Origin: Gordius sp. MW1
Taxonomy: Eukaryota > Nematomorpha > Gordioida > Gordea > Gordiidae
Direction: 5' to 3'
DNA length: 64,000 nt
Assembly: GCA_964036665.1 (NCBI GenBank)
Contig: OZ038529.1
Span: forward strand, 18,920,060-18,984,059
The position numbers were made by a program, and so were the translations under genes. A model generated the notes under the pieces. That model made no database searches. It was not told the origin of the DNA and worked only from the letters and a program-made list of their open reading frames with translations. Every line of letters starts with the position of its first letter. Positions within the stretch are counted from its first letter, which is position 1. Positions 1 through 64,000 of this stretch are shown here, piece by piece.

Positions 1-700
1 CCCTCCATAGACGACGTGGATAGGGATGTTTTGTCTTTGGGCGTAAGTTACTCATATATATATATTCTATTTTACGATTTTTAATTAAAAAGACCGAAAA
101 AATTAGTTGTTTGTCTAAATTATATATCAATTTATACGCGTTATGCCAAGTTTTATACGGTGTTCCTCTCGTTAGTTTTTTCCATGTATTTGTAGTTTCT
201 AGCTTTAAAATTTAATCTTTACTTTCAGGGACAGGGCTATAATCATTTTAGACCTTAAAAAGACAGCTGGTGAATCCATCGAAGAGGCAATGCTATTGGA
301 AGATGGTTTTTCATGCAAGCCAAATATAACCGTGCATAATTTAATTTTTATTAAGCAGGATGTCATAGTTTTTTAAGCTCGACGGTCTCTCGAGGTGTTA
401 GGTTAGCATTTAAGGGCCTTTTTGCATATATTTAATTAACTAATTAATTGCGTACTTGCACCGGTTTTAAAATTTTACTCATTGGACCTGTTAACCAAAA
501 TTTTAATTGTTAGATTAGCAAATAATGATCCAAACCATTTCGTTCAGCTAGATAAATCGATTAAATCCACGTATATTTAACCCAAAAAACTTATTTGATT
601 TATACTCAATAAACCGGTTTAGCCCAATTTTAGTAGTAAGTTTTGGGGCTTTTAGCGTCGCTCAATAAATTCATTACGTTTTTGCATCGCATGGGTGTAG
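1..700 (+). other. Left-edge region with possible exon scraps
   Basis: The first 42 bases are open in one plus-strand frame only and end at a good donor (GTAAGT at 43). A stretch from an acceptor at 227-228 stays open for about 48 codons to a TAA near 375, but in a frame that does not join phase-correctly to the first piece. Neither matches the WD40 part expected upstream of UTP15, and I recognise neither. They may be the 3' end of another gene or chance open sequence. The rest looks like AT-rich intron or intergenic DNA. Confidence 0.2.
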
Positions 701-1886
701 GACGAATATCGTGAGGACGATGAAAATTCAAGCCACAAAAAATTGCGATCGTTCGACCGGTATTTCAAGAAATTTCAATTTTCCCAATCATTCGACAAGG
801 TGTTTAGCAAGGTGACGCTCAATCACAAATCACCCCACGTAAGTCTCACGAACCTCTATTTCAGTGTCTTGCACGGGTTATTGAAAATTCGAAAATTATT
901 TGGTTTTTAAATGTTTTAAAAACAAGCAAAGTCTGACTAATTTAATTGAATATGTTGCTAGTTTTAACATTTTTCACGATCTTATAAGGTTAGGTAGGAT
1001 CGATTTCGGTCTTCAGTAGACATTCGTTTAAAAAGGACTCACGACCTCATATGGGTTTTAGTTTAAAATAAATAATTTGTTTTAAATCGCGAGTTTTTGT
1101 CCACCTTCAAAGGGTGGTTGCTTTGTTTTATGAACAATGCACTATTAATTAGAGACACTCGTTACGGGCTCACGAGGCTAAGTTTTTAAGTCGAAATATA
1201 TTTTGACGGCGTCATCATCTGCGAGAGTTTATAGCTTTAGTTAAGAAGCTTGTTAATTTTAGGGAGCATCGTTCGAAAAAATTACTACTCTCAAACCGAT
1301 GTTCAAAAATAATGATTTCTCGACTGTTGTTTATCATCGGCCGAATAAAAATTCAATCTATTTTTTGACGTGCTAGGTTGTGGTCAGCTATTTAAGGGAG
1401 CTCATACGGCGAAATAAGTTGAAGGCTGCCCTGGCCGGTCGGACGTTCGATTTAGTCAACGACCCCATCCTCGCGAATTTCATCAAATTTCTCATCCAAA
1501 ATTTGGAAGATCCCCGATTTATACCCGTTCTACTAGATGTTGGCCTTGTTCTAATTGATTTATACCTCGAGGATGATTTAATTAATAGCCCCGGGGCAGG
1601 TTTTGCCCATGACTATCGCGTCACAAATGCGCCCGTCATCGAAAAATTGGTGCAAATCATCAATAGGAATGCAAACATAGTGAAAAAACAAATGTGTACG
1701 TTGGGAGTAATCGACTCTTTAACTATGCAAAATGAACTGTCCCGAGACGTGGGAATAAGTCAGCAATCGGAAAAATTACCCCATTTTGAAATTGAAAATT
1801 GCACTGAAGACAATGTGCCTCCCGCTTATAATGACCAAAACACCGGTTTAGAGCTTGAATTGAACGCCGATATCGGAATTTCATAG
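701..1886 (+). CDS. UTP15: UTP15, C-terminal two exons (small-subunit processome protein)
   Basis: UTP15 is a nucleolar t-UTP/SSU-processome protein needed for pre-18S rRNA transcription and processing; the family is an N-terminal WD40 propeller followed by a helical C-terminal domain. Only the C-terminal domain is visible. Exon 701-838 (acceptor TAG at 698-700, donor GTAAGT at 839) encodes a segment with L-R-S-F-D-R-Y-F-K-K-F, the start of the UTP15 C-domain. Exon 1377-1886 (acceptor TAG at 1374-1376) carries the hallmark run ELIRRNKLKAALAGR and then a helical region with LIQNLEDPRFIPVLLDV. Both exons are phase 0 at the junction and together encode 215 residues ending at TAG 1884-1886. The propeller exons are not recognisable in the first 700 bases, so the gene probably starts outside the window. 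The last about 50 residues are acidic and poorly conserved. Family assignment is secure; the upstream structure is unknown. Confidence 0.85.
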
Positions 1887-1926
1887 CTTTCAATTATATT
1901 TTTGTAATGTGTTATATATTCCGTTC

Positions 1927-1932
1927 AATAAA
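1927..1932 (+). terminator. Poly(A) signal of UTP15
   Basis: AATAAA lies 41 bases after the UTP15 stop codon, in the expected place for cleavage and polyadenylation. Confidence 0.6.
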
Positions 1933-2779
1933 TTTATGGGAATGTGTAGTTATGAAGATCTACTGTTTGATTAGCCAATATCTTTCAGTTTAAGCACATT
2001 AATTTTTAGAAGTATATGATAGTCTATATGTATTAATTTTAAAAAATTTAACTTATTTATGAAAAATGGCATTTTTTTTCTTTCAAAAAAGTAGTAGTCT
2101 CACAAGTATATGATTTTCTTAAAACGAATAAATTTAAATACTATGACTAATTAATCTGTGATTTTACCTTTTTTGATTTTTAAAACTAAAAATTTCTTGG
2201 GGCCGATTGACCTTATCTTTAAATAAAAGAAGTTATTTTCACTATATATGTAATGCCATCAAATAGCTCTTAATCTTTTTTAAATACTTCACTAAGGTGA
2301 AATAATTAAATTAGTTCAAATAAAGATGAAATAATTATTGCTAATGTGAAAATTAATACATATGTTTATGTTTTTATACACAAATACATTATTGTGTCTT
2401 TTTACGTCTTTTTTTCTTTTCCATCTTCCCATCTATTTTTTCTTCTGTTGGTTTGCCACCTTCTCTTACAACTTTTTTCTCTCGGCGTTTTTCTTTTGTT
2501 TTTACACTTTTTTTCTCATCATCGTTTTCCTGCCATATTTGTCAAAAACTATATAGATATTTTGTTAATTTTGATAGGAAATTAGCAATTTACACAAACT
2601 TTGTATGACTTTTTAAGTTTTTACGTTGTTTTTACCTATTCATTCTACTATTCTGATCCTCCCAAATTAAATTAAACACCTCACGATTGTAAAATTGTCA
2701 GGAGGATTACTATTAAAAAGATCTTAGAAAATATCGTAGTTTGTGTAAATTAGCTATTATGGAGGTTTTTATTGTTTAG
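1933..2779. other. AT-rich intergenic region
   Basis: It separates the convergent UTP15 (+) and the unidentified gene (-). It is T-rich with homopolymer runs. I see no exon. Short phrases with TTTACACAAACTTT or its complement occur on both sides of 2590-2750, which may be a small decayed repeat. An AATAAA on the minus strand just beyond 2780 could end the neighbouring gene. Confidence 0.4.
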
Positions 2780-5146
2780 TCATACCTTTTTCAATTTTTC
2801 GTATCTCTTTTTGCCTTTAATCTTAATTTTCTTAGGCATACCATCGACGTCCCCCGTTTCAGCTGCAGCATTTTTGTCCTCATTACCGGGCATATTATTG
2901 AATCGATCGCTGTTTATAGATTTAATCCTGCGCGACTTTTTTACCCCAATACTCAAAGATGGCTCACTTGTTATAACGGGTAATTCCTTCTTTAGAATCC
3001 CTGTTTTACCAGCACTACTTTCACTTTTAACGTCTCGGTTCGAGTCAATTGTAATGCTCGATGGGGAATGGGATCCTGTTGATGTGGGTGATTTATGCAG
3101 GCCTACGTCACCCGTTGGCAACGTTAAACTTGACTCTCGTAAGGCCGATAGTTTTTTTGTTTCTTTGTCCCCTTGATTAAATTTAATTTAGGGTTCATTT
3201 TTGTATCTACTTCAAATAAAGGTTTTATTTAAAATTTTAAAAAATCAAAAAATGTATCTAGTGTTGATAATGTCTAACAAATCTCTTTCCCCGGACTACG
3301 ATGTCCGCTTTGTGATATAAAAATATATGGACTTAAAGGAATTTTTTGCACTTGGCTATTGCAAGTGAGGAACTTTATGTTTTATCCTTGAGTCAAATTT
3401 TTTAAACTCTACCATTATTAAATTTAGCGTTGCTAAAATCAATTTCTTATTTGAAAGGCGAATCTTACACTCTTTTTGGCCTAAATCCAGGAAAGTATCT
3501 TATCTATTATCTAAAAATTAATAAACATTTGTTTTGTAATCTATTTGCGGAGATTGGAGGTTGGTGGATTAAATTATTATGGTAAATAATGGACATGTGT
3601 GAGTTCCTGTAAATGTAAATATTTACCTTTGGATTCTAAGACGTTTATTGTACGAGCTAATTTTATCCTGCCTTGACCATCGCGAACAAAAACATCAATT
3701 TGAGTTTTTCTCGCCTCCACTTCTTCCATCACAAGCGTCATTTTGTCTGCTTGTACCATAAAGTCTTGGCTTTGTTTATTTACTTCAGCCTATTAAAGAC
3801 CCAGTATAATTAAAGCTGTGAAACACTTTTTTAAATACATACATACACTGCTTTTTTAATGAGTGTCGTCTCCAATCATTCTTAGGAATATTTAAATTAT
3901 AAGTAATTTCATATAAGTAAAATATAATTATTTAAAAGAAAACTAGGTTTCTTTAGAGAACCACAAATTTCAATTGTTTTAAATGATATCGTAATTAAGA
4001 AACCTGGAAAATATGTAGCCATTAAGCGTCAAAAACAATTTAAATTTCTCAACTATTTTTATCGAGACAGTGATGAGAATTATTATTTGCCTTTTTTATC
4101 ATGTCTAAAAGCTAAACTTAGTGATTTTAAACGATTCCTAATTTTTGTAACAAAATTTTAGCGACTTTACATCTTCGTTAAAAGAATGGCATGAATAAAA
4201 GTTGCACATTACTGTACTAACGTTTCATATTTGTTCATCATATTAATCGTAAAATTAATTTAAAATTTAAATTGTCAGAATTTAATTGTGCAGTAGTGTT
4301 ATTCCTAATTCTCCTTATGAAGGCGTAATCAATTTTAGGAGTACTCATTACCTTTATAATGACGTTGCCAGAAGGTTTTGTGGTTTTCAATTCGTACATT
4401 TTTTTCTTAGTCTTGCAACAACAAATTTTATTCTCATCTGGATTTGCAATCAAACAAGTGCACCCTTCTGCAAATTTTCTTAAATGTTGTGGTACAGGAT
4501 ATCCGTGAGCCCTGGCGAAATCAATCGCCTTTTGATTTATTAAATTTATCAGTGTTTGATTAGTGTCTCCTCCTTTTTTGGGTGTCTTGATGTTTACGCT
4601 AAAGTTATTGATGTCACCTTAATACATTACATTTGTACAAAATTATTAATGACTTATGGTTAGAAATATCACACCTATTATTAAGAATGGGAGGATACTA
4701 CTAGATAATCCTAGCTTTCGAATTTGAAATAAAAATTATTTTTTTAATTTCGGGTGAAATTTTACTGATTTATAAGATCATATTTAAGCTAGCAGAATTA
4801 AGGTCATATGAGAATATCTTAATGTATGATATAATTATTTTATGCAAATTTTTAAGGTGCATATTAAGCCAAAACACTAACAACTTTATCACCAGAATTA
4901 TAATAATAATCTTTAAAGAAAGGCCAAAACTTCGATTTATTTTATAAAATGTTCACCTTTAGATTGCCATAAAAGGCCTTCCATGAGAGATTTGGGAAAT
5001 TCTGTTCTCTTTTTTAACAAAACGTTTTTCATAGACTCTTCCGGCTCGTCCTCTCCAAATAAATTTATTGCACCTTTGGTTTCAAACGGTCTCACCCATA
5101 CTCTTTTGAATAGCAAACGCGTTGGATTTTGCCCCAAAACGCTCAT
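2780..5146 (-). CDS. Unidentified four-exon gene (336 aa)
   Basis: I do not recognise the product. Four minus-strand exons join with correct phases: 5146-4957 (ATG at 5146, donor GTGAAC), 4617-4352 (donor GTAATG), 3789-3627 (donor GTAAAT) and 3171-2780 (stop). Exon 2 contains a cysteine-rich patch, with one CTC pair and a CCC triplet near residues 112-125, that might bind metal. It lies after a helix with KAIDFARAHGYPVPQHL. Exon 3 has a helical segment and a region rich in charged residues (VEARKTQIDVFVRDGQGR). Exon 4 is Ser/Thr/Pro-rich and probably disordered, and ends in the very basic KKIKIKGKKRYEKLKK, which looks like a nuclear localisation signal. Splicing in phase and protein-like composition support a real gene. 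The last codons (AAG then GTATGA) also make a good donor, so a further exon is possible. Acceptors of exons 2 and 4 have weak pyrimidine tracts. Confidence 0.6.
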
Positions 5147-7261
5147 TTTATTAATTATATCAGTTATATTTTAATCTAAGCTTTTTGCCAAAACATAAAT
5201 CAGTATACCATATGAAGCTTTGCTCAGTTTATGATACAAATAAGTGTTAGTTATACGCAATCTAGACCTGATATCAAAATTTTGTGACGTCGAAGGACTT
5301 AAAAAGAAATGTCATTCTTTTGTATATACTATATTAATATAATACGTTTATTTTACCATTTATTGGCATTTCTTATATATGAAATTAAGGAAGTCACCTT
5401 TGAAACTTATCGTAATGAAAGTGTTACCTTAGCACTAACGACCCACAAAACTACTTAAAACAGTTATTATAGTTAAGGGAGAGAATTTGGAATGCATTAA
5501 TTCAACTTCCGTCATCTCGCCGAATACTTAAATAAATGTACAATGTTTCAGGGGACAAATAAAAATAAAGTGGACAAGCTACATTAATGGAATGCTAGTT
5601 ATATATCCTTGGATAAATCTACCTTTGCTCATATAAATCAACGTAATAAATACTTTCAAATATTCTCCTAAAATATTTCTTTATTGTTATTAGTTATATG
5701 ATCATTCCAAGGTTTCTCTTTATTGACTGTCAGTATGAAAACATGTGTAAATATATAATTTTGAAAAATAATTCACATCTAACCTTTATTAAAGCTATAA
5801 ATACTAGGAGGCCATAAAGTTGCTATTCTTATAAGGTTTACTAAATTCCGTTGTAGGTGCAAGATTATTTAGTTTGACTCCATTTTTATTTTAAAATATT
5901 TGCAACTTACTTAATTTTTTAAAAAGATAAATTAAACCATTTTGTTTAGTCCTTTTGTGCAAAATGTGTATAAATTTTATTACTGCAATAACATTAGATC
6001 CCACTACTTTGGGGAATAGAGTTGTATCCATAGCAATTTTCTAATGGGTTGAAATTTCCTTGCTTCTTTTTGGAGGACCTACCCTTACTTCTCATAAATA
6101 TTTTATAAAGACATTTAAAATGACGCTTTATTCAGCTTAGATAGATGATTACAGAAAGGCTACTATGAAATTCCATCTCCAAAATTATTCAAATTTGTCT
6201 TAAGCGCAATAACCAATATTTGGGAGATGTGAAATACTAGTAATTGTGATATGTAATTAGCGCATATAAGTATTTGCTTATCAAAAATGTTATATGATGT
6301 TAATATTATTGGATACCTATAAAATTCCTTGGATTTAAACAAATCAAGTATGAAAACAATACATTGACACCTTTTTTTAATTATATAATATTTAACGATT
6401 TGATTTGAATATCTATATAGAGATTTCGAATTAATTAGATTGCTGACTAATAAATTAGATTTTAAATAAGTTATAAAAACATTATATTAACTGATAAAAA
6501 TTATTATTGGTTATTAACTCCTTTTCTGATATCTTCTTATACAGGTGAACTTTATTAAGGATCGAGTTATCTAAATCTCTAGTCATTTGACCACAATAAA
6601 TATTAACTTTGCGCCATAAAATCTAGCTTCAACGTTATCCTTATATCAACAAACTAAACTGAATTACAAATTTACATATGTATTTTTAATTTATTGAACA
6701 AAGCGTTTATAGGACGATGATCCTTTGGATTTAAGTCATTATTTAAAACAAATTTAAAAAAATTAAAAGCAAAGCAAAATATTTTTGATGATTTTAAATA
6801 TTAAAATTAATTTCCCAAATACAAATGGTGGCTATAACCTATAAGGGTAATTTGATGAGAATTAAATATTATTTCAATCCATTTATCGTATGCTTTAATG
6901 GCGTAGTGTAGACAAGTGGAATGATTAAACGCATACATCTTAAGCATTATATATTAAAATAATGCGTTGATATTTTAAAGTAAGTTTAACTTCTTTTGCT
7001 ATATCCTAGAATAAATAGCAATTAATTCACATATATAATAACTTATTAGCCAAGTGAAAGTAATGATCATGTTAATATTTGGCACCTGTGGAATATTCGT
7101 TACGTAAAATTATGCGAAATTCTATGAGTGCCTTGTATTTCTTGATCTTCGCATACGCCAACCAACTTCTCCGGAGACCTCCTGTTTATTCTTTGCCAAT
7201 TTATAGTTAAGTATTAGTGTTTTGTTTTGAATATGTTTGTTTTACCATTAGGCACCTCCAT
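5147..7261. other. AT-rich intergenic region
   Basis: About 2.1 kb of A+T-rich sequence without a supported exon, RNA gene or clear repeat boundary. The promoter of the minus-strand gene ending at 5146 must lie at its left edge, but I see no strong motif. Confidence 0.4.
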
Positions 7262-7269
7262 GTGGCTAC

Positions 7270-8132
7270 TAGAAACCTGCACGGCCCGCGGGCCGGGCTT
7301 GGACGGGCTTCTGCTTTAAAAAGAAACACCTGATAGGGTCTGTACGGGCCGTGATATAGCCTAGCAGGCTCCGGCCTGGCTTACATATGAGTAAGGCCTC
7401 CAAAAGCTCGATTATGTTAAAAAAAATATTTTATGATGTTTTATTCATTAAAATTTATTTAATGTTAATGGAATTAAGGATGGAAATAAAATTATATTTC
7501 TACTTTATTAATTCAATTATCAATATCTCAAAGCGCTTTTGAATATATATTTGTTAAAAAAAATTTGCATGTTATTTTTGTTTGTTACGAATTGGGGATT
7601 ATTACAGTCGTCCACTCAATGCATACCCTTCAAAAATCTATTCAAACTTGACTAAGTTAATATAATATTTAAATATAGAAGCTTATGAAAGAATATTAAT
7701 TAAAAACTTAAGTTATCTCTTTATCAAGTTCCCTTTATGAAATATCACTGAAATTTTCAATCCTCTATGAATGAACTAAATTATTTAAAATCGTGGATAA
7801 TCAGAGAAGTTAAGTAATTTTTATTACGAATATTTTGGACTTAAGTAAGGTTTTTTAAATATCATATTAGGCATATATGGTTTTATGTGTCCTAGCTACG
7901 AGTGCCACCAAGGAAAAGAAATTGTGACTTAAAATTATTAATGATTTCTTACATTACTATTATTAACATTGCAACATATAAATATTGTTTTAACATCTAA
8001 TAAAAAAATTAAGGTTAAAAAATGCTTTCTATAAAATCAGCGGGCCAGGTCTGGGTCTTTCAATTATTTTTTGACGGAAAATTGTTGTATCAGCGGGCCG
8101 ATTGACCTATTGAGGCCCGTTGCAGGTCTTTA
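7270..8132. mobile_element. Non-autonomous hAT-type element (863 bp)
   Basis: The ends are inverted: left TAGAAACCTGC and right GCAGGTCTTTA. Both are followed inward by GC-rich strings of the type CGGGCC common in hAT termini, while the interior is AT-rich and has no transposase. The 8 bp flanks GTGGCTAC (7262-7269) and GTGGCTTC (8133-8140) differ by one base and are the target-site duplication expected for hAT transposition. Confidence 0.85.
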
Positions 8133-8140
8133 GTGGCTTC

Positions 8141-11100
8141 ACAAATTAACACGGCGAATGCTTTTCTGCAATCATCACAAAAGAAATATCAGTGCTAGAT
8201 TGTGCGCTATATCAAAAAATGAATTTCGTTGAATGATAATGGCGCAAGCGATCGTAAATTTTCGATTATGACAAAAATCCTTTGATAAGTTTGCCTTAAA
8301 AGTATGGGTACAAAAGATTCCGAGAATGTTGATTTATATATATTCAAAGCCCTTATTTATGTATTTGGTTTGGATAGAGCTATCATATTGCATTTTATAA
8401 AAAGACTGAACCTACAACATGATACTCTAAAATTCTTTATAAAAAGGTATTGTTTTGCCAATTTTAGCTTATGCTTCAAAATTAGATGAGGATGACTGAA
8501 AAAAATTGTTAGACGACTCCAAGTTGCTAAAATTTAATTAAACTACATATTTAACTTAACTAAAATGGGGCCCAATATACTATATTTTATAAATTAACAA
8601 TTTTAAAAAAAGTAGCTTAGCAAATGAGACAGTCTGTTATATTAAAACGATATATATAACAGATGCACTCCATGAGAATAACATGTTATTATTATTATTT
8701 CCACTAGTAGAGATCGACGCGTTTGATTTTGCAGTAGACCATTAATTGGTGGGAAGTGATTACTCGTCCTATTCGAATGTGCAACATTTAAAGTTTTTCT
8801 TGGCAAATTTATTTATAATATTCATGACCCTAAATGTTTATTAAATATATTAAGTTACGCTTTGTTGTAGTAATTACACATTAAACATATGAGATTGTAA
8901 GATCAGTTATATGATCTATGATGAAATACCCTTATCTATTAAAAATGTGTCATGAAGTGCATTTATTACACAACCATAGTAATAACACACCTACACATGA
9001 CGAATAAGCAAAAAAAAGTCAGATTACTAAAATCTTTTCTTATGATTCCTATGCTTTATAGTTTTTAAGATATATTTTGAGTTAATAGGCCCTAAACGTG
9101 TTAAAAAGGTTCTTTAAAACACTATTTAACATAAGAACTTTAAATATAGAATTTTAATTTAAATGGTAAAAATTTAAATAATTGAAAGTGATGAAATAAT
9201 CACAAATTTAGGAGTTTTAAATACAGTCGGAATCGTATCGTATAAGTGATAATCGGATAGATGTAATGATTTTAAATGATAAGTAACCGCGACGTTTTGA
9301 GCACATTAACTATTATTTATGCTGATTTTGCTTATGATTGGTAGTTGCTTAAATGTAATTTATGGGATAAGTGGAATAAATTTAAGTCAGAAGGATAATT
9401 TTTGTAGGCACATTTTGGTGTTTAAGTAAAAATACTATTATTCATATGTTATAATTCATTAATAGATTTCAAAAGAATAAGAAAGAATGGAAAAATTAAA
9501 AGGCTTAGACAAACGCGAATATGCAGAAAGGTTTAATGATGGTCTGTACCCTTAGACTATAGACTGCTCATGGCATATGTTGAATATGGGTAATTGTGTG
9601 TCTAATTTTCCTCCATTTTGAAGAGTGTATTTGGTGTATTTTAACCTGTAATTTTGCCCTATAACAGTCAATTTACCTTCCTCACTAGTTTATAAATTAA
9701 AAAAACGTCAATAAATTAATATTATACAAAATATTGATGGCACTATATTATTAAACAAACTTTAATCGCAGTTTTTACATTTTTTAATTTTTATGTATTT
9801 TTTAAATGATATTTATTTTAAAAGGCTTTTTTTGATATCTACCCACTTTAATATTTTTTTTATTTACCTTTTTAAAATTATTTAATTTGCGAAAATTACT
9901 AATTTTTATATGCTCACAACGTTACAATTCTCGTTTCAAAATGGTGGAAAAAAGGGTACACATTTTGTGCGTTGATGAGCAGTCTATCTAGTCTATGTCT
10001 GTACCTTACGTAGAATATGAATAGTGCAGCTCAGTTGCCTAACGATGTTTCTAATATTATTGAAAAAATATTATACTAAAAGAAATGAAGCCTCATAATT
10101 TTATTAAAAAATAAACCTTCTCAAGACCCACGTTTGCGGATGCTTATAAAACTTTTAAAGTGTCCTTTTTTATAACTCACTAAAATATTTCCAGAGCAAT
10201 TGTAAATTAATAATAAAAATAAATTAGATATTCAATAGCGCGTGGAGCAATTTTAGGCTACTCACTAATATTGAGCCACTCACCTACATTTATCAAATAT
10301 ATCCATCTTTCAAGTATTTTTGTGGTAATTTAATTTTCTAGTATTGTTTATTGTGTACAATATCATACATAAAATTTCAGTAGTTGCTTTAAATATCTTA
10401 TATTATATATATAGGGGAGCCGTAGGATTTTTAAGATCAAAGGAAGAGGCTAAAACGTTTTAAAGAAAAGTCGAAGGTTCAATAATGGAAGAAATTCCAG
10501 CTTTTTCAACGCGGCCTGTAGTATCAGATTTTTCGGCGTTAAAACTAAATAAATTTAACTAGCAATGAAAGGTGTGACGGATTTTTATAGGCTTATTAAA
10601 ATTTTGTAAAGTTGTAGAGCAATTGCATATAATAACTAAGAACTGAAGAGCAAATCCATGAAATTTGATGGAATGCATTCGAGCCATTCATGGACAGAGT
10701 CATAGGTAAATTATCTGAATCAAAATGTTGAGTCACAATCTGCAAGCAGATAAGCAACAGAATGTGACATTATGGTTTAATCTAAAAAATGCTTCATAGA
10801 ATAAAGCTCATTAAAAACCAAATAAATCATATGGCTATTTAGAGCGGCGAGGTGATAATAAGTGGGAAGAAAATATAGAGTGAACATCAACCTATAAATT
10901 TTATAACCTCTTTTTGAATTTTAATTACGAGGTTCAAAATCTTATCAAGGTGCAAATGCTTGATAAAACTTAATAGAACGCTAGTTATAAATCATTAATC
11001 AATTTTAAGTCAATTTTTATAACGAGAACGCAGTCGAAAAAACAACAAATCATTTAGAAAAACAATAATATCTTAATTAAAATGGCTATGGCTTGATAAT

Positions 11101-11173
11101 AAAAAAAATTTGTCGTTTATGCAAGTCATCAATTCAAACATAATGCACCCATTTTACAATTATAACTAAAGGG
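8141..11173. other. AT-rich intergenic region
   Basis: Three kilobases with no supported gene. Short open frames (for example 8304-8489) have no family resemblance and low-complexity composition, and I take them as chance. Confidence 0.4.
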
Positions 11174-11544
11174 GTAAAATTACACTGATCATTAAATTGG
11201 ACTTATAAAATCAACCGGTAAACTGTTGCAGATTCTGGTAGAGTTTTCTAAAGTGAACACAAATATGTTTTTAGTTTTTTCTCTATATGTCAAGTTTTTT
11301 AGATATTTTCTGTCAAAGTTGATAAAAAAAAAAAGCGATTTGGCGTTTTTTAAAACTTGCAAATTAATCAGTAAAATAGGAGAGGGATCCATTAAAAAAA
11401 TTTTCACCTTAGCTCTACTAATTTTTGATAAATCTTCATGTTAACTTATCACTATCTTTTTACATTGACAAATTGTCCCAGACTTTCCCATCCCTTCACC
11501 ACTAGGAATTGAATGCGTGTCGTTGTTTATCTACTACCTACTAC
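11174..11544 (+). repeat. Interspersed repeat, one arm of the CACTGGTCTACA foldback family
   Basis: The sequence shares the phrase with ATTCTGGTAGAGTTTT, AACACAAATATGTTTTTAG and a CTATATGTCAAGTTTTT stretch with the arms of the foldback elements at 42897-43813 and 48509-50246. Its distal part (about 11460-11540) matches, in reverse complement, 27822-27930, so this is one of at least two copies of a longer repeat. Confidence 0.65.
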
Positions 11545-11660
11545 TAGAAACGTGCATGGGCCCAACGGGCTTTTTCGTTAAAATAATACAACGGGCCCGA
11601 GCTGTACGGGCCCGGGCACCCCAAAAGAGCTGGTAAAAGCTCTTAACATCTTTAATGAAT
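11545..11660. mobile_element. hAT-type terminus (left end only)
   Basis: It begins TAGAAACGTGC and is followed by GC-rich CGGGCCC strings like the terminus of the 7270 element. I do not see the matching right end. In the copy at 27776-27832 an equivalent terminus abuts the same repeat at the same point, so the two modules may travel together. Confidence 0.5.
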
Positions 11661-12109
11661 ATTACATAAAACTTAATCTATCATTAAACGCGACAAAATT
11701 GCAAAATTTATTCTGGCAGCACAACTGACATCCTCCCATCAATTGCTTTTTCTATGCCTTAAAAAGGACGAGGTATTTTACTAGGTTATCCAATAGGCGG
11801 TCCAGAATGCTTAAGAAGTCATTTCGACAATAGCCTCAAAAATTTATGTAAAAATAAAATCTTTAAGCTTATGCCCTCACCATGCATGTTGTATATTAAC
11901 AAACTGCTTTAATATTGCGAAAATATTATTTTGCTTCCGTTCCACAAGCGCATTTTTGCATACACAAATTTTACATAATTTCGAACCCACATAAAATCTG
12001 TCATTGATCTAACCCTAAACTTATCATTCGACACTAACACCGGCTAAATGCCACATTACCAAAAAAATCTGAGGGCCTGCTAATCGTTCATCCAGCTCCT
12101 TATCATAAT
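11661..12109. other. Gene-free stretch
   Basis: AT-rich sequence between a hAT terminus and the 3' end of the LINE. I see nothing else in it. Confidence 0.35.
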
Positions 12110-12576
12110 TTACATCCTCACACTTATCCTTAAAATCTCTTCTTCTTTATCATATATTTGGTCCTATAGTCGTGGGGTTTGTTTTAATAGGTTTCTTCCA
12201 TCATGACCGAGTGAGTGCCATGTCTTGACAAATCTCTTTTATTTCCATCACTTTATCCACTTTCTCTTTCCATGTGACACGGGCTCGTCCTCTTCCTCTC
12301 TCCCCGGTACCTCCATGTCAAGTATTTTTCGATTTAGGTCATTCGTGTCCCTTTTTAGTATATTCCCATATAACCTTACCCGATTTTCGTTAATCATGTC
12401 AGCCATAGGAGAAAGTCATTTGTCATATGGTCAAGCTTACTATACCCAAGCTCCATCGTATCATTCTCGCTCTGGCTTGTAATAGCTTTCCTTTCGTGGT
12501 GTTAAATGCCCATGTTTCACTTCCATAGAGTAACACCGGTTTTACGATAGATTTGTAAGCTATGATCTTTAACCAT

Positions 12577-13136
12577 TGTGGTGTTCACCCATATTCTAAT
12601 TCTTCCCCCCCCCCATGCATGCTACGATTTAAATTATATGCTTTTTTATTTTACCCTACGCTCGATCTTAATTGCGTCAGATTTACTTTACGCGTAGTCA
12701 TCAGTGTTGCCACTGCGCTAAAAATAGATTGTTAATACCACTTCGCTTTTTATTTCCATCGCGATCGCATATAGATATTATTATTACCATGATTTAGCAA
12801 ATATATTTTAGATTACCTGACTACGTTGATTATTAATTATTTCTTTATAATTTTTTTTTTCTCTCGTTGTCACCAAATAAATAAATTGAAAAAAGATGTA
12901 ATATTAAAGGCGAAAGCAAATTCAAAAAAAAATTCTTTGAGGATTTTCGCGCGCGGATATATTTCTTAGAATTATAATACGTCCATATGGAATATATTAA
13001 TTGGAATTCTAAATAAATTAGTGGAAATGGAATTAAGAGTTGCGGCAGCAAACTCGATAACTAAATTATTCGAAAACTAGATTATTCAATAAACACAAGC
13101 AAAATTCTATACCAATACTTTCTTCGGTATAGAATA
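12577..13136 (+). repeat. Left LTR (about 560 bp)
   Basis: Direct repeat partner of 13191-13743. It contains a poly-C run near 12605, a GCGCGCGGATATATTTC segment near 12948 and an AATAAA near the 3' end. Confidence 0.8.
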
Positions 13137-13138
13137 AA

Positions 13139-13190
13139 TGGTGTCAGAAGTGGGATCTGAACCCACGCCCTCATTCGAGGACCAGAACGG
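13139..13190 (-). repeat. tRNA-Leu 3'-half-like sequence (extended primer-binding site)
   Basis: On the minus strand this reads as the 3' part of the anticodon arm (TTCTGG), a long variable arm, a T arm with GTGGGTTCAGATCCCAC, the acceptor strand and a terminal CCA. CCA is not encoded in animal tRNA genes, so the sequence was copied from a mature tRNA or its cDNA. Normal primer sites match 8-18 bases; here the match seems to run about 50 bases, to just past the anticodon position. Assignment to tRNA-Leu rests on my memory of leucine tRNA arms and should be checked. Confidence 0.7.
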
Positions 13191-13743
13191 TGTGGTGTTC
13201 ACCCATATTCTAATTCTTCCCCCCCCCCCATGCATGCTACGATTTAAATTATATGCATATTTATTTTACCCTACGCTCGATCTTAATTGCGTCAGATTTA
13301 CTTTACGCGTAGTCATCAGTGTTGCCACTGCGCTAAAAATAGATTGTTAATACCACTTCGCTTTTTATTTCCATCGCGATCGCATATAGATATTATTATT
13401 ACCATGATTTAGCAAATATATTTTAGATTACCTAACTACGTTGATTATTAATTATTTCTTTATAATTTTTTTTTCTCTCGTTGTCACCAAATAAATAAAT
13501 TGAAAAAAGATGTAATATTAAAGGCGAAAATTCAAAAAAACATCCTTTTGAGGATTTTCGCGCGCGGATATATTTCTTAGAAAATACGTCCATATGGAAT
13601 ATATGAATTGGAATTCTAAATAAATTAGTGGAAATGGAAATAAGAGTTGCGGCAGCAAACTCGATAATTAAATTATTCGAAAACTAGATTATTCAATAAA
13701 CACAAGCAAAATTCTATACCAATACTTTCTTCGGTATAGAATA
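13191..13743 (+). repeat. Right LTR (about 553 bp)
   Basis: Direct repeat partner of 12577-13136, with small differences such as a shorter spacer near 13530 and a missing few bases near 13580. It is followed directly by the ACCAT target duplication. Confidence 0.8.
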
Positions 13744-14301
13744 ACCATATTGGCATTTTCTTGTAGCACATTACACCGGATATACTTCGCCATTTACGCT
13801 TTCATTTTGAATCCGGGCATTGACTTCTGTTGCGCAACCTTTTTCTTGATGTAGCATCGAGCCGAGGAAACCTGTCTACTTTGGGGTACTTTAGATAATC
13901 ATCCTACCATCCTACGATGGTCTGCCTGTAACATTCTTTCCATATATACCGTTTTTCGATTGTTGACCTTCAAACCATATCCAGCTAAGCGCTTTGACCA
14001 CTTATCGGCTTCTCCGAATACTTTCTCCTTGATTTCCTCTCATGGTACTATATCATCGGCATATGGCATACACCATGGCGATGGCTTTTGAATGTCTCTC
14101 GTTATCGTGTCTTTAATTATATTAAATAAAAAGGGACTTAAAGCAGATCCTTAATGTAATCCAACTTTAACGCCAAAAGGTTTAGAGTTCTCAACTGTCG
14201 TCCTAACGCAAGATGAAGCTTCATTAATATTTTTCATAAGCCGTATATTTGCGTCAGGGATATTTTGCTTTCTCAGGCACCTAAAATCGCGAGGGACCGT
14301 G

Positions 14302-14715
14302 TCAAGCTTTCTCTAAGTCAATGAAGATCATATGTAGGTCTCTTCTCTTTTCACCATATTTATCCATTATTTGTCTTAGTGCGAAGATTGGGTCGATTGT
14401 GGATTTCCCGGTCACAAATTTGAATTGGTTAGCCAATATTTCCACCTCGTTTTTCAGCCGTGTTACTAAGATCCTTTCCAGAAGCTTCATGGAGTGGCAA
14501 GTTAGCTTGATACCTCTGTAATTGCCACAGTCTTGAGGGTCTCCTTTGCCTTTAAATAAGGGTATAATCGTGCTTGCTCTCCATTGATTAGGAATTCGCT
14601 CTACTACCAATATCTTGTTAAGGAGGTTCGTCATGGTGGTGACTCCTTCTTCAAGACATCCTAGCAATGCTTCCATAGGTATTCCATCTGGGTCATTTGC
14701 TTTTCCTTTTTGCAC
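14302..14715 (-). pseudogene. Reverse transcriptase fragment of the RTE LINE
   Basis: The longest surviving open block of the LINE, 137 codons. It covers RT fingers motifs: conserved I-P-x-x-W near the start, then LFKGKGD, the NYRGIKL motif, the TGKSTID region and FIDLEKA, which carries the first catalytic aspartate. The frame breaks immediately after, and the rest of the palm continues in other frames to about 13760. Confidence 0.8.
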
Positions 14716-15338
14716 TTGTTCATTTGTGTCCTAACTTCATCTTCCTGAAAGAGTTTGACCATACTTATATTTGGCTTAATTTTGGGAAGGGAATCCTTGT
14801 CATTTGCAATATTTATAAGTTTCTTGAAATATCCTTTTCACCTTCCCATCACTTCTATTGGATTGAATAAGGTTTGACCCTTTTCGTTTTTGACTATTTA
14901 AGAACTCCGACATCGCGACTTTTCTTCTCAACGATTTGGTGACCCGCTGTAGAATAGTTTTTATCCTTCTCCTAATTCCCGAGCTTTGGTTCCGTTCCAC
15001 CTCGTCTCCTATAGCAGGCGATGTGCACCTTTCTTCTTTTAAGCATTTGTGCGACCTCGAAGCACTTCCCTCTCAATGTTCCCACAATCCAGCACATTAT
15101 TTGCATTCTTTCACAACTTCCTTAACCGCCTTCGTTGTGAGTTGGGTAGCCCTAGTGTATTTTTCAGATTGCACGGGTGGGGTATGTAGTGCGCGTCGTT
15201 TGTGGACTACGCCCTAGCTATCTCTTGTAAAATTTTGTATGAATGTATCATAATTTTGGAGTTGGTTATTATGGCCTGTTTCCGACCTGACGCCAGCCCT
15301 CTGCTTTTTGCACAAGCACGGGACTGTCGTAGGTAGTG

Positions 15339-15877
15339 TTAATTATCCTCAAAATCTATCGTCGCTAAATTAATCCCATAGTCCCTCGATGAAACATTTC
15401 TACAGGCCCTATCCCTTTGGAATTTAAATGTTATACCAGATCGCCACCACAAGCACCAAATCAAAAGGATTGGGATGCTTGTTTGGTTTGGCTCCCCGTT
15501 GCTTATCTCCTTTTGAGCTGCGATAACAAACAACATTACAAGCTTAGATTTTGGTGTTTGATAATTGGACATGAATGGGCTTGAGACTTTTCTTAGCAAG
15601 TTCTCCAATATGATGCTAGAATATTGCGAGCTATCCTTCAATATAGCACTAGGCCTTGGAATATACACCAAAGCATATACCTATAAAATTGAAACCTGCC
15701 AGTTGATGAAGAAGCACGCCACCCAATGCACTGCAAGCTGATTAAATTTAGACACATGTGACACTCTAGAATCAATTCCATTATCCAATCGGTCCTAAAA
15801 AGGCCCAAATACCATCTATGCGAACCTTCAGATCTTTCCGTCGTAGGTCGAATGCGTCCCGACGGTTTATCACTCAT
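15339..15877 (-). pseudogene. Degenerate retroelement C-terminal fragment
   Basis: Two minus-strand open blocks (15877-15638 and 15671-15339) overlap in different frames. Fragments such as FQFYRYM and a late Q-K-E-I-S-N-G run vaguely recall the C-terminal segment of the retroelement family seen better at 19765-20404. The call is tentative. Beyond its 3' side, 15280-15340 shares a phrase containing CTTTTTGCACA..GGGCACGGG..CGTCGT with 20690-20720, another repeated end. Confidence 0.3.
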
Positions 15878-16303
15878 GGGAAAACGATCGCCTTATAAAA
15901 TAATTTTACATGCATTGGCTTATTTGCCCCCTCTAATCTTAAATATGACTTCATGACCCTCGTTTAAGAACGCAAGCTCCATAAATACAAGGCCGTCTTG
16001 GAGTCTAGTATTTTCATCCCAATAGTTTCCTCCTGTTCAGGATCGCTGAAAATGGCGTTGGATTTATTCAAAGAAATAGGCAGGCGATTTCCTCCCTCTT
16101 AATTTTCACCCGCATTTTTATTAAAGCAATCAATAGCAATTTTAATCGCAAAATTTAATTTGAAATCTTTTTTGGATTCCTGGCCTCTTCCAAAAGAGAA
16201 AGTAAAGACATATTATTAATAATGTTATTTAATACCATTATTATATAATTGTATTATCCTAAGATATATATCAATAGACTAACTTTAGTTCTTAAAAAAC
16301 AGC
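15878..16303. other. Gene-free stretch
   Basis: AT-rich, no supported gene. Confidence 0.3.
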
Positions 16304-16390
16304 CTCGGGTTGGATGGGCCGTATATCAGCGAGCTCGGGGCGAATCTAGATATGCGTAAAGCCCCCTAAAAGCCCTTGTTTATTAACAAT
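16304..16390. mobile_element. hAT-type GC-rich terminus, decayed
   Basis: A short GC-rich island (CCTCGGGTTGGATGGGCCG, then GCCCCCTAAAAGCCC) in AT-rich DNA, resembling the subterminal part of the 7270 and 26712 elements. No second end or duplication is visible. Confidence 0.35.
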
Positions 16391-16776
16391 TGCATTGTAC
16401 GTGTAATCATCAATTTATATCTTCAGCCTTTTGCATTATAATCCTCATCCTAAAACACACATCATTGAAATTTATTTTTTTATATATGCGATTACATAGT
16501 ACAACTTTCATAATTAGCGTACATAAACATATCTTTTATAATCATAATATACAAGACGTTGTTCAGTATATCATTACATATTTCTGGAGTTTATAAATGC
16601 AATCGATGTATCTACATTTGGAAAATTGAGTGATTGCAAAAATAGGTGACGCCTCAAATGGACTTTAAAAGATGGCATAATTTTGCAATTTTAATTGTAT
16701 TGAGGCCTTTAATTAGCATTAGAATTAAAGTTATACTCATAAAAGTCCAATCCATTATATATGAATATTGTGTTTT

Positions 16777-17003
16777 GGTCGATTTGGATTGATAAAGAAG
16801 GTGGGAGGAAAAGCGTTCCTATATTTCGATCCTTTTGGGACCATTATCAAGAAAAAAAAAAGGTGCTAGTTATTGATAAATTGCGAATAATAAATAAAAG
16901 TATTAACCGAGCGATAGTGATTTTTTTCCTTGATAATGGTGCCAAGAGGATTGAAATATTGGAATGCTTTTCCTCTCACTTACTTTATCAATCCAAATCG
17001 ACC
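16777..17003. repeat. Inverted repeat with about 85 bp arms
   Basis: The left arm starting GGTCGATTTGGATTGATAAA pairs with the right arm ending TTTATCAATCCAAATCGACC, and further inward TTGATAATGG pairs with CCATTATCAA. The spacer is about 60 bp. It looks like a small foldback MITE or a hairpin-forming locus; the open frame across it is a by-product. Confidence 0.7.
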
Positions 17004-18259
17004 ATTACTAAGCCCAAATTTCGTAGCATTAACATTGTTTTTATACAAGTTATATATTTAATCATTAAAAATGGACAACGCTACAATTCAATTTAACCTA
17101 ATTTCAAACTATAAATAAGGTTTCATTTGAAAGGAATTTCATGTCAAAATACTTAATTACTGTCGTTATTTTATTTTACCGGTACAGGTTTTTCGAATAA
17201 GTAATAAGCTTTTACAAGCATGTACCAGATATTTAAAATTTTTACAAATTCAAGTAATAAATTAGTTGGATTCAAGTTTTAACAAAATTTCATTAATTAT
17301 ATTACCTACCGTTAAACCAAAAGGGACAAATACCGAGTAAACAAAAATACTCAAACTGTACAGGGAACTAACGTACTAACCATATTCGCGATACATTTGG
17401 TCGTGGCTAGTGGTAGCTTTGTTGTATAATATATATAAACTTGTTAACATTATGCAAAGGATGAAATTTGATATCATAAGAAAGTTTATGAAGAGAAATG
17501 GATCCTGAATGTACGATTTTTTAGCTGCCCAATTTCCACCTTTTGAAATATAAATATGTTGCGCTAGAGAAGTAACCTCGAGCCTTTTGATGTTTAGTGT
17601 GCTGACAAATATTTTAAGTCATAATTATAAGTCAGATGAATGGAATAAATTTAGTCAATGATTCTCGGATGATTTCGTATAATAACCAAAAATTTCCCAT
17701 GCGTTCACTTATGATGATGATTTGAAAAGCATATCCAATTTGGTAAGTATTATTTTGGAATTGTATAAAATCATCCAAGGAGAAGTCCGGAATGTAAAGG
17801 AGGGTACAAGCATATATTATAATTGTTATGTATCAATGGCGTAAATAAGGGGGGGGGAACGAGAAATTCCCCCCCCCCCACGGGCAAAAATTTGAAAAGT
17901 TTTTTGATTAATAACTAAATTAAATGGGTTAAAATATTATATAGTTACATCATAGACTTTAATACAATTTTAAAAACCTAGAAACATAGTATATACATTT
18001 AATTTTTTTGATTTAATTTTTGACAAATATATTGTAAAATTTCCAAATATGATTGTGAAAATTGCCCGTGAAAACACCAGACCGCCCCAGAAAGTAGATA
18101 ACTAACCGATTATTATAATGTTCCTCATTCTATATAATATTACTTTTATCATTTTTTATCATATTTGTATAAAATTTTCTGCTAGAACCCATCACGGTTT
18201 GATAACTAAATTGCCTGCCAAGGCCAGCCAAAACCCTTTAATTGCCCAATTCACTAATG
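17004..18259. other. Gene-free stretch with a degenerate MITE
   Basis: Mostly AT-rich. Near 17834-17900 there is a decayed copy of the CATGGGCGTAGCCAGG-type MITE: ATGGCGTAAATAAG, a G run, then a C run that can pair with it. Nothing else is recognised. Confidence 0.35.
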
Positions 18260-18350
18260 CTGTCCGAACCAGAGACCAGCCCGGCCGGGTAACTGTCTTA
18301 AATTTTAAATTTCGGGAGGGCTCGCTGATAAAATTCGGGCAATTCTGGCA
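18260..18350. mobile_element. hAT-like terminal fragment, CAGAGACCAG type
   Basis: It contains CAGAGACCAGCCCGGCC followed by GGGAGGGCTC and AAATTCGGGC, sharing layout with 34385-34500. No duplication can be defined. Confidence 0.4.
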
Positions 18351-18759
18351 TAATTAAATTTAAAACATAGAATATTATTTTGTTATTTTTTTATTAGAAT
18401 ATATATCGATAGCATAATTTTGCCACCCCTTCCCAAGTTATTTTTATAATCTTTACCCGACTCCATTTCTTTCAGATCCCTAGCTACGCTTATGGAAAGG
18501 ATTGAAATATTTATGTAGCCCTTTCATTGTTCGCCTGTGCCGTCTAGACTTTAAACAAATAAGTGCTTAATTTAATTATTCTTCATTTAATTTTTTTTAA
18601 CAAATAAAATATTTAACAAAGCTCAGTTAACGTTTTAAAACAGGATTGTTTATGTTTCTATCCCAACTTTAAGGTCATTAATATAGGGGTTTAATCGCCC
18701 ATTGACGCTCCCTTTGCATTGAGTAGCTGATTCGGGTTCATATACTTCTTCCTTTATTT

Positions 18760-19440
18760 AGGTCTCTTCTTTTAAGATTCACAAGCTTGCAGTATCAACA
18801 GAAAGTCAATCTGGTTAATATACTTTCCACTTTTGTAAGCCACGATATAATCTTCGAGGTTTTATAAATAATTGTTAACTACCACCATCTCTCATGCTTA
18901 TAATACTTGTAGAATTTTCTCCCCTTCCTAGTTCTTTCGGCCATTTCCTGCCCTCCATAATTTCGGTAGTAGTGAAGATCGTTTCCCACGTGGCCTTTGA
19001 GGTCTCTCAATAGCTCTTCCTCCTGGCCATTAAATTATTCGAAGATATTAATATTGCCATTTTCGTGAACCTAATTTGGGAGTATTCGCACACATAACTG
19101 TTAGAAATCCTCACTGTCTTATAATTTTCACCCGCATCAACTTTAAACATTTTTGACTTCTACCACATTGGGCTTTTATGATTTGCTTAGCACGTGCCGA
19201 CCCCGTTTTTACGATTTTACTTTATAACAACTTCTATACCTCTCTTAACTACCAATTGGTGCAATGCCATTTGTAGGCAAGCAATGTGTATATTCTTTTT
19301 AGCTTGTGTGGGACCTCAGTGCTCTTTCCCTTCCCGACATTTCATCAGAATATTTACACCCTATCCTCTACTAAATTCTTTAGTTGTGTGTAGAGTGGTA
19401 ACCTAGTGTGATGCATTATAGCGGAAGACACAACGGGCTA
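18760..19440 (-). pseudogene. RTE LINE fragment, endonuclease region
   Basis: On the minus strand, 19030-18890 reads approximately as GQEEELLRDLKGHVGNDLHY and further LINE endonuclease-like residues, with stops nearby. The part 19200-19420 resembles, in composition and phrases (AATG.CATTTG..GCAA, GTGTGGGACCTC..TGCTCTTTCCCTTCC), the equivalent part of the LINE around 15000-15120. It is dead and fragmentary. Confidence 0.5.
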
Positions 19441-19764
19441 AGGATGACACCACAGCTTTTTATTGTAGATATTAATACAAAACGGTCATCATTTTAAATT
19501 GGGGTATCAAAGCCTGTTTTTTTATGTTTATTTTTTAAAAATCCGTTGACAGTAATATAATATAAATACATGAAATATAAAATGCGTCAAACAAAATGAT
19601 TAACTATTCTGATATAGCATCATCGAGGGGATCTTCCAAATTGGCCAAGAATCCGTGAACGATTTAAAATTGTACTTGGCTATAAGAATATCAAGTCTTT
19701 GTTTCAGTAAAAAGGATACCGAATGTTTAAGGGGGAGAACGTCTTTTTACCTCTTTAAAAAAAG

Positions 19765-20404
19765 CTAAAGCCTGTTTGCCACATGCCTGAACACGAAGCA
19801 ACCAATGGAATAAAAATGTTTAAGGATAAGGGCTTTGTATTTATTTGTTTTTCGCACCTCTGCAACAACTAAAGAATCATTGTTGTAGTTGGAGGGGGCA
19901 AATTTCAATACATGTGAAGTCCCATTTAAGGTGAAGACCATTGCTCCATGGGACTTAAGAAGATCCATCAGGACGCACACGTCCCTCCAAGGAGGGGTCG
20001 GATGGCCCCAAGATGGATGGGATCTAGGCCCTCTTAAGTTCACTTTTAATTAAGGCATTGGCCTTATTGTGTCTAACATATTTGAATTTGTTTGCCAGGA
20101 AGTGTAAGGAATGCCTGGCTTGTTCGTCTACGAGTATGCTGCAATTTCGGCAAATAAATGGCTTCGTAAATTTCACCCCTAGCCTTATAGCTATGGAGTA
20201 CGAAAGTTCAGAGTCCTCCAGCATCATCCCGGTGAGACAGCTTGGGTAGACCTCTAGCCATTCGTGACCTGAGGCATCAAACAAAAAATACTTTAAATTA
20301 GAACACTGACTTGCATCGCTACTCGAAATTAGATAGGCAACGGAGCACAACACAAGTGGCATCCCAATCTCTTTGTCGTGAGGTTTGCGGCAAAAGTGTT
20401 CCAA
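19765..20404 (-). pseudogene. Retroelement C-terminal domain remnant
   Basis: Two overlapping minus-strand blocks, 20404-20024 and 20043-19765, are one coding sequence with a frameshift near 20030. Visible are a GHEWLEVYPS..LEDSELSYSIAIRLG run, a zinc-binding-like C-x2-C...H (CRNC, then RHSLHF) and a VRHNKANALIKSELKRA helix. This order matches a widespread metazoan retroelement-linked C-terminal module that normally continues with a D-G-K-R-P-D-G and W-D-x-T-C segment, a nuclease-like core. Here that core is eroded (FTLNGTSHVLKFAPSN). Family memory only; not a functional gene. Confidence 0.45.
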
Positions 20405-21098
20405 AATTGGTATTGTTTTCCTAAATAGCTAAAACAATGGGTAAAAGCGGGTCTTCTTTAACCGGATATCTTGTACGGATTTGTAAGATGAAAAAGGAGA
20501 CTAGAGATATTAAAGCAGGTGAGCTAATCCCTAAATCACCCGATTTAGGGAAGTTTGTAACCAGCTATGAGTATTGAATTCTATATTTATAATAGATTAT
20601 AATATAAATTTAATATTCTGTTCGAAGAGGTTTAAAATTTCCGAGTGTAAAAAACGCACTAAGTCTGTTTTCAACCCGACACCAATCTCCACTTTTTGCA
20701 CACGGGCACGGGGCCGTCGTTAGTAGCAATATTTTATAATTCAACATCTAAAAAAAATAAAATTAATATTTAGACTTACTTTATTTATTATAAGAAATTA
20801 AAAAAATCTTATAGAATCGCGCGAGGTTCCATAATAATGAAGAATGCGCAAAAAATACATATACGCGAACTAGGGGAAAAATGCGATTGTATAATATTCA
20901 AGCGATTAATGGGGAGAATAATATATATCGACGGAATCACCCTACGAAGAAAATCCCATTTAGCTTGCCTTGCTAGCGCAGATGGCGCTAGCACGCGGCA
21001 TCTTACAGAGAGAGGGAGCGTGCATCCACAACACCATTTTCTTCAAGATAACTTCCTCCGACTCACCTCCTTCAGCACCTTTGTCGGACCTGAGAGTC
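20405..21098. other. Gene-free stretch between retroelements
   Basis: It holds the repeated phrase at 20670-20740 shared with 15280-15340, and GCTAGCGCAGATGGCGCTAGC (20973-20993), a short perfect palindrome. No gene is supported. Confidence 0.35.
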
Positions 21099-21537
21099 TG
21101 TAAAGATATGCAATAATGTAAAAATGTGCAATTTCTTTATTTTTAAATCAAAACACAAAAGGACAAAAATTAAATAACGGCGAAATTAACTATGAGCGAG
21201 GAAATCAAAGTAAAGATGATACAAGTTAATTAGCAGGTTGGAAGAATAGTGAAAAGCGTAGTTAAATGGAATATCCAAATGTAATGTGATAAATGGTAGA
21301 ATAAGTTGTAAACGCGAATGTAGTGAATAAATGGAATATCTGGAGGAGCAGAGTGAAGTTGAAGTGAGTTGTATTGAAGTGGAATCATCCTTTTTGTTGT
21401 TGGAATTTATGTATTTATAAGTTAATTGTAGATTACTGATTCCATGGTTTTCTCGTAAGGAATAGCATTTAGGTACCTTTACATAAAAATCCATGTTTTT
21501 CTGCAATTGGGTACATCAAAGTCGATAGTTTGCTACA
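21099..21537 (-). repeat. 3' LTR of the Ty3/gypsy element
   Basis: 439 bp, a close copy of 25366-25810 with scattered differences. On the minus strand it is preceded by the polypurine-type AGGGGAGTAT at 21538-21549. Confidence 0.9.
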
Positions 21538-21753
21538 ATACTCCCCTGTTAGATATGTTTTGGGTAAAATTATATTTATCAAGATTTGAGAAAGGGACCA
21601 TTATTAAGTGACGTGTTCACACAGTTTCCTCGGCCAATGTACTCTTCTACCTCTTCGCGTCACCTTGGTTGATTCTTCCACTTCGGTAGTCGTTGCTTGA
21701 GCTTCTTCTGTGGTCTGAATGAGTGGTTCACTCCTGTTAATGTAGCCTGGTTT

Positions 21754-21975
21754 CTAACGGTCGATTGAAATCATCTCTTTTTTCCCGTTTTTGTCAATTA
21801 TGAAATATCTTGGTTTGCGTTCTAACACTTTAAACGGCCCGTCGTACGGTGAGGTGAGTGGACTGCGAACTGAGTCGTTTCTGACAAAAACGTGAGAAGT
21901 TTCTAACAGATCTTGACTAACCTGTTCTTTTGGTTTCATGTGGGGTTGCGGTATGGGGTACGGTATTGCAATCAT
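21754..21975 (-). pseudogene. Integrase C-terminal tail
   Basis: 73 codons with SHVFVRNDSVRSPLTSPYDG then PFKVLERKPRYFIID. This is the gypsy integrase C-terminal GPY/F-type module with the P-Y-D-G-P-F core intact. It ends shortly before the 3' LTR. Confidence 0.75.
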
Positions 21976-22064
21976 TGCCTTTCTTAATTTGTCTACAAAG
22001 TTATGCAGCCATTACCGGTTGTTGGTTGGCTTCAGGTTGCTGTAGAAAATAGTCTCCAGGCAGT

Positions 22065-22484
22065 CTATGTTGGTTCATATACGAGTTCAGATGGTGTTAG
22101 TCCGATGTCTTCCTTGATTGTGGCACGGATACCAAGTAACATGAGTGGAAGAACTTCACGCCATTTGGTTTTTCGGTGGCTTTTAAAGATGCCTTTAATT
22201 GTCTGTGGAAGCGTTCCACAAGTCCGTTGGCGAATGGGTGATAGGCAGTGGTTTTTATATGTTTGCATCCTAGTGTGTTGGATAGTTGTCTGAAAAGTCC
22301 ACTGAAACTGAGATCCTCTGTCGGTAGTTATTGTATTTGGGACACCATAATTGGCTATCCAACTATCAATTAGCTTGGAAGCGAACTCTTCGGTAGATGT
22401 TTCTTTGAGTGGAACGGCCATAGGCCATCTCGAGAAACGATCGTTTGCTGTTAAAATATGTGTAGAACCGTTTGAAGGCGGCAT
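22065..22484 (-). pseudogene. Integrase catalytic core, broken
   Basis: The minus strand shows TANDRFSRWPMAVPL (first catalytic Asp), then YGVPNTITTDRGSQF (second Asp). The catalytic Glu region HPFANGLVERFHRQLK is present at about 22230-22190, but in another frame. This block and the tail at 21975-21754, with a GPFKVLERKPRYFIID chromodomain-like C-terminal strand, complete the integrase. Confidence 0.85.
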
Positions 22485-22493
22485 TGGTCTAAC

Positions 22494-23468
22494 TTAATCG
22501 ACATGTATGTGTGAGAACCTTGCGTCTGGTTGTGCGAAAGTCCCGGGCGTCGTTTTAGTGTGTTTGTGAACTTTGTTTAGTTGAAAATTTAAATAACACT
22601 TAACCCAATTTCTAACGTCTTGGTTCATCGAAGGCCACACATACAATCTTGAAATCAGCTTGCTTGTTGCTCGTATGCCAGGGTGAGATAAAACATAAAA
22701 GTGATCGTGAACCTTCCTTCTGAGTGTTTCAGATAATACCGGTTGAGGTTTAGTGATTAAAAAATCACAAAGTACTTTACACTCTGATCCTGGGATAGGA
22801 AATAGTTGTAGCTTTAACGATGATGATTCCTTTAAGTCCCTCAGGGTTTGGTTGGTCATTTGATGCTTACTAATTTCTTCTAGGTTGGGAATTTCAGGTA
22901 AATTAATGGTATCTACCTCCGTCCGAGAGAGCGCGTCTGCAACTGTGTAACTTTCACCTTTGGTGCACCGAGTATCAGGTGGAAATAGCGATACTAGATC
23001 CAATTGCCTTGTTTCTCTAAAGGAATATTGGTCAGGCTTAGCGTTAAAGGCGTAAATGAGTGGTTTGTGGCCAGTGTACACGGAGAAACCTCGACCCTCT
23101 AAAATGTGGCGAAAGTGCTTAATAGCTAAGTAAATTGCAAGAAGATGGCCGAAAGTGCTATATCGTGCCTGCGTTGGTTGCAGCTTGACCGAATAACATG
23201 CTATTTGTTTTACCTGGTCTGAAATTACCTGTTCCAATACTGCGCCTGCTGTGTCCAATGCGTCTGTAGTTAACCTTATTTCTGTTCGTGGATCTGTATC
23301 TAAGAAACTAAGTTTGGTAAAATCTGCTAAATCTGTTTTTGCTTTTTCAAACGCTTTAATCTGGTCGTCGTTGAAAGTTAGAGACTTTTTTGGTTTCTTT
23401 AACAAGTCAGTTAAAGGTAGAAGGGTTCGGAAGATTCCGGGTAGAAATATACGATAAAAATTTATCAT
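22494..23468 (-). pseudogene. RT thumb, RNase H and integrase zinc region
   Basis: 324 codons open, the longest block in the element. Early residues (INFYRIFLPG.., LLKKPKKSLTFNDDQ) are the RT thumb. DTDPRTEIRLTTDALDTAGAVLEQ and the following YSTFGHLLAIYLAIKHFRHILEGR with TGHKPLIYAF are RNase H. SHPGIRATSKLISRLYVWPSM and the NWVKCYLNFQ segment correspond to the integrase HHCC zinc finger, with a cysteine lost in the CxxC part. It is joined to the next block by a short frame break. Confidence 0.85.
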
Positions 23469-23938
23469 CCCCAGAATCTGCGAAGCTTCTTTATGGAGTC
23501 CGGCAGTGGAAATTCGCGGATAGCGTTGACCTTATCCATTAGTAGAGCGATACCAGATTTTAATATGTGATGTCCCAGGAACTCGAGTTCGTGAGCTCCA
23601 AACTTGCACTTTAAAGGACCTATTCTGAGGTCATAGTCCTGTAGTCGTTGTAAAACGGTTCTTAAGTAATTTTCGTTTTCTTTTTCCGAGGTGTTGGCTA
23701 TAAGTAGTCGATATAAGCGTAGGCATAGTCGAGTCCTCTTAACACTTCATCTATGAATCGCTGAAATGTCTGAGCTGCGTTTTATAAACCAAAGGGCATT
23801 CTAGTGAATACGTATAATGCAAATGGCGTTGTCACGGCTGTTTTGCTGATGTCACTTGCTGCAAATGGAATGTGGTGATATGCTCTTACCAGGTCGAGCT
23901 CGGAAAATATTGTTTTGTTGTAAAGGTTGGCGGAGAAA

Positions 23939-24295
23939 TCATGTATGTGAGATGGGATACCGATCAGGTAATGTGACTTTGTTCAAACCGTGACAGTCCC
24001 CACACGGTCTCCAGTCGCCTAACTTTTTGGCAGCCAAATGTAATGGGGATGCCCAATTACTTTTTGACTCTGTGATGATACCAAGTTCCAGCATATATTC
24101 GAAATCCTTTTTGGCTACATTTAATTTATCGGGCGCCAAGTGTCTGGGGCGTGAGGGCTGGGCTGGGCCTTTTGTCAGTATGTGGTGTCGTATGTCGTGC
24201 GGTAAAATTTGACGAGTAAAGTTTAACGGTGATGTGAGTGTCGGAAATTCTTCCAACATGGCGTCGAATTTTGTACTGTTACTACTGAGTGCCAC
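23939..24295 (-). pseudogene. RT N-terminal part of the Ty3/gypsy element
   Basis: 118 codons open. It contains [20 protein letters not shown], a [10 protein letters not shown] helix, SNWASPLHL and [20 protein letters not shown], all standard RT fingers/palm motifs. The frame is lost at the next motif. The catalytic palm region (23735-23700) reads YIDYL then a stop where YIDDLL is expected, so the RT active site is damaged. Confidence 0.85.
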
Positions 24296-24539
24296 GCGGA
24301 TCCCGAAAGTCTGGTGTGGTGAGGATGTTCCTTTCGTTGATAATTGGTGCTCTCTATAAGTCGTTTATTGTTAATGTCCACAACTAACTTATAGTCGTGT
24401 AATAAGTCGGCTCCAATTATAGGGGTTGGATGGCAACTAAAAATATATCATTTGAAATCCCGCCTTAATCCTAGGTCCAAGCTCAGGACAATTTGAATGT
24501 TGCATTGATTTGCCGTTTGAAGAGCCGATAGGAATCCTT

Positions 24540-24610
24540 GGGTGTTTGTGCGGAGGTGGGATTACACTGACCTCAGCTCCGGTATCCACAAGGTATTTTC
24601 GTTGGGTGGA
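24540..24610 (-). pseudogene. Retropepsin fragment
   Basis: The minus strand reads RKYLVDTGAEVSVIPP; the aspartic protease triad DTGA is at 24589-24578. It lies between gag and RT as expected. Flanking frames are broken. Confidence 0.75.
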
Positions 24611-25129
24611 CCGGTCGAATAGTTAGAATAAGTAGCTAAAAGTACGGCCGTTTACAATAGTCGCCCATATGGGATGGCCTCTCAGTTTTTGGTTGGGGGT
24701 TGTTGTTAAAGTTGCATGGCTGCACACACTTCTTTGCTTCGTTTCCGAATTTATGATGGTATCAACATACGTTACCTGGCCGTTGTCTTGACGAGGATCT
24801 TGATCTACTTGTTTGTCTTCGAGCTCTATAAAATCCTTCTGGTCTGTTTGTTAACTGTTTACCCTTCAATTCCAAGTTCGAAATTGCCTTGTATAGCTCC
24901 AGTATTTCATTTGCTTAATTGTTGTGGGGCTTGTTTACTTGTGCTATACTGCCAGATGCAAAAGTTTCGTAGACTCTGTCGGCAACTTCTGCAATTCAGT
25001 CCAGCGGTTGATCATCACCCAATGTGACTACAATACTGATTACCTGTTGTGGGAGTTTATCAATCCACAAGCTTCGAAGGATCTTTTCGTCCATCACGTT
25101 ACTACCTAAACGAGATTTTAATTACCTTA

Positions 25130-25345
25130 ACAACTGTGAGGGTGTGCGATCGCCGAGGAATATCTCTTTTAATAAATTCCTAATTCTCTTCTCATCGCTG
25201 TCTCCCAATCTTTTTTGGATTGCCTCTTTCAGTTTGTCATACGGAGCAGATTCTGGAACCTCGAATATAAGGTCTGCCACTTCCTCCGCGACTTCTGGGG
25301 GTAGCGACTCAAGCAGGTAGGAATACTTGGTCTTCTGAGAAGATA
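25130..25345 (-). pseudogene. gag remnant of the Ty3/gypsy element
   Basis: The minus strand encodes YLLESLPPEVAEEVADLIFE then PYDKLKEAIQKRLGDSDEKR and RNLLK-like residues, the typical capsid-end segment of arthropod-type gypsy gag. The reading frame then breaks; the rest of gag down to about 24700 is scrambled. Confidence 0.75.
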
Positions 25346-25346
25346 T

Positions 25347-25364
25347 GTCACGTCGAGGTCACCA
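25347..25364 (-). other. Primer-binding site, tRNA-Trp type
   Basis: One base inside the 5' LTR the minus strand reads TGGTGACCTCGACGTGAC. This is complementary to the 3' end of animal tRNA-Trp (..CACGTCGGGGTCACCA) with about one mismatch. It defines the element's orientation. Confidence 0.7.
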
Positions 25365-25365
25365 A

Positions 25366-25810
25366 TGTAAAGATATGCAATAATGTAAAAATGTAAAATT
25401 TCTTTATTTTTAATTTTATCTAAACACAAAAGGACAAAAATCAAATAACGGCGAAATTAACTATGAGCGAGGATATCAAAGTAAAGATGATACAAGTTAA
25501 TTAGCAGGTTGGAAGAATAGTGATAAGGGTAGTTGATTGGAATATCCAAATGTAATGTGATAAATGGTAGAATAAGTTGTAAACGCGAATGTAGTGAATA
25601 AATGGAATATTGGAGGAGCAGAGTGAAGTTGAAGTGAGTTGTATTGAAGTGGAATCATCCTTTTTGTTGTTGGAATTTATGTATTTTTAAGTTACTTATA
25701 GAATACTGGAAAATTCCATAGCTTTCTCGTAAGGAATAGCATTTCGGTACCTTTACATAAAAATCCTTGTTTTTTTGCAATTGGATACATCAAACCGCTG
25801 GTTTGCTACA
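25366..25810 (-). repeat. 5' LTR of the Ty3/gypsy element
   Basis: 445 bp, close copy of 21099-21537, flanked outside by AGTC and inside by the primer-binding site. Confidence 0.9.
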
Positions 25811-26439
25811 AGTCTGACAGCATACGTTTTTCTCTGGTAGCTTATTCGGGTATACGTATCGAATTGCATTGAACGTTGGATTATTTTTTGGCTCGGTCTT
25901 TTCGATTCATTTCAGCGTAAAATTGAATCGTACTTTCCCATCGAGGTTGCTACGGGGGGCGGGGGGGGGGTTTAACATCGATGGCCAATTATTGTGGAAT
26001 GACGGAGATGCCGCCCCTAGCTGTATTGGCAGTGTAAAGGATGATGACCGTTTAGAACGGGTTGGCGATAGAGGTCGCAGTTGAAGGGAAACACAATATC
26101 GCAGCCGAGGCGTAGGCCTACAGCTATTCGAACTAGCCCGACAAGTGTAACCCTAGGTTTTGGCTTGGTAGGGCCTCGAGCTATTCGTAACCCCGGGAGA
26201 ATGCCCAATTGAAATGGAGATTTCCCAAAGATAGGTTGTTCGAAGAGAGGTAAGCTACGAAACGTGCTATGAGTGGTAAATCCCATATTTTTATCATTTA
26301 AATTATTTGGCTCATATTGTCCCCAATAATTCTTTAAATTTTAGATTTTTAAAATTCTTTTTCTAATACATTCTTAAAATATAGTTTTTGTCTACAATGC
26401 ATTAATCAAATTATATTAAGTTGTAAAGGAAACAGCTCT
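25811..26439. other. Gene-free stretch right of the gypsy element
   Basis: It contains a G-rich run (25940-25970) and CG-containing sequence to about 26250 that differs from its AT-rich surroundings. Both strands are open for about 70-90 codons without family resemblance. I cannot assign it. Confidence 0.3.
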
Positions 26440-27790
26440 CTGAGCCAATTTAATGCCATCTTCTTCTTTATAATGTATATAGCCCCACAGTCTTGGGGTT
26501 TGTTTTTATAAGTTTCTTCCATTATGAGTTAGGGCTATGTCCAAATTTTACTTCTTATGTAATCATTTATCCACTTGCAATTTCCACCTAAAAAGAAATT
26601 GTCATCTTTCTAACTTCCAAGGCAACTGCTTGTCGAAGGCTTCTCAATTTAAATCCCTCGTTTTGCTTTTTAGTATTTAATTTTGTTCATCAATTCCGCC
26701 ATAGGTAGAGTTATAGACCTGCTTGGACCGGCCGCTTGGACGGGCCTCTGCATAAAACAACGGGCATGGCCTGGATGGGCCTAGATATAAGGCCCGTTAA
26801 AAGCCCGTTACAAAATTAATCATTTAGTATATAAGAAGGTGTTTTTATATTGTTCTAATATATAATTATTTTATATGCTATGCAATTTTATGTAAAATTA
26901 AATTAACAAGGGAAGTTAAATTTAATTTACATCTTAGATTAAACATCACTAACTCAACCCACATTATAAATGTTTAATGTATTTATACATGAAAGTAATT
27001 AGTGATCCCATGGGCGTAGCCAATTTAATTTAGACGGGGTAGTTTAGATAAAGCAAAAAAATGTTTGCAGATCAAAAATTTTTGGATTTGGCGAGAGCAA
27101 CTGCCAAATCTTGCCTCTCTTTACTCTCTAGCAATATTGAGTAAATCAATTTATTATTATGCAAGATTATTTATAATATACTCATTAACAAATTTAAAAA
27201 CAAATTTTGAAATCACATCTTCAATATACTTTTGTAAAATATCACTGTTTTTTTATTTTATAATAACTTAAAAATTTAAATGGTGGAAAAACAAAGAAGC
27301 CAAGTAAATTTCTTAAAAACATTTTAAACTTAAATAAGGGGTTTAAAATTCTATTTGGCTTATATAGATATATGTGTATCCCGAAGTGCCACTTTTAAAC
27401 TAAATTTTTTTTTCATAGGTTGCCTCTTAAAAGATAGAAGATCTCGTATAATCGGATATTATTAATATATTATTTTTACAATATTTTTAATAACATTTTT
27501 GACACAAACATTTTGTTTATTATATCGGTTAAAAATTAAATAAAAAAATTATTTTGAGGGCCTGGGCCGGGCTTGAGCTTTGTTTAAAATTAGCGAGCCG
27601 AGCCTGAGCTTATAATTTAATATTTTAACGTGCCCGGACCGGTTCGAGCTAGGCTTTCAAAATTTTATTAGGGGCGGGCCCACTGACCTAAACAGGCCCG
27701 TTGCAAGTCCCTAGGTTGAATGGCCATTTTCATACGTCATATGGTCGAGCCAGTATACCCCCGTTCTCATCTATTTAAAAGCGAAGCCCA
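26440..27790 (-). mobile_element. RTE LINE 3' fragment split by a hAT element
   Basis: 26449-26711 matches the 3' region of the LINE at 12120-12410: CTTCTTCTTT tail, CTTGGGGTTTGTTTTTATA, TTTCTTCCATTATGA, then ..ATTCCGCCATAGG. The match resumes at 27722 (TCATATGGTCGAGCCAGTATAC) where the other copy has TCATATGGTCAAGCTTACTATAC. The intervening kilobase is a hAT element, which fixes the order of insertion. Confidence 0.7.
26712..27713. mobile_element. Non-autonomous hAT-type element (about 1.0 kb)
   Basis: Termini TATAGACCTGC and GCAAGTCCCTA are inverted, with GC-rich subterminal CGGGCC strings on both sides. Flanks GGTAGAGT (26704-26711) and GGTTGAAT (27714-27721) are an imperfect 8 bp duplication. 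The interior (about 26820-27300) shares blocks with 55560-56290, including CTCTAGCAATATTGAGT. No transposase. Confidence 0.75.
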
Positions 27791-28195
27791 TCCAAGCTTG
27801 GCCCGCGAGCCGGCCCGGCCGTGTAGGTCTCTACATTAGATAAACAACTTTAATCCTAGTGTTAAAGGGAAGAAAGGGCAAGTCTGGGGCGATTTGTCAA
27901 TGTAAAAGGTAAGTTAATTTTAAATAGGTATCAAGAATTAATAGAGCTAGGGTAACAAAAACCTTTTTAATTGATTCCTCTCCCCTTTATTTATAAAATA
28001 TATTTATTAAACTAAAATTTTTACCAATTAATAAGTTATTGACGTTAAAAAAATCGCTATTTATCAATTTTGACAGCAAATTTTTCAAAAACTTGATGTA
28101 TAGGGAAAAAACTAGATATATATTTGTGTTAACCGTTAAAAACTCTACCAGAATCTTCTGCAAACAGTTTGCCGGTATACTAACAACCAATTAAT
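27776..28195 (-). repeat. hAT terminus joined to a foldback-family arm
   Basis: 27776-27832 is a GC-rich hAT-type right end closing with GTAGGTCTCTA. From 27836 the sequence is the reverse complement of the repeat at 11174-11544, down to the ACTCTACCAGAATCTTCTGC phrase at 28140-28160. The same two modules are adjacent in the same arrangement at 11174-11660. Confidence 0.6.
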
Positions 28196-28634
28196 ACCAT
28201 TGAGTTTTTGTGTGGTAAATTTTTTTGTCAAGTTGTCTTTTTACTGGTGTGCGTAAAATACAATAGTACATATTGCATCTTGATTTCGGCACGTGATCTG
28301 CGTGCATAAATCTTATGAATCGTCTCACATACATTAAATCACGCAATTTTGGGGAGTCATTTTTAAAACAGTGCTTTCACATTAAGCCAACTTCAACAAC
28401 AATTGTTCTTCTCATATTAGTCCCAATCTTTAGGCCTATCTTCAAAATATATTTTTAAGCTTACCCTCAAAATTTTTTAGGTAGATAGTGAGAGAGATGG
28501 ACGCCAAGTCGATGTGATATTCATAAGCATGTACCTCAAAGGTTTTTTACAAATTGCATAATTTAATTTGTAAGTCAGGGACAGTTCTAGTTTTTAGAAT
28601 GTTTTTAAATAATATATAACTGTTTTTTTATTCG
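28196..28634. other. Upstream region of the phosphatase gene
   Basis: No repeat recognised. The promoter and any 5' UTR exon of the PP2C gene could be here. I see no clear TATA box or initiator that I would defend. Confidence 0.3.
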
Positions 28635-31600
28635 ATGGATATGGGGAAGACTTCTCTATCCTATATGCCCAGAATGACTCTAAGCCCTATTCCTTATTTT
28701 AACGTAAAGGAAGATAAATCTATTACTAAGGAAAAAACACCTAACCTTAATACTCCCAAATTAGTTGAAAAATTACCCCCAAGAATATCAATACCTCATA
28801 ATCCAACATATTCAAATCAGAAAGTATTCTCCTATCAGTATGATAAGGTCTCGGTGTTTTCCATTCAAGGCAGAAGGTCAACTATGGAAGATAAATTTAG
28901 AGTTGTTCAACAGAAAGCCCCATTTCCACTTATGTTATTTGGTGTTTTTGATGGCCATGGTGGAAGTGTAAGTATATAAAATATCTATTTTAATATATGT
29001 CAATATCACTTTACTTTGAACATAAGTAAAGTTAATATACTATGCCTAATTGATTTATGCCTATTTTTATTATTATTTAACTAAGAAAATAAGTAAAGTG
29101 TTTGTTAATTTTTGAAATGTCAATGGACCCTCTTATAAAATTCCTGATCCATGTGCCTTTAAAAAATCAGTCTTAAGTTTTTTTTAATTTTTAAAATTGA
29201 TCCATAAGTGTAAATACCAATATATTAATAAACATATGCAATAATACTTTTTAATGCTTTTTCTCAATACTATTTTACCTTTGCTTAAAACTTTTTATTT
29301 ATGCCTGATCATTTGGATTCAAATTTTTTAAATCTAAATAAAATCCCAACATTATTAAAATATCTATATGCTTCATTTTTTGCTTAGTATTTTATTTGAT
29401 TCACCTAAAATGTGTGCACATCAGAAATATAATCATATCATTATTAGTCATGCTGAAGCATTTAATTAAATTAGCCAGACATATTACAGTCACTTTTTGA
29501 TTAGATCAGAATTTATGATTTGCCCACAATGACATAAGAAACATTTGGTTTTCCATAGATAAAAATATAATTCCCAAATTTAATTTCAAAAATTGCTTTT
29601 AATTGATTTAGATAAAATGGGCCTGATGCACAATTTGCGCCCAACTCATCACTCACTCACTCAATGAATAATTTATTATATTATTAGAAAAAGTGCCTTT
29701 GGCAATGTTCATAAGCATTTCGTTATAATTAGTAATTTTATCATCACCTATACAAAAAAACTGTAGTGTTAACCAATTAATTTTACTCAGTTTGCAATTC
29801 AATGGCATCTATTTAAATTATTTAATAAAAAATTTATAAAACTACCATGAAAATGGATACATTTTTAAGGTCATGAAACGTAAAACTAATTAAAAAAGGA
29901 ACAATAAAAGGTAAAAGTTAAAATATCAATCCTCATCACGCCATCCTATTATTTCCCGTTTCTAGTCACTAAAGTACAAAAGTAATATATTTATAACCAA
30001 AAATCTTAAATTTTAAACCGAAAAATGTTATGAAAACGCTAAAAGCTTATGTGAGCATTTTGTTATGTCGCGAGCAAATCATATGAGCGAGAAAAGCTAA
30101 CTAAGTAAAAGTAAAGTTAATTTATCAGGAGGCGCTCTTTCTTCAGCCACTTTTTAGTCGTTTTTCCTCCTTTTGCGACAGATGTTCTTTGTCCAAACTT
30201 TACTCGTTTAATTTTCCTCTCTAGCTGGCTGCTGTTCATCGACGCAAAATAACGAACGTGCGCGATGATTGCCTTTAATTTTAATTCGCCAGCTAATTTT
30301 TATTGAGAGTTTTAAAAACGAGTTAAGATCATCTTTCGACAACAAATGAATTTGGCTTTGCAGTTTTTTTGGCCCATGCTCGGATCAATGTTTTGTTTTT
30401 TACTTATCCGCTTAATAAAGGCAGCCGGCCGAATGTTTTGTGCTAAAAAAATTTAATCGTTTTCATTTTTTAAGCTTAATTTTATTAAAAATTAGTTCAA
30501 TTAATGTGTTTAGCCTAAATGCTAACTAGTTTTTGGAACCTTATAGCAAAACTCTCATAAAATATTAATTGTTATTTTCATTTTATCAGACCAACCACAT
30601 TATAGTAGATGTATATTTGAACAATGACTTTTTTAAATTAATTGCTTATTTATGTTTTTAAATTTATTAATTGCTATGCAATTTATGGGCTCGTTTTTGG
30701 TTGTCCGTCCGTCGTCCGTCCATCAAGTTATTGGCGCCAGCTTTGTGACCTGGATATCCCGGGTTCAAGCCAGGGAGAGGACGAATTTTTTTTTAAATTT
30801 TTTAAATTAAATTAATATCTTGTTCTTGTTAATACCATTGATAATATGAATTTTTGACCATCCGCTGGCTACTGACCAATGAAAAAATGACCATTGGCCA
30901 AATAAAGCGAAATTTTTAATTGCTATATGCAATTTATGGTATTTTTTCGTCTTTGAATAGGTTAACATTGATAATTACCCTATGCCCTTTCCTACAAGGG
31001 CCTACGCCTCTACTGATATGGGTCCCTGTGCCCCTTACCAAAGCCTATGCCTTTATTTTATATAATATTTGGTGATTATTTAAAATATACTTAATAAACA
31101 AGCGAGAACCTAGTTTAATTTTGCGCAATATATTAAAGTACAACTGAATTACCCGACAAAACTTTTTTGTCACAAAAAAGTAATCTCGTTAATGGCTTAC
31201 TCTTATTAACAGATCATAATCCTTCCAACCCCACCCGGTGGTTAGCCTATGCATGCAAACCTTCTCGTAATTTCGCACTCATTTGTGATTTTATTCATTC
31301 ACCATGCACTAATAACCACTATTTAGCGGTACCGCTACAAGTTTTTATGCCTGGTTGTTTATTTAACTCTAACTTGTTAAATAGTTAAAAAGTCGTTGAC
31401 TTTCATTTAACCATCGCGCTAAAAAGCTTTATTTTTGCTTTTACATAAATATACATTATAATTTTCAAGTTTTTTGTAATAATTTGGCTATTTAGAAGTG
31501 TTACCTTCGCTTGATTCGATGCTTTTGTTTAATTCGTCAAAGTTGGTATTGATTGAAAGAGGGTTAAATTAATAACTTCAAAATTAAACTATAATTTTAT

Positions 31601-34600
31601 TTTTTTAATAATATGTTTTTTGACTTGGGGGGTTAGTTTTCCTTCCCTGCTTCCCCACGGCACGCCCATGGGTCTGACCAAAGCTCGTAATGGTTTTTAA
31701 TATATATAATTTGTCGCATTATTTTATTTTTTAGTCGACTATAGCTGTTTTTGGCGAAATCAATTAAAATTAAAGAAATTCAAGACTAAAACCCTTACTC
31801 TGAACACCTATAAAATTTGCGATCTTAACATGTTTTACTATTTTCAGTTTGCTTTTATACATCCTTAAATCTATTGATATGTGATTATAACTCGGGGCAA
31901 ATGTTTATAACATTGGCTATTAATGTTATTAACCCCACTTTGTATATTTCTAGGTCGTAAATTATTTACGAAATGTTTTAATGTATATTATAGTTTATTT
32001 CAAATGTTGGAACATATATATAACATACTATAGAGGCCTGCACGGGCTGCCCCATCGGGCCGGGGTCTGGCAAAATTTTATAAAATAATCGGGCCCGAGC
32101 CCGGCCCGAATCGAACTAAAGCAAATATATCTTTTATAAAATAGGAGTTAAATAAACTCAACTAAATATAAATAATTATCTTCGCATAGCGTACATTATA
32201 TAGCTTCTAAACTTAAGCTTTTTTCTCTTGTCATTTATAATATAATTGACCAGAATTGCAAATCTTATTATAGTATTTAAATAAATTCTTATTAATACTT
32301 TCGAAATAAGATAAGTAATTATTTTAAACATATTTGGAACTGTTAAAAATATATTTTATAAAGTTAAATTTTTTAGCTTTAAATGAAGCCGAATAAATTG
32401 TAACGAGTGGAAATGGATTTTATTTGTTTCAAACTTATCCTTGCTATAAATTAAGATTAATAACAATCTAATGCATTGTATATCTAGATGGTGAAATACA
32501 TTCAAAAACATTATTTTTCAAAATTTGAAAGATCATGTCGGGCTCGGGTAAAATAAAAATTGAGAAGTCGGGCCGGGCTCGGGCCAAAGAAATTTCATTT
32601 TGCAGGGCGCTACATACATAAAATAAGTTTAAGTAATTATTCTTATTTCCCTTAAAATTTTTAATTAGATATAAGACTATTTAGCTCTTGGCCGTTTCTG
32701 ATACCTGAATTTTATTGAAAGGGACGAGGGAGAGGTGCTTGAAAATTTTTTGCCTTTGAATGGGGGAAGAAATTTTAGTTTTTTATAAAGAGGGAAAACT
32801 TATAAATTTCCAATTCACGTATTTTAATACTGCTATGTCCATAAAACCTATTATGTTGACCCTTTAAATATATTCTTTTTAGTTTGCGGTTGAGTGCGTA
32901 GAGTCTCGCCTCATACCCAACGTGCTGTCCGCCCTGAACCAAAACCTGAAGACGTTGGCTAACCAAAAATCAGCTACGCCCACTACAACAGTTAAAGAAG
33001 CAGCATGCAAACCGGTGGATCGAGATAGATCTGCCATGTATCATAGGGTCCTAAGTCAGGAAATTATGGCCCTAGATCGGTCCCTCCTTCAGAAAGCCTC
33101 TTCCCTACCCGATAATTCAGGTACCGCTTTAAGTTAATTTTTTTTAAACTCGTCGGTCATCGGAATATTTATTATTAAGTTAGCTTGAATTTCCTTAACT
33201 TGGCCGCATTTTTTTTATTGTTATGTGTATCGATCGATCGATCGCTTCCCTGGCCTTATAAATTATGAACGTTACCCTGCAAACTTGATTATAACCCACG
33301 AGTGACGTACAAACTTTCGTCGGTTTCAAAAGGCGTTAGAAAGTTAATCAGCGCATATTTATATTTTAGCATTTCAGGTTATGTACAATTCGACGCGACG
33401 CCACCAACTTAAATATATATAGGTTGTAAAAGTTTCTAAAAATTCCTATTTTAGTTTGGAAATCGTCTCATCATCACACAATCCAAAGGGGGGAAGGCGC
33501 CCGCTTTGAGCGGTCAGATATTAATGAATGAGTTGAAGCGTAGTGGCGCGAGAGATTTTAGAGAGGTATAGAGTTAAGGCCGAGTGACCTTGGTCTCAAT
33601 CAGACCACCATATCCCCTCATTCAGTCCCCTACCCCCTCTTTCATTTGCCTTTACCACTTTCAGGCTTATTATAAACGGTAAAAGGCAGGCAGGCAGGCC
33701 TGACAAGCATAAACAGTCAGGCCCTCCCTTCCTCTCCTTCCATCTCGTTTTTTACCATTTTTATTTCAACACCTACTCGTCTTACCACCTGTGTTTGTTT
33801 GTTTGTTTGTGTGTGTGGACTAGGTTATATTAGGCACTTCACTTTCACTTTTAGTCCGTTAATGGCTTTATAATAACTGGTGGATGGTTAGCGGTTTTCC
33901 CGCATCATTTGTAATAAATGGTACACCGCGCGAGTCAACTCTCTAAAGTGGTGGAAAAGGCGAAATTTTGTTAAAACTTCATTATTTGCCTAGCCTTATT
34001 TTGCGGGTTTGGGAAAGGCGGTGCGGTGTTGTGTTATTTAAAAAAAATTGGCAGGCTTTTTAATTAAATTAACACCCCCTCAACTTTTGGGATAATTACA
34101 CTGATTAACCACCGACGATCATTCGTTGCGCGCTTAAACATTAATCTCAATCCGATCAGTGCGCGATCGATAACGTTGTACAACGCAACTTCAATGTTAA
34201 TTCTTTTTGACCAGCGTTGAGAGAGCGATTACAATATTTGGCGCTCACCTGTAATACATATAGTCAACATATCGTTTTTTATTTTATAATCCGAACAAAA
34301 AAATAGTAAATCTACTACTTTTAACCCTAATTAATTTAAATTTTAGTGTAAAAATTGTCTCAAATAAAGTATAAACAATCCAGAGACCAGAAAAGCCCGG
34401 CCCGCTTCCCGAACTTATCCCCCAGGCCCACAGTCATAAATTCAGATTTTGAGGCGGGCGCTATTACAAGATTCGGGCTTTATGATATTTTTTAAATAAG
34501 TTATTATTTTGTTTTCTTGTATTATTTTGCCACCTTTTTATTTAATTTGATAATAATTATTTATCCTAGTCCCTATTTAAAAAAATAGGAAATTTAAATA

Positions 34601-37600
34601 AATTTTTTGTTAAAAATTAATTATAACATCAGTTCGGGCAATAATAATAGTCCGGGAGGGCTTTAAGAGTGTGGGTGGGCTTGGGCAGGTAATTTAGTTA
34701 TAAAATCGGACCGGGCCAGGTTTGGACAAAGAAATTTAAACAAATCTAAAATTTTTATAGACGCAGGCAGTTATTTGTTCATACAATTTAAGTTTCTAAT
34801 TTCGCTCGCTAGAGCACCCTTTCGGGACTTAGCTCTTTAATTCGAGGAATTGATTAAAATTAATCGCTACATTTATTAAATATATATTACCTTTAGCATT
34901 TTGACTTGCTCTCAAAATTGGAATGGCCATCATTGAAAACTAGTTATATAAAATATTTTACTTTCGACAATTTTGGCACAAATTTTCTCTCATTATTGGG
35001 AGGGGGATAAAACACATGACTAAAACGTGAAACTAAAACTGGTTTATTAAATAAGTATCCCTTTATTTAAATAACTTCTAATTGATATGAACAAATTATG
35101 CATAATAATGTATTTAAATTAATCTAACGTGAAATGATCAACCCGATCGTCTGCTTTGGTGTGATTTTTAAATAGCGAACGTTTGCCTCGAGTGTGTATT
35201 CAAATTAGTATATATATAATAAATTTAACGCGTTAACATTTAGTTTACATTAATTTTACAGGCTATATCACTCGAGAAGAGATTTTAAAGGCATCCCATG
35301 TTAAAAAAATGTTTTAAAACCTTAAAAATCGTCATGTAGCTTAACGCCACCTCTTCATCATAGTTTTTTTTCACTATAAAAAATTCTTTATCAAATGTTT
35401 AATTGGCTAGATTAACTGATCGACTAAAATATATTGTTATTTTGTACCTTATCAAAATAATTTTTTATAAACAGATATATTCTTTAAAAGAATATATTGT
35501 ATACTGCTTGAGTTGGATATATGCTATGTTGGAAGTTAAGGCCTTTAGGAACTAATTCTTTGACACAAATCATAAATTAGCCCGCTATATAATATTAATT
35601 GCTATGCAATTTATGGGTTTACAATGTATTTGATTTTTGTACATGTCCTTATACACACACCCGTTGTTTGGAATTGCAGGAACAACATGTTTGCTTGGTC
35701 TACTATTCGACAACGAGCTCATCATAGCCAACGCGGGAGATTGTCGAGCCATCATGTACGATAGTCGAGGCCGGACTCTTCAACTCACCATAGACCATAA
35801 ACCCCAAAATGTATATGTGCTTTTTATTTCGTAAAATCGCCTTTTAACAATATGTAAGCACGGATGTTAGATTGGGCCAACTTTATCCTCTATTAAGAAG
35901 TTTCTTTTTTATATTCTAACAAATTGTCGTGGTCATGGGCGTAGCCAGGTTAGGGGGGGGGGGGTAAAACGTTTAAAAGTTCAATTAAGGAGGGGCAATA
36001 AATTTTTTTTTAATTTTTAAGGGTTTTTGCATTGAAATTTTTTTTGTCATTCAGGGGATGCCCATGGCCGTGGTCTAAAAATTACTGCTATTTCCCCCTT
36101 GTGGTTCTTGGGATTTCATATTATTTGTTTAAAAATGCAATAAAAAAATTAGGGAGGCCATTCATGATAAATTGTTTAAGGTCTTGATAAATTACTGTAC
36201 GACAATAACCGAAAATATCGTGTGTTATTTAAAAGATTTCCTGGATAATTTGTATTTTTTAAATGGTCGGCTCTGCGGTAACATTGGAATTTAATCTATT
36301 TAGTTTCGTTAGCTTAAAGCCCTAACCAAGTCTCAAATCGATGTTATTTTGGCACAATTAACATCTTAGGTATAACATTAGCTCAATGCATTTATGTTTC
36401 AGCCTGAGTTCCTATTACACACTACGTTTTTTTCCATCAAAAGTACGATTTTTGTTATAATGGTTATATTTGAACAAGTGTTTCTGCTCTATTTATGAAG
36501 TAAACGTTTTATGAAATAAGCATTGGGCTATATTTGAAATCTTGGAAAATATTTTAATCGTAAATTCACCCTTGAATGCACTCTTTTCACCGAAAAATAA
36601 TCATCCATATATATTGCTTTTATTAATTAACAAAAATTTACCACTTTTATTCGAAATATCTTATATACACGCATAGGCGTTATGATTTCATCTAAAGGTT
36701 GGGAGCAAAACTATCCTTTAAAAGATTGAACCATAAGCGTGCTGAAAATAAAATTTTTTGAGTTTAAAAATAAAATGTGTATGCGTAATAATATTAAATG
36801 ATCTCCCCCCCCCTAGCCTGCGGAGAAGGAGAGGATAAGGCAAGCCGGTGGCTTCGTAACACTTAGCGGAGCTGGTATATGGAGGCTTAATGGTATTCTC
36901 AGCGTTTCCCGTGGCCTTGGGGACCTGTCTCTCAAACGCTGTAATAACGTGATAACAGCCCGACCCGATATCCACGTTTATCCTTTGGTTCAATCTTGCA
37001 CGGACGCCCCAAACGATGGTCCTCCCCTAGCTGGTGGAGACCAAGAGGTGCCCCCACTTAAAGGGGATGAACGCAGGATCACTGGCTCTAAGGGTGTGTG
37101 AAATATTTTGCCCTTTTTTAAGCTTAAAGATTTGTCTTAATATCGGATTCCTGATTCAAATCGCTCGAATCAATTTAAGTCTAACGATTCAATTTCATGC
37201 GTCAAACTCGGTTGTAATTATTAATATTCTGTTTTTTGATAGTTAAACACGTTTTTTTTTGTTTATTTCAACTGTTGACATTAAATCTAAACTTTGCTGA
37301 TACCTAAAAATTAACAAAATATACAACATTTAAGGTTAGGAAATGTTTTTGCATCTTACAAAATCGCTGTATGTTATGCGTCTGAAATGTAAATCTGTTG
37401 TGAATTCGAAGTTAAGACAGAAATTCATTTTTTTAACGCTGTGTTCGGACGTTTAAAATGGTTCTTGGCTATTTGAAATTTGGTTAGAGAGTTACAAATT
37501 TGTAAAAAAAAAATATGTAAATTATGAGATTCTCAATTAAAACCTTCAATTTTCATTTAAATGACGAGTATATTTTATTCGCTGAATACCTTGATAATGT

Positions 37601-38929
37601 TATGACAACTTAAAAATACACTGTGAAAATGTTAAAGCAATCTATTAAATAGTATCGCCTTTTCTACTTTGCACATAAAAATTGCAAAAGTTATAAAATA
37701 TATTATGTTATTTTTTGTAAAATTTAAACTAATTTATCAAAATACAACAGACGAACATCCCCAACTCGAGCCATATTTTTTGGTCGCAGCTTCGGACGGG
37801 TTGTGGAACGTTATGAGCAACGCAGAAATTAGTCGCTTTTTGCTTTACCCGGTTGATAGAATATCCACCGAACCCGACTACGGGGCTCGGGCTTTGTCCC
37901 TTCGAGCCTTGGCCCTGGGGAGTACGGATAACGTTACCGTTCTAATCGTGAAATTCAATTATCCCAAACGGTAAAATTATAATTCTTTTCTTTATCTTCA
38001 AGATTTTATTAATCAACTTTAACGGATATGCTGACCCATAAAAAGGGCAGGGTGATTAAATATGAATGAATCTTTATGATTGGATCTTGTTATGTTAATT
38101 GCGTTGGACCACTTGCATTTCAAAATAGTTAAGACCCCTTCGCCAAAATGGCAATTTTTATCTTTGAATGCTATTCACTCTCTCGAGGCAGAGAATTTGT
38201 TTGAGGACGAGGTCAACAAATGTTTTAACATTGTTTTTCTAAATAGATACATCAGGCTTTGGTCTAAAACGAGGCTATATATGTATGCCATTTATAAAGT
38301 TGTCACTAAGAGCGTTCCTAATACATTTATATCATTTGCACGAAAAGTTCATAGCAGAGTATGCGTTTTACCATGCGATAGAACCAAAAGCCTGGAAAAA
38401 CTGTCTCAGGGCAAAACTTGCAATTTTGTTTTTTGTCAACCACCGTTTAAAAAGTCTTTCCTTCGTTCTAAAGATGTGGCATTACAAAATACATCAACCG
38501 CTACCTCATTAATTTGTGGCATATGATTTTATTTTTTGCGTTTCACTCAGATCGGCCGCAAACCAGCATGCGGGCGATATCGGTTCAGGAGGAGCAGGAC
38601 CTACTAGAACCCCCTCTCCTCCCCCGCATCGCAGAAATTTTTCGAGTGGCGCCCCTGGCCCTTACGTAGATACCCGAATTGCTTGGCATCGGGGCCCGGA
38701 AGCTTTGCACAAATCTCTCCTCCGTAAATCTCAACAACAATCCCAAGATGCGACAGTTGGCAAAGGGGTTAGTGGCAGGGCTAGGGCGCTCGCTTATACC
38801 CCACCACCCCCGAGGTGCGCTTCTATGACCCCTAAACCACAGTCGTCTAATTGCAACGGAGACATACCCATACCCGTTCAATATTGTAATCGCTCTAAAA
38901 CACCCCCACCACCCTTCACTAATCTTTAG
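28635..38929 (+). CDS. PPM1L: PP2C-family serine/threonine phosphatase, PPM1L-like
   Basis: A metal-dependent (Mn/Mg) Ser/Thr phosphatase. Six exons join in phase: 28635-28967, 32883-33120, 35680-35810, 36817-37093, 37751-37970 and 38551-38929, giving 525 residues. PP2C motifs in order: RRSTMED (Glu85, Asp86), FDGHGG (Asp106), GTTCLLGLL, ANAGDCRAI, DHKP, AGGFV, SRGLGD, ASDGLW and DNVTVLIVKF; all the metal-binding acidic residues are present, so it should be active. The order and wording fit PPM1L, which acts on stress-kinase (TAK1/ASK1) signalling at membranes in mammals; that role is inference here. No transmembrane segment is seen before the domain, unlike vertebrate PPM1L, so a further 5' exon is possible. 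If intron 5 is retained, a TAA at 37972 ends the protein right after the domain. If it is spliced, a proline- and serine-rich tail of about 125 residues follows. Introns carry several hAT and SINE-like repeats. Confidence 0.85.
30671..30960 (+). repeat. SINE-like repeat with tRNA-type B box and minisatellite tail
   Basis: It starts with the tag ATTGCTATGCAATTTATGGG and TTGTCCGTCCGTC. It then has a tRNA-like 3' part, CCCGGGTTCAAGCC (a B-box look-alike), followed by a T run, ATATCTTGTTCTTGTTAATACC and a tail unit that is the complement of the 51480-52090 minisatellite (GACCAATGAAAAAATGACCATTGGCCAA). The same modular order recurs at 53220-53410. Confidence 0.6.
32031..32612. mobile_element. Non-autonomous hAT-type element (about 580 bp)
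   Basis: Begins TAGAGGCCTGCACGGGC and ends GCAGGGCGCTA. Interior phrases GAACTAAAGCAAA and CTTTTATAAAATA match the element at 45154-45631, so they are one family. The flanks ACATACTA and ACATACAT are a probable decayed 8 bp duplication. It lies in intron 1 of the phosphatase gene. Confidence 0.7.
33222..33243. repeat. (ATCG)n microsatellite
   Basis: About five ATCG units in intron 2 of the phosphatase gene. A further simple tract, GTTTGTTTGTTTGTTTGTGTG, lies near 33793. Confidence 0.7.
34385..34760. mobile_element. hAT-like element, CAGAGACCAG type
   Basis: Left part CAGAGACCAGAAAAGCCCGG, right part rich in GGGCTT, GGACCGGGCC. The layout matches the fragment at 18260-18350. Exact ends and target duplication are not clear. 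Confidence 0.45.
35935..36067. mobile_element. hAT-type MITE, ATGGGCGTAGCCAGG family (133 bp)
   Basis: The left end ATGGGCGTAGCCAGG is followed by a G run; the right end is GATGCCCATGG. Flanking TCGTGGTC (35927-35934) and CCGTGGTC (36068-36075) form a near-perfect 8 bp duplication. It lies in intron 3 of the phosphatase gene. Confidence 0.7.
38080..38526 (+). other. Open stretch in PP2C intron 5
   Basis: This intron sequence is open for 148 codons in one frame and about 75 in another, unusual in such AT-rich DNA. The residues have no family resemblance that I recognise. It could be a decayed retroelement or chance. It is not needed for the phosphatase, whose exon 5 and exon 6 join in phase across it. 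Confidence 0.25.
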
Positions 38930-39754
38930 ATGCGTCGTGGAGAATAGAAGTGTTTTCATGTACCCCTTTTTAACGTCGTTTTACTTGCGTTACTTACAGG
39001 AATTCTACAATGCACATGTTTTATTAACTTCGTATATATTTTAAAGCCGTCGTCCTAGAATTTAGAAGGTGTACACTTTAAATACACACGTTACTACACA
39101 ATTAAAATATACGGCTGACATACATAATATTTATAATCCCCTATCTATAACCTTTTCAAAAGAACTAGTCACTGGTTTTAGTCCTCTTCCATGCATAATT
39201 CCAACTACTCAAAGATGATTAGTTTTAAATACAAATATGATAATATATATGATTTATCGTTTTTATTCAGAGTCAAAATGAAATTTTAATCCTTACCCAC
39301 GTTATTTATCACCACATCCGCATATTTACACGTTGTTACATATAATATCCAGCGTAATTATATATTTTTAAAGATTAATCTATTTTATTTTAAATGTATA
39401 AACAATACATAATTTTTCTTGATTCATTTATTTATTTAACGTGACTGCAAACACAATACGTGAAGCTCAATTATAAATATAATATATACACGTTAAAATG
39501 TTCACAGTGAAGTTTTATTTTTTCCTCACGGCCCCCATATTTATGTTTTTTTGGAATATACCAAATTTCATCATTTTTCGGATGTAATGAGTTGCAAATA
39601 TGTAATTAACCTTACTGCTTCCTAATAAAAAATTATCCGTGAACGTTTTTTAATTTGTTTTGAGCTAATGATAATTTCACAAATTAGCTCTTACAAGGAA
39701 CTTAAGCGAAATGAAGAAATTTATTTACAACATTTATTAAGCTCCTAATAAACA
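38930..39754. other. Region downstream of the phosphatase gene
   Basis: AT-rich 3' flank with several AATAAA-like hexamers (for example near 39624). No other feature is supported. Confidence 0.35.
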
Positions 39755-39980
39755 GACTAAGATGGTGTGGCCATGTCGAGAGAAGGGACGATAGCTACGT
39801 CGGAAAGAAAATTGAGAAGATAAATTTATTAGAAAAACGAACAAGCTTACGTGGGATGCATAAAATAAGGCACGATATGAAAATTCACAAGATGTTAATA
39901 TAGAGACAAATGGAAATAAATTATGAAAGGACTGACCACCAGCCTAGGTGATAAATAGTCAAAGAAAGAAGAAGATTATT
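39755..39980 (+). pseudogene. RTE LINE 3' end fragment
   Basis: The plus strand reads LRWCGHVERRDDSYVGKKIE, the typical last coding segment of RTE-type LINEs (R-x-R-W-x-G-H-V). A stop-riddled stretch and an AAAGAAGAAGA tail follow. It is a 5'-truncated insertion. Confidence 0.7.
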
Positions 39981-40482
39981 TCTTAAATTATAAAATGTAA
40001 TTATACTTTCATTCCTATTAACGATGCATATTTTGAGTAGGGCTTTTCTTATTTCATACTTTGCTTACTCAGAATAAATTTTTATGTGCATTTTTTGAAA
40101 AATTTTAAAACATAAGAAATCTTTTCCTTTAGTTGCCACACTTTATTATCAGCTACTTCATATAATTTGTTAAATATACCCCTTAGCACCAGCTTCGCTT
40201 TTGTTTATACCGTTTTGTACTGTCGATTTTAAACCCTTATTTATACGATGTGCCAAATGACTTTCCTGCGTAGATATAATCTCAATCTATTGGTAACCAA
40301 CTTTTTCTGTATCACAACATCGTTTGACTTTTAAATAGTCTTGCTTGTTCCCAAGGTCCATCTTAACATACGAATTTCAATTGCAGCCAAACTTTGCATG
40401 CCTTAATTGTCCAAGTCTCTACCCATACATCACCGTGGGCACAAAATCGGTTCATTAATTATCGTTCTTTCAATTTAAGGGG

Positions 40483-40726
40483 CATGGGCGTAGGCAGGGG
40501 GGGGGGGCAGGGGGGGCGGCCGCCCCCCCCCCCTAAATGAGAATTTTTCTTTTTTTTCAATGTAAATTTTTGTAAAAATTGGAAAAAATAGTGTTTCGCC
40601 CCCCCCCCCTAATTGGACTTTTGAACTTTTTGCCTCCCCCTAATCCTAAACCTGGCTACGCCCTTGATTTTGCCCCTCCTTGAATAATTATTGCTCCTAT
40701 CTAATTCTAAGCTGGCTACGCCCATA
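40483..40726. mobile_element. hAT-type MITE, CATGGGCGTAGG family
   Basis: Ends CATGGGCGTAGGCAGG and GGCTACGCCCATA are inverted. A perfect 8 bp duplication TTAAGGGG flanks it (40475-40482, 40727-40734). The interior has long G and C runs able to pair, and a second CTGGCTACGCCC end near 40651, so one copy seems nested in another. Confidence 0.8.
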
Positions 40727-41212
40727 TTAAGGGGTAGGTGTTAGTTACAAAGTACAGAACTAAATTCCATAAAATTAGCTATCCTACGTTGATTCTTACC
40801 TTAATAACGCGTTTTACATACATTATATTGACTCGAGAGCTTATAAATTTGAATTCCGTCTTATTAAAATAGCAGTCATCAATTTGAAGTATTGCCTCCA
40901 TTTCCCTCCAAACTATTAAGCTTATCCTCGTCGACAAGACTATTACTCTAAATCAATTCCATTCCCACCTTGAGTTGCGTTGCCAAAACTTACAAACTGT
41001 AAAAACATTGCCCGTGTTATTCGCGTTTTAGGTATTGGTTATGAAGTGCAATGAATTCTATGCCGGAGCGTGTTTTGCCACTTGATATCTGGTTATTATA
41101 CCTTACTTGTTAATTATTTATAAACCTTAAGGACACCCATTATTGTATCCTAGGCTATACCATAGCCTGCCTAAATGCAGTCGCTTACATTTCCTCTCAT
41201 TTTATAGATTGG

Positions 41213-41380
41213 CATGGGCGTAGCCAGGGGGTGGCAGGAATGAGCGACTGCCCCCCCCCCTCTAAATCCAAAAAATCATTCAAATTTGATATAATTATGG
41301 CTAAAATTGCAAAAAATTATCATTTTACTCCTCTCTAAATCATAATTGCCCACCTCTGTTCAAATTCTGGCTAAGTATAA
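41213..41380. mobile_element. hAT-type MITE, same family, decayed
   Basis: CATGGGCGTAGCCAGGGGG at the left and CTGGCTAAGTATA at the right. The duplication is not clear. It is inserted in the LINE. Confidence 0.5.
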
Positions 41381-42180
41381 TACCATTTAACTCTACTCAT
41401 CACCATCAGGCATCACTTGCAAGTTTTTTATGGTATTGCAATCAAATGGTTACCTTAAATTACGAGAGTCTAAAACCTCCCATTGGTATATCTATCCTTT
41501 CGTTTTGTTCATCTTTATAGGCGGGCCAGTATTTTATTGTCTGATTATAGCCCTGCGTCAAAATCTAGTTCTCACTAAGTAATTTTTTGTAGTATTCTTC
41601 CCACAGCTGTCTATGATTTCATCAGAGTTATAGTGATGTTTCCTTGTTGTCTATGGTTTCAAAGTTTATAGTATCTTTTGAATTCCTTGCCCTAATCTTG
41701 CAATTTTGTGGAGCATTCTTTCCCACTCCTTAGTAATCAACTTGACAGTACAGTTTGGCATACAACATCCCAATCTTGTTTTTTCATTTTTAAAGCTTGA
41801 CTTAAATTTGTTTCAACTTGACAAGGTGTTGTCTTTTGTTCTACCACCAGGTTTCATTATCTTTCTGTAAACCGGGTTTGCTTTCTTTAATAAGACCTTT
41901 CGCTAGCAACCATATTGTATTGGCTATATTATTCCACAAATTGTTGCATTCTGATGTTAATTTATCTGCAACTATTTTATCGCTTTATCGTTGCAAGCGT
42001 GGTTTGGTACCCGAAACCATTTGATCTTCCAATTTAATTTCTTCAGCTTTTGCGTTTTTGCAGAGACGACATAGGTCATCACAAAAATCTATGGTAGACT
42101 GCAATGGTACAATTCCAGTTAGGTTACATTTTTGAAATACCGTTACCTTCGCCATGCCACGGTTAACAAGCGTATCCATT

Positions 42181-42896
42181 ATTATTTTAACAAAGTTGGT
42201 TGCTGGTTAGAGAAAAGGACTCTCTTTAGCTTAAGACTTTTCATCCACTATTTAATTTTGTAATTATTTTTTTAGCATACGTTGTTTCTAAGATTTTTTA
42301 TGTGCCAATTATAGTAGTTTTATAATTTCGATAGGGTTTAATTTAAATATTTACAATCTTCTTAGTCTCTATTTAGTACACTAGCTAGTCATTTTGTTCA
42401 TGCACGCACTGCGCTACATTAAAAGCCCAAAAACCTAACTAATACAAAAGAATTTAAAATTGAGCATTATAGTCGTAGGGAATATAAAACCGCCGTTTCT
42501 AGTGTTCTGATAGGGTGGATGGAGGGGCTGACTAGGTATATAAAGCTATATTATACTACAAAGAGAATGTGTTACTTTTATGAGTAAGGTTTGTGGTAAA
42601 TTAAAATCTTGGCAAAGTCTTTTAGCTAAATTATGTTTCGGGCCGATCCAGGCCCGATTTGATTATAATTTTTGGGACAGGGCTTCGGACGGCCCGTGCA
42701 GGACTTTATCTAGGATACCACAACCTATTACAATAATTTCGCCCCATTTCACCATAACGCTATCTTTTGTTCTTAACCCAATGGAGGTGCAAAAGCTCAA
42801 AGGGTTGAGAAATTAAGATTTTCTAGACTACCATACCAATTTTTAGAAAACAACTAAAATATATCTTATCGTCGCATTAAGACTTACCCCTAATTA
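42181..42896. other. Gene-free stretch with a hAT terminus
   Basis: Near 42635-42712 there is a GC-rich end (GGGCCGATCCAGGCCCG, and CGGCCCGTGCAGGACTTTA, a hAT-type right end). The open frame across it at 42580-42816 is a by-product. Nothing else is seen. Confidence 0.4.
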
Positions 42897-43813
42897 CACT
42901 GGTCTACAAATAAAGGTCTTGTGTAATCAACCGGGAAACGGTCAACATATTCTGATAGAGTTTTTGGCGGTGAACACACCTATGTTTTTAGTTGTTTTCC
43001 TATACGTCATGTTTTTTTATAGATATTTCGATTCAAAGTTGCGAAAATGACCGTTTTTGACCCTTTTCAACGCTCAATAGAGCGATATTGAATGGCTAAA
43101 AATTTTTTAAACCTCTAAGTGGTAGAACCAACTTAGGGTAAAACATCGAAAAATGATTTTTTCCCCCTATTGTTTTTACTTTTTCCAATATATCGAATTT
43201 CAATTAGTCCCTATGCGAATCGGCATCCTTTGAGCCTCCCTCCCTCTATCTAATTGGGTTTATAACACTATACTCTTGGTACATGTGAGTGATTGATGGA
43301 TGATGTGTGGGTGTAAGAGTAGTGGCGTAATACGAGCTATTCCTCTAGTAGAGAGAGAGGATGACAGGCGTAGTAGTAGGAATAGTTCGTATTAACCCAC
43401 TACTCTTGCACCCACCACACTCATCAATCACTTACATGCACTAAGGGTATAGTGTTATATAAGCATATAAGCCAATTAGATAGAGAGGGAGGCTCAAAGG
43501 AAGCCGCGATTTCGCATAGGGACTAATTGCATTTCTGATATATTGGAAAAAGTAAAAACAATAGGGGGAAAAAATCATTTTTCAATGATTTACCCTTTGC
43601 TTCTACCACTTAGATGTTTAAATTTTTTTTTAGCTATTCAATATCGCTCTATTGAGCGAAAAGGGTCAAAAACGGTCATTTTCACAACTTTGAATCGAAA
43701 TATCTAAAAATTGACGTATAGGAAAAAAACGAAAAACATATTTGTGTTCACCACAAAAAACTCTATCAGAACATGTTGACCGTTTCCCGGTTGATTTTTT
43801 TTGTAGACCAGTG
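42897..43813. mobile_element. Foldback element, near-perfect palindrome (917 bp)
   Basis: The whole unit is one inverted repeat centred near 43350, with termini CACTGGTCTACA and TGTAGACCAGTG and the 3 bp flank TTA on both sides (42894-42896, 43814-43816). Arms include TTGACCCTTTTCAACGCTCAA and its complement. Start CAC with a 3 bp duplication fits a CACTA/CMC- or Harbinger-like MITE; I cannot decide between them. No coding capacity. Related arms are at 11174, 27836 and 48509. Confidence 0.8.
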
Positions 43814-44309
43814 TTATCCTAGGTAGCATGCTGAACGGATTAAATTTGTTAACCACAATTATAAACACTGTGTTAATAAAATGAATCTTATCTTAAACTC
43901 ACACATATTATAAATTACTTTTTAGCTAGTTAATAATATCAAAACTTTAAGGAAGAAAGTTATATGGCTAAAACATATTCTTGTTAAAAATTTAATTTCC
44001 ATATACACCATCCAATTGAAGGGAGTCGCTGCAATAAAATTAATTTTAAAAATAGGACCGTTATATTTTTCAAAATATAACTAATTAAAGTGTTATAATT
44101 TGGATTTGAGATGAACGATTAAAAGCACTATCTAATTCTTAGGATCCAATGACTAAAATTTAGCTATAATCTAACTGTTTATGTTAATAGATGATAAAAA
44201 TTTTATTCTTCTTAATTTTACCCCATCTTACTTGATGTATGAAATGGTGCTAAGTGGAAAGAGTCACAATTTCTTGTTAATTATAGTATTTATCATATAA
44301 ATAGAGATT
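43814..44309. other. AT-rich gene-free stretch
   Basis: No supported feature between the foldback element and the second FLYWCH exon. Confidence 0.35.
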
Positions 44310-44895
44310 TTAATTTATCAATTTATTTCGCTTGGGGAGAGGTTCAATTATTTGATTTTGGGGGGAGCTTTGGCTTCTTAGCTGAACTTTACTCCTGCAC
44401 AATGGACTTGGTTGTCTAGCCTTAATAGCCCTCTTCATTGTGGATATGACGGATCGGAAAAGAGGAGTAGCTTTAGGATAATCGCCCAAATCAGGGACTT
44501 CAGAAAGTCGGGAACTTAGGGTCTCATAATAAACGTTACTAATTTTTTGAGTAGGGTTGGCGACCACAGCTTTTTTAAGCTTTTCTTTAGTAACCAACGC
44601 CTCGTACACTTCCCTTGGGGGATCGTGGTTATGCTGATAATTTACAACAACACGCCCATTAACCTCCGAGGCTGTTGTCTGGCAGGAGGAATTATGACAG
44701 CGGTAATATATTTTGTCTCGGCTCTTCCTATTGATCATGTAAAGGTAGGAAGAATAATACATGATGGTTCCTCCCTTTTGAGAATTTAAATATATTGGGG
44801 GTGAAACTTTAAAAATTGTATAGATTATGTTTAAAAAATACCGTTAATATTGGCATCCTGTATTGAGACAGCACCTAAAAGAGATAATGACATTA
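44310..44895 (-). CDS. Duplicated terminal FLYWCH exon pair (alternative 3' exons or relic)
   Basis: Exon 44806-44310 encodes a second FLYWCH finger: LNSQKGGTIMYYSSYLY, then YYRCHNSSC, then NYQHNHDPP, giving the C-x5-C...H-x-H pattern, followed by a SSRLSEVPDLG tail shared with the copy at 45669-46114. It begins with the same phase (two bases) after an acceptor AAAG. A partner of the preceding small exon is at 44895-44842, in phase and with donor GTATTT, but its acceptor position reads CTG where the first copy has CAG, so it is probably unusable. The big exon could still be spliced as an alternative C terminus to exons further upstream, as in arthropod BTB-FLYWCH genes such as mod(mdg4). Otherwise it is a tandem duplication relic. 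The open frame (165 codons) has no lesion. Confidence 0.6.
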
Positions 44896-45153
44896 CAGTT
44901 AACCATTTATATAATTCATGGATCTTTAAATAGTTATACTTTCATGAAAATATCCTAATCTTAAGATAATTGCTCATCATTAAAAAATGGAGATGATTGG
45001 ACATTTTGGCTGTTTAGCCAGAAAAGGTTTTATTAGATTATTATATAATTAGTTAATGTCTTCGTTGAAATGGAATGAATGAGCCTAACAATATTGGTCC
45101 AGAACTAAAAAATAATGATGGAACATTGCTGTATTGACCTGAAAAGTTACAGC
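44896..45153. other. Spacer between FLYWCH copies
   Basis: Short AT-rich gap between the duplicated exon and the hAT element. Nothing else is seen. Confidence 0.3.
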
Positions 45154-45631
45154 TAGAATCCTGCACGGGCCACCCAAAGTCTGACCTATCGGGTTTCGGA
45201 CCAGGCTCGGGCCTGATGAGGTGGCCTGACCCCAGGCCCAAATTAAACTAAAGCAAACTTATCTTTTATAAAATATGATCTAAATAAACTAACCAGACAT
45301 CAAATAATTATTTTCGCGCAGCACACCTAATATAGCTTCCAAACTTCAGCTTTTTTCCCTGTCTAATAATTTGACTTAGATTTTTAGCTTTAAATTATTA
45401 ACTGAATAAATTGTAGGAAGGGAAAATAGATTTTTTATTTTAAACTTATACTAGTTGTAAATTAAGAGTATAACAATTTAATGCATTATATATATACATG
45501 GTGAAATAATTTTCAAACATTTTATTTAAAAAATTGGGTCAGGCTCAGGCGGGCCAAGAAAAAAGAAGTTTTTTGGGGCTTGGGGAAAATAAAAATTGAG
45601 ACCAGGCTTGGGTAGAAGATGCAGGGCTCTA
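45154..45631. mobile_element. Non-autonomous hAT-type element (478 bp)
   Basis: Ends TAGAATCCTGC and GCAGGGCTCTA; flanks GTTACAGC (45146-45153) and GTTATAGC (45632-45639), an 8 bp duplication with one difference. Same family as 32031-32612. It separates the two FLYWCH terminal exons. Confidence 0.85.
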
Positions 45632-45668
45632 GTTATAGCAGGTTATATAACATAAACTTTACTCAAGG

Positions 45669-47282
45669 TCACATCAAATCTTGCTTACGTATATTGTTTT
45701 TTTTGCATAAAAGTCTTGGGTGTCTTTTCCTTAAAGCCCTTCTCATTGTCATCCTTACAGATCGCAAAGAAGGAGTAGCTTTAGGAAAATTGCCCAAATC
45801 AGGGACTTCACTAAGGCGGGAACTTAGAGTTTCTTTATAAACACTACTTAATTTTTGAGATGGGTTTGCAGCAGCAGCCTTTTTTAATTCATCTCTCGTC
45901 ACCATTGCCTCATATTCCTCCCTTGGTGGATCATGGTTATGCCGATGATTAACCACAATAAATCCATTTATGTCTATGGCTGTTGCTAGACAGGAGTAGT
46001 TATGGCAGCGGTAATATATTTTATCCTGGTTCTTCCTATTTGTCGCGTAAAGGTAAGAAGAGTAATACATAATGGTTCCTCCTTTTTGGGATTTCAAATA
46101 CTTTGGTGACGACACTATAACATATATAATTTAAAATATCAAAATATACTTTTAGAACTGGTTTCAGTCTCATTTGTTGCAATCAAATCTGTGGAATCTT
46201 GTATAAAAACATCATCTTGTGGAGATGATGACATTACTGTGAATTAAAAGAAACAAATTTAATAAAAACACCAACGTTTTAAAAGCTACATTTTGCAAAA
46301 TCCAAATTTTTAAAATAATTGCTTTACCAATAGAAGAAAGAGAGCCATCCACATTGCTGCTTGATTGGCCATTACATATTATGCTAGAAGAACTGGACTG
46401 GATGGGCCCTTCTACAAAAGGTTCAGGATTTTTTAACATACCATTGTTAGCTCCTTGGCATGATTTTTTTTGAATATTATTAAATAAAACTTGACTCAAT
46501 GCCGTAGCAGGTTTAGGAAGGATGAATTTTTCCTTAAGCCGAGCCCCAGACATTACCACTGCTGATTGAAAATTATGGGCTGATTAAACTAATTTTTGTT
46601 TACAAAATAAAAACATTACTTGATTTAATAGTATTGGAATGGATGAGTTGCTTTTTAAGTTCAGCCTGAGACATCTCTGCTGATTGGAGGCGACAATGTG
46701 ATTTATCTAAAAAATGAATTACAGAATAAAAACATTACTCAATGTCGTAGCAGGCATAGACTCAATGAGTTGTCTCTTTAATTCAGCCCCAGTCATAATC
46801 AATGCTGATGGGAAATTACCGGCTGATTGACTTTTCGCTTTAAGCAATGGCAAAGCAGGATTGATGAGAGGCTGCTTAGCATTATTTGTTGAAGGTATGA
46901 TCAAAGGAGATGTGTTATTGCTGATATCTGAAAAAGCTTTATAGTAATAAAAGAGTAACCCTACTAAATGTCATTTTAGACACGAGGTTGATTGGGTGCC
47001 TAACAAGTTCAGTCCCAGGCATAACCAATGCGAATGAGAATTTGTTGGCTGATTGGCTTGAAACAATGGAGTTATTTAATGATATCAAAGAAATGGACTG
47101 GGAAGAGTGCTCAATGGTATTGGCACCATGCAGGAGTGATGCTAATGGGGCATTGCTGGAATGACCTTAAAGCTAATTTAGCAGGTTATACAATTACTTA
47201 CTTATTGTCATAGAAGGAATAAAGGGCTGCTTAGGAATGCCAACTCCATGGGTTCCCAATTCTGATGGGACATTGCTGGCAC
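45669..47282 (-). CDS. FLYWCH zinc-finger gene with repeated phase-1 exons, 3' part
   Basis: Seven minus-strand exons join in phase: 47282-47202, 47165-46965, 46927-46739, 46706-46620, 46579-46328, 46236-46150 and 46114-45669 (stop). Every intron is phase 1, so each exon is symmetric. The last exon carries the FLYWCH finger: LKSQKGGTIMYYSSYLYATN, then YYRCHNYSC and NHRHNHDPP (two Cys, two His), followed by a conserved SSRLSEVPDLGNFPKATPSLRS tail. Upstream exons encode Ser/Asn-rich, probably disordered sequence. In four of them it contains a related motif (SALIMTGAELKRQLIES, SAVVMSGARLKEKFI, SFALVMPGTELVRHPI, SAEMSQAELKKQLIHS), a sign of exon duplication. FLYWCH fingers bind DNA or protein in chromatin and miRNA regulators; the N-terminal part (possibly BTB) is not visible in the window. 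Donors are GTAATG, GTAAGT and GTAGGG types. Product name uncertain. Confidence 0.7.
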
Positions 47283-48508
47283 CTAGAAAAATTGTTATAA
47301 TAGAAGATCAAATTTACCCAAAGATACAACACATTTTTGTGGGAATAAAAAAATTGTATCGCCATCGATAAAAAATTCCCCTCTCATATAACCAAGTTTT
47401 ATAAGATGTTACGCGATCCAAAATATTGAACTAAATAAGCGATCTGCATAAATGAGAAATCGGGAATTTTGTATAAGCAAACTTTTAAAGAACAATTTCT
47501 TTTCCTTTGCGATCGACATACTTTTTTAACCATTTAATTTTTATTCATTTTTTATATTACAATAAAACTTAAAACATGTGTGATTTTCTATGACAAAGTT
47601 TTAAAGGGTTTATCATTTAGATTGGTAAATATTTTTAAAATGTGCGTATAATTATTCTTACATCTATTTTTAAAAATTATTTAAAATTTAATTCTGCCCA
47701 TGAATTCAGTGAGGCATCTAATAAACATTTATATACATGGAGAGGGCCCAATGTACGAGGGGTGATAACCACGAATCAAATATTTTAACTCTAATTTATA
47801 TGCCATATAGGACAATCTTTAATAGAGACTAATTTGGCGAAATTTATCCTTATCTCTTTTAGCATGTAATAGGTATTTATATGTCCAAATTCGATTGAGT
47901 TACTTATATGGCGGTTAAGGATAAAACTCTATAACCCCTCCCCCTTAATACGGCTTAATGTAATGTTTAAATAAGAATTTATAACGATATTGGTTTAAGT
48001 TTGTGTTACATAAACCAAAATTATAATAAACAAGTTAAATTTTATCAGATTTGTTATTTTAATATTAATACTTTAATATAGTTTTTAACCTATGCTTATA
48101 TTTTGTTCCTCGAAACTTCCTTCCTTATTCATATAGGCTTTTTTGACCTAAAGCAAAAATATATTTTTTAATAGTTTTTCATGCATAAGCTCGCTATTAA
48201 AGTTTACAAAACACAATACGATAATATGATCAAGCTTTATCAACTCAAAATGCAAAGTCCTGAGGTTTTCCGATTACCCTTTGGATTAAATAATGAATTA
48301 AGATGCAGATCGCTTATTTAATTCAAAAATATAGATCATGTATTTCCCAGTTTTATAAGTATAGACAATATTTTGCTGATTAATTCCGCCGATGGCATTT
48401 AAAAGCTAGCTAATTTGGGTTATGATTTAATAGCATCAAACATTTTTAGTGCATTTCGGGCCACAACCAGAGGTTAAGTATTCTTTTATTTCTATTGGTA
48501 CCTAATGA
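47283..48508. other. AT-rich gene-free stretch
   Basis: Presumed intron or 5' flank of the FLYWCH gene. I see no further exon of the repeating type and no repeat boundary. Confidence 0.35.
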
Positions 48509-50246
48509 CACTAGTCTACAAAAAAAATCAACTGGAAAACGGGTAACAGATTCTGGTAGAGTTTTTTGTGGGGATCACGAATATGTTTTTCTTGTTATAT
48601 ACGAGCAGTTTTTGAAATAATTGGTCTCAAAGTTGTAAAAAGGTCGTTTTTGACCCTTTTTGACGATGAATACTGCGAAGATGAATCGAGAAAGTTAAAA
48701 AGTTAAAGTTCTAAACGATATTACAATTCCATTTTAAAAATTTAAAAAAAAAAATTTTTAATCTACCTGCAATAGTTTTAATTTTATGACGAAAATTCAA
48801 TTACCCCCTTCTTAAATTCCCCTCCCTTATATGCATACATAACACTATACCGCAAGTGCATGTGCGTAGTGTGAAAGAGCTAAATAGTAGGTCACTACTC
48901 TTACTACTACTACTACGCCTCTATCCATCAATCAAAATCTCAACACCTCCTCCCGCTTACTCCTTCTACTCTTGTTTAAAAACTAGATTTGATGCCATAT
49001 AAAGGCTTTTATTAAAAGATGTTTAAATTTTTCATTATACCCTTCGCAAAATTTAAATGAACCATGGGCGTAGGCAGGGAGGGCCCCCCCCCCTAAATGA
49101 TTTTTTTTTAATTTTTCGATATAAAATTTAAAAAAAAATTGTGTTTTGCCCCCACTTAAATGCTATAAATTTTTTTCGCTCCCCCCTAGTTTCATTTGCA
49201 CCCCCCTAATTTTAAAATAAAAATGTAAATTTTTTTATTAATTTATAACTATAGGATTTTTTCCTGGCGACCTTTTTTTGCTCAGCCCCCCCCCCCCATT
49301 ATGAAAGCTGGCTACACCCATGAAATGAACTGCCATATTTACTGCCATATATTACTGTTTTTAATTCAACTTTTAAAGAATAAATTTATAAACAATTTTT
49401 TTACTAATTTTCTTTTATTCAAATATTGCATACAAATACGTCATATAAAAATGATATAAAACGCGCGAAAAATGACGTCACACTTGATCCTTGTAAAAAT
49501 GATTAATCCCTGATTTTCGTTTGTGCGGTTTAAAATTAGGGGGGTGCAAAGAAACTAGGGGGGAGCGAAAAAAATTTATAGCATTTAAGTGGGGGCAAAA
49601 CACAATTTTTTTTTAAATTTTATATCGAAAAATTAAAAAAAAATCATTTAGGGGGCGGCCCTCCCTGCCTACGCCCATGGTTCATTTAAATTTTGCGAAG
49701 GGTATAATGAAAAATTTAAACATCTTTTAATAAAAGCCTTTATATGGCATCAAATCTAGTTTTTAAACAAGAGTAGAAGGAGTAAGCGGGAGGAGGTGTT
49801 GAGATTTTGATTGATGGATAGAGGCGTAGTAGTAGTAGTAAGAGTAGTGACTTACTATTTAGCTCTTTCACACTACGCACATGCACTTGCGGTATAGTGT
49901 TATGTATGCATATAAGAGAGGGGAATTTAACAAGGGGGTAATTGAATTTTCGTCATAAAATTAAAACTATTGCAGGTAGATTAAATTTTTTTTTTTAATT
50001 TTTAAAATGGAATTGTAATATCGTTTAGAACTTTAACTTTTTAACTTTCTTGATTCATCTTCGCAGTATTCATCGTCAAAAAGGGTCAAAAACGACCTTT
50101 TTTACAACTTTGAGACCAATTATTTCAAAAACTTCTCGTATATAACAAAAAAGAAAAACATATTCGTGATCCCCACAAAAAACTCTACCAGAATCTGTTA
50201 CCCGTTTTCCAGTTGATTTCACAAGGTCAATATTTGTTGTCCAGTG
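48509..50246. mobile_element. Giant foldback element with about 700 bp arms (1.74 kb)
   Basis: The left arm 48509-49220 (from CACTAGTCTACA) pairs with the right arm 49536-50246 (to TTGTCCAGTG), about 700 bp each at high identity, around a 315 bp spacer. Flanks TGA and TAA suggest a decayed 3 bp duplication. The arms share phrases with 42897-43813 (TCTACAAA, TTTTGACCCTTTTT, a TACTACTACTACGCC tract). A transcript would make a long double-stranded hairpin. The arm boundary lies inside a MITE (49063-49322). Confidence 0.8.
49063..49322. mobile_element. hAT-type MITE inside the foldback arm (260 bp)
   Basis: Ends CATGGGCGTAGG and CTACACCCATG, perfect 8 bp duplication AAATGAAC (49055-49062 and 49323-49330). 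Only its left half (to about 49220) is mirrored in the right arm of the foldback. Confidence 0.85.
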
Positions 50247-51479
50247 TAATTAATATATTATTATTAGAGATGTCAGAATAGGAAAATTTCACGGAAAGTT
50301 GCCTTAGGTACTATCAAATTTCCCGATAATTTCCCTTTGAGGGGGGGGGGGTAAGTGTGCAACTTGGAGTTTTTTATTTTGGTACATGCGCCTAGTTTTG
50401 GGTATTGTTCTCACAAAACTCATCTAGACTCCGTATAAACGTAGCACATTTGCTATGCAATTTATGTGCGAGATAGGTGGGAAGGGGCGAGAATGCCTAT
50501 GAGGGGGGAGGAGCAATGGTCAAGCAGGGAGTCAGATAAGATTCGTACAATGTTAAAATTGTTTTTTACATACACTATTTTCATATTAATAATACCTCAT
50601 TTATAAAGTATTTAAATGTTTTATAGGAATTTATTTTACAAAAATTTAGTTTTTTTTAACTATTTTTATGCAAGAAAACTAAGTTATCATTTTGTATTTT
50701 ATTTTAAGGCATAGGTTTTCGTTCACTCATTCTTTATTAAAACCTACTTGATCATTGCCTTATATCAAAAAAAATACAATTTATGCCGAAGGGAAAGCAT
50801 ATAGAGGAGATGACCTTGGAAAAGCCAATAGTCATCCTTCCAAAACGTACAACGTTAATTTGAGAGTTAAGGCGGACCTTTAACATAATATACAGTTAAC
50901 ATAATTAATTTAATACTTTATAAATCATATGTAAACAATTTTGGAGTAAGCGACCCATAATTTGAATTATGACTATAGACTCTATTCAAATCATGCGCAT
51001 ATGTATAATATAAACAACAAGGCAGCAATAAAATGGTAACATTATACCTAAGCTAACGAGTAAAAGAATGGATTATGGTGTGAGTATTAGTTTCGACTGT
51101 GAAATGAAGGCGAAAATTTTGCACTATATATAGGGTAAGGTTGTGGATAGCTGTTTTAGAAGCAAAAAGGGACGGGGCAAACCCATTTGTTTAATGACCA
51201 TTGTAAGGGGTGTGGGGTGCGATGAGACTTGGGAAAGAAAGTGAATCGGGGTCAAAGTAGCAGAATGATGAAAAAGTAGCAGAAAAATATTTTTTTAGAT
51301 TATCAATATATTAGAATTAAATCTCAAATGGGGAGGGAATTTTATGTGCAAATAACCCTAACCTAAAACGCCAACCCAAACACTAACCCTAACCCTCCTG
51401 AATATGTAAAGTCCTGACCAATCTTGATCAGTTCTGACCAATTTGGCTGCTATTTTTCTGCTACTTTGACCGGGTGGAA
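50247..51479. other. Gene-free stretch with a repeat tag
   Basis: A G12 run at 50341-50352. The segment 50400-50520 (CCGTATAAACGTAGC, then TTGCTATGCAATTTATG) is the reverse complement of 55380-55480. The rest is AT-rich without support for a gene. Confidence 0.4.
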
Positions 51480-52090
51480 ATTATATAAGAGCAAAATATA
51501 AAAAAAATTCGCTTCCACACTTTAGCCAGCGGTCATTTTTTCCATTGGTTGGTAGTCAGCATGCGGCCAAATAGCCTATAATTGAGAGCAAAATATTGAG
51601 AAAAAAAATTCGAATCATACTTTGGCCAATGGTCATTTTTTTCTATTGGTCAGCAGTCAGCAGACGGTCAAAAATCTACTAAATACATAAGGGCCAAATA
51701 TTAAAAAAAACGAAAAAAATCAAATTAAACTTTAGCCAATGGTCATTTTTTCCATTGGTCAGTAGCCAGCAGACGGTTAATTATAATTATAATATAGAAA
51801 AAATTTCGATTTACACTTTGACCAGTGCTTATTTTTTCCAATGGTCAGCAGGCGGCCAAATAACCTATAATTATAATATAGAAAAAAAATTGATTCACAC
51901 TTTGGCCAGTGGTCATTTTGCTCAATGGTCAGCAGTCAGCAGACCGTCAAAAAGCGTATAAATACATAAGGGCCAAAGCCAAATATTAAAAAAACGAAAA
52001 AAATTTCGAATCACACTTTGGCCAGTGGTCATTTTTTCCATTAGTCAGTAGCCAGCAGACGGCCAAAAAGTCTATGTTTAATCTTATTAA
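51480..52090 (+). repeat. Minisatellite, 45-50 bp core, about five copies
   Basis: The core ACTTTGGCCAGTGGTCATTT plus TTCCATTGGTCAGTAGCCAGC and AGACGGCCAAA recurs near 51520, 51615, 51730, 51815, 51900 and 52015, separated by 50-90 bp AT-rich linkers with TAAATACATAAGGGCCAAAT. It runs on into 52090-52140, which is the complement of the SINE-like repeat body at 53275-53320. Confidence 0.75.
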
Positions 52091-52463
52091 CAAGAACCAT
52101 TATTATCAATGCAAAATTTAGGTTAATAACAAAAATGAAAAAAATCACAAAGCAGCAAATATACAAATAAAATAGCAATTAACCAAATTAATAATTTTAC
52201 CTTTGGCAGAGGTCAGATAAAGTAGCAGTTAGCAACGGTCTAGCCAGTTTCGTAATTATCCGTTATTAAGCAACAATCTAGTCAATAGGCATCAACATCC
52301 CAAAATATTTAGTATACATCATGGAGTTAATTTAGATACTCAAATCTAATCAAATATACAATTTAAAATACATGGAAGCAAAGCTTGTATAATTATGCAT
52401 GCTGACACCTAAAACATTCGATGTTCATAAATTTAACCTAAAATGCCAAATACCCATTTTATT

Positions 52464-53410
52464 TGTATGCAATTTATGTGCTCTTTGGTTGTCCGTCCTT
52501 TTTCCAACTTGTAATTTTTGCATAATTGCCGTGGAAACTTATAAGGCTTTTTAATGGGTGTGGACTTATGCTTCTGTTTTATTTTGCTTTCGCAAATAGC
52601 CTAGCTAATGACCGCTGGTTGGTTTTAATTCTTTGACCTCGGCCGAGCCTAATATCCATTATTGTTATGAGCCCGACTGATATATAACTTTCTATTGGCT
52701 GTCTAGGTTGTTGCTTTATAACGAATGATTGCGAAACTGGCTAAATGATTACCCGTAAAGTAATAATGACCGTTGCTTACTTCTACTTTATAAGACCCCA
52801 GCCAAATGCCAAAATCTATTTTTATTTTTGTGACTGCACGATTTGGCTCATGGTATCTTAGCTTCAAATATACAAAAAAAAATTGGGTTGAAAATAAATA
52901 ATATTTTTCCATCTAGATTTGCCCCCCCCCCCCCCTATTTACCCTCTCGTCCCGATATGCCTACGTCAAATTGACGTCATATTTTGTCGTGTTAACCATT
53001 GCGACCGCTTGGGATTTCGATTAAGCCATGGAATACGATACCCAGTGTCAACAATTCTTTCCCGCGTCTAACCGCACCCCCCTAACAAGGACCTATACAT
53101 CCACTGATATGAATTAGAATCTCGGCGAAGGCAAATTTTTTTTCAAGCATATTTGAACATCTGTTTCATTTGCCTCATTTAAACCTAAATTGTAAAATTT
53201 CTGCGCCTCCCCCCCCTTGCGGGGCTTTTGCCTCCACTAATATGAGTTCGAACCTCCGTGAGGCCAAATTTTTTTTGCTTGTTGTTATTAACCTAAATTT
53301 TGCATTGATAATATATTGTTCTTGTTACAATTCTATTTGGCCGTCGGCTGGCTGCTAACCAATGAAAAAAATGATCACTGGCCAAAGTGTGAATCTAAAA
53401 TTTTGTTTTC
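52464..53410 (+). repeat. Cluster of interspersed short repeats (SINE-like)
   Basis: 52464-52880 shares GCAATTTATGTGCTC, TTGGTTGTCCGTCC, CTTGTAATTTTTG.ATAATTG, GTGGAAACTTATA and AATGATTGCGAAACTGG-type phrases with 55860-56130. 53090-53410 has ATGAGTTCGAACCTCC, similar to a tRNA B box, then a T run, GTTATTAACCTAAATTTTGC and the complement of the minisatellite core. A C14 run sits at 52921. No gene. Confidence 0.55.
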
Positions 53411-53429
53411 TTTATTTTGCCTATGAATA

Positions 53430-53960
53430 CGAGGTGGAAATATCGGCCAATCAATTCGGATTTGTGGCCGGCAAATCCACATCGACCCAATCTTCGCACT
53501 AAGACAAATGATCGATAAGTATGGTGAAAAGAGGAAAGACCTACCTATGGTCTTTATCGACTTCGATTTAATATGGTGGTGCCTGAGAAAACAAAATATC
53601 CTTGACGCATATATACGACTAATGAAAAATATTTATGAAGCCTCAAACTCTTGCGTTAGGGCGACAGTTGGAGACTCTAAATTTTTTCGGGTTAAAATTC
53701 GATTACATCAAGGATCTGCTTTAAGTCCCTTTTTATTTAATATTATAGGCACGATAACGAGGGACATTCAAAAGCCATCGCCATAGTGTATGCTCTATGC
53801 CGATGATATAGTCCTATGCGAGGAAACAAGGAGAAAGTATTGGAAGAAGCCGAAAATTGGTCAAAGCGCTTAGCTGGATATGGTGTAAAGGTCAACGATT
53901 GAAAAACGGTATACATGGAAATAAACGGTACAGGCAGCCCATCGCTGGCGAAGTTTATTT
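53430..53960 (+). pseudogene. RTE LINE RT fragment
   Basis: The plus strand encodes ANQFGFVAGKST, then RQMIDKYGEKRKDLPMVFID (palm motif A with its catalytic Asp), [14 protein letters not shown] (motif B) and, after a stop, CMLYADDIVLCEE (motif C with YADD). It is the same family as the RT at 14302-14715. A deletion after FIDFD and several stops make it dead. Confidence 0.8.
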
Positions 53961-55229
53961 TTGGGCTAATTTATCAAACTCTTCATTCTTTTTTCTTAAT
54001 ATATTTATATTCATCGTGAAATTTTTCATATTCCGAAAATAACAATTGTAAATTAAATAGGAGGCATTCATAGCAAAGCCGCAGACGATTATTTTCGCCC
54101 GCGGCAAAAAGCGAACGAAATTAAGATACAAATCATTTTGTACTTTTCGATGGTTAAAATCTGAATTTGGTATGTATGTATTTTTTTATTAATTTAATAT
54201 GTTTATCGAATAATTACGATCTTATCAATGAATACCAATGATATATGATAAATTTCACGATGAATATAAAGATATTAAGAAAAAGAGAGAAAAGTTTGAT
54301 ATAGTGTTTTCAAAAATTCACTTCGCTTCGCGCGTCATCATGAACGCCCCCTTACACAGTAAAAACACATAATAGTAGCATAGTTACTCGAACAGGAACA
54401 TAGGAGTTATAAGTTTTCCAATAAACTAATGAGATTTAATATAAATACTGTTATATTTTTATCTAATTTTTTTTAAATATACTTTTGTATTACATTTTAC
54501 CGTATCATAATTAGCCATAATAAACTTTTTATAAAAAAAAGTAGACGATTTTATTATAGTGTATGACCCTATATAACCCAAATTATTTATGATCCATCTT
54601 TTAAAATATTTGGTTATAAATAAAGTTTATGCTTATATATTTTTGAGCACAATCGCATAGAAAATTCAGTGGTTTATAATACACAGCCAACCCTACCTTT
54701 ATGTGAAAGCAATCTAAATGATAAACAAATGGCTTAAGAATTTTAGGGGTGTACCATTAGTTCTACCTTAAAAAACTCCTAGTAAACTCATGATTTTAAT
54801 CTAATGCCTTTGAAGGCATTCGTTAAGCCAGCCCATAAATCACTAAAAGGCTCAAAAATCTTGAGTCATTGTAGCCAAGTTTTTATAAGAACTTTAATGA
54901 GTAACCACCTATTTAAAAATCATCACATCAAACAAGATGATGTAATTGTTGCTAACAGGCGCGTAGCCAAGGGGAGGAAAGTGGGACTTTTCCTTCCCCT
55001 CGGACTTAATTTAAATTTTTTTTTAATAATTAGATTAAATGGGTTAAAATATTAGTTTAGTTGCATAAAAGATTTTGAGACAGTTATAAAAGCTTGAAAA
55101 CATAATAGATACGTTCAATTTTTCAAAATTAATCCGAGTGAGGCCAGGGGGCCTGACTTATTGGTTATTTAATTTTTATTTTTGATTACAAATAAAATGG
55201 TAAAAAAACTTTTTTGGGCAGCTTTCCCT
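53961..55229. other. AT-rich gene-free stretch
   Basis: Near 54957-55000 GGCGCGTAGCCAAGGGGAGG is a decayed end of the ATGGGCGTAGCCAGG MITE family. Nothing else is recognised. Confidence 0.35.
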
Positions 55230-55560
55230 CCCTTTGAGGGCTCGTTTTTTTTGTCCGTCCGTCAGTCCAACATGTATCTTAATTGCTGGTTCGATTCCCG
55301 GAAAGGACAAATATTTTTTTAATTAAATGGAATATTTGTATTAATAATTAACTAATCATTTTGCATTTAATACCCCCTTATAGGCATTCTCACCCCTTCT
55401 CACCTTTCTTGCCCATAAATTGCATAGCAAATATGCTACGTTTATACGGAGTATAGATGAGTATAAACGAGTCGTTCCCCCTTCCCTCCTGCACCTCCCT
55501 CCCCACTTCCCTTCCCCGCCTTCCCTTCCCCTCCTCCCCTTCCCACGAGGGCCGAAGGTT
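55230..55560. repeat. SINE-like tRNA-related fragment and repeat tag
   Basis: GAGGGCTCGTTTTTTTTGTCC and GTCCGTC precede GCTGGTTCGATTCCCGGAAA, a good B-box match, then a T run. There is no A box or cloverleaf, so this is not a tRNA gene. 55380-55480 is the reverse complement of 50400-50520. A CCTCCC/CCTTCCC-rich tract follows at 55480-55550. Confidence 0.5.
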
Positions 55561-56290
55561 TTTATAATGTTCGAATTTGTAATTATTTTATGTATATTAA
55601 ATTAACAAAGAAAGTTGAATTTTGTTTCCATCCTAGTTCATTAATTCCTCAATAGCTCAACCCGCATTATAAATGTTAAAGATAATTTATACACGTGATC
55701 GTATGGGCGCCAATTTAGATTGGAAGGGGCAATTTAATAGGGCAAAAAATGATTTTTTCATCAGGAATTTTTGTTTGGAGGGGTGCAGCTGCCCATATTT
55801 GCCTCCCCATTTATACCCTCTAGCAATATTGAGTGAATTTATTTAATATTATTTATATTAATTACCATGCAGTTTATGGGCTCTCTTTTGGTTATCCGTT
55901 CTGTCTTGTCCAGCTTGTAATTTTTCAATAATTGCGTGGAAACTTATACGGATTTTTAATGGCTGTGGACTTGATTGATTACCTTATTAATTTATTTTGG
56001 CAATTTGTCTATTGTTAATTTATAACGGATGAATGCGAAACTGGTTAAATAATTCCCTGCAAAGTAATGCTGCCCGTTGCCAACTTCACTTTATCGGACC
56101 CTGGGCAAATGCCAAAATTTATTTACTCATTATTATTAACAAATTTAAAAACAAATTCTAAAATTTATTTCCTCAAGTTACTTTTATCACTGTTTTCTCA
56201 TTTTATATCAATAACCTAATTATTTAAAATGGTGGCAAAGCAAAGAAGCTAAGTAGTTTTATTAAAAAATAACCTTAAATAAGGGCCATG
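55561..56290. repeat. Interspersed repeat, copy of blocks at 26820-27300 and 52464-52880
   Basis: 55561-55860 matches the interior of the hAT at 26712-27713 (ATTAAATTAACAA.GAAAGTT, GCATTATAAATGTT, CTCTAGCAATATTGAGT). 55866-56130 matches 52464-52830. The tail 56140-56290 again matches 27180-27300. It is a mosaic of repeat modules. Confidence 0.6.
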
Positions 56291-56596
56291 GCTAGGGCTA
56301 CACCTACCATTTATTTTAGTAAGCGCAACCATTTTGAAAAATGCGTTTCTTATAATTACCATTATGAACACGTTCGGTAATTTGTTTGTTTACGTGTAAA
56401 GAATAGCCATTTGTAAAACAACATGGATGACAAATGTAAAAAACAAACAGTAGGTGTCAAATACTTATAAATAGTTGTTTACTTATAAATAGTTGTTTTA
56501 TCTAAAATTTAGGTAGAGTAATCATCTTAATATTGGAATTCAAATCAAAGTTTTATGTAATTAATTTTGCAAAATAATTTTGCAATTTTTTTAAGT

Positions 56597-56860
56597 TAAG
56601 CTGACTTTTTTAAAAATGTGTAGATCATTTTAGTAAATTTTAACACAGGTGGAAGAGTTTTTTGCACTATTTTAAATAATATAAAAATGAGAAGTGTATA
56701 TATATCTAGGTTCTTATTTAATTTTATTGATAAAGCTGACCTTATTAAAAATGTATAGATAATTTTAGTAAATTTGGACATTTTAACACAGGTGGAAGAG
56801 TTTTTTGCACTATTTAAAAAATAAAAAAATGAGAATTGTATATATGTCTAGGTTCTTGTC
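56597..56860. repeat. Tandem duplication, unit about 135 bp, two copies
   Basis: AAGCTGACTTTTTTAAAAATG.GTAGAT.ATTTTAGTAAAT.. and ACACAGGTGGAAGAGTTTTTTGCACTATTT occur twice (about 56597-56720 and 56730-56860) with small indels. Confidence 0.7.
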
Positions 56861-57149
56861 ATATACTTATGACTACTACTTCTGGAATGTCCGGTGTTCG
56901 AAGGTTCAAACAAGAGTATTATCGATGCCAGGTGGTGGAAATTTACTAATCGGCGTATCAAAGAAAGGCACTGTGAAAGTTCTGAAGAAGGGAAAACAAT
57001 AAAAGCATGTTTGGCGGCGCAGGATAACTCAAAGATATGTCTAGAAAGGAAAGGGTTTTAAAATCGAGTCTCGGAAGTGACAAGTCTCGGAAGTGATGGC
57101 TCCAAAATCAATGCCAGACGATAAAGGCAGATAAAGTCGATCGAGCGGA

Positions 57150-57710
57150 ACGGATACGCCTCGTGGACACGATACAATATATAAGCAAGTTACAAACGAC
57201 CAGAAAACACTTTTTACACTTTTACTTTTTACTCGCTCTCGTACTTTTACTTTTACACTTTTACTTTTACTTTTTACTCGCTCTCGTACTTTTACTTACG
57301 CCTGTTCTTGTCCATGTTTACGTTCGATGCGCCCATAACTTACTTGTATTTTTCCCCCGCCTGAAATAACCGTTTTTATTGCACATGTTATTTCCTGTGG
57401 ATTAAATTGTATGGTAGTTTACGCATAACCAAATATTAGATTGTCGAAAGTGGTCCCCCAAATCCCCTTTCTCACATTTAATATTACGCTGATTGTCGTC
57501 ATTTGGAGGAATTCTTTACAATAAAATTCTGTCATAAAATACTGGTGGCTACTACTATATTACGCTCAGGATTATTTGTTGAGGAATTCTCAGTTAATTA
57601 GTCCGTTCAAACGTACAGTGATTTTGGTCCCCAGTTCTCAAGGCTTAGCCCCCGAAATCAACCGTCCCCACAAATTAACCCCCCGAACTTGACATTGGTG
57701 CCCCGGAGAT
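57150..57710 (+). promoter_or_regulatory. Probable 5' LTR and primer site of the second gypsy remnant
   Basis: A TATA-like ACAATATATAAGC at 57173-57185 is followed by two ACTTTTTACTCGCTCTCGTAC repeats. Further on, TTGACA at 57689-57694 is followed by TGGTGCCCCGGAGATTG (57696), which has the position and form of a primer-binding site, though I cannot name the tRNA. gag and pol sequence follows from 58037. The left LTR border and the 3' LTR are not found, so this is inference from layout. Confidence 0.35.
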
Positions 57711-58036
57711 TGACTGGACTTACAAAAGAAGGAGACTTATTGCGGCCCGCGGCAAGAAATTTCGAGTCGTTAACTCGCAGCTTCAAAAAAAAAAGGGAGG
57801 AAAAGGCTGGTAAAATTTTATTATAAATGTATATTTGAGGTAAATTTGTATGATTTTTTATTACATAAGTTTTTTTGGTGATTTTATTGATATCATTGAT
57901 TGTCAATTTTAAGACGTATATCCTTAAATGTTTGATAAAAATAATTTTAAACTTTATTTAAAGCATGTAATGAGCGATTTATTTGAGTATATAGATTATT
58001 TATTCTTTTTTTTTATGTGGAATTTTAATTGGGAGA

Positions 58037-58267
58037 TTGATGCACAAATTTAGGAATAAAATGAGATGTTATACATGTAATAGTAGTGATCACTTACAAA
58101 GAAATTGTCGCTATCTAAATAAGCCTATGGCAGATAAAGTAGGTTTAAACTATTCAATCCCAAATAAAACTAAGTTTTTTACCCCGCGGTGTATTAATTG
58201 CGGGATAATGGGGCATTATGCTGAGGCTTGTAAGAATAAGGTGGTGTTCCCGAAGTACAAAGACTAA
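58037..58267 (+). CDS. gag nucleocapsid remnant, two CCHC knuckles
   Basis: 76 residues holding two retroviral-type zinc knuckles: CYTCNSSDHLQRNC (C-x2-C-x4-H-x4-C) and CINCGIMGHYAEAC (same spacing). It packages RNA in Gag. The capsid part that should precede it is missing: only about 330 bp separate it from the putative primer site, so gag is internally deleted. The stop codon overlaps a 41 bp tandem duplication. Confidence 0.75.
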   Translation: MMHKFRNKMRCYTCNSSDHLQRNCRYLNKPMADKVGLNYSIPNKTKFFTPRCINCGIMGHYAEACKNKVVFPKYKD

Positions 58268-58341
58268 TTTTTCGGCGCTTCGTTATACATGCATATCGCA
58301 AGACTAATTTTTCGGCGCTTCTTTATACATGCATATCGCAC
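58259..58341 (+). repeat. 41 bp direct tandem duplication
   Basis: AAGACTAATTTTTCGGCGCTTC plus TTATACATGCATATCGC twice in a row with one base difference. It is followed by a C16 tract near 58368. Confidence 0.85.
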
Positions 58342-58529
58342 GTCCCGGACTTACCCCCAATATTATTCCCCCCCCCCCCCCCCATATTCTCGCGTTATAA
58401 AAAAAAATTTTTGCATCGTTTAATTTGAGTAGATATACCGATATAACTATGTAGTATAAATTTGTCTGCTATTTAGAAAAAAGGAAAAATAAATTACTAA
58501 CATTAGGGTTAAGGACCAAATAATTTAAA

Positions 58530-60443
58530 ATGTTGAATAAAATATTTTGTCTGTGGAAACTTTTTATTAAAATATGGATCAAGTTCATACAATTTGGTAT
58601 TTTAGAAAATAAAAGGAGGCATGAAAATGTAAGAAGCCATTATAGTAACCTAGCTATCAACACCTTTCATATGCAGAATAAATGCATTTTAAATAAAAAT
58701 ACGCAAAAGTATTTTTCGTATATAGTGGTTGAGTGTCATAAGACAGTTTGTCTCGGGAATGGGTCGAATGAATTTAAGATCCGAGGAATCGTGGTTAAGT
58801 CATTCGAAATTCCAGGTGCTCAATCAAAATATATGTTTAAATCGTACCCACGGGTGTTGGGCCGATTTTGGGGTTGTGATAAATTTTATTGGTTGGGAAA
58901 AACCAATTTAAGTGTTTTGGTGGGATACCGTTATGGCTGTTTACACACAAAAGCAAGCATGCCCCCTAATATTTTCAAAGTACCAAAACGATATCGGGTT
59001 ATAATGGAAAGGGATAAATTTTATCGTAAAATTAATAATCATTTACACACTTTGGGGGATCTAAATCAATCAAATAAGGTTTATTTGAATAAATTTTATA
59101 AGTACGTGAGGAAAAAATTTATATTTAAAACATATGAATGTGGGTATATCTATGAAAATTTGAACCGGGTAATAATCACAAGTGTTAATATTAAACCCAT
59201 CCAAGTTAAATATGAGAAGGGTTTGAACGACTTAAAAATAAAGCAACCTTTGGAAACCGTGATAGTTAAAAAATCCGAAAATAGTAACTTAAGGCCAGGT
59301 TATTTTATAAATATGCTCGAAACTATACATAACTCAATTCCCCGCCTAAAAATAACTTGTAATAATGTGCCGTTAAGTTTTGTATGGGATACGGGATCTG
59401 CGATATCCGTAATAAATAAGGAAGATTAGATAACGGTAGGAAAGGGTCGATTATTTAAAGAATTTAAAGTAGAGGCCCGGGTATTTAATAATACTAAGGT
59501 AAAATTGTTAGGGCATTGCGAGGCTCAGATAACAATAAATAATATTAGTAAACAGTTAAAATTATATGTGTCCGAGGCAGGGACAAATAATATTTGTGGA
59601 TGGGATTGGATAGATAATTTTGAAGTAGAATGGTTTAAGATAATTAAGGGTAGGCTGGGCGAATGCGATAACTTAATAATAGTAGAGATACTGGGAAGGG
59701 AAGGGGTGGAAGAAAAGGGACAAGACGTTTGGGACGAGTTCCCATCCATTTTCACGGGTGGGTTAGGTTGTTTAAAAAATTTTGAGGCTACCATGAGGTT
59801 TAAGGAAGGGGTAAAGCCCAAATTTTGTCCAGCTAGGAGGGTACCCTACGAGTGGAGAAGGGAAATAGAGGAGGAGTATGCCAAAGTTAGTGGAAGTTCT
59901 ACCAGAATCGTGGTTAGAATATTAAAGGAGTTATTGGCCCGGTATGGATTACCCAAAGTGATAGTGTCGGATGGAGGACCGGCCTTTACGAGTAGGAACT
60001 TTAAAGAGTTCTGTGAGAGTCAGGGCATTGAGCATATAATCACCGTGCCCTATCACCCGAGCTCCAATGGACAGGCCGAAAGGATGGTCGGGATAGTAAA
60101 GGGATGGATTATGAAGGAACAGCAAGGTGAGTCGGAACAGTGGCAGATGCAATTGATGTATAATAATGCGAGGGGTAGGGAGGGGAAGTCCCCTTCTATG
60201 AATTTCTTGGGGCGTCAGGGAAGGGTAAGGCTAAACCTGTTAAGGAGGGAAGAAATGGGACCGGTAACCGTAAATCCCACGAGGTTTAAGTTGGGGGATA
60301 GGGTTTGGGTACGAATGTACCAAGGTTCATATAAGTGGATTAAGGGGCTGATAATAGCCGTTGAAGGAGAATGGCGATATCGAGTAGCTATTGAGAGTGG
60401 GGCCGAGTTTTGGAGGCATGTAGATCAGGTAAGAGCAAGATGA
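58530..60443 (+). pseudogene. gypsy pol with in-frame RT-to-integrase deletion
   Basis: One reading frame of 638 codons broken only by TAG at 59427-59429. Residues 1-270 are unrecognised. Near 59383 comes retropepsin VWDTGSAISVI (DTGS). The TAG lies 10 codons on. The frame continues through the rest of protease, then the start of RT (FPSIFTGGLG, CPARRVPYEWRREIEEEY). At about 59885 it jumps in frame to integrase: RYGLPKVIVSDGGPAFTSR (second catalytic Asp) and HPSSNGQAERMVG (catalytic Glu), then a C-terminal domain with RFKLGDRVWVRMY and a WRYRVAIESG strand. RT palm, RNase H, the zinc finger and the first catalytic Asp of integrase are gone, so it cannot transpose by itself. The absence of other lesions suggests a fairly young deletion. 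Confidence 0.8.
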
Positions 60444-60643
60444 AAATTTTATAATTACTTAGTGCCTTTTTGTCAATTTTTTTTTCTTCCTCTATAAAAT
60501 TATCTCATATTTTTGCACACCATTAACGGGATCTAATAAATAAATATCAATTTTATATGTAATGTTGAACTTTTCTATCAATCATAACTTATAGAAACGA
60601 TTGCGGGTTCCCAAGTCTTATTGAGTTTTAGACAATATCTCGT
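60444..60643. other. Spacer downstream of pol
   Basis: AT-rich. No 3' LTR is recognised. Contains AATAAATAAA near 60536. Confidence 0.35.
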
Positions 60644-61039
60644 TTGGGAGTGCGCGTATTCGATAATATAAAGATACAGATGAAGTACAGACTATGTTTG
60701 AGGTACGACCACGAATCCCAACAATGTCCGTATTGGGAGGCCGTCAATATAACGGGGATCGTGTGCTATCTGTGCAATAAACGAAACATGCATGAGTGGA
60801 AGGAATGCCCGCGGAGGATAAGGGGAAAAAGGGCCAGTAACCGCAAAGTTAGGAAACTATGGATAAAATCGCAAGTGGCCAGGGAAAAGAATATACAGAA
60901 ATGTAAAGAGGTAGCAACACAAACCGACGCGTCAGAGGGTGAGGTGTGCGAAGCCTTCAATAGACTACAAATTTGGTGTGAACTTTTACCTTTCACTGTT
61001 ATATTACACTTTTACCTTTCACTGTTATATTTTCTCTAA
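60644..61039 (+). CDS. Zinc-knuckle ORF, gag-like fragment
   Basis: 131 codons. MKYRLCLRYDHESQQCPYW and CYLCNKRNMHEWKECPRRIR look like two imperfect CCHC knuckles (the first lacks an early cysteine, the second has five residues before His). A basic RGKRASNRKVRKLW stretch and a VATQTD segment follow, like the end of a retroelement Gag. It is different from the knuckle ORF at 58037 and less AT-rich. The true coding part probably ends near 60980; the last 20 residues read through a junction repeat and antisense viral sequence. There is no capsid and no pol after it. Origin unclear. Confidence 0.45.
   Translation: MGVRVFDNIKIQMKYRLCLRYDHESQQCPYWEAVNITGIVCYLCNKRNMHEWKECPRRIRGKRASNRKVRKLWIKSQVAREKNIQKCKEVATQTDASEGEVCEAFNRLQIWCELLPFTVILHFYLSLLYFL
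60984..61034 (-). repeat. Tandem duplication at the virus-retroelement junction
   Basis: A 25-26 bp unit, AATATAACAGTGAAAGGTAAA on the minus strand, is present twice in a row. The first copy is still in the viral reading frame; the second shifts it and brings the stop at 60999-61001. It marks the downstream border of the viral sequence. Confidence 0.7.
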
Positions 61040-63813
61040 TAAGCGTTTTATTTAATTTATTGTCTATACAAAACTGTTGCTTTAACTGTTTTATACCATC
61101 TAATTTACCTATGTAACATCTATCTGCTTCTTCTAAATACACAATCTTCTCAATTCTACTATCATCTAATATTAGTCCTCTAACCGCATGAGCTGGCACT
61201 AATATAGCATCTTTTACCTTATATCCAAAACAACAGTGGTTGCCATTGGATTTGTTTATACTCACTATTCCTACATCTTTACTCAACAGCCTATCTATTA
61301 AGCTTTCTTTGTCTATAACAAAGGTAGATGTTTCTTCTCTGTCTAGTGATGGTTCATCACTCACCCTTTCATACTTGTTCACTGGTATATAGGTATTACT
61401 GAACACTACTTTATCTCCACCTGCCCTATTCTTTGGCCACATAATTGCAATATAATGACTTATTAAATTAGTAGTTGGGTATGTTACATAATCTACACTA
61501 TTTCTTATATTTACCAATAATATTTCGACATTCCTTCTTGGGTACCATATTAATCTTGCGGACAAAGCTAATGCCATTGTCGATACTCCACCCATCCATC
61601 GTATAACTATCAACATCGATAATATTGACAGTAACTCTAATATCAACTGTGTTATAAAACATACTCTTCCATAATCACTCTTTATCATTTCTCTCAAACA
61701 TCCTGCGCCTCTATTCAATAACCTAATAGTATCTGATATCGATCTTATCATCAACCTCTCTATGTCCAATCTTTCAATTAGTGTCGCCTCTGTGCTAGGT
61801 ATCAACCAAAAGACTATTATCGCAAATATTCCTATAACTCCTATGTCCCATCTTCCTGCAAATAATAACATACCACATGCAAATAGTAATACCAATGATA
61901 TCGCTATACTTATTATTTCACCCTTAATATTTAAAAACTTTGATGCTCTCTTATATATTGATATCAACCTATCCCTTATTCTTGATGTGAAAATAGTGAT
62001 ATTAACGTCTTTATCTCCATTTGGCGCTATATAATTATGCCAAGTGTAACTCAAAAAATATTTTGGCTCCCTGATTAATCCCTCTATTTTTACCTTTACT
62101 ATTTTACCTGAGCCCTTAACACTTATGTATTTATCCACAAACATCCCACAAGTTACTTTCAATTTGATTACTGTATTATAACTCACTATATACATCAATC
62201 TACCATTTATTATACAATTTTCAAACCTCCACAATACTTTACATTTCTTCTGTCTCACCGTTATACCAATTGATATAGTAGCATACTTAAAGTAAGAACC
62301 TATTCCTTCTGTTACATTTTTAACCACTACTTTATCAACAATACAATCCTCTACTCCAACTTCCCCAAATCTCTCTGTCGACATAACTGTCATTCTGGCA
62401 TTACTATCTATGGATACGACATCAATTATTTTCTCCTTAACTGATATTTGTAGCATGTCACCAAAGGCATCGCTGATTAGCGTAACGTATTCACTCTCTA
62501 GCCAAAGGTCTGCATGGGTTTCCTTATACTCAACCCTAGGTTCTACCCCATCTAGCCTTACACTATAACCCACACATTCCTTGTCTATTAACAAATTTGA
62601 ACTATCTCCTGTGTAGGCACATACATTTGCCTCTTTAATGTTCTTATTAGACATATAGGTGTGCGATCCATTGTACAATATAAATTGCGGTATCGACTTT
62701 CCTGCTACTATAACATCGGTTATTGATATTTCTTTACTAGCTAAGTCATACCCTGTATCTAAATATAATATTCTATCCTCTCCTGAACCAAATATCTTAA
62801 TTTCTATTTGGTGATTTTTTGCTGTTTCTGATAATCGAAACACACTAACTCTCCCCATCAGATTCAAACACGATATTACTCTGACCCAAACTGTTCCTAC
62901 AAGTGCGCAATTGGTTCCTGCCCACATATTGTTGTAAGCACTTAAACAATCATCAAAAAAGCATACTTGATCACTCCTGTGTCCTTTCATGTTTATCTTC
63001 GCATTACAAACTCCTCGCCCTAATCCACTAGGGCATCCATATACATGTTCTGTGTCAATTTCTATACTTCCAACGTACACACCATCAAGTATATAAGTCG
63101 GTTTTGAGCTTATCGACATAATCTGCATTGTGTTGTTACCCATGTGTAGACAAGTGCCTATTCTAAAATTACCACTAATCTTATACCTCATATGGCTATC
63201 ATTATCCTGTGTATTGCATCCCATCCAATACACAATCATCCACTTGTTGGGTCCACATTGGCGCTACCAACACTAATAATATTGTTAGTACAATCGCCCA
63301 AATACTTCCATATAACTCACATACCATTACCAACAACATTAGGTATGTTAGCAAAATCATTACCATATTCCATTTATGTTCATGCATGAATGTAGTATTG
63401 TAATATCTTCCATTAAAGCATCCTACCTTATTTGAAGAACAAGAATTAACTTGTTTTGTCTCACTCTTACAATTAATGTTTACTATCGAGGCTCCAAACT
63501 CGATAGACCTTATCCCTTGCGAGCATAAATATCTTATCTCTTGTTTAGATGCATAACATTGCGAATCTATACCATAGGACAACGAACATCTAACTCCTTT
63601 TTTAACACAAAAAAAGATTCTGTTATACATTTCTATAGCTTCTTTAACGTTTATAATAGAAAACATGAACTCGTGGTTCAAATCCCCTGCTTCTAAGCAT
63701 GTACGTCCATTATATAGCAAAATATTGCCATCTTCCGTCACATTTCTACTTCCTTGCCTATTAAAAAACCTCGTTTGTAGCCTTATCCTTCCACCAATGT
63801 AGTTTGTTGGCAT
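60999..63813 (-). pseudogene. Endogenous flavivirus-like polyprotein fragment (M, E-like glycoprotein, NS2-like, protease start)
   Basis: Two minus-strand blocks, 63813-63202 (203 codons; open from a stop at 63892) and 63239-60999 (746 codons), overlap and are one coding sequence with a single frameshift near 63210-63235. Block 1: cysteine-rich ectodomain, then two membrane segments (residues 150-166 and 171-186) like the flavivirus M anchor. Block 2: eight cysteines at 8, 30, 69, 78, 93, 98, 111 and 124, close in number and spacing to the flavivirus E N terminus, with W106-A-G-T-N-C111 where the E fusion loop lies. A stem and double anchor follow (441-482), then a hydrophobic NS2-like part (527-563), then a trypsin-like protease start with His684 (PAHAV) and Asp706. 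The Ser motif is missing because the sequence stops. No NS1-like region is seen. Structure argues for a large-genome flavi-like virus; sequence identity is low, and this rests on patterns. The long intact block suggests a young insertion or constraint. Confidence 0.7.
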
Positions 63814-63845
63814 ATCTGATTGGTATTCATCATCGATTAAACTAT

Positions 63846-64000
63846 AAGTGTTCTCATTCCAATTACAGGGTCTCGAAAGAGACCTGCATTGTTATTTATC
63901 GTCACTACCTCCCCGTGCCGGGAGTGGGTAATTTGCGCGCCTGCTGCCTTCCTTGGATGTGGTAGCCGTTTCTCAGGCTCCCTCTCCGGAATCGAACCCT
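63846..64000 (-). rRNA. 18S ribosomal RNA fragment, runs off the window
   Basis: The minus strand reads GGGTTCGATTCCGGAGAGGG, CTGAGAAACGGCTACCACAT, CCAAGGAAGGCAGCAGGCGC, AAATTACCCACTCCCGGCAC and on to CCCTGTAATTGGAATGAG, the highly conserved eukaryotic 18S region around nucleotides 380-540. The match ends at CACTT (63846); the normal continuation TTAAATCC is replaced by the viral-type reading frame. It has the same sense as the viral ORF and lies on its 5' side. The other part of the 18S gene is not found elsewhere in the window. Confidence 0.9.

Follow-up and report, generated by a model that had tools for sequence, protein, structure and literature searches.

What is the long, nearly open minus-strand sequence that lies between a fragment of 18S rRNA and a retroelement near the end of this window (the whole 64-kb stretch of DNA that we analyzed)? 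We propose that it is probably a non-retroviral endogenous viral element, a DNA copy taken from within the polyprotein gene of a divergent flavi-like virus. It would run from a small prM-like glycoprotein to E (the class II fusion glycoprotein), an NS2-like membrane region, and the beginning of the NS3 protease, with NS1 missing. We base this reading on the long stop-free frames, the gene order and topology, a fusion-loop-like pattern, a model of a domain-III-like piece, the foreign composition, the fusion to 18S, and the Ty3/gypsy flank. The features are listed in Table 1.

Table 1. Features of the virus-like segment and its flanks, with positions in the window
Feature	Positions	Strand	Details
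18S rRNA fragment (eukaryotic), from about model position 372, cut by window end	63853-64000	minus	Rfam RF01960, 147.2 bits, E 3.7e-40
18S / virus-like junction, probably a few shared bases	63846-63853	minus	alignment and sequence reading
Block 1 open frame, 229 codons	63205-63891	minus	
Virus-like part of block 1	63205-63852	minus	Cys-rich ectodomain, then membrane hairpin
Tight two-helix membrane hairpin, block 1 residues 172-218	63238-63378	minus	hydropathy
Overlap of block 1 and block 2 frames (frame break)	63205-63263	minus	
Block 2 open frame, 754 codons stop to stop	61002-63263	minus	
Block 2 from first ATG, 746 codons	61002-63239	minus	
E-like ectodomain, block 2 residues 1-433	61941-63239	minus	14 Cys, 5 N-x-S/T
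Fusion-loop-like W106-A-G-T-N-C111-A-L-V-G115, residues 106-115	62895-62924	minus	
Domain-III-like beta domain, residues 296-390	62070-62354	minus	
Stem-like amphipathic segment before anchor	61932-62000	minus	helical moment up to 0.53
Double membrane anchor, then signal-peptidase-like S-T-E-A (residues 482-485)	61800-61913	minus	hydropathy; cleavage by eye
Hydrophobic stretch, residues 524-561, NS2-like by position	61557-61670	minus	
Putative trypsin-like protease start, V-P-A-H684-A-V and D706	61002-61322	minus	by eye; Ser region outside fragment
24-bp direct repeat, 26-bp spacing, at 3' end of virus-like segment	60982-61005 and 61008-61031		
ORF with zinc-knuckle-like motif	60632-61036	plus	by eye; no Pfam match at E 0.01
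Ty3/gypsy-type remnant	57995-60440	plus	zf-CCHC 3.2e-07, rve 7.1e-10

A reading of the letters that preceded our analysis (the sequence-only reading) described about 2.9 kb of open minus-strand sequence. Two long open frames are indeed present, but they are in different frames and overlap, so the whole segment is not a single open frame, and block 1 begins within the 18S fragment, which makes its first 13 codons ribosomal rather than viral. The sequence-only reading had overlooked both the frame break and the 18S fusion. We left the frame break uncorrected and analyzed blocks 1 and 2 separately. At the stop-codon frequency of the window (0.067), a frame of 754 codons would be expected by chance with p ~1.8e-23. 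The virus-like segment is also foreign in composition: its plus-strand GC skew (−0.368) was exceeded by 0 of 290 2.8-kb windows starting before 58000, and its CpG observed/expected ratio is 0.63 versus 0.94. There is no second copy of block 1 or block 2 within the 64-kb window, where the only non-self matches were pieces of 32 and 34 residues (E = 1.4 and 8.8).

In block 1, the cysteine-rich ectodomain and the tandem membrane anchor that had been reported are both present. The ectodomain comprises ~158 virus-like residues with 8 cysteines and two N-x-S/T sites, and two membrane helices with a short loop between them follow it. By position, this hairpin is M-like. The furin motif R-x-K/R-R is absent from block 1, and the block 1 protein had no match in Pfam, among PDB sequences, or in a search of 5.8e9 proteins. 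Block 1 is prM-like in place and topology only, and we do not assign it as prM.

Block 2 has the eight cysteines within 124 residues that had been noted (residues 8, 30, 69, 78, 93, 98, 111, and 124). As six cysteines also fall within 56 residues in 6746 of 50000 shuffles that keep the composition of the ectodomain, cysteine clustering alone is not special, and we dropped it as evidence. The W-x-G-x-x-C motif of the sequence-only reading is there too, as W106-A-G-T-N-C111. A pattern that spans the entire loop (W.{1,2}G.{1,2}C.L.G) was found in 7 of 50000 such shuffles, and 759 contained a looser form of it, but both the loop and the cysteine patterns were composed after the sequence was known, and we use the counts for guidance rather than as a test. 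Farther along, residues 414–489 contain a stem and a double-helix C-terminal anchor, as in class II E proteins (judged by hydropathy and helical moment). The hydrophobic double anchor itself occupies residues 434–489, and, as had been described, it is followed by another hydrophobic region. The trypsin-like His/Asp context was reported correctly insofar as H684 and D706 are present, but it was identified by eye and no profile supports a protease; the putative protease start had no profile match and no PDB match.

Flaviviruses have M, E, NS2, and the start of NS3 in this order, at these sizes, and with tight hairpins. The order, spacing, and topology of the two blocks match the layout of a flavi-like M/prM - E - NS2-like - NS3-protease segment. 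In this one fragment, no NS1-sized part follows E, and the fragment stops at 61002, short of the helicase (NS3) and RdRp (NS5) regions. The claim that the segment is a DNA copy of a flavi-like virus from M to the NS3 protease is thus upheld for layout, but the segment has no significant sequence or structure match, and the protease part is unconfirmed. In comparison with the prM-E region of orthoflaviviruses, the segment shares an M-like hairpin, an E-like protein of ~490 residues with a stem and double anchor, a fusion-loop-like motif, and, in the predicted model, a weak resemblance to domain III; it differs in that it lacks the furin motif and an NS1-sized part after E. Also, the loop has one extra residue between W and C relative to orthoflavivirus E, and the 14 cysteines of the E-like frame compare with 12 in orthoflavivirus E.

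The structural model of the whole ectodomain was too poor to interpret (pLDDT 33.7). With this model, 8 of the top 22 Foldseek matches were flavivirus envelope entries, but none was significant. In BFVD, a flavi-like row was among the matches listed, and bunya-type glycoproteins were at rows 8 and 12 of the best 50 (not significant). Because the model is so poor, we do not consider the BFVD and VIA searches with it to be evidence for the fold. When the domain-III-like piece was modelled alone, the top Foldseek TM scores to the target, within the best 50, belonged to three flavivirus domain III rows (0.44, 0.44, and 0.46). In VIA, flavivirus E accounted for 17 of the 50 matches listed, with nearly the whole domain aligned (rmsd 3.4–4.6), but small heat-shock proteins were more numerous among them. 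So, the modelled piece weakly resembles domain III of flavivirus E, no better than it resembles small heat-shock proteins. None of the Foldseek, BFVD, or VIA searches gave a significant structure match to the segment.

The bunya-type rows in BFVD raise the question of whether these are the glycoproteins of another class II virus (e.g., a bunya-like Gn-Gc), either endogenous or captured as the env of a retroelement. Class II fusion proteins have cysteine-rich tips in common, and a Ty3/gypsy remnant adjoins the virus-like segment. However, Gc ends in a single anchor, whereas here each anchor is a tight hairpin, and beyond the E-like protein come further membrane sequence and what looks like the start of a protease. 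As for capture, the Ty3/gypsy remnant and the virus-like segment lie on opposite strands, and the latter is fused to 18S. Atlas virus of hookworm (PMC9094657) is similar in that a class II viral glycoprotein gene resides in an invertebrate genome, but its phenuivirus-like Gn-Gc is the envelope of a retrovirus-like element, and no env role is visible in our segment. Overall, we give this explanation little credence and prefer a flavi-like origin.

Sequence searches did not identify any relative. In Pfam, no viral or cellular family exceeded its cut-off, whether the query was a whole ORF (E up to 1) or a piece (E up to 10). The sole Pfam match in the virus-like blocks, YlaC (E = 0.024–0.026), was below its cut-off, and we dismissed it as a membrane-helix artefact; a PHROGs match at 0.0054 was also rejected, with no stretch passing. 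Neither block matched any PDB sequence. We found no relative among the 5.8e9 proteins, which were searched with queries of 746, 1750, and 212 residues against candidates of 0.55 to 1.75 times the query length, so that proteins of more than ~3060 residues, including full-length flavi-like polyproteins, were left out. Peptide patterns from six queries had 0, 1, 2, 219, 6, and 2 pattern matches in IMG/VR, and none of these was upheld by tblastn. A cellular membrane protein family or a retroelement env, which the sequence-only reading had named as matches that would count against it, did not appear above cut-off in the sequence searches. According to PMC11410658, flavi-like glycoproteins are difficult to recognize from sequence, deep homology in the flavivirus family escapes DIAMOND and InterProScan, and structural detection in the most divergent flavi-like viruses needed ESMFold models. 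As sequence methods fail at such depth, a blank sequence search says little.

The lack of a sequence match to viruses would also be expected if the segment were a non-viral gene of the host or of a transposon that encodes a multi-pass membrane protein. This is improbable, because no cellular family was above cut-off either, the composition is extreme for the window, the junction to 18S is abrupt, and the anatomy is E-like.

In the assembly, the virus-like segment lies between 18S and retroelement sequence and is joined to both. The 18S fragment is in the same orientation as the virus-like frame and is joined to it directly: close alignment to 18S stops after GGAATGAG, at 63853, and the virus-like frame starts at ~63852. 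(Rfam reports an 18S end of 63780, but the sequence past 63853 is poorly aligned.) We placed the junction by comparison with the expected continuation of animal 18S. An 18S pattern had 0 matches in GTDB contigs and 0 in IMG/VR contigs. Such an abrupt join to a piece of rRNA near the window end, along with the tandem repeat (26-bp spacing) at the opposite join, might instead indicate that the viral sequence is not integrated at all and is a viral cDNA or a library or assembly chimera with host DNA. This explanation overlaps with our reading as to viral identity. We consider it unlikely because the repeat and the join to the retroelement seem to form a DNA-level junction, and because the frame break would suit an integrated copy.

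If the endogenous viral element is genuine, how might it have formed? In an infected germ cell, the reverse transcriptase of a resident retroelement could have copied viral RNA and then, where the two templates share a few bases, switched from the viral RNA to 18S rRNA. Insertion of the resulting viral/18S cDNA into the genome could have followed. Tentatively, the segment may represent a deeply divergent, undescribed flavi-like lineage, whose class II fusion protein is of the E type and whose prM-like partner is non-homologous, that is preserved nearly open in the host genome as the product of a switch between viral RNA and 18S rRNA templates. The element is probably young or slowly decaying, as one frame break is the sole visible lesion in ~2.85 kb. 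It is unlikely that the copy is a working viral envelope.

Parts of this proposal have precedents. Viral integrations in Aedes have Ty3/gypsy elements at their flanks, and the route proposed for them is template switching (PMC5497376). The same paper states that flavivirus structural genes are integrated less frequently than non-structural genes, in agreement with the sequence-only reading, and such copies are nonetheless known: the Aedes F-NIRVS are DNA copies of flavivirus genes that include the less frequent E, prM, and C (PMC5497376). The F-NIRVS resemble our putative element in this respect and in their Ty3/gypsy flanks, but they were found by similarity to flavivirus sequences (PMC5497376), of which the present segment shows none in our searches, and the present segment differs in being fused to 18S rRNA. 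The E proteins of large-genome flaviviruses and pesti-like viruses are class II with a fusion loop, as we propose for the E-like protein here, and their detection needed structure and not sequence (PMC11410658), but no alignment of them with the present segment could be obtained. Bole tick virus 4 offers a parallel for block 1, since PMC11410658 describes small membrane-anchored partners without homology to prM directly upstream of E.

Viral fossils are already known as a kind, but no sequence in the collections that we searched matches the present one. Among the literature results listed, no paper describes the element, which does not prove that there is none. If our reading is true, then a nearly open E gene and its partner, from an unrecognized lineage, would provide a reference point for how old class II E proteins and their partners are and how far they have spread. 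The fusion to 18S would be a concrete trace of a piece of an RNA virus turning into DNA.

The adjoining Ty3/gypsy remnant encodes zinc knuckles, an aspartic protease motif, the start of reverse transcriptase, and an integrase core, in that order (the protease and the gap in reverse transcriptase were identified by eye). Most of the reverse transcriptase and RNase H is missing, yet the frame is still open, which by eye appears to be an in-frame internal deletion. The remnant also contains two tandem copies of a 40-bp unit (98%; 58260–58339) and, after them, 16 consecutive C (58368–58383). Elsewhere in the window, another LTR-type element (22068–23531, minus strand) has RNase H and integrase domains, and there are pieces of reverse transcriptase at 14305–14730 and 53427–53783 (the latter below cut-off). 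ARAGORN found no tRNA genes in the 64-kb window. An ORF at 1377–1883 encodes the C-terminal domain of UTP15 (Pfam, 2e-14), a eukaryotic ribosome-biogenesis gene, and two minus-strand ORFs with FLYWCH zinc fingers (44313–44843 and 45672–46130) are ~0.8 kb apart.
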